A program made the translations under genes and the position numbers. Below are positions 1-64,000 of a stretch of DNA of 64,000 nt, in pieces (position 1 is the stretch's first letter; each line of letters starts with the position of its first letter). Origin of the DNA: Sedimenticola sp. (GTDB lineage: Bacteria; Pseudomonadota; Gammaproteobacteria; Chromatiales; Chromatiaceae); the NCBI GenBank assembly GCA_026994195.1, contig JALWRH010000037.1, forward strand, positions 1 to 64,000. Direction: 5' to 3'. The notes beneath the pieces are model-generated. The model was not told the origin of the DNA, made no database searches, and saw nothing but the letters and a program-made list of their open reading frames with translations.

Positions 1-146
1 AGAGGGGACTTCAACGTCCTGGCATTCGTGCTCTGAGGCTCATCTGACTGGCGAAAGTGCAGAGTTGGAGGGGGGTTGGGGGTGCCGCCGGAGTTCATGC
101 CCTCCGGCGGTTGTGCCAGGTTACCGACACAGAACCTGTTACCGGA

Positions 147-1907
147 TTATTTCTGTGGGGTTTCCGGTTCCAGACATTCCCGGAAAATACGGGTAACGCA
201 GGTTTCACAGCGCTTCTTGTCCAGCCGTTTGTATATGCCGGCAATGGCCTGGGGTTTGGTTTCAAAGAATTGTGCTGCGCCAATCTCCCGAATGAAGCCG
301 CCCTGCGCCATGAACTGCCACACTTTTCCTTTCATGCCGCAGAAATAGAGGTTTCCACCTTTTTCCTGCAGAGCATGGGCTTGATGCACCAGCATTTCAG
401 CACCGGCCACGTCAATGAAGTTAGCCCCGGACAGCACCAACAGAATGTGGTGAATGCCCTGTTTCTCCGCAATATCCATGAGCTTGGCTTCGATATGATT
501 GACCGAACCAAAGTATATGGACATGTCGATTCTCAGTATGCGCAACTGGGGACATTGAGCCAACGGTTTGGTTTCGATGTTGAGCAGCTTGCTCTTGGGA
601 TCATCTCGGTCGGGTGCCAGGGTGACGATGTCCGGGTGGGAAGTGCGGTTCAGGAAGATAACCAGGGACAGCAATACTCCAATGTAGATGGCAAATTCCA
701 GTTCCAGGAACAGAGTGGCCAGGAAAGTGGTGATCAGTATTCCGGTTTCCGAGGCGCTCGCTTTCACAAGGACTTTTATCTGATGGAATTCGATCAGATT
801 CCAGGCCACCAATAGAATCACGCCACCCATGGCGGCCACGGGGATGTAGGCGGTCAGGGGTGCAATGAGCAACACGATCAACATCAGCAGCACCGCGGCA
901 AATATGGCTGACATGGGGGTTACTGCGCCTGCTGCATAGTTGATGCCGGAACGGGTAAAGGATCCAGAACCCGCGTAACTGGAGAAGAAGCTGCCAAACA
1001 TGTTGGACAGGCCCTGGCCAATGAATTCCTGATTGCTGTCGATGAGCTGGTGCGACTTGGTGGCGACCGCACGGGAAATGGAGACGGCCTCGATCAATGC
1101 CAGCAAAGCCACGGCAAAGGCTTCGGGAGCCAGTTCCTGGATGGTGGCGAAAGAGAAATCAGGTTTGGAAAGGGGGGGCAGATGAGGGGGTATTTGCGGT
1201 ACGAGCTTGACGCCATGTTCTGCAGCGCCCAGCAGCACCGCCAATACGCTGCCCACGATGAGGGCAATCAACAGATGCGGAGCCTTGGGAGACAGTTTGC
1301 GCACGAATATGGCAGTCAGCAAAGTGGCCATGGCGATTATGAATACATACCAGTTGGTATCCCCCAGGTGATGGAAGATATCTATCCAGGTGTTGGCGAA
1401 AGACTCGCCTCTCGGCACCTCTACCCCAAGCACGTGTTTGATTTGGCTGGTGGCAATAAGTATTGCTGCGCCGGCGGTAAAGCCGACAACCACGGTGTGG
1501 GAAACAAAGTTGACCAGGGTACCCAGGCGGGCAAGGCCAAAGCCGAATTCGTAGGCGCCGGCCAAGAAGGTCAGGGTCAGGGCCATCTGGATGAATTCGG
1601 GTGAGCCGGGTTCTGCATAGCGGCTGATGGAAGAGAACACCACGATGGATATGGCCGTGGTGGGTCCCGATATCAGGTGCCTTGATGAGCCGAACAGGGC
1701 CGCGATGATAGGGGTGACCATGGCGGTATACAGCCCGTATTCGGGGGGCAGGCCCGCGATGGTGGCGAAGGCGATGCCCTGGGGCAATACGATGATGGCG
1801 CCGGTGAGGCCGGCCATGAAGTCCTTTTTCAGGGTGTCACGGTTGACCAGTGGCAGCCAGGCCAGGAAAGGAAGAAAACGGACAAGTTTGTTGTTGAATG
1901 ACGGCAT
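147..1907 (-). CDS. SulP/SLC26-family anion permease with C-terminal STAS domain
   Basis: 586-aa ORF; N-terminal GLTGAIIVLPQGIAFATIAGLPPEYGLYTAMV (SulP signature) and STAS-like tail FIDVAGAEMLVHQAHAL. Confidence 0.93.
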   Translation of the reverse strand: MPSFNNKLVRFLPFLAWLPLVNRDTLKKDFMAGLTGAIIVLPQGIAFATIAGLPPEYGLYTAMVTPIIAALFGSSRHLISGPTTAISIVVFSSISRYAEPGSPEFIQMALTLTFLAGAYEFGFGLARLGTLVNFVSHTVVVGFTAGAAILIATSQIKHVLGVEVPRGESFANTWIDIFHHLGDTNWYVFIIAMATLLTAIFVRKLSPKAPHLLIALIVGSVLAVLLGAAEHGVKLVPQIPPHLPPLSKPDFSFATIQELAPEAFAVALLALIEAVSISRAVATKSHQLIDSNQEFIGQGLSNMFGSFFSSYAGSGSFTRSGINYAAGAVTPMSAIFAAVLLMLIVLLIAPLTAYIPVAAMGGVILLVAWNLIEFHQIKVLVKASASETGILITTFLATLFLELEFAIYIGVLLSLVIFLNRTSHPDIVTLAPDRDDPKSKLLNIETKPLAQCPQLRILRIDMSIYFGSVNHIEAKLMDIAEKQGIHHILLVLSGANFIDVAGAEMLVHQAHALQEKGGNLYFCGMKGKVWQFMAQGGFIREIGAAQFFETKPQAIAGIYKRLDKKRCETCVTRIFRECLEPETPQK

Positions 1908-1908
1908 A

Positions 1909-3882
1909 TCAGAAAACCAGGTTCATCATGGCTATGGCAACGACAAGGAACAGCAGCGTCATGACACCGCCAGCCCGCATGAAGTCTTTCACTTTGTATC
2001 CTCCGGGTCCCATGATCAGGGCGTTTACCTGGTGGGTGGGGATGAGGAAAGAGTTGGAAGTGGCGATGGCCACAGTGAGGGCAAACACCGCAGGATTGGC
2101 ACCGGGTATGCCCAGGGCGATGTTGACCGCCAGAGGCACGAGTAACACCGTCGCGCCCACGTTGGACATGACCAGGGTGAAGAAGGTTGCCAGGGTGGCT
2201 ACTGCCAGCTGAATCACCCAGACAGGCATATGACCCACCACGGACAGGGTTTGCTCGGCAATCCAGCGGGCAGTGCCGGAGGTTTCAACGGCCAGGCCCA
2301 GCGGAATCAGGGAAGCAAGTAGGAATACCGTTTTCCAGGATACGGCTTCATAGGCCTCTTCAATCTTGAGTACGCCGGAAAGCACCATGCCCACAGCGCC
2401 GGTAAGCAGAGACACCGACAGGCGCAGATCAGTGAAAAGCACCAGTGAGAGGGCAATGGAGAAGAATATGGCCGCCCATCCCAGCTTGTGGGGGCGTTCC
2501 TCCTCCTGGGGAAATTCTGTGGTGACCACGACAAAGTTGCGGTCTTTCTTCAAACGGGTGAGGTTGTCCCAGGCCGTATGTACAACCAGGGTATCGCCAG
2601 CCTGCAGGGGCAGGTCGCGGATGTTGTCACCTTCGCCCAGGGTCTTGCCGTTCCGATGCAGGGCAACCATGGCAATGCCATACACCTTGCGCATCCATAC
2701 GTCACGGGCGCTCTTGCCAATGAGGTTGGAACCGGGAGGAATAACAATCTCGGCAATACCGGCCTTGGTGGCTGCCAGGGATTCGGCAAAGGTGCGCAGG
2801 GAGTCACGCTTTTTCAGGCCGTACTTTTCCACGAAGTGGTCGAGATGCTCGGGAGCCGCGACAATGCCCAGCACCATGCCGGCCTCGAATTCTGTATCGC
2901 GGGCAATGGTATTGGGTCCGACCCGGGTTTCCTGGCCGCTGCGCTTGCTTGCGATGATGCGAATACGGTAAGTGGTTTCCACATCGTCCAGTTTTTTGCC
3001 TATCAGGGGGCTGGTTTCAGGAACCACTACCTCGTACAGGGCATAGTCGATGCCATAGGTATTGTGCAGGTAGTCCATGGTGCTGGAGGCTGTAGTGGAG
3101 CTGCCGTCATTTTCTGACTCGGTGACCGGCAAAACGAAACGTCCGGCAAGGACAAAATACAGGATACCTGTTATCACCAATACGACACCCACGGGCGTCA
3201 CGGAAAACAGCCCCCAGGGCTGCATCTGCTGATCGGGTGGCAAGGCGTGGTTGGAGGTGGCCATCAGATCATTGAGCAGAATCAGGGGCGAGGACCCTAC
3301 CAGGGTGACGGTGCCGCCGAGGATGGCGCAGAATCCCATGGGCATAAGCAGGCGAGAGAGGGGAATGCCGGAACGTGCGGAAATCCGTGAGACCACCGGC
3401 AGGAACAGGGCGGCTGCGCCCACGTTCTGCATGAATGAAGAAATGAAAGCCACGGTACCGGAAATGATGGGAATAATGCGCTTTTCCGTCGTGCCACCCA
3501 CTTTGAGGATAAAAGCCGCCACCTTGGACATGAGGCCCGTTTTGTCAAGGCCGGCGCCGATGATCATAACCGCGACAATGGACATGACGGCGTTACTGCC
3601 AAAACCATCGAACAGATGCTGGTTGTCCACCAGTCCTTTGTCCAGGCCCATGAGCGGTGCCAGAAATGAGGTAAGACCCAGCAGAACCATGATGACGACA
3701 GCGGCGACATCCACATCCACGATCTCGAAGGCAAAAAGATAGATCGTCAGTACCAGGATGGAAACCACCCATGCGATCTCCGTGCTTGGGCTGACCATGG
3801 CCAAGCCGATGGCCACAAGAAAGAAAATGCCTGCTGAAACAAGTTGCTTGAGAGGCAGAGAACTGCCGGGTTTATCTGACAT
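1909..3882 (-). CDS. SLC13/DASS-type transporter with two internal TrkA-C (RCK_C) domains
   Basis: 657-aa ORF; hydrophobic ends, central repeats resembling TrkA_C (SPLIGKKLDDVETTYRIRIIASKR; SNLIGKSARDVWMRKVYGIAMVALHRNGK), SLC13-like SNVGATVLLVPLAVNIA. Confidence 0.88.
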   Translation of the reverse strand: MSDKPGSSLPLKQLVSAGIFFLVAIGLAMVSPSTEIAWVVSILVLTIYLFAFEIVDVDVAAVVIMVLLGLTSFLAPLMGLDKGLVDNQHLFDGFGSNAVMSIVAVMIIGAGLDKTGLMSKVAAFILKVGGTTEKRIIPIISGTVAFISSFMQNVGAAALFLPVVSRISARSGIPLSRLLMPMGFCAILGGTVTLVGSSPLILLNDLMATSNHALPPDQQMQPWGLFSVTPVGVVLVITGILYFVLAGRFVLPVTESENDGSSTTASSTMDYLHNTYGIDYALYEVVVPETSPLIGKKLDDVETTYRIRIIASKRSGQETRVGPNTIARDTEFEAGMVLGIVAAPEHLDHFVEKYGLKKRDSLRTFAESLAATKAGIAEIVIPPGSNLIGKSARDVWMRKVYGIAMVALHRNGKTLGEGDNIRDLPLQAGDTLVVHTAWDNLTRLKKDRNFVVVTTEFPQEEERPHKLGWAAIFFSIALSLVLFTDLRLSVSLLTGAVGMVLSGVLKIEEAYEAVSWKTVFLLASLIPLGLAVETSGTARWIAEQTLSVVGHMPVWVIQLAVATLATFFTLVMSNVGATVLLVPLAVNIALGIPGANPAVFALTVAIATSNSFLIPTHQVNALIMGPGGYKVKDFMRAGGVMTLLFLVVAIAMMNLVF

Positions 3883-4139
3883 GAAAGTGGCCTTGGAGTG
3901 GTATATCAGTAGATTATGGAAATCTAATTAGTATACCTTACGCAGGGTTTCTTATTCAAGTTCAACCTGCTTTTGAAGGGCTAGACATGATGTTTTGACC
4001 TGCCCATCCTCAACCCCGTGGGTTATGTTTGAGGATGGGAAATACTTCCCGACACAGAGCCATAATTTGAGGAGGACAGGTCATGAAAGAGTTTAATGAA
4101 GAACAGGCAAGTGTATTTCAAAGAGTGGAGGGCTTGAGA

Positions 4140-4910
4140 TCATTCCCGGCGCGTGGGCAGGTATATGTCATAGCGTGTCTTGGGAGCCCGCACCTGGAAA
4201 TCCGGCGTCAGATCTGCCAGGAAGGGCGCTCGGGCCGGGCGTTTCACCGCTACCCGTTTGATTGCCCTGCGGCGGGCAACGTCGAGTAGCTGCCCGCCCT
4301 GCTGATCCGGGCCCAACAATTGCTGCAGGGTGTACATTTCTTTTTTGGCCAGGGCGTTCTTTCCTTTGTGCGGGTACATGGGATCGAGATAGATGCTGTC
4401 CGGACAGCTGCTTTCATCCATTGCGCTCAGAATCTCGATGGCGTTACCGTGCATCAGGGACATGCGGCTGACAATGTCCCGCAGCTCATCTGTTTCTCCT
4501 GCCCGGTACAGTCCGTCCTGGAGGAGGGCGTGCACAACGGGGGACTGTTCCACCATGCGCACTTCGCATCCCAGGGTGGCAAGGACAAAAGCATCGCTGC
4601 CGAAGCCTGCTGTGGCATCCAGGACCCGGGGGGTGAAGCCGGGTTTCATGCCCACAGCCCGGGCCAGTGGAGAGCGTCGTCCTTCCCCCTGACGGCGGCG
4701 GTGGGCCGCTTTGCCCTGGCTGAAATCCACGTAAACAGGGCCTGGTGCCCCTGCGGTGCATTGGCGTAGCTGTAGCCGGCCCTGGGCGTACTCCAGGCAG
4801 AAGTCGCTGCTTATGGCAGGGGAACGGGACAGGGGGCAGCTGAGACGTTTGGCCAGGGCTTCTTCTTTTTCTGTCTCGCCGGTGGCCAGAATGCTGATGG
4901 TTGGCTTCAT
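4140..4910 (-). CDS. rsmJ: 16S rRNA (guanine1516-N2)-methyltransferase RsmJ
   Basis: Start moved to internal ATG at 4910 ([12 protein letters not shown]...); motifs DFSQGKAAHRRRQGEGRRSPLARAVG and VLDATAGFGSDAFVLA. Confidence 0.9.
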   Translation of the reverse strand: MKPTISILATGETEKEEALAKRLSCPLSRSPAISSDFCLEYAQGRLQLRQCTAGAPGPVYVDFSQGKAAHRRRQGEGRRSPLARAVGMKPGFTPRVLDATAGFGSDAFVLATLGCEVRMVEQSPVVHALLQDGLYRAGETDELRDIVSRMSLMHGNAIEILSAMDESSCPDSIYLDPMYPHKGKNALAKKEMYTLQQLLGPDQQGGQLLDVARRRAIKRVAVKRPARAPFLADLTPDFQVRAPKTRYDIYLPTRRE

Positions 4911-6184
4911 GTGTGCTGGTGCACCACTTGCACCACGGCTGCGCACAGAGCCTCCAGGTCGTCGTCGTTCATGATGAAAGGCGGCATGAGATAGACCAGT
5001 TTGCCGAAAGGGCGTACCCAGACACCCTGCTCGACGAAGGCGGGTTGCAGGCGATTCATGTCTGCCGCCTGTTTCAGTTCCACCACGCCAATGGCACCCA
5101 GCACACGTACCTCCCGGACGCCAGGGTGCTCGCGGCAAGGCGCCAGTCCGGTTTCCAGTTTTTCCTGGAGGCGGGTCAGGTTCTGCTGCCAGGGGCTTTC
5201 GAGGAGCAGGCTGATGCTGGCGCTGGCCAGGCTGCATGCCAGGGGATTGGCCATGAAGGTGGGGCCATGCATGAACACCCCGGGGGGATGGTTGGCGATG
5301 GCTGCGCTCACTTTTTCTGTCGTAAGGGTGGCGGCCAGGGTCATGTAACCCCCTGTGAGGGCTTTCCCCAGACAGAGAATGTCAGGACTGATGGCGGCGT
5401 GTTCGCAGGCAAAGAGTTTGCCCGTGCGCCCAAAGCCGGTAGCGATCTCATCCAGGATAAGCAGCACATCATGCTCATTGCAGAGAGCGCGTACCCGGTG
5501 CAGGTAATCTGCTGAATAGAAGCGCATGCCGCCGGCGCCCTGTACGATGGGCTCCAGGATCACGGCGGCAATGTCCTCGTGGTGGTTTTCCATGAGTTGC
5601 CTGAACTGCGCAATATCCTCGTCCGTACAGGCTTGACCAAATGCAGTCGCGGGCGCAGGGGCGAAAAATTGTTGCGTCAGGCTGTCCTGGAACAGGCTGT
5701 GCATGCCGGTGACAGGATCGCAAACGGACATGGCGCCAAAGGTGTCCCCGTGATAGCCATTGCGCACCGTGAGAAAATGCTGGCGGGACTGGCCCTGGGA
5801 CTGCCAGTACTGGATGGCCATTTTCATGGCCACTTCCACGGCGACCGAGCCGGAATCCGCAAAGAAAACTTTTTCCAACGGGGCAGGTGTCAGTTCCACC
5901 AGCTGCCGGGCCAGTCTCACCGCAGGTTCGTGGGTGAGGCCGCCGAACATGACATGGGCCATGTCTGCGAGCTGGTCTTCCACGGCTTGATTCAGGCGGG
6001 GATGGTTGTAGCCATGAATGGCGCACCACCAGGAAGCCATGCCGTCGATGAGCTCGCGGCCATCGGCCAGGGTGAGGCGTACCCCCTTAGCGGATACTAC
6101 GGGAAACACCGGACCTGCGCCCATGGCAGCATAGGGGTGCCAGACCAGGTTCTTGTCCTGCTGGAGCAGCTGCTCAGGCGTCAT
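4907..6184 (-). CDS. bioA: adenosylmethionine-8-amino-7-oxononanoate aminotransferase
   Basis: Class III aminotransferase; start set to [57 protein letters not shown]. Confidence 0.94.
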
Positions 6185-7053
6185 GGCAGGTAATAATTGG
6201 CCAGGATACCGAGGAAGATCACCACGCCAATCCAGTGATTGTGCAGGAAAGCCCGGAAACAAAGGGTTCTGTCACGCTGCCGTATCAGCCACTGATGATA
6301 GAGCATCAGTCCCAGGGCGAACCCCAGAGCCATGTAGTAATACCTGCCCAGCAGAAACAGCTGTCCCACGTGGTAAAGAATGCCCAGGAAGATCATTTGC
6401 AGCAGGCCGATGACCAGCCTGTCCCAGGTTCCGAACAGAATGGCCGTGGATTTGACGCCGATCTTCAGATCATCATCCCTGTCCACCATGGCGTACATGG
6501 TGTCATAGATGAGCGCCCATACCAGCACCGCCAGGAACAGCCACCAGGAACGGGGATCTATGTGGCCGGTCTGGGCTGCGAACACCATGGGGATGGCCCA
6601 GCCGAAAGCGGCTCCCAGGTAAGCCTGGGGCAAATGGGTGAAACGCTTGGTAAAGGGATAGCTGGCAGCGAGAAAGGCCCCAATGAAAGACAGTGCAATG
6701 GTCAGGGTGTTCAGGGTGAGAACCAGAACAAAGGCCAGGCCAACCAGCAGACCAAACAGTAACAGGGTTTCTTTCTCGCTCACCAGGCCTGCGGTCAAGG
6801 GGCGTTGGGCGGTACGTTTGACGTGGCGGTCGATGTCCCTGTCCGCATAGTCGTTGATCACGCAGCCGGCGGAACGCATGAGCACCACGCCAGCAACGAA
6901 TACCACTACCAGCCAGGGCTTGGGATGCCCCTCGGCGGCAATCCACAAAGCCCACAAAGTAGGCCACAGCAACAGCAGGATGCCAATGGGCTTGTCCAGG
7001 CGCATGAGGCGCGCGTAGGACTGCCAGCGATGACGGTGTAGGGTATTTTCCAA
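6181..7053 (-). CDS. ubiA: 4-hydroxybenzoate octaprenyltransferase
   Basis: 290 aa; [43 protein letters not shown] prenyltransferase motif. Confidence 0.95.
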
Positions 7054-7177
7054 AATTCGGCCTTCTCTAATAAGCCATGAACTCGTTTGGCCGGTTCATG
7101 GACAGATCTGAACCTCCCCGGAATGGGTTATCATACCAAATCCCCGTTTTATGGTTCACCAGCAATACCCCGATATC

Positions 7178-7996
7178 ATGATTCGAAGACTTCTTCTGCC
7201 CCTTATCGTGACTTTGCTCATTGGCGCTTGTTCCACAAGCCCTACGGGCAGGCATCAGCTGATGCTGGTCAGCCCTTCACAGGCGGTTCAGGCATCGGAA
7301 AAAGCCTATCCGGAAAAGCTCAAGGAATATGCTGCGAAGGGCAAGCTAAACAACAAACCCCGGATGTTGGCCCGGGTGAAAAGGATCACCGGCCGCCTTA
7401 TTGCCCAGGCGATCCGCATGTATCCCGAGAGCCGTAACTGGCAATGGGAAGTCGTGCTAATCGATGACCCGGAAGTCGTCAATGCCTGGTGCATGGCGGG
7501 AGGCAAGATGGCCGTGTATTCGGGTCTTATTGAAAAAATTCAGCCTACAGATGATGAACTGGCCCAGGTTATGGCTCATGAGATCAGCCATGCTCTGGCC
7601 AACCATGTGGCGGAACAGATGTCCGTTGCCATGGCTTCCCAACTGGGCCTGGCGGTATTGTCCGCCACCGCCTTGCACGACAGCCGTTACCGTTCAGCGG
7701 CGCTCACGGGCGCAGCGCTGGCAGCCACTTTGGCCATACAGCTGCCCTACAGCCGCGCTGCGGAGGCGGAGGCGGACCGAATAGGCATCGAGATTGCCGC
7801 CAGGGCCGGCTATGATCCCAATGCCGCTGCGTCACTCTGGCGCAAGATGGAGCAGGTCAGCAAGGATTCACCGCCGGAACTGCTGAACACGCATCCCTCA
7901 GCCGCCAATCGCCAACGGACCTTGTCAGAGCTGGCGCCAAAGATGATGAAATATTATCACCCGGATGAATTGCATCCGGTATATCCCCTGGATTGA
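7178..7996 (+). CDS. M48-family metallopeptidase, lipoprotein signal
   Basis: LLIGACSTSP lipobox; HEISHALANH zinc motif; AEAEADRIGIEIAARAGYDPNAA. Confidence 0.9.
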   Translation: MIRRLLLPLIVTLLIGACSTSPTGRHQLMLVSPSQAVQASEKAYPEKLKEYAAKGKLNNKPRMLARVKRITGRLIAQAIRMYPESRNWQWEVVLIDDPEVVNAWCMAGGKMAVYSGLIEKIQPTDDELAQVMAHEISHALANHVAEQMSVAMASQLGLAVLSATALHDSRYRSAALTGAALAATLAIQLPYSRAAEAEADRIGIEIAARAGYDPNAAASLWRKMEQVSKDSPPELLNTHPSAANRQRTLSELAPKMMKYYHPDELHPVYPLD

Positions 7997-8009
7997 TTGA
8001 ACACCAATA

Positions 8010-8789
8010 TCAATGCTCCAGGCGCTTGAAGGGATCTTGCCGGTAATACCTGCGCAACAGGATGTATACATGCTCACAGTAGTGCTTCAGGGTTGAAGGG
8101 GCGGTAAAGAAGTATTCACTGAGGACGGCAAAGAATTCTGCGGGATTGGTGGCCGCGTAAGGATTGATGCATTTGTGTCCATGTTCCAGGCGCTGCTGCA
8201 GATGCGCATAGGCCTGACTCAGAGTGTGGCTCCATTCTTCAATGGACATGTCCGGATGCAGAGGCGGCATGCCATTGACCCGGCCGTTGAGGGCGTCGAG
8301 CTTGTGAGCGAATTCATGGATGATCACATGGCTTCCGGGACGGTGCTGATAGCTGTCCCGCAGCACATCCTCCCAGGACAGCACCAGAGGACCGTTTTCC
8401 CATGACTCGCCGCTCAAGGGCGGTTCCTGCTCGTGAGCAATGCCAAATTCATCCGTGACGGTCCGCCTTACCTTGAATGCGCCGGGATACACGATCAGTT
8501 CCTTCCAGCCATCATAGCTGGATTCATCCAGTTCCAGGGCCAGAAGGGAAGCCTGTGCGGCAATGACAGCTTTCATCTCCAGGTTCATCTCCAGGCCTTG
8601 CACGCCATGAATGGCCTTGTCGTGCAGAAGCAGGGTGGTGCGTTCTCTCAGGCGTACAGCCTGGCGAACGCTGAGATTGTGCAGCAGGTACAGTTCCCGG
8701 CGCAGCTTGCGCCATAGGTGATCGGGTAGCGCATGATTGCGCAGGATCTGCAGGGAACGATAACGTCTGAGTCGTGAGAACATGGTCAA
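8010..8789 (-). CDS. mtfA: MtfA-like zinc-dependent peptidase
   Basis: 259 aa; VIIHEFAHKLDALNGRVNGMPPL and TNPAEFFAVLSEYFFTAP, typical of MtfA/M90. Confidence 0.85.
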   Translation of the reverse strand: MTMFSRLRRYRSLQILRNHALPDHLWRKLRRELYLLHNLSVRQAVRLRERTTLLLHDKAIHGVQGLEMNLEMKAVIAAQASLLALELDESSYDGWKELIVYPGAFKVRRTVTDEFGIAHEQEPPLSGESWENGPLVLSWEDVLRDSYQHRPGSHVIIHEFAHKLDALNGRVNGMPPLHPDMSIEEWSHTLSQAYAHLQQRLEHGHKCINPYAATNPAEFFAVLSEYFFTAPSTLKHYCEHVYILLRRYYRQDPFKRLEH

Positions 8790-9097
8790 GGCTGTGATGC
8801 TGCATGGTAATCAGGCAAGTATACGCGCTGGCGCCGAATATTGGCTTTAACCCCTATAATTCACGAATTCCATGGGCCCTCGCTTGTTTCTTGTTTCCAC
8901 AATGAATTTGCTTAAGATGCCCGTAATCACTGATACGGGACGATCCCAGAAAATCCCTTGTGAAACCAATCTCCTGCGTGATCATCACGTAAATTCATGA
9001 AATTTCCGGGTTAGTTCTACAGGGAATATACCCCTTGGGAAAATATTTGCTAAAATGCTATAAATATTTTCCATAACCTATTGATTTTATATATTCC

Positions 9098-11377
9098 GTG
9101 CATCAAACCCTCAACAAACGGCTCAAGGAAGGCGCCTTTTTGCTGTTGCTGGCCATCAGCGCTTACTTTGTTTTTTCCCTGGCAACCTTTTCTCCCGAAG
9201 ATCCCGGGTGGTCCTTTGTGGGGGCCAGAGAAGTGCCAGAGAATGCCGGTGGCCCTGTGGGCGCATGGCTGTCCAGCGTTCTGCTGACGCTGTTTGGTTA
9301 TCTGGCCTATCTGGTGCCCGTCATCATAGCTTGGAGTGGCTGGCTGCTGTTCCGGGACCGGGAAGACAACAAGGAAACGGACTATCAGCTGCTGATCTTC
9401 CGCTGGCTTGGTTTCTTCATTACTCTCATGGCGGGCAGTGGCTTGGCCACTATGCATATTGCGGCGCAGACAGCATTGCCGGAAGGACCCGGAGGGATTT
9501 TAGGTCAGGCTCTGGAATCAAGCCTGGTGGATGTGGTGAGTTCTGCGGGCACAAGCCTGTTTCTGCTCACTTTGTTCATGGTGGGGTTCACGCTGTTCAG
9601 TGGCATTTCCTGGCTGACGGTAATGGATGTTATTGGCGGGCTGGTGCTCAACGGGTTTCGCCGCCTTTTGGCTCTGCTCAAGCCTGAGAAACCCGCTGTT
9701 CCCAGCGCCCGGCAGATGAAGAAAGAACGTTCTGAATCCCTCAAGAAGGAGAAGCAGCGGGCCAGGGAGCGCAAGCCACCCAAGATAGAATCGGAGATCA
9801 CCAAGGTTGTTCCCAGCATCAGGGTGGAGAAGGAAAAGCAGATGCCCCTGATCCAGCCGGAACCCAATTCCGAGTTGCCGCCCCTGTCGCTGCTGGATGA
9901 ACCCCAGCATACCGAGCACGGCTATTCCGAAGAGGCTCTGGAGGCATTGTCCCGCCTGGTGGAACGCAAACTGGAGGATTTTCGTATTGCTGTAGAAGTG
10001 GTGGCGGTGCATCCGGGGCCCGTGGTCACGCTGTTTGAATTGCAGCTGGCGCCGGGTACCAAAGCGAGCAAGATCAGCAACCTGTCCAAGGACCTCGCCC
10101 GGTCATTGTCTGTGATATCCGTGCGCGTGGTAGAGGTCATTCCCGGCAAATCCACCATCGGACTGGAGATTCCCAACGAGCACCGGGAGATGGTGTATCT
10201 CAGTGAAGTGCTTTGTTCCGAGGCCTACGACAAATCCAAGTCGCCCCTGACCCTGGTGCTGGGCAAGGATATTTCCGGTGGCCCCGTGGTGGCGGATCTG
10301 GCCAAGATGCCCCATGCCCTGATTGCAGGCACCACCGGATCAGGCAAATCCGTGGCCATCAACGCCATGATTCTGAGTCTGTTGTACAAAGCAAAAGCCG
10401 ATGAGGTACGCCTGATCATGGTGGATCCCAAGATGCTGGAGCTGTCCGTGTATGAAGGCATCCCCCATTTGCTGACCCCTGTGGTCACGGATATGAAGGA
10501 AGCGGCCAATGCCCTGCGCTGGTGCGTGGGGGAAATGGAGCGCCGCTATCGCCTCATGGCGGCCCTGGGGGTGCGGGGGATTGGCGGCTACAACAAGAAG
10601 ATCCAGGATGCCGGAAAAGCCGGAGAGAGCATTCCCGATCCCCTGTGGAAGCCGGATCCCACGGGTCTGACGGAGGATGAACCCACGGAAGCCCCCGCCC
10701 TGACCCACATGCCTTATATCGTGGTGGTCATCGACGAGCTGGCGGACATGATGATGGTGGTGGGCAAGAAAGTGGAAGAACTCATTGCCCGTCTGGCGCA
10801 GAAGGCGAGGGCGGCGGGGATTCACCTGCTGCTGGCCACCCAGCGGCCATCCGTGGATGTCATCACGGGCCTGATCAAGGCCAATATTCCCACCCGCGTA
10901 GCCTTCCAGGTGTCCTCGCGCATTGATTCGCGCACCATTCTCGATCAGATGGGCGCCGAGCACCTGCTCGGTCATGGTGACATGCTCTACCTGCCGCCGG
11001 GCACCTCCATTCCCCAGCGCACTCATGGCGCCTTTGTCTCCGATGATGAGGTGCACCGGGTGGTGAGTTTCCTCAAACAGGCGGGTAAGCCCAACTACCT
11101 GGAAGAGATTGTGCAGGAACCAACCGAGGCTATTCCGGGTCTATCTCCTGAAGCCGCCGGGGTGGACGCTGAAGATGCCGATCCCCTTTTCGATGAAGCG
11201 GTGAAGATCGTCACCGAAAGCCGCCGGGGCTCCATTTCCGGTGTGCAGCGACGCCTGAAGATTGGTTATAACCGTGCTGCCCGGCTCATCGAGGAAATGG
11301 AACGTATCGGCGTGGTCAGTACCCCGGATACCAAGGGTAACCGGGAAGTGCTGGCGCCGCCTCCCGTAGAGGATTGA
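9098..11377 (+). CDS. ftsK: DNA translocase FtsK
   Basis: 759 aa, GTG start; four N-terminal TM segments, Walker [18 protein letters not shown]-terminal gamma domain [25 protein letters not shown]. Confidence 0.97.
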
Positions 11378-12000
11378 AATTGAAACTACACAGATTCCTG
11401 TTGTTGCTGTTGCTGCTTTGCAGTGGCAGCCTGTTGGCGGAGGATGGCGCCCGCGCCCATCTGGATCGTTTTCTCGATGGTTTGAAAACCCTGCGGGCCG
11501 AGTTCGCCCAGGAAGTCATCGATACAGAGACCAATCAGGTTTCTCACAGCAATGGCGTGTTCTATTTGTCCCGCCCGGACCGCTTCCGCTGGGTCTATGA
11601 AGGTGATTATCCCCGCTACATCATTGCCGATGGCACCACCATCTGGCTGGTGGAGGAAGACCTGGAGCAGGTCAGCCAACGTTCCCAGAAAGCCGTTCTG
11701 GAGGGTACGCCGGCGGGGCTGTTCGCCCGGAAACTCGATCTGGACAAAGAATTCGAGGTACAGGAGATAGGACAGCGCATGGGCTTGTCCTGGCTGCGTT
11801 TGCGGCCACGCTCTGAAGACAGCCAGTTCGAGCAGATTCTGCTGGCCTTTGAAGGTGACAAGTTGTCGCGTATGGAGATGGCGGACCGCCTGGGACAGGT
11901 AACGCGCTTCGATTTCTTCAAGATCCAGCGCAATCCGCCCCTGCAGGATGCATTGTTCCATTTTGTGCCGCCACCCGGCTACGATATTCTGGATCAATGA
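11374..12000 (+). CDS. lolA: outer-membrane lipoprotein carrier protein LolA
   Basis: 208 aa with signal peptide; [40 protein letters not shown]; between ftsK and rarA. Probably a TTG start. Confidence 0.93.
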
Positions 12001-13355
12001 ATACGGGAGACCTGTTTGCCGCTGACACGCTGGCGGGCAGGCCCCTGGCCGATCGCATGCGGCCGCGCAATCTGGAGGAATACCGGGGTCAGACCCACAT
12101 TCTCGGCCCGGGCAAGCCCTTGCGTCAGGCCATCGAAAGAAATCAGCTGCATTCCATGATCTTCTGGGGCCCGCCGGGTACCGGCAAGACAACCCTGGCG
12201 CGTTTGCTGGCCAATGCTTCGGGGTATGCCTTTCACACCCTGTCTGCGGTGCTGGCCGGCGTCAAGGATATCCGCGCTGCAGTAGAACGGGCCAAACAGG
12301 TGCAGGCGGAAACCGGGCAGGGCACAGTGCTGTTCATCGACGAAGTACATCGTTTCAACAAGAGTCAGCAGGATGCCTTCCTGCCCCACGTGGAAGATGG
12401 CACCTTCCTGTTCGTGGGTGCCACCACGGAAAACCCTTCATTTGAGCTGAACAACGCGCTGCTGTCCCGAGCCCGGGTCTATGTACTCAAATCCCTGGCT
12501 GTGGATGACCTGCTGGCGGTGTTGCGCCATGCGCTGGAAGATGCGGAGCGGGGGCTGGGCGGCCAGGATCTGAAAATTGCAGACGCTGATCTGCAGCATA
12601 TCGCTGAAGCCGCAGATGGTGATGCGCGCCGCGCTCTGAATCTGCTCGACAGCGCGGCTGGACTGGCAGAGAACGGGCAGATCCAGGCGGAAACCGTCAG
12701 GGAAGTCTGTGCCGGCCAGGTAAGGCGCTTCGACAAGGGCGGGGAGGTCTTCTATGACCAGATTTCCGCCCTGCACAAGTCGGTACGCGGTTCCAGCCCT
12801 GATGCGGCCCTGTACTGGTTTTGCCGGATGCTGGATGGCGGATGCGATCCTCTGTATATCGCCCGGCGGGTGGTGCGCATGGCTTCCGAGGATATCGGCA
12901 ATGCCGATCCCCGGGCTCTGGAACTGGCCCTCAATGCCTGGCAGGTGCAGGAACGGCTGGGCAGTCCGGAGGGGGAACTGGCCATTGCCCAGGCGGTTGT
13001 GTATCTGGCCTGTGCCGCCAAGAGCAACGCGGTATATACCGCCTTTAAGGCAGCTATGAAAGATGCGCGCAAGACCGGCTCCCTGGAAGTCCCCCTGCAT
13101 TTGCGCAACGCGCCCACTAAACTGATGAAGGAGTTGGGTTACGGAAAAACCTACCGCTATGCCCACGACGAACCCGAAGCCTACGCCGCCGGGGAAATCT
13201 ACCTGCCGGATGAACTTCGGGCGCGCAACTATTATCAGCCTGTGCCCCGGGGACTGGAAATTCGCATTGCAGAAAAACTTGCTCATCTTCGTGAATTGGA
13301 TCGTGCACGAGAAGCGGAATCCCCATGCGGCAACAGCGCTGAGGATGTAGAATAA
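11997..13355 (+). CDS. rarA: replication-associated recombination protein A (AAA+ ATPase)
   Basis: 452 aa; [32 protein letters not shown]; conserved neighbourhood. Confidence 0.95.
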
Positions 13356-13377
13356 GTTTTTTCAAAGGGGAAGCATC

Positions 13378-13748
13378 ATGATGCAGACACTGGCTATAGC
13401 AGCAGGCGGTGCCACAGGGGCGCTCATGCGCTTTTGGGTGTCCACTGCCACCTATGCCTGGCTGGGGCGTGATTTTCCCTGGGGTACACTGATGGTCAAT
13501 GTCGTCGGTTCCTTTGCCATGGGCTTGCTCTATATCCTCTTCATTGAACGGCTCACCGCCGGCCCGGAACTGCGTGCTTTCCTGCTCATCGGCCTGCTCG
13601 GGGCTTTCACTACCTTTTCCACCTTTTCCATCGAAACTTTCAACCTTGTTGAAGAAGCACAGATCGGCAAAGCGCTCCTCAATGCCGGCGGCAGCGTGAT
13701 CATCTGCGTGGCCGCGGCCTGGCTGGGAGTGATTGCCGGGAGGCAGCT

Positions 13749-13752
<4 letters not shown>
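13378..13752 (+). CDS. crcB: fluoride channel CrcB/FluC
   Basis: 124 aa; GGATGALMRFWVS, GTLMVNVVGSFAMG, GLLGAFTTFSTFSIET. Confidence 0.95.
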
Positions 13753-15339
<1,587 letters not shown>

Positions 15340-15455
15340 TCATAGATCCGGCACAACTGTCAGGGAAGTCAGCTATCAGTTCGGCGTGGATGACCGGTAA
15401 AAAGCCTGCGAGAGAAAAAGATACTGTACCAGGGCAGGGATGCAGGGCTGTGTTG

Positions 15456-15953
15456 TCAGGCCTGGCCAAGAAAGCGGGACTGCTGCATGGCCGCGGTATC
15501 TCCTGTTTCTGTATAGTTGGCACTGACAGGCTGTTCATTGCGTAACAGGCCTATAGCTTGGCGCAGCTGTTGCTCGCTTCCTTTGATGATGGCCCCATTC
15601 ATTTGATTGAGCTCCTGACAGCTGGCAGTCAGGGACAGCAACTGATGCCAGAGAGGGAGCAGGGTAGCGCTTTCCGGCATGGTATTCAGGAAACTTTCAA
15701 AGTCGGTATCCGCAGCCGAGGGATCAGAAGTATGGAAAAGCTGCTCTCTTTGTGAAGCCAGGAGTTTCAGTTCTTCGACGAGTCGGTCTTTTTCGTTTGT
15801 GACTTGTCCCAGTTCCTCCAGTTCATTGCCAGATGTGAGAAGGTTAGTCTCCTGATTCAGGATATGCTGGAGCTTTCTCATGGCCGTATGCTCAGTCTTG
15901 AGCAAATTTTGCAGATCGAGAGCCAATGTACTGTTGTGTGTATCCGGCATCAC
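15456..15953 (-). CDS. flgN: flagellar chaperone FlgN
   Basis: 165-aa coiled-coil ORF directly downstream of flgM; LQNLLKTEHTAMRKLQHILNQETNLL. Confidence 0.85.
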   Translation of the reverse strand: MMPDTHNSTLALDLQNLLKTEHTAMRKLQHILNQETNLLTSGNELEELGQVTNEKDRLVEELKLLASQREQLFHTSDPSAADTDFESFLNTMPESATLLPLWHQLLSLTASCQELNQMNGAIIKGSEQQLRQAIGLLRNEQPVSANYTETGDTAAMQQSRFLGQA

Positions 15954-15964
15954 AGATTCGTCGT

Positions 15965-16285
15965 TCAGTCTTTCGGATTCAGAGCCAAGTCGAACTCCAT
16001 CATTTTTTCTGCGATCCGGGTGGGATCGACATTGTAAGAACCATCCAGTATGGCCTGCTTGACCTGTTCAACTCTTTTGGTATCCACTACAGGCTGGTTT
16101 TCCACAGCAATACCGAGTTGCCCCAGGCGAATGGCGGTTTCAGACAAGCTCACGGTATCGCTCACGGATGATTTTCCGGTGGCTTTCTGGGTATCAGCCT
16201 TATTCGCTTCATTGCTGCCGACACGGTTGGAATCGCCGGATCTGGCAGCTGTATTTGTCCCCAGATTGTTGATATCAATAGACAT
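15965..16285 (-). CDS. flgM: anti-sigma28 factor FlgM
   Basis: 106 aa; C-terminal VDTKRVEQVKQAILDGSYNVDPTRIAEKMMEFD. Confidence 0.93.
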   Translation of the reverse strand: MSIDINNLGTNTAARSGDSNRVGSNEANKADTQKATGKSSVSDTVSLSETAIRLGQLGIAVENQPVVDTKRVEQVKQAILDGSYNVDPTRIAEKMMEFDLALNPKD

Positions 16286-16327
16286 TTGTAAGTCTCCTGG
16301 TTGTTTTGATATACCTGTTCAACTATT

Positions 16328-16354
16328 GGATCGGCCTGACAGGTTATAACTTAA
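16328..16354 (-). promoter_or_regulatory. sigma28 (FliA)-type promoter for flgM
   Basis: Minus strand TTAAGTTA-N11-GCCGATCC versus TAAAGTTT-N11-GCCGATAA. Confidence 0.7.
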
Positions 16355-16402
16355 GTCAATATTTTGACGTTTTGCAAAAGTGTATCAATAGTGCGACCTG
16401 GT

Positions 16403-17146
16403 TCACCAGGCGCTGCCTCCTACAAGCACTTCTCCCGCTGATGTAACGGTTCCTTCCACGATGCGTTTGGATGAGAGATTCTTCACTTTTATCAAGTCGC
16501 CAGCCGCGCCACTGGCCATCGCCTTGCCTTGCATGTGGACTGACAGCCCTTGTGATCGTGAAACGAGCATGACCTGCTGGCCCCGCTTGATGACAGTCTG
16601 GGCTTTGATCATGGTGTGGGTCAGGGGAAGGCCTGCACCCAGATTCCGCTTGAGTTTCATTCCAACGAGCTTGGCAGGATCCATGAAGTAGCCCTGTGGC
16701 AGCTTGGCCAGATTCCGTCTGGCCAATTTGAGATGCGACCGCTGCAACAGGGTATTTCTTGGCAGAGCCTGGGTCGTCACCACCACCTCATCGAACACCT
16801 TTACCGTAACCGGCACATACAGACTCCAGGGTTTGGATCCGGGACAGCGCACGCCCACGGTCATATTGCCCATGGTCCTGCCGCCTGAAGGAAGAAACGC
16901 CTCAAGTTCCTGGTCGCACTGGTGCAGGTGAAGACGCGCATCCAGCCGTCCTGTTTCGATCTCGATGGATTTGCTGTCAACGTCCCTGTTGTATTTTTTC
17001 ATGAAGCTTTTGGCGACGGAGAGAATGCTCTCATGGCTCTGATATTGCGCAGCCTCCCGAGAAGCTGTTTCTGCAGACGAAAACGGCAGCAGAAGCACGG
17101 CTGACAACAGAAGCAAACTATAGCGCATGATGGGTCTGGGTTTCAT
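16403..17146 (-). CDS. flgA: flagellar P-ring assembly chaperone FlgA
   Basis: 247 aa; SAF-type domain PRNTLLQRSHLKLARRNLAKLPQGYF, C-terminal VKNLSSKRIVEGTVTSAGEV. Confidence 0.93.
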   Translation of the reverse strand: MKPRPIMRYSLLLLSAVLLLPFSSAETASREAAQYQSHESILSVAKSFMKKYNRDVDSKSIEIETGRLDARLHLHQCDQELEAFLPSGGRTMGNMTVGVRCPGSKPWSLYVPVTVKVFDEVVVTTQALPRNTLLQRSHLKLARRNLAKLPQGYFMDPAKLVGMKLKRNLGAGLPLTHTMIKAQTVIKRGQQVMLVSRSQGLSVHMQGKAMASGAAGDLIKVKNLSSKRIVEGTVTSAGEVLVGGSAW

Positions 17147-17170
17147 GATGGTTATCCTGCCTATTTACAA

Positions 17171-17186
17171 AGCAAGTTATGTGCCT
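17171..17186 (-). promoter_or_regulatory. sigma54 promoter for flgA
   Basis: Minus strand AGGCACATAACTTGCT; GG/GC dinucleotides at the correct 10-nt spacing. Confidence 0.65.
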
Positions 17187-17412
17187 GTTTTTTCTGTATA
17201 GCCTGGTAAAGTTTCTTAAGACATTGAAAAATCAATCATTAATGGATAAACGGGTCTGATGGCAGATGTTGCCGGTGGCAAGGAAAACGCTATCCAGAGA
17301 GGGCTTGGAGACGGCTTATTGACGCTCCAGTGACAAGAAAACAGGATGCCTTCAGGTTCCTTTACCGCGCTATCGCGACTTCTGATCAGCCCTGGTCAGT
17401 GATTGTGAACAT

Positions 17413-18390
17413 CTACAGTCTGACCACTATCTTTCCGGCGGCATCATTGGACTCCATCATTTCGTGCGCCTTGCCAATAGCTTCGAACGGAAAGATATGA
17501 GCAGGTTTGGCCCGGTATTTCCCTTGCGAAACCCGATCCACAATCTCCTGCATCGGGATATCAGTCAGCGGGAAGTCTTTGGTACCCAGCATGAAGCTGG
17601 CAAAGAAATTCAGGTTGACGGAAGAGGGCATATCGGTAAGGGGATTGAACGACATGGGATCCCCGCCGCCCAGAAAACCGGCATTGCACACACTGCCGCC
17701 TTTTTTCACCATCTTAAGGGAGTCCTTGATAGTGGTGTTGCCGACAATATCCATCACGGCATCGATACCGTCGGGATACAGGCTGCGCACTTCCTGGCTG
17801 AGTTCGGGCTGGTCGATCAGGCCAGTGTGGCAACCCAGAGATTCCAGCAGGGGCAGGCGTTCGGGGTTGCGGGTAGTAGCCAGAACCGTGACGTTATTGA
17901 TATTGGCGGCAATATTGATGGCGGCCTGTCCGAGGGCTGATGTGCCACCTCGGATCAGCACTACATCGCCTTCCTGCAGGGACAGGTTGTGGTGCAGGCA
18001 GCTCCAGGCTGTAGCATAGGATTCGGGAATGGCTGCCAGCTCGGCCCAGTCCAACTCCGTTTGTAGGGGGAAGACATTGCCAGCGGGCAGTGTCACATAC
18101 TCGGCATAGCTGCCGTTGATAGTGCGCCCCATACCGCCCATGATGGCGGCCACCACCTGCCCGGATCTGAACCGCCCTGTGGTGTCTTCGACCATTTCGC
18201 CGACACATTCGATACCGCTCACCCGTGCCACATCGCCCCACACACCCCGCCGCATATAAGTTTCGGCCCGATTGATACCGAATGCCCTGACCCGGATCAG
18301 AACCTCGCCCGCCTGGGGTTGCGGATCGGGGATTTCTTCCATGACCAGTTGTTCGGGGCCGCCGTAGGCCTTGATTACTATGGCTTTCAT
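17413..18390 (-). CDS. zinc-type alcohol dehydrogenase / quinone-oxidoreductase-like MDR protein
   Basis: Start at internal MKAIVIKAYGGPEQLVMEEIPDPQPQAGEVLIRV; nucleotide-binding region IRGGTSALGQAAINIAAN. Confidence 0.88.
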   Translation of the reverse strand: MKAIVIKAYGGPEQLVMEEIPDPQPQAGEVLIRVRAFGINRAETYMRRGVWGDVARVSGIECVGEMVEDTTGRFRSGQVVAAIMGGMGRTINGSYAEYVTLPAGNVFPLQTELDWAELAAIPESYATAWSCLHHNLSLQEGDVVLIRGGTSALGQAAINIAANINNVTVLATTRNPERLPLLESLGCHTGLIDQPELSQEVRSLYPDGIDAVMDIVGNTTIKDSLKMVKKGGSVCNAGFLGGGDPMSFNPLTDMPSSVNLNFFASFMLGTKDFPLTDIPMQEIVDRVSQGKYRAKPAHIFPFEAIGKAHEMMESNDAAGKIVVRL

Positions 18391-18488
18391 ATTGTGCTCC
18401 TCCGGTTGATTCATGTGGAGGAGATGGTGAGCGGTAATTACGTAATAAAAAAGTACATAATAGGAACAAACAATGTAACATAATAAAA

Positions 18489-19385
18489 ATGATTTCCCTG
18501 AAACAGCTTCAGACTCTCGATGCCGTGGTGCGTGGCGGCAGTTTCCAGGCAGGGGCCAAAGCCCTGCACAGAAGCCACCCCAGTGTGATTAATCTGATGC
18601 GCAGCCTGGAGGAATCGATCGGCTTTGCCCTGTTCGATCGATCCGGTTATCGCACTGGCCTGACCGAGGCCGGAGAGGCTTTCCATAAACACGCTTTGCG
18701 CGTATTGAGGGAACAGGCGGAACTGGAGGAACTGGCCCGCTATCTCAAGGATGAGAATGAGGCCCGGCTGCGTATCGTAATCGGTGATATCACCCCGCTG
18801 GACGAGACGCTGGGGGTATTGCGCGGTTTTGCCCAACGGTATCCCCAGGTTCAACTCGATCTGGATTTCGAAAACCTGTCCGGACCCCGGGAACGATTGC
18901 TGGATGGCGAAGCGGATCTGATTGTTCACCATGTCAATCCGTCTGATCCGCGCTTTGAATGTCAGAAGATTGCCAAGGTCAAAATCATACCCGTGGTTGC
19001 GCCGGGTTTTCTCGAATTCGAGCCTGACGCCCATACCCGGTATGCCGCGCTCCGGCCCTATACCCAGTGCATCATTCGTGATACGGCCCGGCATATTGAA
19101 AAGGAAAAGCATTTTATTCTTGATGAAGCGCACTGTATAACCGTCGGCGATCAGCACACGAAAAAGTCCATCATCGTCCAGGGCATGGCCTGGGGGCATA
19201 TGCCGGACTTTATGATTGCCAAAGAGCTGGAGGAGAGGACGCTTCTGTCTATCGAAGGGCCTTGGATCAAAGGCTCCGTCGTGGATATTGTGGTGGCCCG
19301 CATTGCCGAGAATTGCTGGGGGAAAATGGCCCAAAAGCTTTGGGATAGCTTTCTGCCAATTCCGTCAAGCAGCATCAAGAATTGA
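18489..19385 (+). CDS. LysR-family transcriptional regulator
   Basis: 298 aa; N-terminal wHTH MISLKQLQTLDAVVRGGSFQAGAKALHRSHPSVINLMRSLEESIGFALFDR; divergent from the ADH gene. Confidence 0.92.
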   Translation: MISLKQLQTLDAVVRGGSFQAGAKALHRSHPSVINLMRSLEESIGFALFDRSGYRTGLTEAGEAFHKHALRVLREQAELEELARYLKDENEARLRIVIGDITPLDETLGVLRGFAQRYPQVQLDLDFENLSGPRERLLDGEADLIVHHVNPSDPRFECQKIAKVKIIPVVAPGFLEFEPDAHTRYAALRPYTQCIIRDTARHIEKEKHFILDEAHCITVGDQHTKKSIIVQGMAWGHMPDFMIAKELEERTLLSIEGPWIKGSVVDIVVARIAENCWGKMAQKLWDSFLPIPSSSIKN

Positions 19386-19714
19386 CCGGGTATCAGCGTG
19401 CAATTTTATTCACCCCTTAGGTGGCACAGGTTGTGACGGCAAGACCCGTATCCCTGAGCCGCCAGTGCGCCTTGGCGGCAGCAGACCCTGTGGAGGTTGA
19501 AAAATCTGTCGATCCGCCGGGCTGCCGGGCTGCTCCTGATTCCGAAAGCCAACTCCCTGTGTTCAACGCACATTGAAGAAAAGCATCCGGTGGTGATCCG
19601 GTTATTGCCACTTCTTGCCATTCAAGCTGTTGGGCGGCAAAACTTTGCCACCTGGGAAGTCGTTAAAAATGCCTTATGCGTTCAATAGCCTGTAATTAAA
19701 GGGAAAAGTAATTT

Positions 19715-19730
19715 TGGCATGATAATCGCA
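19715..19730 (+). promoter_or_regulatory. sigma54 promoter for the flgB operon
   Basis: TGGCATGATAATCGCA; matches TGGCAYG-N4-TTGCW with correct GG/GC spacing; 35 nt before the flgB start. Confidence 0.7.
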
Positions 19731-19764
19731 TCATATTTTTCGAAAACTTAAGTTGGAGAGAAAT

Positions 19765-20160
19765 ATGCCGCTATCATTCGATTCTGCTCTGGGTATCCAT
19801 GCCAAGGCCCTCCAGGTCCGTGGCAAACGCACCCAAATTCTGGCGTCCAATATCGCGAATGCGGACACCCCCGGATTCAAGGCCAGGGATATCGATTATC
19901 GTGCGGTGTTGTCGCATGCCCGTACAGACAGGCGTGTCGGCATGCGGGGCACCGATGAGCGTCATATTGTTTCCGGGAATGATATCCCTGCCGCGTCTCT
20001 TCTTTACCGGGTGCCACTGCATCCTTCACTTGATGGCAATACCGTAGACGGCCAGATGGAAAAAGCGGCTTTTGCCGAGAATGCCTTGCGCTACCAGGCC
20101 AGTCTCACTTTTCTGGATCGGAAATTCAAAGGGCTGATTGGCGCCCTCAAGGGAGAATAG
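19765..20160 (+). CDS. flgB: flagellar proximal rod protein FlgB
   Basis: MPLSFDSALGIHAKALQVRGKRTQILASNIANADTPGFKARDIDY. Confidence 0.97.
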   Translation: MPLSFDSALGIHAKALQVRGKRTQILASNIANADTPGFKARDIDYRAVLSHARTDRRVGMRGTDERHIVSGNDIPAASLLYRVPLHPSLDGNTVDGQMEKAAFAENALRYQASLTFLDRKFKGLIGALKGE

Positions 20161-20162
20161 CA

Positions 20163-20576
20163 ATGGCCCTATATGATGTCTTCAGTATTTCCGGTTCAGC
20201 GCTCAGCGCCCAGTCGGTGCGTCTGAATACGGTTTCGAGCAATCTGGCCAATGCAGATACTGTCAGTAGCAGCCCCGAGCAGGCCTACCGGGCGCGTCAG
20301 CCCGTGTTTGCCGCAGTCATGTCCGCCATCGACGCCGGCCGGGCAAGCACCGGTGTCCGGGTGGCCGGTATCGTGGAGAGCCAGACAGAGATACCCCGGG
20401 AATACATGCCGGATCATCCGTTAGCTGACCGGGACGGGTATGTCTACAAATCCAACGTCAACACCGTGGAAGAGATGGCCAACATGATCTCTGCTTCACG
20501 CTCGTATCAGAACAACATCGAGGTGTTGAACACGTCCAAGCAGCTCCTGCTGAAAACCCTGAGCCTGGGGCGCTGA
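20163..20576 (+). CDS. flgC: flagellar proximal rod protein FlgC
   Basis: FSISGSALSAQSVRLNTVSSNLANADT...C-terminal MANMISASRSYQNNIEVLNTSKQLLLKTLSLGR. Confidence 0.97.
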   Translation: MALYDVFSISGSALSAQSVRLNTVSSNLANADTVSSSPEQAYRARQPVFAAVMSAIDAGRASTGVRVAGIVESQTEIPREYMPDHPLADRDGYVYKSNVNTVEEMANMISASRSYQNNIEVLNTSKQLLLKTLSLGR

Positions 20577-20594
20577 GAAACAAGGTGACAGCCA

Positions 20595-21266
20595 ATGATC
20601 AATGAAGCTTCCAGTTCCACACCGGCCTCGCTGCAGTCCCTCCCCGAGACCAGCGGGCGTTCACGCGCAGACATGGGGCAGGCGGACTTTATCGAGCTGA
20701 TGCTGGCTCAAATGAAAAATCAGGATCCTACAAAACCATTGGATCCCAACGAGTTCATGGGGCAGCTGGCGCAGTTTTCCACAGTCAATGGTATCGAAGA
20801 GCTCAAGCAGTCCTTCGACAACCTGGCGTCCGTGATGATTTCAGATCAAGCCATCAAGGCTGCAGGACTTGTCGGGCATGATGTGATGATGCCTGGTGAC
20901 GGCGGCTTTCTCGAAACCGGTGGGGATATTGCCGGACAAGTTCTGCTCGATCAAAGCGTCACGGATTTGAACATACGCATTTATGACCAGCAGGGAGGGT
21001 TGGTGCGCACCATTCCCATGTCCGGCCAGGCGGCGGGCAGGGTGAGGTTCAAATGGGATGGTTTCATGGAAAGTGGTGATCCGGCGCCTCCCGGCAACTA
21101 CAAGATCGTGGCTGAAGTGCAGGTGAACGATAGCGTGCAGCAAGCTGCGATGGAAATACGCACTCGTGTAGAGAGTGTAAGCCTGAATCCCTACAACGGG
21201 GGCATTCTACTCAATCTGGACAATGGTTCTACGGTGCCATGGGAAGCAATCCAGACCATCATGTAA
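20595..21266 (+). CDS. flgD: flagellar hook capping protein FlgD
   Basis: DFIELMLAQMKNQDPTKPLDPNEFMGQLAQFSTVNGIEEL. Confidence 0.97.
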   Translation: MINEASSSTPASLQSLPETSGRSRADMGQADFIELMLAQMKNQDPTKPLDPNEFMGQLAQFSTVNGIEELKQSFDNLASVMISDQAIKAAGLVGHDVMMPGDGGFLETGGDIAGQVLLDQSVTDLNIRIYDQQGGLVRTIPMSGQAAGRVRFKWDGFMESGDPAPPGNYKIVAEVQVNDSVQQAAMEIRTRVESVSLNPYNGGILLNLDNGSTVPWEAIQTIM

Positions 21267-21292
21267 TCGATTCATAGATCAGGAGAAATACT

Positions 21293-22519
21293 ATGTCATT
21301 CAATACAGCGCTGAGTGGTATCCGGGCTGCTTCCGGGGACCTGGGCATTATCGGCAACAATATCGCCAACGCAAATACCGTTGGCTTCAAGGGGTCTCGC
21401 GGGGTATTCGGTGATGTTTATGCCGCAAGTCTCATGGGCGCGCCGGGCACCGCCATTGGTCAGGGCGTGCGCCTCAAGGGTGCTGCCCAGCTCTTCGGCC
21501 AGGGCAATATCGCCTTTACGGGCAATGCCATGGATCTTGCCATCAACGGCCGGGGCTTTTTCCAGCTGTCGGATGCGGGTGGAGGCACGGTTTACAGCCG
21601 GGCCGGAAACTTCCATCTCGACCGGGATGGGTATGTCGCCAACAGTGAAGGCCTGTATCTCATGGCGAGGTCGGCGGATGCCAATGGTGCCATCACCGGG
21701 GGCGTAGGCCCACTGCGGATCGATACCTCCTATGCAGACCCCAATCCCACCACTGCCTTGAATGCGAACATCAACTTTGATGCGCGGGCAGGAGAAACCG
21801 ACAGTTCCTGGGCGCTGGTGGGCGGGGTTCCGGATCCTGCGGGATACAACTCCACCACCACTACCTCGGTGTATGACAGTCAGGGCAATCCCCATGACAT
21901 TACGCTTTACTACAGCAAACAGGATCCGGCCACCAATCCGAACAGCTGGACCGTGCGAACCATGATCGACGGAACAGTGCAGGATACCAGCACAGTCACC
22001 TTCAATGATGACGGCTCCTACAACAGCCCTGCGAATATTACCCTGACCTGGAACCCATCTGGTGGTGCGACACCGGGACAGACTATCACCATCGATCTTT
22101 CCAAGAGCACACAGTACGGCAGTGATTTCGCGGTCAACTCCATCAATCAGGACGGCTTTTCCACAGGCCAGATTCTGGGGGTGGACATTGACCAGGAAGG
22201 CGTTGTCTTTGCCCGTTACACCAATGGCCAGTCCCGCAGTATCGGACAGGTAGTGTTGGCCAACTTTGCCAATGAACAGGGTCTGCAGCCTCTGGGGGAC
22301 ACCGCCTGGGCCAATACCTTTGCCTCCGGTCCTCCCGTGGCTGGCGCACCGGGTACTTCCGGTCTGGGACTGGTGCAGTCCGGCGCCCTGGAAGAGTCGA
22401 ATGTGGATCTGACCGAGCAGCTGGTGAAAATGATCGTGGCACAGCGCAACTTCCAGGCGAATGCCCAAACCATACAGACAGAAGATACCGTAACCCAGAC
22501 CATCATCAACCTCCGCTGA
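21293..22519 (+). CDS. flgE: flagellar hook protein FlgE
   Basis: 408 aa; MSFNTALSGIRAASGDLGIIGNNIANANTVGFKGSR; C-terminal QRNFQANAQTIQTEDTVTQTIINLR. Confidence 0.97.
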   Translation: MSFNTALSGIRAASGDLGIIGNNIANANTVGFKGSRGVFGDVYAASLMGAPGTAIGQGVRLKGAAQLFGQGNIAFTGNAMDLAINGRGFFQLSDAGGGTVYSRAGNFHLDRDGYVANSEGLYLMARSADANGAITGGVGPLRIDTSYADPNPTTALNANINFDARAGETDSSWALVGGVPDPAGYNSTTTTSVYDSQGNPHDITLYYSKQDPATNPNSWTVRTMIDGTVQDTSTVTFNDDGSYNSPANITLTWNPSGGATPGQTITIDLSKSTQYGSDFAVNSINQDGFSTGQILGVDIDQEGVVFARYTNGQSRSIGQVVLANFANEQGLQPLGDTAWANTFASGPPVAGAPGTSGLGLVQSGALEESNVDLTEQLVKMIVAQRNFQANAQTIQTEDTVTQTIINLR

Positions 22520-22534
22520 TACAGGTAGGAAACC

Positions 22535-23275
22535 ATGGATCGCATGCTGTACATCGCCATGACCGGAGCCCGGGAGCTTATGACCTCCCAGGCGGTCAAC
22601 ACCAATAACCTGGCCAATGCCAGCACCACAGGCTTTCGTGCCGATTTGGAGTCCTTCAGCAGTATTCCGGTTTGGGGTGATGGGCACCCTGACCGTGTGT
22701 ATGCCGCGGCAGAAGGCATGGGGGTGGATTTCAGCGGCGGTTCCATTCAGAGCACAGGACGGGATCTGGATGTAGCCATCAAGGGCCATGGCTGGATTGC
22801 CGTGCAGGCCCCGGATGGTTCAGAAGCCTACACCCGGGCCGGTGATCTACGGGTGGATGGCTTTGGCATTCTTACTACGGGTGCCGGATACCCGGTTCTG
22901 GGCGAAGGCGGCCCCATAGCTGTTCCGCCCAACGGGAAACTGGACATAGGTGCTGATGGCACCATTACGGTTCAACCCCTGGGGCAGGGCATCAATGCGC
23001 TGGCCATTGTGGACCGTATCAAGCTGGTCAACCCGCCGAACAGCGCTCTGGAAAAAGGTGAAGAAGGATTGATGCGGATGCGTGGTGGCGGTGTGGCAGA
23101 GGCGGATGCCTCAGTAAGCCTGGCCTCCGGCGCTCTGGAATCCAGCAACGTGAACGCCGTGGAATCCATGGTGCGCATGATCGAGCTGGCCCGGCAGTTC
23201 GAGATGCAGGTGAAGATGATGAAAACAGCCGAAGACAATGATCGCTCGGCGGCAAAACTCATGAGCATGAGCTGA
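22535..23275 (+). CDS. flgF: flagellar proximal rod protein FlgF
   Basis: 246 aa; [38 protein letters not shown]. Confidence 0.97.
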   Translation: MDRMLYIAMTGARELMTSQAVNTNNLANASTTGFRADLESFSSIPVWGDGHPDRVYAAAEGMGVDFSGGSIQSTGRDLDVAIKGHGWIAVQAPDGSEAYTRAGDLRVDGFGILTTGAGYPVLGEGGPIAVPPNGKLDIGADGTITVQPLGQGINALAIVDRIKLVNPPNSALEKGEEGLMRMRGGGVAEADASVSLASGALESSNVNAVESMVRMIELARQFEMQVKMMKTAEDNDRSAAKLMSMS

Positions 23276-23315
23276 TGTGTGAGGCCCGGAGCGAATCAAT
23301 AACAGGAGAAACAAG

Positions 23316-24101
23316 ATGAATCCCGCTTTATGGATTGCAAAAACCGGCCTGGAGGCGCAACAGACCCGCATGGCCAACATTTCCAATAACCTGGCCAATG
23401 CGTCCACGACCGGATTCAAGCGCTCGCGGGCTGTGTTCTCGGATCTGCTGTACCAGAACCTGTCTCAGGTCGGGGCCCAGTCGTCTCAGGATACCCAGCT
23501 GCCTTCCGGCCTGAATCTCGGCACAGGGGTTCGTACGGTGGCCACGGAAAAACTGTTCACCCAGGGGAACATCGAGCAGACCGGCAATGCCCTGGATGTG
23601 GCCATACAGGGCCGGGGTTTCCTCCAGGTGCTGATGCCCGATGGTTCCCTGGCCTACAGCCGTGACGGCACCATGCAGATGGATTCCCAGGGGCAGCTGG
23701 TTACCTCCATGGGTTATCTGATCCAGCCGGGCATCACCATTCCGGAGAATGCCCAGAGCATCACTATTGGTACCGATGGCACGGTATCCGTGGTAACGGC
23801 CGGGACAGCCACGCCCACCCAGGTGGGAAATCTCCAGCTTGCAGATTTCATCAACCCATCCGGTTTGCAGGCGGTGGGTGACAACCTGTTCATCGAATCC
23901 GCCTCCAGCGGCTCTCCCCAGACAGGTACGCCCGGGCTCAATGGGCTGGGTACTTTCATCCAGGGCTCTCTGGAAGGCTCCAATGTCAACACCGTGGAGG
24001 AACTGGTCAACATGATCGAGACCCAAAGAGCGTATGAGATGAATTCCAAGGCCATATCCACGGCGGATCAGATGCTGCAGTACGTGAACAACAATCTGTA
24101 G
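23316..24101 (+). CDS. flgG: flagellar distal rod protein FlgG
   Basis: 261 aa; [41 protein letters not shown]. Confidence 0.98.
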
Positions 24102-24115
24102 GGAGTGAATGGATC

Positions 24116-24790
24116 ATGATCATCATGCAAGGTCGGGTTGTTTTCCTGGTGGGCTTGGCACTGTTGGCCAGTATTCTGACGGGTTGCGCCACGCCAAAGG
24201 GAGAAGATCCCAAGTATCTCGCCAGTCAGCCAGTGTACGTGGAGCCGCCCCAACAGAGCACCGGCGCCATCTACCAGACGGCCAGCGCCCTGTCGCTGTT
24301 CGAAGATATCAAGGCAAGGCGCGTGGGCGATATTCTGACCATCGTGCTGAATGAGAACACCAATGCGGAAAAAAAAGCGGATACCACCTTGGACAAATCT
24401 TCGGAAAGCGGCATCGGTGTGCCCAAGTTGTTTGGTCAGACCGTGCCAGAACTGGAGAACAGCCTGAGCGCCGGACACAAGTTTGAGACTACGGGCGACA
24501 GCAAGCAGAGCAACAAACTGGAAGGCAGTATCACGGTTACCGTGGCCAAAGTTTTGAGCAATGGCAATCTGGTGGTGCAGGGGGAAAAGTGGATCACCAT
24601 CAACCATGGTGAGGAATTCATTCGCATCCGGGGCATTGTACGGCCCCTGGATATCGGCCCGGACAACAGCATCTCTTCGACCAAAGTCGCGGACGCCCAG
24701 ATTCTCTACAGTGGCAAAGGAACCATGGCGCGCGCCAACAAGCCTGGCTGGCTCACGGATTTCTTCCTGAGTCCCCTTATGCCTTTCTAG
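24116..24790 (+). CDS. flgH: flagellar L-ring lipoprotein FlgH
   Basis: Lipobox [38 protein letters not shown]. Confidence 0.97.
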
Positions 24791-24804
24791 GCAGGAACAG
24801 AGCA

Positions 24805-25920
24805 ATGAAAAACTGGAGAACAGGAATTGTGTTTTTTGCCCTGGCACTGGGAGTGCTGGCATCACCTTTGCGGGCGGAAAGAATCAAGGATCTCACTTCT
24901 ATCGCCGGAGTGCGGGAGAATCAGCTGGTAGGTTATGGCCTGGTAGTGGGGCTGGATGGAACCGGGGACAAAACCAGTCAGACCCAGTTCACGGCGCAGA
25001 GTCTCAAGAGCATGCTGGCCCAACTGGGTGTGGTCGTCCCGCCGGGCGTCAACCCCAAGCCCAAGAACGTGGCAGCGGTCATGATCAGCACCAGTCTGCC
25101 ACCCTTTGCCAAGCCGGGTCAGGCTATTGACGTAACCGTTTCCTCACTGGGGAATGCCAAGAGCCTCCGGGGAGGTACGCTGCTGATGGCGCCCCTGAAA
25201 GGCGCGGATGGAAAAGTCTATGCCATTGCCCAGGGCAACCTGGTCGTGGGCGGCCTGGGTGTGGAAGGCAGTGATGGCTCCAAAGTCACGGTCAATATTC
25301 CCAGTGTGGGCCGCATACCCAATGGCGCGACTGTGGAACGCACCGTTCCCAGTCCCTTTGCCAGCGCCGACCATCTGGTTCTCAACCTGCATGACGCTGA
25401 TTTCACTACTGCTCATCGAATCGTCAAGGCCATCAACGCCATGATAGGTGAAGGCACGGCCAAAGCTCTGGATGGTGGTTCCGTCGAGGTGCGGGCGCCC
25501 AGAGATGCCGGACAGAAAGTGGGCTTTGTTTCCATACTGGAGAATATCGTCTTGGAGCCGGGTGAGGCTCCAGCCCGGGTGGTCGTCAATTCCCGGACCG
25601 GTACCGTGGTGATCGGCAGCCATGTACGTGTCATGCCGGCAGCGGTCGCTCATGGCTCGCTTATCGTGACCATATCTGAGGATACATCTGTCAGCCAGCC
25701 AGGGCCTTTTGCCAAACGGGGCAAAACGGAGGTTGTCACCCAGTCCAGTGTGCAGGTCAACCAGGAGAATGCCCGGATGTTCCTGTTCAAGCCTGGAGTC
25801 AAGCTCAACGATATAGTGGAAGCAGTGAACCGGGTGGGTGCGGCGCCTGGAGACCTGGTGGCAATTCTGGAGGCTCTAAAGGAAGCAGGCGCCCTGCGGG
25901 CGGAACTGATTGTCATCTGA
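24805..25920 (+). CDS. flgI: flagellar P-ring protein FlgI
   Basis: 371 aa; [38 protein letters not shown]. Confidence 0.98.
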
Positions 25921-25932
25921 GGATTGATGTAG

Positions 25933-26853
25933 ATGAATACGGAATTGCACAACGCAGGCATCTATACCAGCTTCAATGGTCTGGCAGAACTTAAGAGCAG
26001 TGCCCATGAGCAATCTCCCCAGGCACGCAAAGAGGTGGCCCGCCAGTTCGAAGCCCTGTTCATCCAGATCATGCTCAAATCCATGCGCGATGCCTCGGCT
26101 CCCGGCAGTGATGGAGGCAGCGACCAGCTCCGGTTTTACCAGGAAATGTTCGATCAGCAGATTGCTCTGGATCTGGCCAGGAACAAGAGTATGGGGCTGG
26201 CTGAAAGCTTTGAACGCCACCTTGAGCCCGCTGGGAGCGCCAGTACCCAGGTTTCATTGGGAATGCCGGATCGCAAAGCTTTTACTGTGAGCCATGAAAA
26301 ACCCCAGTTCCTGGAGCCTCAGGCAACAGAGAAAAATACAGACTCCCCAACAGATGCCCGCTGGGTACCTGCCACACCTGAAGAATTCGTCCAGCGCCTG
26401 TGGCCGGCAGCCAGAGAAGTGGCCCAAGACCTGGGACTGGAGCCTGATGTGCTGGTTGCGCAGGCTGCCCTGGAAACAGGCTGGGGAAAGAACCTGCCCA
26501 CGGATGATAATGGCAGCAGCATGAACCTGTTCGGTATCAAGGCGGATGCCCGGTGGCAGGGGAAGCGCGTGGGTGTATCCACTTTGGAGTACAGGGAAGG
26601 CCGCATGGTCAAAGAACGTGCGGATTTCAGATCCTACGCATCACCGGAAGAGAGCCTGGGGGACTATGCCCGGTTTTTGAAAGACAACCCACGCTATGAA
26701 AGGGCCCTGGAGAATACCGGGGACTCCCATCGCTATCTCGAAGAGCTGCAGAAAGCGGGTTATGCCACCGACCCTGACTATGCCAGAAAGATCAAGTCCA
26801 TCATGGACAGTGAAAGGTTTATGGGAATTGTAGGACAGTTGAAGACGGGTTGA
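25933..26853 (+). CDS. flgJ: bifunctional rod-cap / peptidoglycan hydrolase FlgJ
   Basis: 306 aa; rod-binding N-terminus (QFEALFIQIMLKSMRDA) plus glucosaminidase-like domain (AQAALETGWGKNLP). Confidence 0.96.
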   Translation: MNTELHNAGIYTSFNGLAELKSSAHEQSPQARKEVARQFEALFIQIMLKSMRDASAPGSDGGSDQLRFYQEMFDQQIALDLARNKSMGLAESFERHLEPAGSASTQVSLGMPDRKAFTVSHEKPQFLEPQATEKNTDSPTDARWVPATPEEFVQRLWPAAREVAQDLGLEPDVLVAQAALETGWGKNLPTDDNGSSMNLFGIKADARWQGKRVGVSTLEYREGRMVKERADFRSYASPEESLGDYARFLKDNPRYERALENTGDSHRYLEELQKAGYATDPDYARKIKSIMDSERFMGIVGQLKTG

Positions 26854-26879
26854 GCAGCCTTCGGGCCCAAGCTGCAATC

Positions 26880-26930
26880 CTGCTTCTGTGGATGAAAAGT
26901 CCATAGAGGGACTTCTTCAATATCCTGTTA
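26880..26930 (+). repeat. Degenerate right-end remnant of the 167-bp TIR element (copy C)
   Basis: GCTTCTGTGGATGAAAAGTCCATAGAGGGACTTCTTCAATATCCTGTTA aligns to the right end of copies A/B; abuts copy A and shares its terminal TA. Confidence 0.7.
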
Positions 26931-27095
26931 ACAGGCTATTGAAAAACACCGTTTTTCGACAGCCTGTGTGTGGCACAAGGATGTGCCACCATTTTTGATG
27001 GCTGTAAGCCATTGAAAATGAAGGAAGCGGGAAACCGCGTTTTCCGCTTCCGTGGTTGAAAAAGTCCATGGAGGGACTTTTTCAATATCCTGTTA
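26929..27095 (+). repeat. 167-bp MITE-like TIR element, copy A
   Basis: Termini TAACAGGCTATTGAAAAA ... TTTTTCAATATCCTGTTA (18-bp TIR, 1 mismatch); about 93% identical over full length to 60458-60624. Confidence 0.85.
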
Positions 27096-27119
27096 AGTTG
27101 TCATTCATCGTGCCGATAA
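27093..27119 (+). promoter_or_regulatory. sigma28 promoter for flgKL
   Basis: TTAAGTTG-N11-GCCGATAA; -10 identical to consensus; first three -35 bases lie inside the right TIR of copy A. Confidence 0.75.
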
Positions 27120-27233
27120 GGCTGATGGAGGCGAACGCCCGGCGGGAAGCCAGTACCAGTATCAGGGAAACTCTGGTTCGTTTTGATCATCAGGGTTTCC
27201 TTGGAAGCCCAAAGACCTGTTTGGAGACAGAAA

Positions 27234-29207
27234 ATGCCCAGTGGAAGCAGCCTGCTAGGAATCGGAATATCCGCATTGCAGGCATATCGACGTTCGTTGA
27301 ATACGATCGGTCACAACATAGCCAATGCCAGTACACCGGGGTACAGCCGGCAGCGGGTCAATCTGACCTCCGCGCCGCCCCAGTTTTCCGGTTATGGCTA
27401 TGTGGGCACGGGCGTACGCACAGGTTCTGTGCAGCGCTCCTATGATGCATTTATCGGGGCGCAGGTACAGGCTTATACATCCTCCACCAGGGAATTTTCT
27501 GTTCTACACCAGTATGCTGCGCAGATCGACAATGTGCTGGCAGATCCGGATGCGGGCTTGAGTACCGCCATGCAGCGTTTCCATGGCGCCCTGCAGGATC
27601 TTGTGAACGATCCGGGGTCCATGGCGGCGCGAGAGGTGCTGGTCAGCGAAGGCCAGGGACTGGTGGACAGGTTCCACAGCCTGGGAAGCTGGCTGGATGA
27701 CATGGAAACCCAGGTCAATGGTGAACTTCAGTCCAGTGTCACCAACATCAACAGCTTGTCCGCAAGCATCGCTGATCTCAACGAGAAGATCGTACTGGCC
27801 TATGGCGCAGGCGCCGGGCAACCGCCCAACGATCTACTGGATCAGAGGGATATGCTGGTTCAGGAACTTTCTCAGGAAGTGAGTGTTACCACGCTGGAAC
27901 AGGACGATGGCGCGCTCAATGTCATGATCGGTACGGGACAGGCCCTGGTAGTAGGCAATACCAGCAACGATCTTGTCACCTACAAAGGGCCGGGCGTGCA
28001 GGCGCCCCAGATGATTGCTCTGCGCATAGGCGCCAATGGCAATGTTCCAATCACTGAACAGTTGTCCGGAGGGCGTATTGGCGGATTGCTGGGCTTTCGT
28101 GAAAGGGTGCTGGAGCCGGCTGCCAACGAACTGGGAAAAACCGCCATAGGCATGGCCCGGTTCTTCAATGAGCAGCACGAGAAAGGGGTGGACATCAACG
28201 GTCAGCTTGGCAGGCCCTTTTTCGGTTTTCCTGAACCCCAGTGGGACAGCTATCCCGGCGTTACCAGCACCCTGTCGCTCTCCTGGAACGATGTGGGCCA
28301 GGTGACGGGGGCGGATTACAAACTGCAGTTCAATGGCGGCACATGGAATATGACCCGCACCGATACCGGGGAAACCGTGGCCATGACCGGCTCCGGTACG
28401 GCCGCAGATCCCTTCGTTGCTGATGGATTAAGCATAGTTGTAGATCCGGCGGCGGTTGCCGGTGACAGCTTCCTCCTGCAACCGACCCGGCAGGGCGCTG
28501 CATCATTGCAGGGTCTGATTGATGATCCTGCCCTGGTGAGCGCGGCTTCCCCGGTACTGACCACAGAGGCCAGCACGAATACCGGCAGTGGCAGGATCAG
28601 CGTGCCGGAGATTACCGACATCAGCAACCCCGCTTTTCAGTCGGTACCCGGGAGTCTGACGCCACCGTTGATGATCCGTTTTACCAGTGCCACCACATAT
28701 GAGATCTATGACAACAGCAACCCGTCTTCCCCGGCCCTGCTGGAGTCAGTCAGCGGATATGATCCGGCGACGGGAGCGGACGTGTTTCCTACTCCGGGGG
28801 GGCTGGACTATGGATACCAGGTGCATCTCACCGGCGATCCGGCGGCAGGAGATGAATTCAGTATCGCCTATAACGGAAGCGGAGATGGTGACAACCGGAA
28901 TGCCGTGGCCCTGGGCCAGGTACTCACCGGAAAAATCCTGGGGAATGGCACCCAAAGCCTCTCGGATGTGTATAACGGCCTGGTTTCCGATGTGGGAACC
29001 ACGACCCGGCAGGCGAACCTGGCTGAGCGGTCCCATGAACAACTGCTGCAGCGTTCACTGGATGCCCGGGATTCGGTATCAGGCGTCAATCTCGATGAAG
29101 AGGCTGCCAATCTGGTACGTTTCCAGCAGGCTTATCAGGCCGCGGCTCAGGTGGTGGCGACCGCCAATGAGATGTTCGATACATTGCTCGGCGCAGTGAG
29201 GAGATAA
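27234..29207 (+). CDS. flgK: flagellar hook-filament junction protein FlgK
   Basis: Start at ATG 27234: MPSGSSLLGIGISALQAYRRSLNTIGHNIANASTPGYSRQRV; C-terminal FQQAYQAAAQVVATANEMFDTLLGAVR. Confidence 0.97.
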   Translation: MPSGSSLLGIGISALQAYRRSLNTIGHNIANASTPGYSRQRVNLTSAPPQFSGYGYVGTGVRTGSVQRSYDAFIGAQVQAYTSSTREFSVLHQYAAQIDNVLADPDAGLSTAMQRFHGALQDLVNDPGSMAAREVLVSEGQGLVDRFHSLGSWLDDMETQVNGELQSSVTNINSLSASIADLNEKIVLAYGAGAGQPPNDLLDQRDMLVQELSQEVSVTTLEQDDGALNVMIGTGQALVVGNTSNDLVTYKGPGVQAPQMIALRIGANGNVPITEQLSGGRIGGLLGFRERVLEPAANELGKTAIGMARFFNEQHEKGVDINGQLGRPFFGFPEPQWDSYPGVTSTLSLSWNDVGQVTGADYKLQFNGGTWNMTRTDTGETVAMTGSGTAADPFVADGLSIVVDPAAVAGDSFLLQPTRQGAASLQGLIDDPALVSAASPVLTTEASTNTGSGRISVPEITDISNPAFQSVPGSLTPPLMIRFTSATTYEIYDNSNPSSPALLESVSGYDPATGADVFPTPGGLDYGYQVHLTGDPAAGDEFSIAYNGSGDGDNRNAVALGQVLTGKILGNGTQSLSDVYNGLVSDVGTTTRQANLAERSHEQLLQRSLDARDSVSGVNLDEEAANLVRFQQAYQAAAQVVATANEMFDTLLGAVRR

Positions 29208-29212
29208 CCGTC

Positions 29213-30118
29213 ATGCGTATTTCAACGGCTCAGTGGTACCGTCAAGGTGTGGATTCCATGTTGCGCAACCAGAGCAACCTGTCGAAAACCCAGTTGCAGC
29301 TGGCCTCAGGGCAGCGCCTGCTTTCCCCTGCGGATGATCCGTCCGCAGCGACTCGCGCCCTGGAACTGGACAGCATGCTGGCCACTGTGGATCAGTACCA
29401 GCGGAATGCAGACATGGCGGAGTCCCGACTGCGCCGGGAAGAGGATGTGCTCGATGGCACAGGGAATATCCTGCAACGTGTGCGTGAACTGGCGGTACGC
29501 GCTACTAACGGTACTCTGAGCGCCGGGGACCGTCAGGCTATTGCCGAAGAGGTCCGGCAACACCTGGATGGGCTGCTGGCCCTGGGCAATGCTACCGATA
29601 CCAATGGCGAGTACATTTTTGGCGGTTATCGCACGGATACGCCGCCCATTGCCGACAATGGCAGTGGCAACTACACCTATCAGGGTGACCAGGGACAGCG
29701 GTTGCTGCAGATCGGCAGCTCCCGTCAGGTCGCCAGCAATGACCCCGGAGACCAGGTTTTCATGGGAATCGATGATGGCGCGGGGGGCAGCAGCAATACA
29801 TTTGCGATACTTCATGATTTCGTTACTGATCTGGAAGCCAATACACCTTCAGGAACCACTCTGACGGCCCTGGACAATGCTCTGGACAAGGTTCAGGCTG
29901 TGCGGACCCGGTTGGGAGGTCGTATGAATGCCATCGACAATCAGCGGGGAATCAATGAATCTTTCAGCCTGGTCATGGAGCAGAACCGTTCCGATCTCAA
30001 AGATCTGGACTATGCCGAGGCAGTCAGCCGTCTGCAGCAGCAACAATTGATGCTGCAGGCTTCCCAGCAGAGTTTTATGAAGGTGGAAGGCCTGTCCCTG
30101 TTCAATTATCTGCGATAG
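29213..30118 (+). CDS. flgL: flagellar hook-filament junction protein FlgL
   Basis: 301 aa; MRISTAQWYRQGVDSMLRNQSNLSKTQLQLASGQRLLSPADDPSAATRALEL. Confidence 0.97.
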   Translation: MRISTAQWYRQGVDSMLRNQSNLSKTQLQLASGQRLLSPADDPSAATRALELDSMLATVDQYQRNADMAESRLRREEDVLDGTGNILQRVRELAVRATNGTLSAGDRQAIAEEVRQHLDGLLALGNATDTNGEYIFGGYRTDTPPIADNGSGNYTYQGDQGQRLLQIGSSRQVASNDPGDQVFMGIDDGAGGSSNTFAILHDFVTDLEANTPSGTTLTALDNALDKVQAVRTRLGGRMNAIDNQRGINESFSLVMEQNRSDLKDLDYAEAVSRLQQQQLMLQASQQSFMKVEGLSLFNYLR

Positions 30119-30231
30119 CCAGAGAGTTTTGCTTCACCAGCCCCTCCCATGAACCGGTTGGCATCGTGCTGCCAGCCTTTCTGCTTGCAGGGTTGCATCA
30201 AGCCGGGGCAGCAAGACCTATAAATACACTT

Positions 30232-30258
30232 TTAAGTTTTTCTCCCTCCGGTCGATGA
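30232..30258 (+). promoter_or_regulatory. sigma28 promoter for flagellin 1
   Basis: TTAAGTTT-N11-GTCGATGA. Confidence 0.72.
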
Positions 30259-30360
30259 GATGTATGGAAGCGGTAATTATCTAGGCAGCAAATAGATATG
30301 TCCGCTAAAGACAAACCGGCAACCGGATCTCCGGTTGTGTAATCTTGGGAGATTACGACC

Positions 30361-31209
30361 ATGCCAATGGTAATCAACACGAATGTCATGTCGCTGAATG
30401 CTCAGCGCAATGTCAACAAGACCAACAGCCAGCTGGCCACGGCCATGCAGCGCCTGTCCTCCGGATTGCGCGTCAACAGCGCCAAGGATGATGCAGCCGG
30501 CCTCTATACCATCAACCGCATGACTGCGGATATCAAGGGTCTGAACCAGGCTTCCCGCAATGCCGCTGACGGCATTTCCCTGGCTCAGACGGCCGAGGCA
30601 GCTCTCGGTCAGATCGGCGACAACCTGCAGCGTATCCGGGAACTGGCGGTGCAGTCCGCCAACGGTACTGTGGAGGACCGCACCGGTATGCAGGCTGAGG
30701 TGGATCAGCTGAATGCTGAAATCACGCGTATCGTGGACAATGTCAAGTTCAATGGTGTTTCCCTGCTGGATGGCAGCACGGCTTCCATCACTTTTCAGGT
30801 GGGTCAGGATGCGGGTGAAACCATCAGCGTCAGCCTCACCGATATGACTGGCTTGCAAGGCTATGACACCGGAGGTGGTGGTGCTACCGACGGATTCGAT
30901 ATCAGCACCCAGGCTGCGGCCCAGGCGGTGTTGGACAGCGCGGATCCCAGCAGCGTGGATGCGGATATCGATGCCATATCCAGTGCCAGAGCCACCTTTG
31001 GCGCCGTACAGAATCGCTTCGATGCGGTAATCAACAGTATCGGCAGCTACACCGAGAATCTGTCTGCATCCCGCAGCCGTATTCAGGATGCGGATTTTGC
31101 GGCTGAAACCGCAAACCTCACCAAGGTTCAGATTCTGCAACAGGCAGGCACCGCCATGCTTTCTCAGGCGAATGCAGCGCCGCAGAACGTACTTTCTCTC
31201 CTGCGTTAA
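30361..31209 (+). CDS. fliC: flagellin (paralog 1)
   Basis: 282 aa; [49 protein letters not shown]-terminal [22 protein letters not shown]. Confidence 0.98.
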
Positions 31210-31227
31210 TCTGGTGATATCCCCCTT

Positions 31228-31255
31228 GGGGGCTCAAAAGAGCCCCCTTTTTTTT
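31228..31255 (+). terminator. Rho-independent terminator after flagellin 1
   Basis: GGGGGCTC-AAAA-GAGCCCCC followed by TTTTTTTT. Confidence 0.92.
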
Positions 31256-31346
31256 CGTCCCTTGCCAAATCTTTCTCTGGGTAATACTCCATACCCTGGT
31301 TTGGTCATCCTCAGAATGAATCACCACTTCTTCATTCAAAGATCCC

Positions 31347-31373
31347 TTAAGTTTTCCCAATGTCTGACGATGA
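31347..31373 (+). promoter_or_regulatory. sigma28 promoter for flagellin 2
   Basis: TTAAGTTT-N11-GACGATGA. Confidence 0.68.
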
Positions 31374-31477
31374 GATAACTGGAAGCGGTAATTATCTGAG
31401 TAACAGAGATATGTCCGCTAAAGACAAATTGACACAGGCGGCTGGTTCTGCCTGTGCAACATTAGGAGACTACGACC

Positions 31478-32311
31478 ATGGCAATGGTAATAAACACCAA
31501 CATCATGTCGCTGAATGCACAGCGGAATGTCAACAAGACCAACTCCCAGCTGGCTACTGCCATGCAGCGCCTGTCCTCGGGTCTGCGTGTGAACAGCGCC
31601 AAGGATGATGCAGCCGGCCTCTATACCATCAACCGCATGACTGCGGACATCAAGGGCCTGAATCAGGCTTCCCGCAATGCCGCTGACGGCATTTCTCTGG
31701 CTCAGACGGCCGAGGCGGCTCTCGGTCAGATTGGCGATAACCTGCAGCGCATACGTGAGCTGGCCGTACAGTCTGCCAACGGTACTGTCGAGGACCGTAC
31801 CGGCATGCAGGCTGAGGTCGATCAGCTTACTGCGGAAATCTATCGTGTTGTGGGCAGCTCCAAGTTCAACAATGTCCAGCTTCTCGATGGGACCTCTGGT
31901 GCCATCACTTTCCAGGTTGGCCAGGACAACGGAGAAACCATTTCCGTGGCTCAGGGCAATATGACGACGCTCAATTCCTATGGCGCAGCGGCCAATACTG
32001 TCGATATCAGTACACAGGCGAATGCCCAGGCAGTGCTTGCCAGTGGTGCTGGCGGTATCGATGCGGATATTGATGCGGTTTCCAGCGCCCGAGCCACTTA
32101 TGGTGCCGTTCAGAACCGTTTTGAGGCGGTTATCAGCAGCATTCAGAGCTATACCGAAAACCTGTCGGCTTCCCGTAGCCGGATTCAGGATGCGGACTTT
32201 GCGGCTGAGACAGCCAATCTGACCAAAGTCCAGATTCTGCAACAGGCTGGAACAGCCATGCTCTCCCAGGCGAATGCGGCGCCGCAAAACGTCCTTTCAC
32301 TGCTGCGTTAA
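31478..32311 (+). CDS. fliC: flagellin (paralog 2)
   Basis: 277 aa; N- and C-terminal D0/D1 regions nearly identical to paralog 1; [37 protein letters not shown]. Confidence 0.98.
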
Positions 32312-32323
32312 CGCGCAGTATGG

Positions 32324-32363
32324 CTGGCGTCCTGACCGGCAGCAAGCAAGGTCAGGACGCCAG
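32324..32363 (+). other. Long perfect hairpin between flagellin 2 and flaG
   Basis: CTGGCGTCCTGACC-N12-GGTCAGGACGCCAG, 14-bp perfect stem, no U-tract. Confidence 0.85.
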
Positions 32364-32383
32364 GGACAGCAAAGGAGCGGATC

Positions 32384-32758
32384 ATGGCCAATAAAATCGA
32401 TTCCAATGTGATTCCCCTGCTGAGAACGGTGGTTTCCGCGGAGCTTGTGGCTCCCAGGGATCTGCCAGGAGCGGATAAAGGCCAGGAATTGCCGGTTGGC
32501 GGTAAATCCATGCCGCAGGAAGGAGATAATTTGTCCAGGGAAATGGTGATATCGGCGGTAGACAATCTGAACAACTATGTTCAGACCATACGCCGGGAAC
32601 TGCAGTTCAGTGTCGATGAAAACAGTGGCCGGACGGTCATCAAGGTACTGGATGCTGAAACCAAAGAGGTCATCCGCCAGATACCAGCGGAAGAAGTGAT
32701 ATCCCTGTCAAGAACCCTGGGAAGGAAGGACAGCCTGATCTTTTCAGAGAAAACCTGA
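32384..32758 (+). CDS. flaG: FlaG family protein
   Basis: 124 aa; C-terminal VDNLNNYVQTIRRELQFSVDENSGRTVIKVLDAETKEVIRQIPAEEV. Confidence 0.93.
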   Translation: MANKIDSNVIPLLRTVVSAELVAPRDLPGADKGQELPVGGKSMPQEGDNLSREMVISAVDNLNNYVQTIRRELQFSVDENSGRTVIKVLDAETKEVIRQIPAEEVISLSRTLGRKDSLIFSEKT

Positions 32759-32760
32759 AT

Positions 32761-32776
32761 TGGCATGGCGATTGCT
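32761..32776 (+). promoter_or_regulatory. sigma54 promoter for fliDST
   Basis: TGGCATGGCGATTGCT; strong match to TGGCAYG-N4-TTGCW. Confidence 0.75.
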
Positions 32777-32811
32777 AATTGCATGTGTAAGAACCCTGTA
32801 GCGAGGAAACC

Positions 32812-34161
32812 ATGATTACAGCACCGGGAGTAGGATCAGGCTTGGATGTACAGTCCATAGTCAGCCAGCTGATGGCGCTGGAGCGCCGGCCTCTGGAGGC
32901 GCTGGCCAGGAGACAGGATCAGTACGAAGCACAGCTGAGCGCCTACGGCCAGCTCAAGAGCAAGCTTTCCAGTTTTCAGGATGCCATGGATGACCTGGGT
33001 GCTGTGGATGCCTTCAAGAAATATGCGGCTGTATCGGATGATGAATCCGTTCTGAGTGTCAGCGCCAACAGCAATGCGTCTCTTGGAACCTACAACGTCC
33101 GGGTTGAACGCCTGGCGACCAATCACAAGATGGCCTCCGCAGAATTTCTCGACACCAGTACATTCGGGGGCAGCGCAGGGGACAGTCTCACCATACAGTT
33201 GGGACAGTCTTCCGCAGATTCAATTACCGTGGATCTGAGTACAGGTAAGACCTTGGAAGAGATACGGGATCTGGTCAACGATGATGCAAACAACCCAGGC
33301 GTCACAGCAACCATAATCAATGGAAACAATGGCAACCAGAAACTGGTTCTGACATCCAATGAGACAGGCAGTGCGTCCGCTATCTCCCTTTCTTATTCCG
33401 GAAGCATCGATGCCACCACTCTGGGCATGCAAACTCTCAATGATATAGGTGGGGATCTGAGTCTTCTGGATTCAGAGATAAGTGTCGATGGATACAGCAT
33501 TGTCCGTTCCGGAAATACACTGACCGATGTGATTCAGGGAGTGACGCTGGATCTCCAGTCCGCCCGCCCGGGTGTGGATATCCCCATCACTGTGGAGCGG
33601 GACATTTCCGCTGTACAGGAATCCGTGCAAAATTTTGCCGATGCCTACAATGACTTGCGCAGTTCCATCCGCAGTCTGCGGGAAGGGCAGCTGGAGGCCG
33701 ACAGCACGCTCCTGAGTATTGAACGTGGGGTCTTGGGGGTTCTGAACAATCCCACAGGCGGGGGGGCTTTTTCCCATCTCACGGAAATTGGCGTCTCTTT
33801 GCAGAAGGACGGTACCATGAGCGTCAACAGCAGCAGGATGGAAGCTGCGTTGAACACGGACTTTTCCGGAGTTGCCGAACTCTTTGCGGATGCCGACAAC
33901 GGTTATGCGGTCCGTTTGGGCGCTCTTGCCGGAAGCTGGCTGGAGAACGGCGGACTTATCGAATCGCGTACCGACGGCCTGGATTCCCGAATCACGGATC
34001 TAGAGGATCGGCAAAGTGCCATGGACAGGCGCCTTGCTCGGGTGGAATCGCGATATCTGAAACAGTTTTCCAGTCTGGATTCCCTGATGTCCCAGTTGCA
34101 GGGAACCAGCAGCTTTCTGACATCCCAGCTTGCCTCCCTGCCGGGAGCAGGAGCTGGATAG
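32812..34161 (+). CDS. fliD: flagellar filament cap FliD
   Basis: 449 aa; GVGSGLDVQSIVSQLMALERRPLEALARRQDQYEAQLSAYGQLKS. Confidence 0.96.
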   Translation: MITAPGVGSGLDVQSIVSQLMALERRPLEALARRQDQYEAQLSAYGQLKSKLSSFQDAMDDLGAVDAFKKYAAVSDDESVLSVSANSNASLGTYNVRVERLATNHKMASAEFLDTSTFGGSAGDSLTIQLGQSSADSITVDLSTGKTLEEIRDLVNDDANNPGVTATIINGNNGNQKLVLTSNETGSASAISLSYSGSIDATTLGMQTLNDIGGDLSLLDSEISVDGYSIVRSGNTLTDVIQGVTLDLQSARPGVDIPITVERDISAVQESVQNFADAYNDLRSSIRSLREGQLEADSTLLSIERGVLGVLNNPTGGGAFSHLTEIGVSLQKDGTMSVNSSRMEAALNTDFSGVAELFADADNGYAVRLGALAGSWLENGGLIESRTDGLDSRITDLEDRQSAMDRRLARVESRYLKQFSSLDSLMSQLQGTSSFLTSQLASLPGAGAG

Positions 34162-34223
34162 CACTGTGCATTCCAAAGCATCACTTCTGACTTCCTGAAT
34201 GATACGGACCCAGCGGAGAAACA

Positions 34224-34676
34224 ATGATGAGTTATCCTGCAACACAGAACGCAGCCAACCACTACAGCCAGGTAGATACTTATACAGGCGTCACCGGAGC
34301 GGACTCGCACCGGCTGGTGCTGATGCTGCTCAATGGCGCCCTGAGTAATATTGCCATTGCAAAAGGGAGTATTGAGCGGGGAGATGTCCCTGCCAAGGGT
34401 GAAGCTATCGGTCAGGCCGTATCCATTGTCAATGGGTTGCGCGGCAGCCTGGATCTGAAGCTGGGGGGGGAGCTTGCAGAAAACCTTGATCGCCTCTATG
34501 AATACATGGAGCGCAGGCTGCTGGAAGCGACTTTGCAAAACAGCGTGCAAATCCTGGAGGAAGTCTCCAGTCTTTTGCACGAGATCAAGGAAGGATGGGC
34601 GGGCATTCCTGTTGAAGTTCGTGCTGATCCGGAAAGGGCTGCCCGTACTGAGAAAGCCACCACCAGCACGCTGTAA
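34224..34676 (+). CDS. fliS: flagellin export chaperone FliS
   Basis: 150 aa; ATQNAANHYSQVDTYTGVTGADSHRLVLMLLNGALSNIAIAKG. Confidence 0.95.
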   Translation: MMSYPATQNAANHYSQVDTYTGVTGADSHRLVLMLLNGALSNIAIAKGSIERGDVPAKGEAIGQAVSIVNGLRGSLDLKLGGELAENLDRLYEYMERRLLEATLQNSVQILEEVSSLLHEIKEGWAGIPVEVRADPERAARTEKATTSTL

Positions 34677-34696
34677 GGCTTGGGCAAAGGTTTCCC

Positions 34697-35047
34697 ATGA
34701 GTAATAGGTCAGATGAATTGCACGAATTGCTGTCCTTTCACGGACTCATGTTGCATTGGGCAAAACTGGGAAAATGGGTGGATGTTGCCGCTGCTGAAAA
34801 GGTCCGGCAGGAACGCCTGCAGAACTTTTTCCGGGAGCCGGTGGAGAAAGAATACGTGGAAGAGGTCAGATCCGCACTGGAATCCATGCTGGGCATCAAT
34901 GACAGGATCATGGCCCTGGTCAAGAAGAGCAGAGGCGGGGTGAGCAAGGATATAGGCTCGATTCAAAAAGGGCGGCGCGCCCTGGCCGCTTATGGGCAGA
35001 ACACCGAGCCGGCTCCTTCCACTGAAAAGAGCGCCCATTCCTGGTAA
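34697..35047 (+). CDS. fliT: FliT-like flagellar chaperone
   Basis: 116-aa helical protein directly after fliS; assignment mainly by position. Confidence 0.6.
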   Translation: MSNRSDELHELLSFHGLMLHWAKLGKWVDVAAAEKVRQERLQNFFREPVEKEYVEEVRSALESMLGINDRIMALVKKSRGGVSKDIGSIQKGRRALAAYGQNTEPAPSTEKSAHSW

Positions 35048-35077
35048 CAGGTCTGAAAACGCTGAGCGGTGATCGGA

Positions 35078-35593
35078 TCAGTAATTGTTCCAGACACTTT
35101 CTTCCAGGCCGTTTTCACGTGACCACACCAGGTCGCCTATGACCTGGAATTTAGCAACTGACATGGCGCCGCGCCTGGTGCGCTTTCCGGAAGCATCCTG
35201 CAGCGCGTTGAGAATCTCCTCCCGGGAAGCTTCGTAGATCTCGTAAGGCTCGAAATCTGTATCCAGAAGCACCAGGGCAACATGCGTCCAGTCACCGTTG
35301 GTGTTCAATTGCCCGATACGGTATCCCGCTTTGCCTTCCTTGCTGATCATCCGCCCTTTGATCTGGTAGCGTCTGCCATCCCGATCACCGCTGCCAAGAG
35401 CGTCCACGCCGGGTTCCCTGGGATCCAGCAATTCCAGTCCCAGTTGTCTGGCGGCATCAAAACGGGCTATTTCACCCGTAACTGGCAGTGCCTGGCCGGT
35501 TGTTTCACGGTATCTGGCAGCCAGAAGACGGGTTTCCGCGATCAGCTTTTCCAGTTCGTACAAGGGCACGGACGTGATTCCTCTTTTTTCCAT
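35078..35593 (-). CDS. DUF6998-like protein, possible PD-(D/E)XK-type nuclease fold
   Basis: Start at MEKRGITSVPLYELEKLI; GVDALGSGDRDGRRYQIKGRMIS resembles D-x(n)-QIKG endonuclease cores. Family name from memory. Confidence 0.55.
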   Translation of the reverse strand: MEKRGITSVPLYELEKLIAETRLLAARYRETTGQALPVTGEIARFDAARQLGLELLDPREPGVDALGSGDRDGRRYQIKGRMISKEGKAGYRIGQLNTNGDWTHVALVLLDTDFEPYEIYEASREEILNALQDASGKRTRRGAMSVAKFQVIGDLVWSRENGLEESVWNNY

Positions 35594-35748
35594 GACAGGG
35601 GATTGAATGGATTCCCAATCATAGCAAAGCCGCAACAGGCTTTGTCGGAAATCGGGTGACTAGCCAGGACCAGCCAAGCCAAAACTCAGATGACTGGATC
35701 CTGGGTGATTTGCAGGGCCTGTCCGGTACATCTGTTGTGGCTCACACA

Positions 35749-35762
35749 GTCATTTACTTGAC
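35749..35762 (+). promoter_or_regulatory. Candidate FleQ/FlrA box upstream of fleSR
   Basis: GTCATTTACTTGAC versus the P. aeruginosa FleQ consensus GTCaNTAAAtTGAC as recalled (11 of 13 fixed positions). Confidence 0.45.
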
Positions 35763-35856
35763 GTCATTCCCAGAGGGCAGGTGCCCAATACACGCCAATT
35801 CCTTGTCAGAACCCCGTCACGCTTTATAAGTCATTGATTTTATGGGCATGAAAAAT

Positions 35857-35872
35857 AGGCATGGTATTTGCT
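35857..35872 (+). promoter_or_regulatory. sigma54 promoter for fleSR
   Basis: AGGCATGGTATTTGCT, correct GG/GC spacing. Confidence 0.72.
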
Positions 35873-35918
35873 TTCATGAGAGATACAGAAAGAAATGTCA
35901 TGTCCAGGGGGCATACAG

Positions 35919-37172
35919 ATGACGCGAGTCAACCCACGAACTGCTGAACAACTCGAAAACGCTTTCCAGGTGTTCAACCAGCTCAGCACGGAGCTGAGCC
36001 GTTCCTATACGGCACTGCAGACTCAGGTAAGCAAACTCACTGAAGAGCTCAACCGGGCGCGGGATGAAAAAATTGCGGAACTGGTGGAAAAGGAAAGACT
36101 GGCTGATCAGCTTGAAAAACTGTTGGAAGCCCTGCCAGCAGGTGTGCTGGTGTTGGATCACAACGGAAGAGTAAAAGACGCCAATCCCCTGGCGCATGAA
36201 ATGCTTGGAAACCCGCTTATAGGCTGTGAGTGGCAGGATATCACCTTGTCGGCTTTTGTAGCAGGAGGCGATGAATTGCGCTTGAAGGATGGACGCTGGG
36301 TCAGCCTTTCCGTGAGCAAACTGGGCCGGGACAACGGCAGAATCCTGCTGCTAACTGATATCAGCGAAACACGCCGTATGCAGAATCTTCTGAACCAGCA
36401 TCAGCGGCTGACAGCATTGGGAGAGATGTCCGCCAGGCTGGCGCACCAGATCCGAACCCCGCTATCAACCCTATTGCTTTATTTGCCGCAGTTGGAGAAA
36501 GACACGCCAGATCCGGGCAGGAGGAAGGAACTGGTATCAAGAATGAGAGAGTGCCTGCGCCATGTGGAGCAGACCACGATCAACATGCTCACCTATGCGC
36601 GTCGTGGCGAAGAACCGACAGAGCCCCTATTGCTCGATGAAGTCATTGCCAGCCTGCTGCAAACCATGGAAAGCGAACTGCTGCGAAGAGACGCGGTACT
36701 GGAAATATCAAGCCGGGAAGACAGCATACGTGTCATGGGCAATCGGGATGCCTTTCTTGGCGCCCTGATCAACCTCATGGTGAATGCTCTTGAGGCCTGC
36801 AAAGGGTTGCCGAAGCTGAGACTGGGTGTCGACTGTACCAGCGGCAGTTATGTAGACATAGTTCTTCAGGACAATGGTGCAGGTGTAAGCGGGGAGGTTC
36901 TGGAACATGTGTTTGAACCGTTTTTCACCACGCGCAGTTCCGGTACGGGACTGGGTCTGGCGGTTGCCAGGGCAGTGATACAAAGCATGGGGGGGAGCAT
37001 CAAACTAAGCTCCAGGCCTAACCGGGGCACCCGGGTGAACATACGTATTCCTGTTCTCGATTCCCGTCCTGTACTGCCTGCAAGGATGCTGCCAAGGGAG
37101 ACTTCTGTTCCGGGCATTGGACGACACATTCACAACAAAGAGGTATCAGTAGTCATGGAGAACCAGGCATGA
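35919..37172 (+). CDS. fleS: flagellar sensor histidine kinase (FleS/FlrB type)
   Basis: PAS (LLEALPAGVLVLDHNGRVKDANPLAHEML), HisKA (MSARLAHQIRTPLSTLLLYLPQLE), HATPase (GTGLGLAVARAVIQSMGGSI); flagellar context. Confidence 0.9.
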   Translation: MTRVNPRTAEQLENAFQVFNQLSTELSRSYTALQTQVSKLTEELNRARDEKIAELVEKERLADQLEKLLEALPAGVLVLDHNGRVKDANPLAHEMLGNPLIGCEWQDITLSAFVAGGDELRLKDGRWVSLSVSKLGRDNGRILLLTDISETRRMQNLLNQHQRLTALGEMSARLAHQIRTPLSTLLLYLPQLEKDTPDPGRRKELVSRMRECLRHVEQTTINMLTYARRGEEPTEPLLLDEVIASLLQTMESELLRRDAVLEISSREDSIRVMGNRDAFLGALINLMVNALEACKGLPKLRLGVDCTSGSYVDIVLQDNGAGVSGEVLEHVFEPFFTTRSSGTGLGLAVARAVIQSMGGSIKLSSRPNRGTRVNIRIPVLDSRPVLPARMLPRETSVPGIGRHIHNKEVSVVMENQA

Positions 37173-38518
37173 GCAACGAAACCATACTGATCGTTGAAGA
37201 TGACAAGCCCCTGAGAACCGTTCTGGGTGAAACACTGGAGATGGCGGGATACAAGGTATATTCCGCAAGTGATGGTGAACAGGCCCTTGCACTACTGGAG
37301 CATGGCGCCAAAGTGCAGCTTGTGATCACGGATGTCCAGATGCATCCCATGGACGGATATACCCTGCTCAAGCATATACACAGCCGTTACAGAAACCTTC
37401 CTGTCATCATCATGACGGCTTACGGCACCATCGACAATGCTGTGAATTCCCTGCAGGAAGGGGCTGTGGATTACCTGGTCAAGCCTCTTGAAGCTGAACA
37501 ACTGCTTTCCATGGTGGGAAGGCATGTGATTCCTGGAGAAGCAGAGAAAGATGCTGCCATGGTAGTGGCTGATCCCCTCAGCAGGGATCTGGCCCGCCTG
37601 GCAAAGCGGGTGGCCGAATGCGATGCCACTGTAATGATCACTGGTGAATCGGGTACAGGGAAAGAGGTGCTGGCCCGGTACATTCATAGTTGTTCCCAGC
37701 GCTCCCAGCAGCCGTTTGTCGCCATCAATTGCGCGGCCATCCCGGAAAACATGCTGGAAGCTGTCCTGTTCGGATATGAAAGGGGAGCCTTTACCGGGGC
37801 ACACCAGTCCTCTCCGGGGAAATTTGAACAGGCTCAGGGAGGAACTCTGCTGCTCGATGAGATCTCGGAGATGGATGCAGGACTGCAATCCAAACTGCTG
37901 CGGGTTCTTCAGGAAAAAGAAGTGGAACGTCTGGGCGGCAGGCGCATGATAAAGCTGGATGTCCGGGTTCTTGCCACCAGCAACCGTGATCTTGTCCAGG
38001 CTGTCAGGGAAGGCCTTTTCCGGGAAGATCTGTACTACCGGCTAAACGTGTTCCCCCTGGAGGTTCCCCCGCTGAGAAAACGCCGGGAAGACATCCTGCC
38101 CCTGGCCAGAAAGTTCATATCCTGCTATTTGGGTAACCAGTCCTACCCGGAACTGTGCCGGGATGCCATGGGGAAACTGCAGACCTATGACTGGCCGGGA
38201 AATGTCAGGGAGCTGGAAAATGTCATTCAGCGCGCCCTGATTCTGAAGCATGGAACCAGAATCACGGAAGATGACATTCATTTCGAACAGATGTCCAGCG
38301 GCGCCTTGTGTATGGATGAGGGATCCAGGTCCGGCCATCCCGGTGCCGACGAGCGTCTGGGAAACACCCTGCGACAACAGGAGGCTGACATCATTATCAA
38401 TGCCCTGGAAGAGGGGGGCAGCCGGACTGAAGTGGCCCGGAAACTAGGGATCAGCCCAAGGACTTTGCGCTACAAGCTCGCCAAGCTCCGCGACGCAGGC
38501 ATATCCGTACCGGCCTGA
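37169..38518 (+). CDS. fleR: sigma54-dependent response regulator (FleR/FlrC type)
   Basis: REC domain, AAA+ with GESGTGKEVLARYIH and FGYERGAFTGAH (GAFTGA), Fis-type HTH. Confidence 0.93.
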   Translation: MSNETILIVEDDKPLRTVLGETLEMAGYKVYSASDGEQALALLEHGAKVQLVITDVQMHPMDGYTLLKHIHSRYRNLPVIIMTAYGTIDNAVNSLQEGAVDYLVKPLEAEQLLSMVGRHVIPGEAEKDAAMVVADPLSRDLARLAKRVAECDATVMITGESGTGKEVLARYIHSCSQRSQQPFVAINCAAIPENMLEAVLFGYERGAFTGAHQSSPGKFEQAQGGTLLLDEISEMDAGLQSKLLRVLQEKEVERLGGRRMIKLDVRVLATSNRDLVQAVREGLFREDLYYRLNVFPLEVPPLRKRREDILPLARKFISCYLGNQSYPELCRDAMGKLQTYDWPGNVRELENVIQRALILKHGTRITEDDIHFEQMSSGALCMDEGSRSGHPGADERLGNTLRQQEADIIINALEEGGSRTEVARKLGISPRTLRYKLAKLRDAGISVPA

Positions 38519-38567
38519 CGGGTTCCTGCCGGGCCGACAACAGACTATTTATGCAAAGGAGATTCAA

Positions 38568-38894
38568 ATGAGCACCGTTGATGTCAATCAACTTCTGAAT
38601 CAGATGAAACACATGGCCGCGCTGGCGGATAGAAAACCTGATGCCGACGCAAGCATCAGGAACAGCAGTGGAATGAATTTTTCTGAAGTGCTTCGTGGTT
38701 CGGTGGAGAGCGTGAATGAACTTCAGAACCATGCTTCAGAGATGGCCGAGAAATTCGAACTTGGGGAACCCTCCGTGAATCTTACAGATGTCATGGTGGA
38801 GCTTCAGAAGGCCAGTGTTTCTTTCGAGGCAATGAAACAGGTCAGGAACAAATTGCTCAACGCCTACAAAGACGTAATGAGCATGCAGGTATAG
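38568..38894 (+). CDS. fliE: flagellar hook-basal body protein FliE
   Basis: 108 aa; C-terminal VNLTDVMVELQKASVSFEAMKQVRNKLLNAYKDVMSMQV. Confidence 0.96.
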   Translation: MSTVDVNQLLNQMKHMAALADRKPDADASIRNSSGMNFSEVLRGSVESVNELQNHASEMAEKFELGEPSVNLTDVMVELQKASVSFEAMKQVRNKLLNAYKDVMSMQV

Positions 38895-38916
38895 ATTCAG
38901 CTGACTGGGTGAAATC

Positions 38917-40608
38917 ATGGCATTGGTAAAGACAGAAAGAATGCTCGAACAGATACAGGGATTTGGCTCCTTCCCGCTGCTGCGTCAGCTGGGACTCATG
39001 GTGCTTCTTGCGGTTACCATCGCTGTTGCTGTGGCGGTGGTTTTGTGGTCCAGGACGCCAAACTACAGCATTCTGTATGGCAATCTGCCCGCATCTGAAC
39101 TGGTGGCTATTGCCAACGCCCTGGATGCCGCCAACATTCCCTACAAGATTGAACATGCCAGTGGGTCGATCACCGTTCCCCGCAGCAAGATACATGAAAC
39201 ACGCATCCGCCTGGCGACACAGGGGCTTCCCAAGGGGAAGGCGGCGGGATACGAGTTGCTGGACAAGAAAATGGAGTTTGGCACCAGCAGATTCCTGGAG
39301 AATGCCCGTTATCAGCAGGCCATCGAAGGTGAACTGGCGCGCACCATCAGCGCCCTGGATGACGTTCAGCATGCGCGGGTACATCTGGCCCTGCCCAAAG
39401 AATCGGTTTTCGTTCGGGATCGCGTCCGGCCCGAGGCCTCTGTACTCCTGCAGCTGGCATCCGGGCAGGAGCTGGACAAGGCTCAGATTGCCGGCATTGT
39501 TCATCTGGTGGCTTCCAGTATTCCGAAGATGAAACCCGAGGATGTCGCCATCGTGGATCAGCAGGGACATCTGTTAAGTGAGAAGGCGGAAGAAGGCTCC
39601 CTGGGCTTGAGCACCAGCCAGCTTGAATACACCCATCAGCTTGAAGCCATCTACATACAGCGAATCAAGGACATTCTGAGCCCGTTCGTAGGTTCTGCAG
39701 GTGTCCGCGCCCAGGTTGTGGCAGATCTGGATTTTACGGTGACCGAACAGACCCAGGAGCAGTATGTGCCGGAAAAAAACCTGGTGCGCAGTGAAGACAT
39801 AAGCGAAGAGAACAACCGTCTTGCCAATCCCCAAGGGGTCCCTGGAGCCCTGACCAATCAACCCCCACGGGGCGGGCGAGTGGGGGAAGCGGCCGCTGCT
39901 TCGGAAACCCGGAACGGGGATATGAGTTCCAAACATGTGATTCGCAACTATGAACTGGATCGCACCATCACACACTCCCGTCGTGTACCGGGACAGGTAC
40001 GCAGGTTGTCCGTAGGCGTGGTTGTCGATTACAAGAAAAAAGTTCTGGAGGACGGAAAGATTGAACAAGTGGCTCTCACTGAGCAGGAGCTACAACACAT
40101 CACCGCTCTGGTGAAAGAGGCCGTGGGTTTCGATGCGGCAAGGAATGACAGTGTCAATGTGATCAACACTTCCTTTCACGGCATTCAGAAAATGGACCCA
40201 CCGGAAGCCGTGCCCCTCTGGCAACAGGCCTGGGTATGGGATCTGGCCAAACCGGCACTGGGAGGACTGTTTGTGCTGGCTCTGGTGTTTGGGGTTTTGC
40301 GTCCGGCCCTCAACAATTTGTCTGAGGCGGGGCGCATCGTTCATACCAGCGCGGAAGGTGAGGTTCTCCTGGCGGGAGAGGGAGGTGCTGCTGTGGCCGG
40401 CTTGCCCACGCCCGATGGCGGTGAGGGGGCGGATGCAGGAGCTTTGGCAGAAGATGAAGTGGTCATCAGTGAGGGAGGCAGGAAAGCCGGTGAGGGCAAT
40501 GAGGTCGATTTGCCGCCCCTGGATATCGAGACGGCTAGAAATATGGTGCATGAGGATCCTCGCAGGGTGGCGCAGGTGGTGAAAAACTGGGTGGCTGACG
40601 ATGAGTGA
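38917..40608 (+). CDS. fliF: flagellar MS-ring protein FliF
   Basis: 563 aa; YSILYGNLPASELVAIANALDAANIPYKIEHASGSITVP. Confidence 0.97.
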   Translation: MALVKTERMLEQIQGFGSFPLLRQLGLMVLLAVTIAVAVAVVLWSRTPNYSILYGNLPASELVAIANALDAANIPYKIEHASGSITVPRSKIHETRIRLATQGLPKGKAAGYELLDKKMEFGTSRFLENARYQQAIEGELARTISALDDVQHARVHLALPKESVFVRDRVRPEASVLLQLASGQELDKAQIAGIVHLVASSIPKMKPEDVAIVDQQGHLLSEKAEEGSLGLSTSQLEYTHQLEAIYIQRIKDILSPFVGSAGVRAQVVADLDFTVTEQTQEQYVPEKNLVRSEDISEENNRLANPQGVPGALTNQPPRGGRVGEAAAASETRNGDMSSKHVIRNYELDRTITHSRRVPGQVRRLSVGVVVDYKKKVLEDGKIEQVALTEQELQHITALVKEAVGFDAARNDSVNVINTSFHGIQKMDPPEAVPLWQQAWVWDLAKPALGGLFVLALVFGVLRPALNNLSEAGRIVHTSAEGEVLLAGEGGAAVAGLPTPDGGEGADAGALAEDEVVISEGGRKAGEGNEVDLPPLDIETARNMVHEDPRRVAQVVKNWVADDE

Positions 40609-41614
40609 TACTGAACAGGCAAGCGTAGCCGGCCTGGAACGGGCTGCGATCTTTATGATGAGCCTGGGTGAGAAGGAGGCAGCAGCCATCATCCGCCACA
40701 TGGAACCCAAAGAAGTGCAACGCGTCGGTTCGGCAATGGCTGCACTGTCTCATGTAACCCGGGAACAGATCAATGCGGTGCTGGGAAGCTTTGCCGATGC
40801 CGTTCAAAAGGAGACCGCACTGGGTCTGGATTCAGAGGAGTACGTGAGGAATACCCTTGTTGAGGCCTTTGGCGTGGAGAAGGCAGTGAATCTTATCGAC
40901 CGGATATTGACCAAGCCAAACTCAAAGGGCATTGAGTCCCTGAAATGGCTGGACCCGCGTGCAATCGCCGAAATCTTCCGTTTTGAACATCCGCAGATCG
41001 TGTCCATAGTGCTTTCTTATCTGGACAATGATCAGGCTGCAGAAGTGCTGAAGCACTTTCCCGAGGAGAGGCGCGCAGATGTGCTGATGCGCATAGCGAC
41101 GCTGGATGGGGTCCAGCCGTCGGCCCTTCAGGAGCTGGATGACATCCTGGAGCGCCAGTATGCGGGCAGTTTCTCTCTCACCAGTCCGGCTTCCGGCGGC
41201 AAGGCAACTGCCGCCAACATTCTTAATTTTCTCGATGCTGATACGGAGCAGCAGATCACGGAAACCATACAAAAGGTGGATGAAGCCCTTGCGGAGGAAA
41301 TACAGAACCTGATGTTTGTCTTCGACAACCTCCTGGATGTGGATGACCGTGGCATCCAGACCCTGTTGCGCGAAGTGCCTTCGGATACCCTCCTGCTGGC
41401 CCTGAAAGGCGCGGATGAAGAGGTTCAGAACAAGATATTCAAGAACATGTCCAAACGCGCAGCCGACATGCTGCGTGATGATCTGGAAGCCAAAGGCCCG
41501 GTTCGCCTCAGTGAGGTCGAGGAAGCGCAGAAAGCGATTCTGACGGTGGCCAAGCGTCTGGCTGATGAGGGTGAAATCGCACTGGGAGGTTCCGGCGGTG
41601 ATGAGTTTGTCTGA
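40601..41614 (+). CDS. fliG: flagellar motor switch protein FliG
   Basis: 337 aa; ERAAIFMMSLGEKEAAAIIRHMEPKEVQRVG; C-terminal FVFDNLLDVDDRGIQTLLREV. Confidence 0.98.
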   Translation: MSDTEQASVAGLERAAIFMMSLGEKEAAAIIRHMEPKEVQRVGSAMAALSHVTREQINAVLGSFADAVQKETALGLDSEEYVRNTLVEAFGVEKAVNLIDRILTKPNSKGIESLKWLDPRAIAEIFRFEHPQIVSIVLSYLDNDQAAEVLKHFPEERRADVLMRIATLDGVQPSALQELDDILERQYAGSFSLTSPASGGKATAANILNFLDADTEQQITETIQKVDEALAEEIQNLMFVFDNLLDVDDRGIQTLLREVPSDTLLLALKGADEEVQNKIFKNMSKRAADMLRDDLEAKGPVRLSEVEEAQKAILTVAKRLADEGEIALGGSGGDEFV

Positions 41615-42245
41615 ACAAGGACGGGTTTCCCATGAGGCGGTTTCCGCGTGGCAGGCGCCTCAACTGGTGCCGGGCGACCTGGCCGATGGCAACCAGGAGG
41701 AGAAAATCAGTCTGCCGACAGCTGATCAGATCGAGGCCATACAGAATGCGGCTCGTGAGGAAGGGTTTGCACGAGGTCTGGCGGAAGGCCGGGCAGCCGG
41801 GCGGAAACTGATGGATGAAAACATCAAGCGTCTGGAGTCACTCATGGACTGCCTGGCGAATCCTTTGGTGCAGCTTGACAGTCGCGTCGAAGAGCAGCTG
41901 GTGCTGCTGGCCCTGGCCATTGCCAAGCAGCTGGTGCGAAGGGAACTCAAGGTCGACCACGCACATATCATAGGCGTCATCCGGTCAGCGGTGGCCCTGT
42001 TGCCAGTTTCCGACAATCGGGTTGTCATCGAACTGCATCCGGAAGATGCTGCCCTGGTGCGGGAAAAGTTGAACCTGGATGAGGAAGGCGAGACTACCTG
42101 GAGAATCCAGGAGGTACCAACCCTCAGTCGTGGAGGATGCCGTCTGGACAATGGCGAGTCGCATATCGATGCTACGGTGGAAACCCGCATCAACCAGATA
42201 GCCGCCAGCCTGTTGGGTGGCGAAAGAGCGGTGGACTGCCCATGA
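41601..42245 (+). CDS. fliH: flagellar export apparatus protein FliH
   Basis: Between fliG and fli[20 protein letters not shown] and [29 protein letters not shown]. Confidence 0.92.
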
Positions 42246-43639
42246 CTGCGCATGAACAACAGTGCAGGACTTCCCTTTCCTCACGCTGGGAAAAGCACCT
42301 GAGGAGGCATTGTGAAACCGCAGGCAAAACGGCAACCATGGTTGTAAAGGGCCGGGTCAAGCGTGTCGTGGGACTGACTATTGAAGCCGTAGGCATACAT
42401 GCTCCTATTGGAGCGCGTTGTCAGATCTATATGGGTGACTCGGTGGTCGAATCCGAAGTCGTGGGTTTTGCCGGTTCCAGCACCTACCTCATGCCAGCCG
42501 GAGACAGCCGGGGTCTGATGCCCAATGCCCGGATCATCCCCGGTGAGGCTTCCTACGATGCAAAAGTAGGAGATGGTCTGCTGGGGCGAGTGGTGGATGC
42601 CTCGGGAAATCCTCTCGATGGCAGGGGACGCATCGACTACAGCTGTCGGCAACCGCTGCTGGGAACCAGTATCAACCCCCTGGAGCGCTGGCCCATTGAT
42701 ACGCCATTGGATGTAGGGGTGCGCGCCATCAATGCCATCCTTTCTGTGGGAAGAGGGCAGCGTATCGGCCTGTTTGCGGGCAGCGGTGTCGGCAAGAGTG
42801 TCTTGCTCGGCATGATGACCAAATATACCAATGCCGATGTGGTCGTCGTAGGACTCATCGGAGAACGTGGCCGGGAAGTGAAGGAATTCGTGGAAAACAT
42901 ACTCGGTGAGGATGGCCGGCAAAAAGCTGTGGTGGTTGCAAGTCCGGCTGACAACCCGCCCCTGTTGCGCATGCATGGCGCATGGCTGGCGACGGCGGTC
43001 GCTGAATACTACCGGGATCAGGGAAAGCATGTCCTCTTGCTTATGGACTCACTCACGCGATTTGCCCAGGCTCAGCGTGAAATCGCGCTGGCCATAGGCG
43101 AACCACCGGCGACAAAAGGGTATCCACCTTCTGCTTTTGCCCGCCTTCCCCAATTGGTGGAAAGGGCCGGGAACGGAGAACAGGGTGGGGGTTCCATCAC
43201 AGCTTTCTACACGGTCCTGGCAGAGGGGGATGATCAGAATGATCCTGTAGTGGATTCTGCACGGGCCATCCTGGATGGGCATATCGTTCTGTCCAGAGAA
43301 CTCGCGGAAAGCGGCCACTATCCCGCCATAGATATCGAGGCGTCAGTAAGCCGGGTGATGAGTGATATTGTTTCTGATCAACACAAACAGGCTGCCCAGC
43401 GCTTCCGCCAGTTGTACTCCACCTACCATAAAAATCAGGATTTGATCAGTGTTGGAGCCTACAAGCCCGGAAGTGACCCACGTGTGGACGAAGCTATCTT
43501 GTACTACCCGAAGCTGGTCCAGTTCCTGCATCAGGATAGAAATCAGGCAGAAGGGTTTGAGCAGAGTTATCAAGAGTTGCTGGCGATCACCGAGCCGGAA
43601 AGTATCAATGAGAATGACGCAGAGGCGGTCATAGAATGA
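42242..43639 (+). CDS. fliI: flagellum-specific ATPase FliI
   Basis: Start at [52 protein letters not shown]. Confidence 0.98.
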
Positions 43640-44082
43640 AACACGGTGATTCCCTGAAAACCGTGGCCCGGGTCGTTGGCAACAATGAACAGGAGATGGC
43701 CCGCCAAATGAGCCATTGCCGGATGAAAATGGAAAGGGATGAGCAGCAGCTTATGTCTTTACAACAGTATCGTGATCAGTATCTGGCCGAATTTCATGGG
43801 ACGGGGGGAGGCAGCCTGCATCCAGCACAACTCCAGGATTACCGGATTTTTCTCACGCGTTTGAATCAGGCCATTGATCAGCAACAGCAGGTATTGCAAG
43901 AAAGTCTCGCAGCTTTTGAAGCACTGAAGTTGCAGTGGCTGAAATTGCGTGGAGAGAGTAAGGCGTTGCAAAAACTTATTGCTAAGCGGCAGCAGCGTAG
44001 CTTGCTGGAGCAAGCCAGGGGTGAGCAGAAAGAACTGGATGAACGGGCTGGCTGGCTGTCCCGCAATAGCAGTCTTTTATGA
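43636..44082 (+). CDS. fliJ: flagellar export chaperone FliJ
   Basis: 148-aa coiled coil directly after fliI. Confidence 0.9.
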
Positions 44083-44085
44083 TCC

Positions 44086-44337
44086 TTAACCCGAATATTT
44101 CATCCGGGAACGCGATGATCGTGCCGGGATCGGTGTTCAGGTGCGGATTTGCGATTGAATCAATAGCCCAAGCTATTGATGATTGAGCAAATACCGCAGA
44201 TGGGCGGCGAGACCAGTGCGAGGGCGCGTTCAGCCATGTCCGGTAACATTTTGCACTTTACTAATATTCCAGAACTCTCCATGAAATACAGCAAGTTAGA
44301 ATATTGTTCCAGCGACCGGGTGAAATGTTCGGGTTAA
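44086..44337 (+). repeat. 252-bp MITE-like element with 22-bp TIRs
   Basis: Left TTAACCCGAATATTTCATCCGG; right CCGGGTGAAATGTTCGGGTTAA (20/22 inverted complementarity); internal hairpin ATCAATAGC-CCAA-GCTATTGAT; no ORF. Confidence 0.75.
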
Positions 44338-44378
44338 CCCGAGAGTTCCACATCCTGGTGTAATTTCCGGTTTAGGAT

Positions 44379-47348
44379 TCAGGAACAGGCCACCATCCGT
44401 TTGTTTTCCCGTACTGCAAGGAAATGGTGCTGGGCCAAGGGTGGAATCTGGTCGGGCGTCACTGGCCTACTGAACAAATAACCCTGCACCAGATCGCATT
44501 CGGTTTCCTGGAGTACTTCCACTTCCTGATGGTGCTCCACACCTTCGGCTACCACTACATAACCAAGTGCGTGGGCCAGGTCGACGATGGATCGCAGCAA
44601 AATAGCTGAGTTAGCGTCAGCGAACATGTTGGAGATGAATACGCGGTCGATCTTCAGGCAGTCGATGGGCAGTGATTTCAAAGAGGAGAGGGAAGAGTAA
44701 CCTGTACCAAAATCGTCGATGCTGATGCGCACGCCCAGGTCCCGCAGTTTCTGGAATATGCCTGCATTGTTTTCAGTGGTTTGCACCACATTCTCGGTGA
44801 TTTCCAGTTCCAGACTGCTTGGTGAAAGGCCTGTATCTGCCAGTATGGCTTCCACGGTCGGCAACAGTGATGGATCGTTGAAGTGCAGTGGTGATATGTT
44901 GACAGCCATGCGCAGCTCCTGCATACCGCTTTCTTTCCAGCTCGCAACCTGATGGCAAGCCGTTCTCAGAACCCAGTCGCCAATAGATCGAATCATGCCG
45001 ATTTGTTCTGCCATATCGATGAACTGGCCTGGAGGCACCAGGCCTCTCTCGGGATGCTGCCAGCGGATGAGTGCTTCCACTCCCAGCATTTTTCCGTTTT
45101 TCAAATCGATTTGCGGTTGGTAGTGCAGGGTCAGCTGATCCAGCTCAATGGCTCTGCGCAGTTCCTGTTCTACGCGTAGCCGTTCCTCCGCCTCACGGGT
45201 GTGGGTTTTTTCGTAGAACACGTAGCGGTGCCGTCCCTGTTTCTTGGCGGCATACATAGCACTGTCGGCCGCCTTGAGAAGGCTGTTGAGATCCCGCCCA
45301 TCTTCCGGGTAGCGCGCAATACCGATACTGCAGCGGGGCCGCAGTTCTCCAGAAGCCAGGTTTACCGGGCGGTTGATGACTGACAGGCTGCGGCTGGCAA
45401 CTTCTTCAGCATCCCGTTGCTGATGAACCTGGTTTACCAGGATAAAGAATTCATCTCCGCTGATTCGCGCGATGAAATCGGTTTCCCGCACCACGGACTG
45501 CAGGCGTTGGGCAACAGCTTTGAGCAGTTGGTCTCCGACATCATGACCCAGACTGTCATTGATGTCTTTGAAACCGTCCAGGTCCAGGCAGAGAAGGGCA
45601 AACTTCTGATGATGCTTGCGTGCAGAATGAATGGTATCGTTCATGTATTCGTAGAAACAGGTGCGGCTGGCCAGGCCGGTAAGCTCATCGGAGTAGGCCA
45701 GCTGGTGCATTCTGCGCTCTGTTGCCTGTTTCTGAGTGATGTCCTGCACGGTTCCCAGCAGCACTTGTGTGGAGTTGGGTGCCATTCCCAGTTCCTGATG
45801 CACGGTGATGTTCGAACGTCCCTTGACGACCAGACGGTAGTTGAAAGGCTCCATGGTATCGCCTGCTGTTGTGGCGATAATTGCGCTGCGCAAGTAATTG
45901 CGGTCCTTGCTGTGAACATGCGCCAGATAGCGATCCAGTGAGTACTGCTGTTCTTCTGCAGGCAGATTGAGCATTGCCGCCAGGTTTTCCGAGATCTCCA
46001 GACTGTCTGATCGGGAGTCCCATCTCCAGTAACCCAGTCCGGCCATGCGCTGTGCGCTTAGAAGCTTTTCCTGGTTTTCTTTCAGTTTCTTGGCATTCTG
46101 ACTTGCACGCAACTGAAACCGGATGTGTTGCATCAGCAGCGGATAGTTGACCGGCTTGATGACAAAACCTGATGCGCCCGCTGCATAGGCTTTCTCCACG
46201 GATTCATTGTTGTCCAGTCCGGTTACCATGATAACTGGTGTATCTGACAGGGATGGAAACTTGAGCAGTCGAGTACAAACCTCGAAGCCATCCATGTTCT
46301 CCATGACAGCGTCCAGTAACAGAAGATCGGGTTGATGGCGCAATGCCATGGACAGGGCTTCTGTGCCATGACTGGCTTCCAGTACCTTGTATCCTGCTAC
46401 GGACAAAACATCACTGGTAGTCTGGCGGAAAACCGGATCATCATCGACCAATAACAGTTTTTCCCGGGAGGGCTGGGATGAATAGGGACGTGTTTCCTGG
46501 TTGAGCCCCGGGTGTTTCTGTAAAATCCTGCGAAGCGCATCTGCGGCGGGTTTCAGGCTGCTGTCCATTTTTCTGGCGAGCTCCACCAATTCTTCCCATT
46601 TTCCCGCCTGAGAGAGTTTTTCCAGCGTCCGGCAATCGTGAGCAAGTTCGTTGGCTCCAAGGGTTGCGCTGTAGTATTTCAGGTTGTGCGCCAGAAAACC
46701 GAGCTTCTTTCTGTCTCTGCGTCTCAGCGCTTCGCGAATGGCGCTCATGTCCTTTGGCGCTTGCTGCAGAAAATGCGTGATGGTTCGGTCGAGAATGGCG
46801 TTCCCTGTGTCCTGATCCAGTTCTCGCAGCCTTTCAATAGCCCTGCCATCCAGGATCTCACGATTGTTGGATGCCTCTGTTATCGCGAGCTGTTCCCGGG
46901 AGGAGCGCAGGTCGCATTCCTTGATCTGTAGCCAATGAGTAAGCTTTCTTATCAGGTCGGGTTTTTTCAGGGGTTTGTGCAGGAAGTCATCCATCCCTGC
47001 CGTCAGGCAAGCGTTTCTGGTCTTTTCGTCGTCAGACGCTGTGAGTGCAAGAATCGGTGTGGGGGAAATACCCGCAGCTTCTTCCATTTCACGGATTCTG
47101 GTGGTAGCTTCGAGGCCATTGATGCCCGGCATACGGTAATCCATGAGTATCAGGCTGTAGTCTTCTCTTGAAAAAGCCTGAACAGCCTCCTCTCCATTGC
47201 AGACGATATCCAGGTCGTAACCCAGAGAATTCAGCATGACTGTTGCTATCTGCTGGCTGACTTTGTTGTCTTCTGCCAACAGTATTTTGGCGGTGCCGCC
47301 TGACATATGCTGTTTCTCCAATCCGGTCTGAGGAGGATTCTTGTCCAT
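44379..47348 (-). CDS. REC-HPt-REC-PAS-GGDEF-EAL hybrid c-di-GMP signalling protein
   Basis: Start at MDKNPPQTGLEKQHMSGGTAKILLAEDNKVSQ; HPt HNLKYYSATLGA; second REC KLLLVDDDPVFRQT; SGDEF; EALIRWQHP and DDFGTGYSS. Confidence 0.92.
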   Translation of the reverse strand: MDKNPPQTGLEKQHMSGGTAKILLAEDNKVSQQIATVMLNSLGYDLDIVCNGEEAVQAFSREDYSLILMDYRMPGINGLEATTRIREMEEAAGISPTPILALTASDDEKTRNACLTAGMDDFLHKPLKKPDLIRKLTHWLQIKECDLRSSREQLAITEASNNREILDGRAIERLRELDQDTGNAILDRTITHFLQQAPKDMSAIREALRRRDRKKLGFLAHNLKYYSATLGANELAHDCRTLEKLSQAGKWEELVELARKMDSSLKPAADALRRILQKHPGLNQETRPYSSQPSREKLLLVDDDPVFRQTTSDVLSVAGYKVLEASHGTEALSMALRHQPDLLLLDAVMENMDGFEVCTRLLKFPSLSDTPVIMVTGLDNNESVEKAYAAGASGFVIKPVNYPLLMQHIRFQLRASQNAKKLKENQEKLLSAQRMAGLGYWRWDSRSDSLEISENLAAMLNLPAEEQQYSLDRYLAHVHSKDRNYLRSAIIATTAGDTMEPFNYRLVVKGRSNITVHQELGMAPNSTQVLLGTVQDITQKQATERRMHQLAYSDELTGLASRTCFYEYMNDTIHSARKHHQKFALLCLDLDGFKDINDSLGHDVGDQLLKAVAQRLQSVVRETDFIARISGDEFFILVNQVHQQRDAEEVASRSLSVINRPVNLASGELRPRCSIGIARYPEDGRDLNSLLKAADSAMYAAKKQGRHRYVFYEKTHTREAEERLRVEQELRRAIELDQLTLHYQPQIDLKNGKMLGVEALIRWQHPERGLVPPGQFIDMAEQIGMIRSIGDWVLRTACHQVASWKESGMQELRMAVNISPLHFNDPSLLPTVEAILADTGLSPSSLELEITENVVQTTENNAGIFQKLRDLGVRISIDDFGTGYSSLSSLKSLPIDCLKIDRVFISNMFADANSAILLRSIVDLAHALGYVVVAEGVEHHQEVEVLQETECDLVQGYLFSRPVTPDQIPPLAQHHFLAVRENKRMVACS

Positions 47349-47417
47349 GATGCTGCGCCCGTAGCTGTGGTGTGTGTTTCTTACTGTTAACAGAACAAAT
47401 GTTGTTGCCCGAAGAGA

Positions 47418-47444
47418 TAGTCGGCCGCATCTGTACTTCCTTAA
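47418..47444 (-). promoter_or_regulatory. sigma28-like promoter for the GGDEF-EAL gene
   Basis: Minus strand TTAAGGAA-N11-GCCGACTA; good -10, weak -35, correct 11-nt spacing. Confidence 0.4.
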
Positions 47445-47515
47445 GGCTCCTGGTGTGGAGAAAGAAGACGGTACGGCCAGGAGTGGTTGGCCAGATTTCC
47501 CGATTACTGAGGGGT

Positions 47516-47531
47516 TGGCATCGATATTGCA
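47516..47531 (+). promoter_or_regulatory. sigma54 promoter for fliK
   Basis: TGGCATCGATATTGCA; good match with correct spacing; 42 nt before the fliK start. Confidence 0.7.
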
Positions 47532-47572
47532 GTAATGTGTGAAGACACCATCAACAATTGCGGAGCAGTGGG

Positions 47573-49375
47573 ATGAATATTTCGTTTGCGGGACTTGGCC
47601 TGTCGGATTCCATGGAAGGAAACAGCAGTGCTTCAATGGGAACAGGCGAATACAAATTCATGTTGTCAAAGGACAATGCGCTTACTACTGTACTTGAAGG
47701 GGGATTTTCAGGCGCCTACCGTTATGCTCTGGGGTTGGAGAGTGGCGCAGCCAGGTCTGCTGTGAAGCTACCGGCAGCTTTGCCGCCGACCGGCAAACAT
47801 TTGCCGTTGCAGGAGGGCTCTGGCAGTGGGGAGCATAGTGATGCTTCTGCAAGTGTATTTGAATTTGCTACTGATGCATCCTTGATGCTGGAAGAGGATG
47901 ATGGTACAGATGATCAGTCTTTGGCGGATATCACTGATGCTTGGACGGGAGATCTTCCCCGGATGAAGAGCGATGATTCCCCTTGGATTATTCCCATTCA
48001 GCCTATGGAAAGCCACAGAATACCCGTGACAGGTCTGTCTGGCACACTATCCAACAGTCGTTCGGGAGCAGAAGCTTCCCAGGATCAGCCGCTTTCCTGG
48101 AACAATGCAACATTTCTCCCGATTCAGGGTGCTTCTGATATGAATGGTGACTACCTGGTGCAGAAGCCAGGGCAGAATCCTGACGGACAGCCGTTTGAAA
48201 GGGCTTCTGTGTTGTCCATGCTTCCGCTGAACTCCTCATCCAGGGCCACATCATTGCCGGAAACGGCCTTTGATGGCCCCGCAAATGCCGATTCCGGTAT
48301 AAGAGCGCTTCAAGGGAATGAGGGAATTTCTTTTATGGAACAGACAAGGCACCGCGAAGCTGCCCCGACCGCAGGGGTTCCTGCACAAAAAATGTACGGT
48401 GAAAATACCAGCCCCCTGTCATCCTTCGTCTCCAAAGACATTCATATGTTGCCGACTGGAGAACAGGCAAACCGGCAGCATGATCCTTCTCCTTCCCGCT
48501 CCGCCCACAAACTGGTGCCTGAGCCTGCATTGATGTCCTTGGCTGCCGACGCAGTTAAAAAGGTGATGGACGCTTCTCCCCGGCGTGAAATACCCGTTGC
48601 TGCCCAAGCAACTGGCGTTTCTTTCGCTTTAGCGGGGCAGAACCTGCCAGGCGGAAGAAAGAACATCCCCATCAAGGCCACCGGCGTAAAACAGAAAAGC
48701 TTTCACAATGCTACTACGCAACCCATGACCTTAGGAAAACAACAGCCCGAACAGGAGCCGGGGCCACGGTTTGTCATCCCTGCTGGCGAAGACAGCAGGA
48801 AGCCTGGTGTGTCCTTGGGTTCACAGCCAGGCACGGAAAGTGGCATGCCTGCGTTGGTAGCAAGACAGTCATCTCCACAAGGTGGCCCAGCCTACACTGT
48901 TCCGCAGGCGGGAATTGCCCCCAGGCAGCAGGAGATCGGAGTGCCTCTGGGTCACGAGGCCTGGGAGCAGAATCTGGCCAATCAGGTACTTCAGGCGGGA
49001 AAAAAGCAGCTTCGCCAGTTGCATATCAAACTGAACCCATCCCACCTTGGCAGTCTTGACATCAAACTGCGTGTGGAAGGCGATTCGGCCAATATTGCTT
49101 TTTCCAGCCAGCATGCAGCCGTTCGTGATGCGGTGGAGGCGAGTCTGCCCCGGTTGAGGGAGATGTTTGCTGCTACCGGAATGAATCTTGGTGATGTCGA
49201 TGTTGGTGGACAGGATACTGCACACGGCCAGCAGCAGGAGCCGCAGGATGGTCACTTCACCACAGGGCCAATGTCCCCAGTGATGGAAAAAGAGGATCAT
49301 TCCCCCATATCGGATACGGGCCGGCGTTCATCAAAGCGAGGTGCTGGAGAGCCAGGTCTGGATTTCTACGCCTGA
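47573..49375 (+). CDS. fliK: flagellar hook-length control protein FliK
   Basis: 601 aa; C-terminal Flg_hook domain LRQLHIKLNPSHLGSLDIKLRVEGDSANIAFSSQHAAVRDAVEASLPRLREMF. Confidence 0.93.
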   Translation: MNISFAGLGLSDSMEGNSSASMGTGEYKFMLSKDNALTTVLEGGFSGAYRYALGLESGAARSAVKLPAALPPTGKHLPLQEGSGSGEHSDASASVFEFATDASLMLEEDDGTDDQSLADITDAWTGDLPRMKSDDSPWIIPIQPMESHRIPVTGLSGTLSNSRSGAEASQDQPLSWNNATFLPIQGASDMNGDYLVQKPGQNPDGQPFERASVLSMLPLNSSSRATSLPETAFDGPANADSGIRALQGNEGISFMEQTRHREAAPTAGVPAQKMYGENTSPLSSFVSKDIHMLPTGEQANRQHDPSPSRSAHKLVPEPALMSLAADAVKKVMDASPRREIPVAAQATGVSFALAGQNLPGGRKNIPIKATGVKQKSFHNATTQPMTLGKQQPEQEPGPRFVIPAGEDSRKPGVSLGSQPGTESGMPALVARQSSPQGGPAYTVPQAGIAPRQQEIGVPLGHEAWEQNLANQVLQAGKKQLRQLHIKLNPSHLGSLDIKLRVEGDSANIAFSSQHAAVRDAVEASLPRLREMFAATGMNLGDVDVGGQDTAHGQQQEPQDGHFTTGPMSPVMEKEDHSPISDTGRRSSKRGAGEPGLDFYA

Positions 49376-49845
49376 CCGGATGCTGAAGACGTCTGCACAT
49401 TGTCCCTTGGCCTACACGCTGTAAAAGAATTCCATCGCGCCACCCATTGTTGATCCCGGCAACAACAAGGGGCTACCCGTGTGGGCTGGAGTCCAGGGGC
49501 ACCCTTGTACGTCTTCAGACATTCCCATGGCAGTTCCCGGGAGAGACGGGTAAATGACGGAGCAGCCCGGCCAATCTGTCAAGTATCTGGCATCCAGGAT
49601 GACAACAATTCAGCGCGGATGCAGGAGCATCAGTGCAGCCAGCCGTTTGCAGTGTTGCCAGGCAACAGTTTGAAAGGCTGACTGCCGGGCATGGGGAGTC
49701 TCTTTATAGGGGCAAATAAATATATTAATCAATAAGTTAAATTGCACTGTCGGCAGCATTCCTGCCAAATGTCTTTCTCATGCCACGAATCCCAGGAAGG
49801 TATTTCTGTCGGTGGAAGAGAGGATAACTCGTGGCACAACACAGT

Positions 49846-49861
49846 TGGCACGACTCATGCA
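49846..49861 (+). promoter_or_regulatory. sigma54 promoter for the fliLMNOPQR operon
   Basis: TGGCACGACTCATGCA; good match with correct spacing. Confidence 0.72.
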
Positions 49862-49902
49862 TCTGAATCTATGTGATTGCAACTACATAGAAAGGGCTGA
49901 CC

Positions 49903-50454
49903 GTGGCAAAGAAAGAAGATCTGGATCTGGATGTAGAGGGTAAAGGCAAGAAATCCTCCAAGCTCAAACTCATCGTTATCCTGCTAGCAGGAATTCTTGT
50001 TCTGGGTGGAGGCGGTGGCGCTGCCTGGTATTTCCTGATGATGAAAGGCGATGCCGGGGCAGGGGATGTCGATGCGGGGGTAGAGGCGGTACAAGAACCT
50101 GCTGCCAGGAAGAAGAGAAAGAAAAGAAGTAACGAACCCCCGTTGTTCAGCGGCCTGGATCCTGCTTTCGTTGTAAGTTTCAAGGATCAGAGCCAGGCCC
50201 GGTTCATGCAGCTGAGCGTGGAACTGATGTCCAGAGATCCCGAGGTGATCGAAGCCGTGGATCAGTACAAGCCCATGCTGCGCAACAATCTGCTGCTGCT
50301 GTTCAGCTCCCAGGAATACAAAGATGTCATTACTCGCGAGGGTAAGGAAAAACTGCTGAAGGAGTCTCTGGAAGAGGTGAACAACACCTTGTACCAAGAG
50401 GCTGGCATCGACGGCGTTGAAGCCGTGTATTTTACGGCATTCGTGGCCCAGTAA
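49903..50454 (+). CDS. fliL: flagellar basal body protein FliL
   Basis: 183 aa, GTG start; single TM segment, C-terminal RNNLLLLFSSQEYKDVITREGKEKLLKESLEEVN. Confidence 0.93.
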   Translation: MAKKEDLDLDVEGKGKKSSKLKLIVILLAGILVLGGGGGAAWYFLMMKGDAGAGDVDAGVEAVQEPAARKKRKKRSNEPPLFSGLDPAFVVSFKDQSQARFMQLSVELMSRDPEVIEAVDQYKPMLRNNLLLLFSSQEYKDVITREGKEKLLKESLEEVNNTLYQEAGIDGVEAVYFTAFVAQ

Positions 50455-50459
50455 CTCCA

Positions 50460-51479
50460 ATGACAGACCACAGCGTACTTTCCCAGGATGAAATCGATGC
50501 CCTTCTGGTAGGGGTCGAAAGCGGCAAGGTCGAAGCAGGTACGGGCCTGCCCGAAGCAAATGCCGAAATCCAGTCCTTTGATTTCAATGAGCAAGAGTAC
50601 TTGCCAAGAAATCAGTTGCCGGTGCTGGATACCGTTCATCAACGCTTTGTCCGGCATTTTACCATCAGCCTGTACCGCCTTCTGAAGCACACCCCGGTAA
50701 TGGCACTGGGCGAACCCAGGCTCATCAAGTACGCGGAATACATGGACAGCCTGGATATGCCCTCCAGCATCAATCTGCTCCAAGTTTCCCCTCTGGTGGG
50801 ACAAATGCTCCTGGTCATGGATGCCAAGCTGGTATTCATTGCAGTGGACAATTATTTCGGTGGTGAAGGGCGTTTTCAAAGTGGTCGTGTAAGCGCTGAA
50901 TTCACGCCCACAGAACGAAGAGTGATACAGCTCATCATCGACCTGGCAATGGACGACATGAGCAAAGCATGGGCACCGGTGGCGTCTCTGGAGTTCGAGT
51001 TCAACAAGCTCGAAACCAACCCCCACTTCGTAAACATCACAACCCCGTCGGAACTGGTGGCTGTTACCAGCATAGAAATCAACCTGGGCGGAGGCGGGGG
51101 TGTTTTTGAACTTGCCATGCCCCTCAACATGCTGGAGCCCATCAGGGATCGTCTTGAGCCGGGTATGCCTTCTGTGGAAGACAAGGGTGACAGTGCATGG
51201 CTCAAGGCGCTGCAGGCTGACCTGCTCAAGGTCAAGGTCGAGCTGGACAGCAACCTGGTGGAGGTGCCAAAGAGCCTGGGAGAGATTCTGAGACTGCAGC
51301 CGGGCGATGTCATACCCATCGACCTGGAAGACAGCGTCAACCTCAGGGCAGCGGGAGTGCCGGTGATTCAGGGGGCTTTTGGCATCGCAAAAGGCAGAAA
51401 CGCCATCAAGATACTGGAACCGCTGTCTCACACGCGGTTGCAGGCAAAGCATCAAAGCACAGGAGTTGAACATGAGTGA
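50460..51479 (+). CDS. fliM: flagellar motor switch protein FliM
   Basis: 339 aa; VLSQDEIDALLVGVESG EIDALL motif. Confidence 0.98.
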   Translation: MTDHSVLSQDEIDALLVGVESGKVEAGTGLPEANAEIQSFDFNEQEYLPRNQLPVLDTVHQRFVRHFTISLYRLLKHTPVMALGEPRLIKYAEYMDSLDMPSSINLLQVSPLVGQMLLVMDAKLVFIAVDNYFGGEGRFQSGRVSAEFTPTERRVIQLIIDLAMDDMSKAWAPVASLEFEFNKLETNPHFVNITTPSELVAVTSIEINLGGGGGVFELAMPLNMLEPIRDRLEPGMPSVEDKGDSAWLKALQADLLKVKVELDSNLVEVPKSLGEILRLQPGDVIPIDLEDSVNLRAAGVPVIQGAFGIAKGRNAIKILEPLSHTRLQAKHQSTGVEHE

Positions 51480-51936
51480 GCAAGCAGCCACAACAGCGGC
51501 AGAATCGGAATCTCTGCCAGAAGCGGAAGTGCCGCCGAAGATGGAGGCCGGTGCAGAAGACACGCCGTTGCCGCCAGATGCAGAGGAAACAGCGTCGGGT
51601 GTTCAGGCCAGCCAAGAGGAATACCGGAATGCTGAGTTCGATGCCCTGGAGAATGAGGAAGACATGGAAGGCATCGAGCCGAATCTCGATGTCATTCTCA
51701 ATATTCCCGTGACCCTTTCCATGCAGATCGGCACGACGCAGATGACCATCGAAGAACTGATGCGTCTGAACCGGGGGTCCGTGGTCAAACTGGACCGGAT
51801 GGCGGGTGAACCCATGGATGTGCTGGTCAACGGCACCTTGATCGCTCATGGAGAAGTGGTGGTTGTGAATGACAAGTTCGGGATACGTCTTCTGGATGTC
51901 ATCAGCCCTGCGGAAAGAGTCAAGAAACTGCGATAG
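51472..51936 (+). CDS. fliN: flagellar motor switch protein FliN
   Basis: C-terminal SpoA domain LDVILNIPVTLSMQIGTTQMTIEELMRLNRGSVVKLDRMAGEPMDVLVNGTLIAHGEVVVV. Confidence 0.97.
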   Translation: MSEQAATTAAESESLPEAEVPPKMEAGAEDTPLPPDAEETASGVQASQEEYRNAEFDALENEEDMEGIEPNLDVILNIPVTLSMQIGTTQMTIEELMRLNRGSVVKLDRMAGEPMDVLVNGTLIAHGEVVVVNDKFGIRLLDVISPAERVKKLR

Positions 51937-51947
51937 GGAACGGGAGC

Positions 51948-52370
51948 ATGGGGCTGTTTTCATACACGGGCTTGATGCCCGAAGTGCCGGGGAAAGGTGG
52001 CGATCTCCTTGGAAATGCCGTGGCCGGATCAGGCATGGATGTTGGACAACAACTGATCCAGGTGCTTGGCAGTCTCGGTGTCGTACTGGCTCTTGTGCTG
52101 GTCCTTGCCTGGCTGACCAGGCGGCTTTCCAGATCCCGGACATTGCAGGCAAGAGGTTTGCGGCTTATGGGCGGCATCTCTCTGGGCGGCAAGGAACGGA
52201 TTGTCCTGGTCCAGGTGGGAGAGCAACAACTGCTGGTAGGCGTGGCGCCGGGCAGCCTCCGCACCTTGCATGTGCTGGATCAGCCCCTGGAGGGAGCAGT
52301 GACGGATGCTGGCGGATTCGGAGAGAAGATCTCTGAACTGCTGGAGAAGACACAGAGCAAGGAGAGCTGA
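51948..52370 (+). CDS. fliO: flagellar biosynthesis protein FliO
   Basis: 140 aa; single TM then [30 protein letters not shown]. Confidence 0.92.
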
Positions 52371-52371
52371 T

Positions 52372-53163
52372 ATGTGGATGCCGTTTTCTTCTGCAGCCAG
52401 AACCGCCGTCATGAGCCGGAAAGTTATTCTGCTGCTGGCTGTCCTGGGGATGGTGCTGGTGTATGGCGGCGCCGCAGAAGCACAAGGGGGTTTTGCTGCC
52501 GTCACCGTGACGCCGGGCACAGGCGGTGCAAAGACCTACAGCGTGAGCATACAGATCCTGTTGCTCATGACGGTTCTGAGCCTGTTGCCGGCTGCCCTCA
52601 TCATGATGACCTCCTTTACCAGGGTGATCATTGTTCTTGCCATATTGCGGCAGGCTCTGGGTACAGCGCAGACACCCTCCAACCAGATTCTCATCGGCCT
52701 CTCACTGTTTCTTTCCATATTTATCATGGCGCCGGTGTTCGAGCAGTCCTATGACACGGGTCTCAAACCCTACCTGGATGACCAGATGGCTGCAGAACAG
52801 GCCCTGGAGAATGCAGCCAGCCCGTTTCGGCGCTTCATGCTGGATCAGACCCGGCAGGCAGACCTGTTGATGTTCACGCGCATCTCCGGGCGCAGCAGTC
52901 TGCCTTCTCGTGATGAGGTGCCGTTTTCCCTGTTGTTGCCCGCATTTGTCACCAGTGAGCTGAAAACCGCTTTCCAGATCGGTTTCCTGATCTTTCTTCC
53001 TTTCCTGGTCATCGATCTAGTGGTGGCCAGTGTTCTCATGGCCATGGGCATGATGATGCTGTCTCCCATGATCATCTCCCTGCCATTCAAACTCATGCTG
53101 TTCGTACTGGTAGATGGGTGGTCTTTGATTATGGGAACCCTGGCGTCCAGTTTTTACATGTAG
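52372..53163 (+). CDS. fliP: flagellar export protein FliP
   Basis: [52 protein letters not shown]. Confidence 0.98.
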
Positions 53164-53215
53164 AGGAGATGAATCTTGTGATGACAACAGGCAGAACAGC
53201 AGCGCAGGCCAGGTC

Positions 53216-53491
53216 ATGACGCCGGAAACCATTCTTGGGGTCGGCCAAAATGCCCTTACAGTGACCATCATGCTGGCAGCGCCCCTGCTGCTTTCAGCCC
53301 TGGTGATCGGCTTGCTCATTGGCGTGCTGCAGGCAGCCACCCAGATACAGGAAATGACACTGAGCTTCATCCCAAAGCTCATGGTGCTGGTGCTGGCGCT
53401 GGTGGTGGCCGGCCCCTGGATGCTGGGGTTGATCACCGATTTCACCATTCAACTGTTTCACAGTATTCCGGATCTGGTGGGAGGCGGCTGA
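53216..53491 (+). CDS. fliQ: flagellar export protein FliQ
   Basis: 91 aa; LIGVLQAATQIQEMTLSFIPKL. Confidence 0.98.
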   Translation: MTPETILGVGQNALTVTIMLAAPLLLSALVIGLLIGVLQAATQIQEMTLSFIPKLMVLVLALVVAGPWMLGLITDFTIQLFHSIPDLVGGG

Positions 53492-53496
53492 GCGGC

Positions 53497-54273
53497 ATGT
53501 TCCAGTTCAATGGCGCGGATCTACTGAATACCACGGCGGGACTGCTGTGGCCGTTTATGCGCATCGGCGCCATGTTCGTGTCCGCACCTGTCTTTTCCGC
53601 GTCCAGCCTGCCTGTCAGGGTGCGGGTTCTGCTGGCGGCTCTGATAGCCTGGATACTGTTGCCCGTGCTGCCGAGTCCGCCAGCGGTGGATCTGATCAGC
53701 GGTGAAGCCTTCCTGATCGGGTTCAGCCAGATCGTCACAGGGCTTGCTATGGGCTTCATGCTGCAGCTGGTCTTTGCCGTGTTTGTCATCGCCGGCCAGA
53801 GTATAGCCATGGCCATGGGACTGGGCTTCGCTTCTGCCGTGGATCCGCAAAATGGTGTGCAGGTACCGGTGATAAGCCAGTTTCTGCTGATCATGGTGAC
53901 ACTGCTGTTCCTTTCTCTGGATGGGCACCTGATCTTCATCGAACTGATGGCGGAAAGTTTCCGGCTATTGCCTGTCGGCGCGGTGTACCCGCCAGTGGAA
54001 CAAATCAAGGCCCTTGCGTACTGGGGGGCTTACATGTTTTCAGGCGGGCTGCTGGTGGCATTGCCGGCTGTGGCCGGCCTGCTGCTGGTCAATATTGCTT
54101 TCGGCGTGGCGTCAAAGGCTGCGCCTCAACTCAATATATTCGCAGTGGGTTTCCCTGTCATGATCATGGCCGGATTCGCCCTGCTGGTTCTGGTGCTTCC
54201 CTCACTGACGGATCATTTTTCCAGAATATTTATGGATGCGTTGGGATTCATCAGACAGCTGATAGCGACATAA
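53497..54273 (+). CDS. fliR: flagellar export protein FliR
   Basis: 258 aa; PFMRIGAMFVSAPVFSASSLPVRVRVLLAALIAWIL. Confidence 0.96.
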   Translation: MFQFNGADLLNTTAGLLWPFMRIGAMFVSAPVFSASSLPVRVRVLLAALIAWILLPVLPSPPAVDLISGEAFLIGFSQIVTGLAMGFMLQLVFAVFVIAGQSIAMAMGLGFASAVDPQNGVQVPVISQFLLIMVTLLFLSLDGHLIFIELMAESFRLLPVGAVYPPVEQIKALAYWGAYMFSGGLLVALPAVAGLLLVNIAFGVASKAAPQLNIFAVGFPVMIMAGFALLVLVLPSLTDHFSRIFMDALGFIRQLIAT

Positions 54274-54286
54274 CAGGAGATCATGG

Positions 54287-55411
54287 ATGTCTGGTGGAAA
54301 CTCTGAAGAACGTACTGAAAAACCCACGCCCAAACGGCTCAGAGAGGCGCGTGAAAAAGGGCAGGTGCCGCGCTCCCGGGAACTCAATAGCACGCTCTTG
54401 TTGATGATATCGGCCCTGGGGTTCTGGGGCCTGGGCTCCCTGATGGTTGGAAACCTGGCCACTATCATGCGAAAGGGGCTGGTCATCGAGCGCAGCATGG
54501 CCATGGATCCGGTGGCGCTGGTGCAGCAGTTTTCTTCCCTGGTGAGCAAAGGGCTATGGGTGATGGCGCCCCTGTTTGCCCTCCTGGTGGTGGCGGCGCT
54601 GGTAGGCCCGGCCAGTATGGGGGGGATGATTTTCAGTACCAAGGCGGTCAGTTTCAAAGTGGAGAAGATCAATCCACTCAAAGGACTGGCGCGAATCTTT
54701 TCTGCCAAGGGGCTGATGGAATTGCTCAAGACCCTGGCCAAGTTCCTTCTTGTGGCGGTCGCATCCATGGTGTTGCTATGGTCGCTCAAAGAGGATCTGC
54801 TTCTTCTCGCCAACGAGTCCCTGGGCAGCGCCCTTGGACATGCAGGTTCACTTTTTGTCAAAGCTTATCTGGTTCTCAGTTCCGTGCTGATTCTGGTTGC
54901 CCTCATTGACGTGCCTTTTCAGATCCACCAGCACAACAAGCAGCTGAAAATGTCTCTTAAGGAGATCAAGGATGAAAACAAGGAGACCGAAGGCAGGCCG
55001 GAGGTAAAGGGAAAGATCCGGGCCTTGCAGAGAGAAATGTCTCAGCGCCGCATGATGGAGCGGTTACCGGAAGCCGATGTGGTCATCACCAACCCCACGC
55101 ACTATGCCGTTGCCTTGGCGTATGACCGGGAGGGCAGTGGCGCGCCCAGGGTTCTGGCCAAAGGGGCGGACTTGGTTGCCCTGCGCATAAGGGAGGTTGC
55201 TGGTAAGCATGGCGTGCCGGTGGTTTCTGCTCCGCCTCTGGCCCGGGCCCTGTATGCCACTACGGAGATCGACCAGGAGATTCCGGCGGAGTTGTATGTG
55301 GCCGTGGCGCATATTCTGGCTTACATCTACCAGTTGAACCAGGCCCGGTCACAGGATGGCGTGGAACCTTCCATGCCGACGGATCTGCCGGTGCCGGACG
55401 AGTTCAAATGA
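54287..55411 (+). CDS. flhB: flagellar export switch protein FlhB
   Basis: 374 aa; ERTEKPTPKRLREAREKGQVPRSREL; NPTH autocleavage site in VVITNPTHYAVAL. Confidence 0.98.
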   Translation: MSGGNSEERTEKPTPKRLREAREKGQVPRSRELNSTLLLMISALGFWGLGSLMVGNLATIMRKGLVIERSMAMDPVALVQQFSSLVSKGLWVMAPLFALLVVAALVGPASMGGMIFSTKAVSFKVEKINPLKGLARIFSAKGLMELLKTLAKFLLVAVASMVLLWSLKEDLLLLANESLGSALGHAGSLFVKAYLVLSSVLILVALIDVPFQIHQHNKQLKMSLKEIKDENKETEGRPEVKGKIRALQREMSQRRMMERLPEADVVITNPTHYAVALAYDREGSGAPRVLAKGADLVALRIREVAGKHGVPVVSAPPLARALYATTEIDQEIPAELYVAVAHILAYIYQLNQARSQDGVEPSMPTDLPVPDEFK

Positions 55412-55470
55412 CAAACAAAGTACTTGGCAACAGCCGGCTGATACAGCAGCGCAAGCAAAGGTATTGAATC

Positions 55471-57570
55471 ATGCAGACACAGGAATTCATGGGACATCTC
55501 AAAGCATTGCACCAGCGGGGACTGGGCACACCTCTGATGCTGGTCGTCATGTTGTCCATGATGGTTCTTCCCCTGCCGCCCATGGCGCTGGATGTGCTGT
55601 TCACCTTCAATATCGCCATCGCGTTGATGGTCATACTGGTGGTTCTGTACACTCACAGGCCCCTGGATTTTGCGGCTTTTCCCACGGTGCTGCTGGTCGC
55701 CACCCTGTTGCGCCTTTCCCTCAATGTGGCATCCACCCGGGTGGTGCTGCTGGAAGGTCACAATGGGGGAGATGCCGCCGGCAAGGTTATACAGGCCTTT
55801 GGTGAGTTCGTGGTTGGCGGCAACTATGCCGTGGGACTTATCGTCTTTGCCATCATCACCATCATCAACTTTGTCGTGGTCACCAAGGGCGCTGGACGCA
55901 TCTCGGAAGTGAGCGCCCGTTTTACCCTAGATGCCATGCCGGGCAAGCAGATGGCGGTGGATGCCGACCTCAATGCGGGCCTGATCACTCAGGATCAGGC
56001 GCGGGAACGGCGGGAAGAAATTGCCAGCGAAGCCGATTTCTACGGCGCTATGGATGGCGCCAGCAAATTCGTGCGGGGAGATGCGATTGCAGGCATTCTC
56101 ATTCTGCTGATCAATGTGATTGGCGGCCTGGCGATTGGCATGGCTCAGCACGGGCTGGATTTCTTCCAGGCGGCGCACAACTATGCCTTGCTGACCATTG
56201 GTGACGGCCTGGTGGCGCAGATTCCTTCACTGGTGCTGTCCACAGCCGCAGCCATTATCGTGACCCGCGTCACTGCGGCCAAGGATATGGGGCAGCAGAT
56301 TGCCGACCAGCTGTTCAGCAATCCCAAGGCCCTGGTGGTGACTGCTGCCATCGTCGGCATACTCGGTCTGGTTCCGGGTATGCCCAATCTGGTGTTCCTG
56401 TTGCTGGCCGGGCTGCTCGCCGGGGGCGCCTGGTTGCTGCAAATGAAACAGTCCCAGCCAAAGGTTGAAGAAACCGAAGAGCAAAACCCAGTATCCCCTG
56501 ATGGCAATGAAGCCGAACTCAGCTGGGAGGAAGTGGCTCAGGTGGACACTGTGGGGCTGGAAGTCGGATACCGCCTGATTCCCCTGCTGGACAAGGAGCA
56601 AGGTGGCCAGCTCATGAACCGTATCCGGGGCGTCAGACGGAAACTTTCCCAGGAGCTTGGTTTTCTGATTCCTGCGGTACACATACGTGACAACCTGGAG
56701 CTTGCTCCTGGCGCCTATCGCATCACCCTCATGGGGGTGCCCATCGGAGAGGCGGAAGTGTATCCCGACAGGGAGCTGGCCATCAATCCCGGTCAGGTCT
56801 ATGGCGTGCTCAAAGGCATCGAGACGCGTGATCCGGCTTTCGGGCTGGAAGCTGTCTGGATCGATAGCTCTCTCAAGGATGAAGCCCAAACTCTGGGGTA
56901 TACGGTGGTGGATACCAGCACCGTCATCGCCACCCATATGAGTCATTTGCTGCAGCAACATGCTCATGAGCTGCTGGGCTATGAAGAAGTTCAGCAACTG
57001 CTGGATATTCTCAAGCAGCATTCCCCAAAACTGGTGGAAGACCTGGTGCCGAAACTTCTGCCTCTGGGGACGCTATTGAAAGTGCTGCAGAACCTGCTCT
57101 GGGAGGGCATTCCTATTCGGGATATGAGAACTATTGCAGAAACTTTGGCGGAATACGGGCGTGACAGTCAAAACGCTGACACCTTGACGGCAGCAGTCCG
57201 GCGGGCATTGTCCAGACAGATATTCCAAAAAATCAATGGGATGAGTTCAGAAGTTAAAGTCATTACTCTTGATCCAAACCTGGAACATATCTTGCAACAG
57301 ACTGTGCAGGGAGCCCAGAACGGGGGCATGGGAATGGAACCCGGTCTCATGGACCGGCTGATGACAGACATGAAAGAGATCGTACAGGAAAGAGAGATGA
57401 ACGGAGAAACCGCGGTGCTGCTGGTCAGCCCGGCCCTGAGGTCCCTGTTGTCGCGGTTGCTGCGCAGCTCTCTGCCGAGTCTGCATGTGGTTTCCTACGA
57501 TGAAATTCCGGACAACAAGCAAATCATGGTGACCGCCCATGTAGGGCGTCAGTTGGAGCAGGCGGTGTGA
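55471..57570 (+). CDS. flhA: flagellar export gate protein FlhA
   Basis: 699 aa; TKGAGRISEVSARFTLDAMPGKQMAVDADLNAGLI FHIPEP motif. Confidence 0.98.
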   Translation: MQTQEFMGHLKALHQRGLGTPLMLVVMLSMMVLPLPPMALDVLFTFNIAIALMVILVVLYTHRPLDFAAFPTVLLVATLLRLSLNVASTRVVLLEGHNGGDAAGKVIQAFGEFVVGGNYAVGLIVFAIITIINFVVVTKGAGRISEVSARFTLDAMPGKQMAVDADLNAGLITQDQARERREEIASEADFYGAMDGASKFVRGDAIAGILILLINVIGGLAIGMAQHGLDFFQAAHNYALLTIGDGLVAQIPSLVLSTAAAIIVTRVTAAKDMGQQIADQLFSNPKALVVTAAIVGILGLVPGMPNLVFLLLAGLLAGGAWLLQMKQSQPKVEETEEQNPVSPDGNEAELSWEEVAQVDTVGLEVGYRLIPLLDKEQGGQLMNRIRGVRRKLSQELGFLIPAVHIRDNLELAPGAYRITLMGVPIGEAEVYPDRELAINPGQVYGVLKGIETRDPAFGLEAVWIDSSLKDEAQTLGYTVVDTSTVIATHMSHLLQQHAHELLGYEEVQQLLDILKQHSPKLVEDLVPKLLPLGTLLKVLQNLLWEGIPIRDMRTIAETLAEYGRDSQNADTLTAAVRRALSRQIFQKINGMSSEVKVITLDPNLEHILQQTVQGAQNGGMGMEPGLMDRLMTDMKEIVQEREMNGETAVLLVSPALRSLLSRLLRSSLPSLHVVSYDEIPDNKQIMVTAHVGRQLEQAV

Positions 57571-57631
57571 AAGGTTTGAATCACAGGGATTCCTACAGGC
57601 TGCGGCTTCCAAGAGAATAGGTGCAAATGAC

Positions 57632-58837
57632 ATGAAGATGAAACGATACTTTGCTCCTGACATGCGTCAGGCTATACGCAGAGTCAGGGAAGATCAGGGG
57701 CCCAATGCTGTCATCCTGTCCAACCGGCGGGTTCCCGGCGGCGTGGAAATCATTGCTGCCTTGGACTATGACGAAGCGCTCGTCAATCAGGCCCTTGGCG
57801 CCAGTGAAAACAGCACCACGGGCATGGATGGCAATCCCCCGGCTATGCCGGAGCATGACAACAGCGTGCATGGCCGAGCAGCCGCTGTTCCTGCCAGCCA
57901 ATCTTCCATAGAAAGCATGCGCAGCGATCTCAAGGCCTTGCGTGACCTGATGGAAGCGCCCTTGCTCCAGTTTGGCTGGGGAGAAATGCGCAAGATTCAG
58001 CCCTTGCGTGCAAATCTTCTGAAACGCCTCATGGCCCTGGGACTGGACGCCGTCTTGTGCCGGGACATCGTGGATAAGGTCGTGGAGAGTGGACAGCTGG
58101 AAAACGGCTGGGCGGCTTCCCTCAAGTTGCTGGCGGATATGCTGCCGGTTTCAGACGACGATATTCTGTCAGAAGGAGGCATCATCGCCCTGGTTGGTTC
58201 AACGGGAGTGGGCAAGACGACTACCGTGGCCAAACTGGCTGCGCGCTTTGCCCTTCGCCATGGACGCCGTCATGTCGCCCTGATAACCACTGACAGCTAC
58301 CGCATTGGTGCTCACGAACAGCTGCGCACCTACGGGCGAATTCTGGGCATTCCGGTTCAGACCGCTGGAGACAAGGATGAGCTTGCGGCCGCATTGAATC
58401 ATGCCCGTGACCGGAAACTGGTGCTCATCGATACGGCGGGCGTCAGCCAGCGGGACATGCATCTCATGGAGAAGCTCTCCAGCCTGAATGCCGATGGGCA
58501 GGGGATTCAGAATTATCTGGTTCTGTCCGCCACCGGTCAGGCGCAGGTTCAGAACGAAGTCATCCGCTCTTTCCGCCAGGCGGGGTTGCACCGCTGCATC
58601 CTGACGAAGATTGATGAAGCCGGCAGCCTGGGAGGCACCCTGGCCACCTTGACGCGTTATGGGCTGCCGGCCACCTACGTCAGTGATGGCCAGCAGGTGC
58701 CCGATGACCTTCATCCGGCCCGGGCGGAGAAACTGGTCAAACACGCCGTCAAACTGATGCAGCAGCACCAGGAAGCGCTTACAGAAGATGCGCTGGCATT
58801 CAACTTTGGAGGACTTGTCGCAAATGCACATGTATGA
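57632..58837 (+). CDS. flhF: flagellar biosynthesis GTPase FlhF
   Basis: 401 aa; VGSTGVGKTTTVAKLAARFALRHGRRHVALITTDSYRIGAHEQLRTYGRILGIPV. Confidence 0.97.
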   Translation: MKMKRYFAPDMRQAIRRVREDQGPNAVILSNRRVPGGVEIIAALDYDEALVNQALGASENSTTGMDGNPPAMPEHDNSVHGRAAAVPASQSSIESMRSDLKALRDLMEAPLLQFGWGEMRKIQPLRANLLKRLMALGLDAVLCRDIVDKVVESGQLENGWAASLKLLADMLPVSDDDILSEGGIIALVGSTGVGKTTTVAKLAARFALRHGRRHVALITTDSYRIGAHEQLRTYGRILGIPVQTAGDKDELAAALNHARDRKLVLIDTAGVSQRDMHLMEKLSSLNADGQGIQNYLVLSATGQAQVQNEVIRSFRQAGLHRCILTKIDEAGSLGGTLATLTRYGLPATYVSDGQQVPDDLHPARAEKLVKHAVKLMQQHQEALTEDALAFNFGGLVANAHV

Positions 58838-59729
58838 AACAGCACTGGCAAAAAAACGGCCCAGTGATCAGGCCGTGGGATTGAGGAAAATGAAACAGCA
58901 CAGGCCTGTCAAAGTGATTGCGGTTACCGGAGGGAAAGGAGGTGTGGGCAAGACCAATGTGGCAGTCAATCTGTCTCTTTCTCTTGCAGCCACAGGTAAC
59001 GACGTCATGTTGCTGGATGCGGATTTCGGTTTGGCGAATGTGGATGTGCAACTGGGGCTCAGTCCTGAGTACGATCTTTCACATCTTGTTTCAGGAGAAA
59101 GGAATCTCGAGGAGATCATCATCGACGGCCCTGGCGGGATCAAGATCATTCCCGCTTCTTCGGGGATCTCCCGCATGGCGGATCTTACACAGAGGGAGCG
59201 GGCGGGGATCATTCATGCTTTCAGTGAACTCAGCTGTGATGTCGACTACCTGATCGTGGATACTTCTGCGGGAATATCGGATTCAGTGGTCAGTTTCTGC
59301 AAGGCTTCTCATGAGGTTCTGGTGGTGGTCTGTGATGAACCGGCTTCCATAACGGATGCTTATGCGCTGATAAAGGTCATGAATCGTGAGCATGGCGTGG
59401 ATCATTTTCATGTACTGGCCAACATGGTGTATTCAAACCGACAGGGCACCGAGCTGTACAACAAGCTTTCTCTGGCGGCCAATCATTTTCTGGATGCAAG
59501 CCTGAGTTTTCTGGGAATCATTCCCCAGGATGAGCGTCTTAGGCAGGCGGTGCAGAAACAGCGGGCCGTGGTGGCTTCGTATCCCAGCAGCCCGTCCGCT
59601 ACAGCCTTCCGCAAGGTGGCTGGCCATGTCGAAAACTGGCCGGGAGCGCAAAAAGCGGGTGGCCAGCTGGAGTTCTTCGTTGAACGTCTTATCAACTATG
59701 AGAATGAACTGGGTGGATTGGAATCATGA
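58824..59729 (+). CDS. flhG: MinD-like flagellar number regulator FlhG/FleN
   Basis: VIAVTGGKGGVGKTNVAVNLSLSLA deviant Walker A; adjacent to flhF. Confidence 0.96.
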   Translation: MHMYETALAKKRPSDQAVGLRKMKQHRPVKVIAVTGGKGGVGKTNVAVNLSLSLAATGNDVMLLDADFGLANVDVQLGLSPEYDLSHLVSGERNLEEIIIDGPGGIKIIPASSGISRMADLTQRERAGIIHAFSELSCDVDYLIVDTSAGISDSVVSFCKASHEVLVVVCDEPASITDAYALIKVMNREHGVDHFHVLANMVYSNRQGTELYNKLSLAANHFLDASLSFLGIIPQDERLRQAVQKQRAVVASYPSSPSATAFRKVAGHVENWPGAQKAGGQLEFFVERLINYENELGGLES

Positions 59730-60460
59730 ATATGGCGGCTATGTATCAGAAGGCTTCTGAGCAGCCAGATTATGAAGAGGTGGTTGCCAAGCATACGTCG
59801 CTGGTGAAGCGCGTAGCCTATCATCTGATGGCGCGCATGCCTTCCAGTGTGCAGATAGATGACCTGATTCAGGCGGGAATGATTGGACTCCTGGAGGCGA
59901 TCAACAATTTCGATCCATCCAAGGGGGCCAGTTTTGAAACTTATGCACGCATACGGATCCGGGGCTCGATGATCGATGAAGTACGGCGCGGAGATTGGAC
60001 GCCCAGATCTGTGTACCACAAGGCCAGAAAGCTGGCCGAGGCCATGCGTGCCGTGGAATACCGTGAGCAACGGCCGGCCCGAGCCGAAGAGGTGGCTGCT
60101 GAACTGGGGTTGGATCTCGCTTCTTACAACAAGATTCTTGCAGACACCAACGGTTGTCATGTTCTCAGTTATGACGATTTGTCTGTGGACAGTTGGGGAC
60201 AGGAAGACGAAGCGGCTGCGGAAGAAAATGGACTGCTGCCTGAGCTGCAGAAGAATATGTTCAAGGAAGGCCTGTCAGAGGCCATTGCCAACCTGCCGGA
60301 GCGGGAGAAACTCGTACTCTCACTCTACTATGACGATGAATTCAACCTTCGCGAGATTGGAGAAGTGCTGGGCGTAACAGAAGCCAGGGTATGTCAGATT
60401 CACGGGCAGGCTTTGACCAGACTGCGTTCCAGGATGCGGGACTGGATCGAGGATGACTAG
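59726..60460 (+). CDS. fliA: flagellar sigma factor sigma28
   Basis: 244 aa; HTSLVKRVAYHLMARMPSSVQIDDLIQAGMIGLLEAINNFDPSKGASFETYARIRIRGSMIDEVR. Confidence 0.98.
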   Translation: MNMAAMYQKASEQPDYEEVVAKHTSLVKRVAYHLMARMPSSVQIDDLIQAGMIGLLEAINNFDPSKGASFETYARIRIRGSMIDEVRRGDWTPRSVYHKARKLAEAMRAVEYREQRPARAEEVAAELGLDLASYNKILADTNGCHVLSYDDLSVDSWGQEDEAAAEENGLLPELQKNMFKEGLSEAIANLPEREKLVLSLYYDDEFNLREIGEVLGVTEARVCQIHGQALTRLRSRMRDWIEDD

Positions 60461-60624
60461 CAGGCTGTTGAAAAACACCGTTTTTCAACAGCCTGTGTGC
60501 GGTACAGGGATGTGTCGCCATTTTCGATGGCTGCAAGCCATTGAAAATGAAGGAAGCGGGAAACCGCGTTTTCCGCTTCCGTGGTTGAAAAAGTCCATGG
60601 AGGGACTTTTTCAACATCCTGCTA
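60458..60624 (+). repeat. 167-bp MITE-like TIR element, copy B
   Basis: Termini TAGCAGGCTGTTGAAAAA ... TTTTTCAACATCCTGCTA; same length as copy A with about 12 differences, all transitions; overlaps the fliA TAG stop. Confidence 0.85.
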
Positions 60625-60667
60625 GGAATAAACGGGGAAACCGGAATGTTTCAGGTCACCGGGAGGA

Positions 60668-60841
60668 ATGATGTCTAATGCCAGAATCAAGCGCCTGTTT
60701 CCCATATGGCCTGTAGCGTCAGCCCTACCCGTGGGGGAAAAAGCCAAAAGAAAGGTGAACACCCCGACCGCTCCCAAGCCGGACAAAAAGAAGACGAACC
60801 CTGGTCCGAATGGGAAGAGGCATATTGACACCTATGTTTGA
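60668..60841 (+). CDS. 57-aa small basic protein (absent from ORF track)
   Basis: RBS GGGAGG, ATG; MMSNARIKRLFPIWPVASALPVGEKAKRKVNTPTAPKPDKKKTNPGPNGKRHIDTYV*; stop 10 nt before the next CDS. Confidence 0.6.
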   Translation: MMSNARIKRLFPIWPVASALPVGEKAKRKVNTPTAPKPDKKKTNPGPNGKRHIDTYV

Positions 60842-60851
60842 AGGATATGGC

Positions 60852-62001
60852 AATGTTCAGAAAAGATAAGGACATATCAGCAGAAGAAGCCGGCCAGGCG
60901 TCTTTCTCTCCGGCATCAGGCTATCAGGATCCAGGTCAGAGCGAAAATGATCGATCCTCCCGCGGGAGACTTGACCTGACCGAGGACAGTGTGGATTTTC
61001 GTTCAGTGCTGGGTACGGTTGCCACTGATCAGACTGACGAAAACACATCTGAAGGCGCCCAGCCGGTCAAAGGTCATAAGGATCTCAATATCAGCAGTGT
61101 CATCACCCGTATTCGGGATGAAGGTCCGGCAGCTTCCCGCCAGGACAGGAAATTCCGGTTGGAGCAATACCGGAAAAATGAAGCGGTTGATGATCCCGTG
61201 CAGAAGGAAGCCATAACCACTGAACAGGAACCGGCCTTGACAGCTTCTGAGATCACCCTGCTGGCAAAGTCCGCAGCAGAAGAGCTGCTGGCTTCCCGGG
61301 AGGAACCAACAGATCCTCAGGGGGGCGGCGCAGCGGGGAAGTGGGTTGTGGGGATGTTGGTGTTACTGCTTGCTGTTGGCGGTTATTTTCTTTACAAGAC
61401 CAACAGTGATCTTTCCCTGGCCAGAACAAACATTGCCCAGCTCAGCACCCGCTTGTTCAAGGCAGAAGAGGCCGTCGCCGGTCTGCGGCGTCAGATTTCC
61501 ACCAACACCAACCGACTTCAGTCTGCGTATACACGGGACAGGCTGCGAAAGGAACTAAGCGAATATCGCCATCTGATGAAAGAGGAAATGGACCAGCGGC
61601 TCAATGAAATGATGCTGTTTCAGGAGGTGTATTCGGCAGCAGGCTATGGTCCTGCACTTGTCGCATCGGAGAAAAGTGGGCCTGCTGAATCTGCTGCAAC
61701 GCCCGCCTCGAAAGCCGCTGGCGACAGGATAAAAAAATCTGCCCATGGGAAGGGAGGGGACTGGCAAGTCTACTTGGCATCTTACGGTACCCGGACCCTG
61801 GCGACAAAGGCCTTGAAGCGGTTTGTTGTCACAGCGCCCCGGGCAGTTGTCCAGTCCGCCAGGGTCAAGGGGAAAAAAGTCTATCGCGTGGTGGTGCCGG
61901 GCTTTTCTGACAAGAAAGAGGCCGGGGACTATCTGGGTGCAATATCCGGTAAACTGGGATTGAAAGGCGCCTGGATAGGGCGCCGCGCTGCAAACACTTG
62001 A
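60852..62001 (+). CDS. membrane-anchored SPOR-domain protein
   Basis: Single TM (WVVGMLVLLLAVGGYFLY), coiled coil, C-terminal SPOR DWQVYLASYGTRTLATKALKRFVVTAPRAVVQSARVKGKKVYRVVVPGFSDKKEAGDYL. Confidence 0.82.
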
Positions 62002-62063
62002 ACGCCTGCCGCGATGCTCCCGCATTGGGGGCGGCAATGCCAACTGGATCACGTTATCGGGGT

Positions 62064-62090
62064 TAAAGTTCCCCCGCAGCATGCCGAACA
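62064..62090 (+). promoter_or_regulatory. sigma28 promoter upstream of uncharacterised lipoprotein
   Basis: TAAAGTTC-N11-GCCGAACA; 7/8 at -35, 6/8 at -10, exact 11-nt spacing; 33 nt before the ATG. Confidence 0.65.
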
Positions 62091-62123
62091 GTCTGTGTAA
62101 GGAAATCTGAAAGGACAATCGGC

Positions 62124-62774
62124 ATGAAAAGGCATTGCTTGGCAAATCAACATTTAGACTCGCCTGTTCCGCGGACGGGTTCCCGCCTCCCTGCATTGGG
62201 TACTGCCACCCTGATCTTGGCCACGTTGATGATGAGTGCCTGTGCTTCCAAGATTCCCGCCAATCAATGGACCAGGATTGCTGCAAGTCATTATCCCGGC
62301 ATGACTGACATCCACCAGGAGGTCAACGTCATAGAAGGCATCTATGAAGGGCAGAAAATCGCCGGTTACATTGATATGAACGATCAATGGGTGGAACTCA
62401 GCCGGCGCCCGGTGAAGGATCTGGATGCGGCCGAAGCAGGGCAGATAGCTGACGCGATAACCACCGGTGTAGGTTTGTCCCAGGGGCTGGCCGAAACCAA
62501 CCCCATCGGTATAGGTGTATTGCCGTTGAAGTTTGCATTGAATGACTATGCGGAAAAACAGGGCGTCAGGGAATGTGGTCAGATAAAGCGTTTCCTGTCG
62601 GCTACGGGTTGGGGCGGGGCTGCCGCGAATATCATCACCCTGTCTGCGGGGGCATTCACGGGAGGAAGCGCTGCTGCTGGTTTGCTTGTGGGCACCCTGG
62701 CTTGGAACCAGCTTCCTGGCGCCGATGGCTGTGTAAACTGGCTGGGACAGCCCGTGGAGTTGAGCACACTCTAG
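62124..62774 (+). CDS. uncharacterised lipoprotein
   Basis: 216 aa; lipobox-like LMMSACAS; C-terminal GWGGAAANIITLSAGAFTGGSAAAGLLVGTLAW Gly/Ala hydrophobic stretch. Confidence 0.7.
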   Translation: MKRHCLANQHLDSPVPRTGSRLPALGTATLILATLMMSACASKIPANQWTRIAASHYPGMTDIHQEVNVIEGIYEGQKIAGYIDMNDQWVELSRRPVKDLDAAEAGQIADAITTGVGLSQGLAETNPIGIGVLPLKFALNDYAEKQGVRECGQIKRFLSATGWGGAAANIITLSAGAFTGGSAAAGLLVGTLAWNQLPGADGCVNWLGQPVELSTL

Positions 62775-63204
62775 GACACTCTGATCAATTCCTGAGACGG
62801 TATCTTGCAGCGCAAGAGTGCTTCTTTGAGTTGCAAACCTTTGCGCCAATACCTGCGATCTGCGCCTTGAAGTAAACGCTTTTTCACCCCAATCTGCTTG
62901 CGCCAAGACTCAAAAGGTTCTCTGGTGCATTGGGCAATTCTTGAATGGCCCCTGCCACCACTCAGGTGGTGCCTTACCCGGTACAATGGTTCAAAGTAGC
63001 CTCTGAGTGAGTGTCTTGCCGGTTCACAGGGGGCTGTCTCCGATATGCTGTTCCAGTGTAGTACCTGATACGAACATGGGGAGTTGGTAATGGCTACCGA
63101 TAACTATTCCAGAAAGGAATGCCTATTATATAAAATATGAAATTGTTTTATTAAAAGGCCAATAGTATCCTGAGTTCCTGCGAGAAAACGAGAGCATAAT
63201 TGGC

Positions 63205-64000
63205 ATGACAGCAAGAACTCTGTATGACAAGTTGTGGGACGCCCACGTGGTGCGTACCGATGAGCATGGCACCAGTCTCATCTATATAGACAGGCAACTG
63301 GTGCACGAAGTGACATCACCCCAAGCCTTTGAGGGACTGCGTCTTGCGGGGCGCAAACCCTGGCGCATCACAGCCAACCTGGCCACGCCGGACCACAATG
63401 TGCCCACCAACCCCGAAGACCGTCATGGCGGAGTGGAAGCCATCCACGATCCTGTGTCGCGGCTGCAGGTACAGACCCTGGATCACAACTGCGAGGAATT
63501 TGGCATCCCCGAGTTCCACATCAATGATCCCCGACAGGGTATCGTGCACGTAGTGGGACCGGAGCAGGGAGCTACCTTGCCTGGAATGACCGTGGTTTGT
63601 GGTGATTCCCATACCGCCACTCATGGTGCTTTTGGCGCACTGGCGTTTGGTATCGGCACATCAGAAGTGGAGCACGTACTGGCCACACAATGCCTGATCC
63701 AGAAGAAGAGCAAAGCCATGCTCATCGATGTGCAGGGTAGGGTTGGTCCCGGGGTCACCGCCAAGGACATCGTACTGGCCATCATTGGAAAAATCGGCAC
63801 GGCAGGTGGCACGGGCTATGCCATTGAGTTCGCCGGTGATGCGATTCGGGATCTGTCCATGGAAGGGCGCATGACCGTGTGCAACATGGCCATAGAGGCC
63901 GGTGCAAGGGCAGGTTTCGTGGCCGTGGATGACAAGACCATCGATTATGTGAAAGGCCGCCCTTTTGCGCCATCCGATGAACTTTGGGACAAGGCCGTGG
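63205..64000 (+). CDS. leuC: 3-isopropylmalate dehydratase large subunit (truncated by window end)
   Basis: [50 protein letters not shown]...[33 protein letters not shown]. Confidence 0.96.

Follow-up and report, generated by a model that had tools for sequence, protein, structure and literature searches.

A lipoprotein gene beside fliA in Sedimenticola is a probable lineage-specific member of the late flagellar (sigma28) regulon

Results

In a marine Sedimenticola bacterium, the lipoprotein gene adjoins flagellar genes. The window, meaning the whole stretch of 64,000 nucleotides that was analyzed, is a flagellar gene cluster extending from flgM to fliA. The genes of the cluster were named by reading, and flgM, flgK, fliC, and fliA were identified by family search as well. 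The sigma28 gene fliA is at 59726-60460 on the + strand (NF005413, 289 bits against a cut-off of 201), 1.66 kb upstream of an open reading frame for a 216-amino acid lipoprotein (62124-62774, +). A conserved small open reading frame of 57 amino acids and a gene for a SPOR-domain membrane protein (60838-62001, +; PF05036, 27.8 bits, cut-off 21) lie between them, in that order. The SPOR gene ends 122 nucleotides before the start of the lipoprotein gene, on the same strand, and its counterpart follows fliA in every genome of the genus that was read, whether the lipoprotein is present or absent. The SPOR protein has a conserved motif around DLNISSVIxRIRDEGPA. The 57-amino acid frame (60668-60841, +) encodes RIKRLFPIWPVA...KRHIDTYV, and its counterparts read PLLPVWPVAP...RKHIDLYA. 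Since these are found in the same place in nearly all members of the genus examined, it is probably a real small protein of the flagellar cluster.

Within the genus, the lipoprotein gene occurs only in genomes that have fliA. Orthologs are present in ten of the 15 genus genomes, including that of the window, and the nine others have 62-78% identity. No full-length homolog was found outside the genus among 92 relatives and 210 family genomes, the latter adding a single distant partial match, and tblastn against plasmid and phage records found no homolog. Co-occurrence with flagella was proposed as a check in the original prediction, and the genomes agree with it: fliA is found in 14 of the 15, all ten carriers have it, and G012, the only genome with no fliA above the cut-off, also lacks the lipoprotein gene. 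The prediction also held that homologs in non-flagellated relatives without the promoter motif would speak against it; a search for these found none, and every full-length homolog is in a genome that has fliA and belongs to one clade. The gene is not required for a flagellum, as it is absent from four genomes of the genus that have fliA. In a tree of FliA the carriers form a single clade with support of 100/100 (G002 is not in the tree), so that the gene was either gained at the base of this clade or lost in the sister clade. The gene is beside fliA in the window genome and in all six others that have both on one contig.

A sigma28-type promoter match precedes the lipoprotein gene. The site at 62064-62090 (+) reads TAAAGTTC-CCCCGCAGCAT-GCCGAACA. 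Its -35 element (62064-62071) agrees with the consensus TAAAGTTT in seven of eight bases, and the spacer is exactly 11 nucleotides. The -10 element (62083-62090) agrees with GCCGATAA in six of eight, keeping CGA and having ACA instead of TAA as its last three bases. It ends 33 nucleotides before the ATG at 62124, and the predicted transcription start is near 62097. The spacing, the -35 match, and the distance to a lipoprotein reading frame of 216 amino acids are as originally predicted; the weaker -10 element had gone unmentioned.

Searches with the E. coli consensus and with a matrix specific to the genus both single out this site. Allowing up to three mismatches to the consensus, there are four sites in the 64 kb against 0.16 expected, and none of 100 shuffled sequences reached four. 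The other three sites, which the matrix also finds, precede flgK (27093-27119, +), the first flagellin gene (30232-30258, +), and the second flagellin gene (31347-31373, +); a fourth reference site, with -10 element GCCGATCC, belongs to flgM (16328-16354, -). The matrix was trained on 12 promoters, taken from this genome and its genus mates, whose genes are late beyond dispute (fliC, flgK, flgM, cheA, and pomA), leaving out the lipoprotein-gene site. A site in G007 (L072), for whose gene product Pfam shows only PAS domains in the part of the sequence covered, was also excluded from the final matrix, and this did not change the rank of the lipoprotein site. That rank is fifth among 127,948 window positions, after only fliC, fliC, flgK, and flgM, all four of which were in the training set. 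The score of 16.5 is below that of every canonical site (17.5-25.5 for the training sites), and 200 random 64-kb windows contain 18 sites that score at least as high, or 0.09 per window by chance. The score, the rank, and the random windows together indicate a genuine but weaker sigma28 match.

The promoter core is conserved in all ten orthologs while the spacer has diverged. Each has TAAAG[A/T]T-N12-G[C/T]CGA[A/C]C[A/T] at fixed spacing, 32-34 nucleotides upstream of the start codon (counted in G006 from the ATG and not from a GTG 6 nucleotides earlier). TAAAG, the G-x-C-G-A core of the -10 element, and the C at its position 7 are invariant, the 11-nucleotide spacer is kept, and the last three bases are ACA, CCA, or CCT. 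Mean pairwise identity is 0.93 for the -35 element and 0.91 for the -10 element against 0.41 for the spacer. All nine core columns are invariant compared to nine of 51 other non-coding columns (Fisher p = 3e-6, a guide value since the sequences are related). The core was retained in G001 as well, where a repeat now takes the place of all upstream DNA as far as the -35 element.

A second conserved element, GCCAAC-N4-TCAC (62039-62052, +), is found 10-11 nucleotides upstream of the -35 element. It is exact in seven of the eight orthologs with native upstream DNA, and G004 has GCCGAC; in G001 the repeat takes its place, and in G008 it would lie beyond the contig. The combination of this box with the -35 element occurs once per genome in the four genomes searched, always at the lipoprotein gene, while the reversed control gives no match. 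The box may be a contact site for an activator or for the polymerase. No conserved RNA structure is predicted in the leader.

Related sites are found upstream of motility and signaling genes throughout these genomes. The promoter survey of whole genomes consisted of pattern searches. The loose pattern TWAAG-N14-GNCGANNA matches 12 times in the window genome compared to 22 times for the reversed control; a loose match alone is thus weak evidence, and the genome-wide count was rejected as evidence in its own right. Eight of the 12 matches are directly upstream of flgK, two fliC genes, cheA, two HDOD genes, a response-regulator gene, and the lipoprotein gene. Of 23 matches in four further members of the genus that have fliA, 15 are upstream of flgM, fliC, cheA, pomA, HDOD, GGDEF, PAS, T2SSE, and lipoprotein genes, giving 23 of 35 just upstream of motility or signaling genes, the lipoprotein gene included, in the five genomes pooled. 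G012, which has no FliA above the cut-off, has one match, within a long reading frame. The -10 element of flgM is GCCGATCC in the window genome and GCCGACCA in G006, and the latter is also found at one HDOD gene of the window genome, which shows that a -10 element ending in the manner of CGA[A/C]C is normal for the genus.

The protein has the sequence features of a lipoprotein. Residues 1-39 (62124-62243 with the following cysteine, +) are a predicted signal peptide, with the lipobox MMSA-C at a putatively lipidated Cys40 and Ala at +2. The leader is long, has a hydropathy of 1.69 over residues 22-40, and is the least conserved part of the protein; Cys40 is nevertheless invariant in the ten orthologs. 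At -3 the lipobox has M, T, A, S, or V in place of the usual Leu; it matches only a relaxed pattern and so is an acceptable lipobox, though not a classical one. A signal peptide and a lipobox with an invariant cysteine, by which bacterial lipoproteins are recognized, are both present. The orthologs have Ala or Thr at +2, and these residues are compatible with outer-membrane sorting. Lipidation and an outer-membrane location are likely on this basis.

Two regions follow the lipid anchor in the predicted structure. Residues 41-100 (62244-62423, +; KIPANQW...HQEVNVIEG...GYID...WVEL) are modeled by AlphaFold2 as a small domain of one helix (residues 46-56) and four strands (residues 61-96), with modest confidence (blocks of pLDDT 53-76). 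This domain is found only in this genus. Residues 101-206 (62424-62741, +) are predicted from AlphaFold2 and distant relatives to form a hydrophobic, Gly/Ala-rich domain of four helices, with the conserved motif QxxDxxTTxxxLSxGxxExNP and the cysteines Cys151 and Cys203. The model of this region from 13 sequences has a mean pLDDT of 74 and pTM of 0.66, a level at which two of the five models agree. The hydropathy of the C-terminal helices is modest (0.99-1.45), leaving membrane insertion of the domain uncertain. The AlphaFold2 model of the full-length protein has a pLDDT of 42 and pTM of 0.32, and its Foldseek matches (best E 0.4) were set aside.

The protein is recognized by no family model in the databases searched. 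The original prediction recognized no family, and indeed no Pfam or NCBIfam model is above its cut-off, including those of known flagellar lipoproteins (FlgH, FlgP, YecR, and similar). The window has its own flgH, identified by reading, at 24116-24790. Sequence searches of solved structures and of PHROGs found no match, and for the model of the C-terminal domain (pLDDT 74) neither the PDB nor viral structures gave a fold match with E < 1. Glycine-zipper Pfam models of the SlyB type are absent from the matches with E <= 1 of the protein and its orthologs. Membership in DUF5658 (PF18902) was rejected, as the score is 14.1 bits against a gathering cut-off of 25.2. Nine of the ten orthologs match this model weakly over about 22-42 residues (best E 0.003), all below the gathering score, and profile comparison with one DUF5658 protein gives a probability of 1%. 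The likeness is to the D-xx-TT-x(3)-L-xx-G-xx-E-x-NP stretch of the first helix.

The C-terminal domain recurs in distant relatives. It is found in two other bacterial lipoproteins, a short one whose host is of the same taxonomic family but a different genus (L064) and one whose host is of the same class but a different family (L066), and on a viral contig (L068). In all three, by reading, one cysteine precedes helix 3 and one follows helix 4, corresponding to Cys151 and Cys203; the automatic alignment places the second cysteine consistently only in part. Judging from the sequence and the medium-confidence model, a disulfide between Cys151 and Cys203 probably clamps the four-helix segment. Lipoproteins with this domain and the conserved cysteine pair outline an unnamed family. 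The viral member is a short lipoprotein (L068, 4863-5324) that adjoins large tail-like genes and for which neither PHROGs nor phage records gave a match.

Discussion

The lipoprotein gene is probably a late flagellar gene encoding an envelope protein. We give a probability of about 0.7 to the reading that it belongs to the sigma28 regulon and encodes an envelope lipoprotein, with an accessory role for the flagellum as its leading, unproven part. The regulon membership originally predicted is well supported at the sequence level by the promoter core in every ortholog, by the occurrence of the motif also at fliC, flgK, flgM, cheA, and pomA in the genus, by the proximity to fliA, and by the co-occurrence with FliA. 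On these grounds it is highly probable that the gene depends on FliA as a lineage-specific late (class 3) member of the regulon, and the lipoprotein is very probably made only while the flagellum is being finished.

The site can be compared to characterized FliA promoters. Like those of aer, tsr, and fliC in E. coli (Fitzgerald et al. 2014, PMC4183435), it has a TAAAG -35 element, an 11-nucleotide spacer, and a GCCGA -10 element, but it differs from them in the -10 end (ACA, CCA, or CCT), in the extra conserved upstream box, and in driving a gene of no known family. The absence of the T and A of CGATAA counts against sigma28 control. In E. coli, aer is FliA-dependent with the promoter TAAAGATA-N11-GCCGACAT, and its expression falls from 225 to 12 in a fliA mutant; tsr, with GCCGAAAA, is FliA-dependent and falls from 630 to 9 (PMC4183435). 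A base other than T at the sixth position of the -10 element is thus functional there. The -35 element of most orthologs, TAAAGATA, is that of aer, and the aer -10 element, GCCGACAT, likewise lacks the T. Many intragenic FliA sites in E. coli show no regulation (PMC4183435), a caveat that is tempered here because the site is intergenic and conserved.

Two alternatives deny the site a role as a sigma28 promoter. The conserved block could serve sigma70 or another polymerase acting through the GCCAAC-N4-TCAC box, or the gene could be transcribed by read-through from the SPOR gene. The conservation of the box, the imperfect -10 element, and the nearness of the SPOR gene on the same strand would fit this, but the most conserved columns are TAAAG and GxCGA at sigma28 spacing, the core matches the fliC, flgM, and cheA promoters of the same genomes, G001 keeps the core with no box, and there is no conserved RNA structure. 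This alternative is improbable. That the match is a functionless chance resemblance is far less probable still: the excess of loose matches in the reversed control (22 against 12) means that a match by itself is no proof, but chance would hardly keep the core in ten of ten orthologs with a diverged spacer, nor put 23 of 35 loose matches in five fliA-bearing genomes just upstream of motility or signaling genes.

Sigma28 control would tie production of the lipoprotein to flagellar assembly. After export of FlgM through the finished hook, RNA polymerase with FliA would start near 62097 from the TAAAG-N14-GCCGA promoter, and the lipoprotein would be produced together with flagellin, CheA, and HDOD and GGDEF signaling proteins. 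After export the product would be lipidated at Cys40, and the Ala at +2 would most probably direct it to the outer membrane. The small alpha-beta domain would then be in the periplasm, and the four-helix segment, judging from its sequence and model, would pack against or into the membrane. The likeliest job would be an accessory one, stabilizing the envelope where it surrounds the rotating flagellum or its motor, or sealing it there. This is the leading idea for its function, and we hold it tentatively. The roles originally suggested (motility, sheath, L-ring, or surface sensing) are neither favored nor contradicted by the results: nothing in the sequence, structure, or family searches connects the protein with a particular flagellar substructure, or physically with the flagellum. 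A more specific proposal is that the lipoprotein is a new protein of this clade, timed by sigma28, that either forms part of the flagellar base at the outer membrane or guards it, and in which a lipid-anchored four-helix membrane domain recruited from a small lipoprotein family also present in a virus is combined with a genus-specific periplasmic domain; in this full form it is rather unlikely.

FliA may instead transcribe the gene for a surface protein of the motile phase that acts outside the flagellar apparatus, in sensing, adhesion, envelope remodeling, or phage protection, and whose gene shares the flagellar control because swimming cells benefit from the protein. This is a serious possibility, if short of even odds. 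Other sigma28-type sites precede signaling genes (HDOD, GGDEF, and response regulator-GGDEF-EAL), the gene is dispensable within the genus, and the C-terminal domain exists as a stand-alone lipoprotein on the viral contig and in the L064 genome, which has no visible flagellar link. Against it, the gene is always beside fliA where this can be judged, and the protein has no homolog among defense, adhesion, or sensing families.

Other lipoproteins offer partial parallels for an accessory role in the flagellum. FapH (HP0838) of Helicobacter pylori is a lipoprotein tied to flagellar genes and linked to flgP; it assembles into a ring at the outer membrane, preserves the barrier during rotation, and is dispensable for motility in soft agar (PMC11756786). 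It is the nearest functional precedent and serves as an analogue for the accessory hypothesis, with no claim of homology; its host belongs to the phylum Campylobacterota. We know of no family shared by FapH and the window lipoprotein. In the SlyB and 17-kDa antigen glycine-zipper lipoproteins, a helical hairpin rich in Gly and Ala comes after the lipid anchor. The anchor and the Gly/Ala-rich helices are alike in the window protein, but it has four predicted helices and an extra alpha-beta domain. YecR of E. coli is also a lipoprotein. Its gene is controlled by FlhDC in that organism (PMC4183435). The window gene resembles it in encoding a lipoprotein of uncharacterized function under flagellar control, but the protein has no match to the YecR family in Pfam.

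For a group of sulfur-cycle bacteria that is related to chemosymbionts, the gene is a concrete and testable new entry in the late flagellar regulon. The sites described here suggest that sigma28 of this genus tolerates CGA[A/C]CA in the -10 element, and searches with the strict consensus would miss such promoters. If the protein does sit at the flagellar base, it would be one more lineage-specific outer-membrane part of the motor, comparable to the FapH ring of Helicobacter.

Several other genes have sigma28-type sites. In the window, the response-regulator gene counted among the loose matches is a response regulator/Hpt-GGDEF-EAL gene (within 44379-47444, -, beginning near 47348); it has the sigma28-like site TTAAGGAAGTACAGATGCGGCCGACTA at 47444-47418, which ranks sixth with the matrix. 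Elsewhere in the same genome, two HDOD genes (L023 and L024, on contigs C102 and C113) have sigma28-type promoters about 26-45 nucleotides upstream, and HDOD genes of G006, G007, and G009 have similar sites, suggesting that HDOD proteins are part of the flagellar regulon here. A gene for an MshE/PilB-like T2SSE ATPase in G009 (L086, contig C10) has the strong site TAAAGAAACCCCCCTTTTTGCCGATAA just upstream, and a coupling between pili and flagella is possible.

A palindromic repeat, TTGAAAAAGTCC-ATGGAG-GGACTTTTTCAA, lies inside a longer repeat at two places in the window. One copy (27056-27085) adjoins the flgK sigma28 site on its 5' side, and the other (60585-60614) is in the interval from fliA to the SPOR gene. 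In G001 the palindromic repeat abuts the -35 element of the lipoprotein promoter (L005, about 1300-1348).
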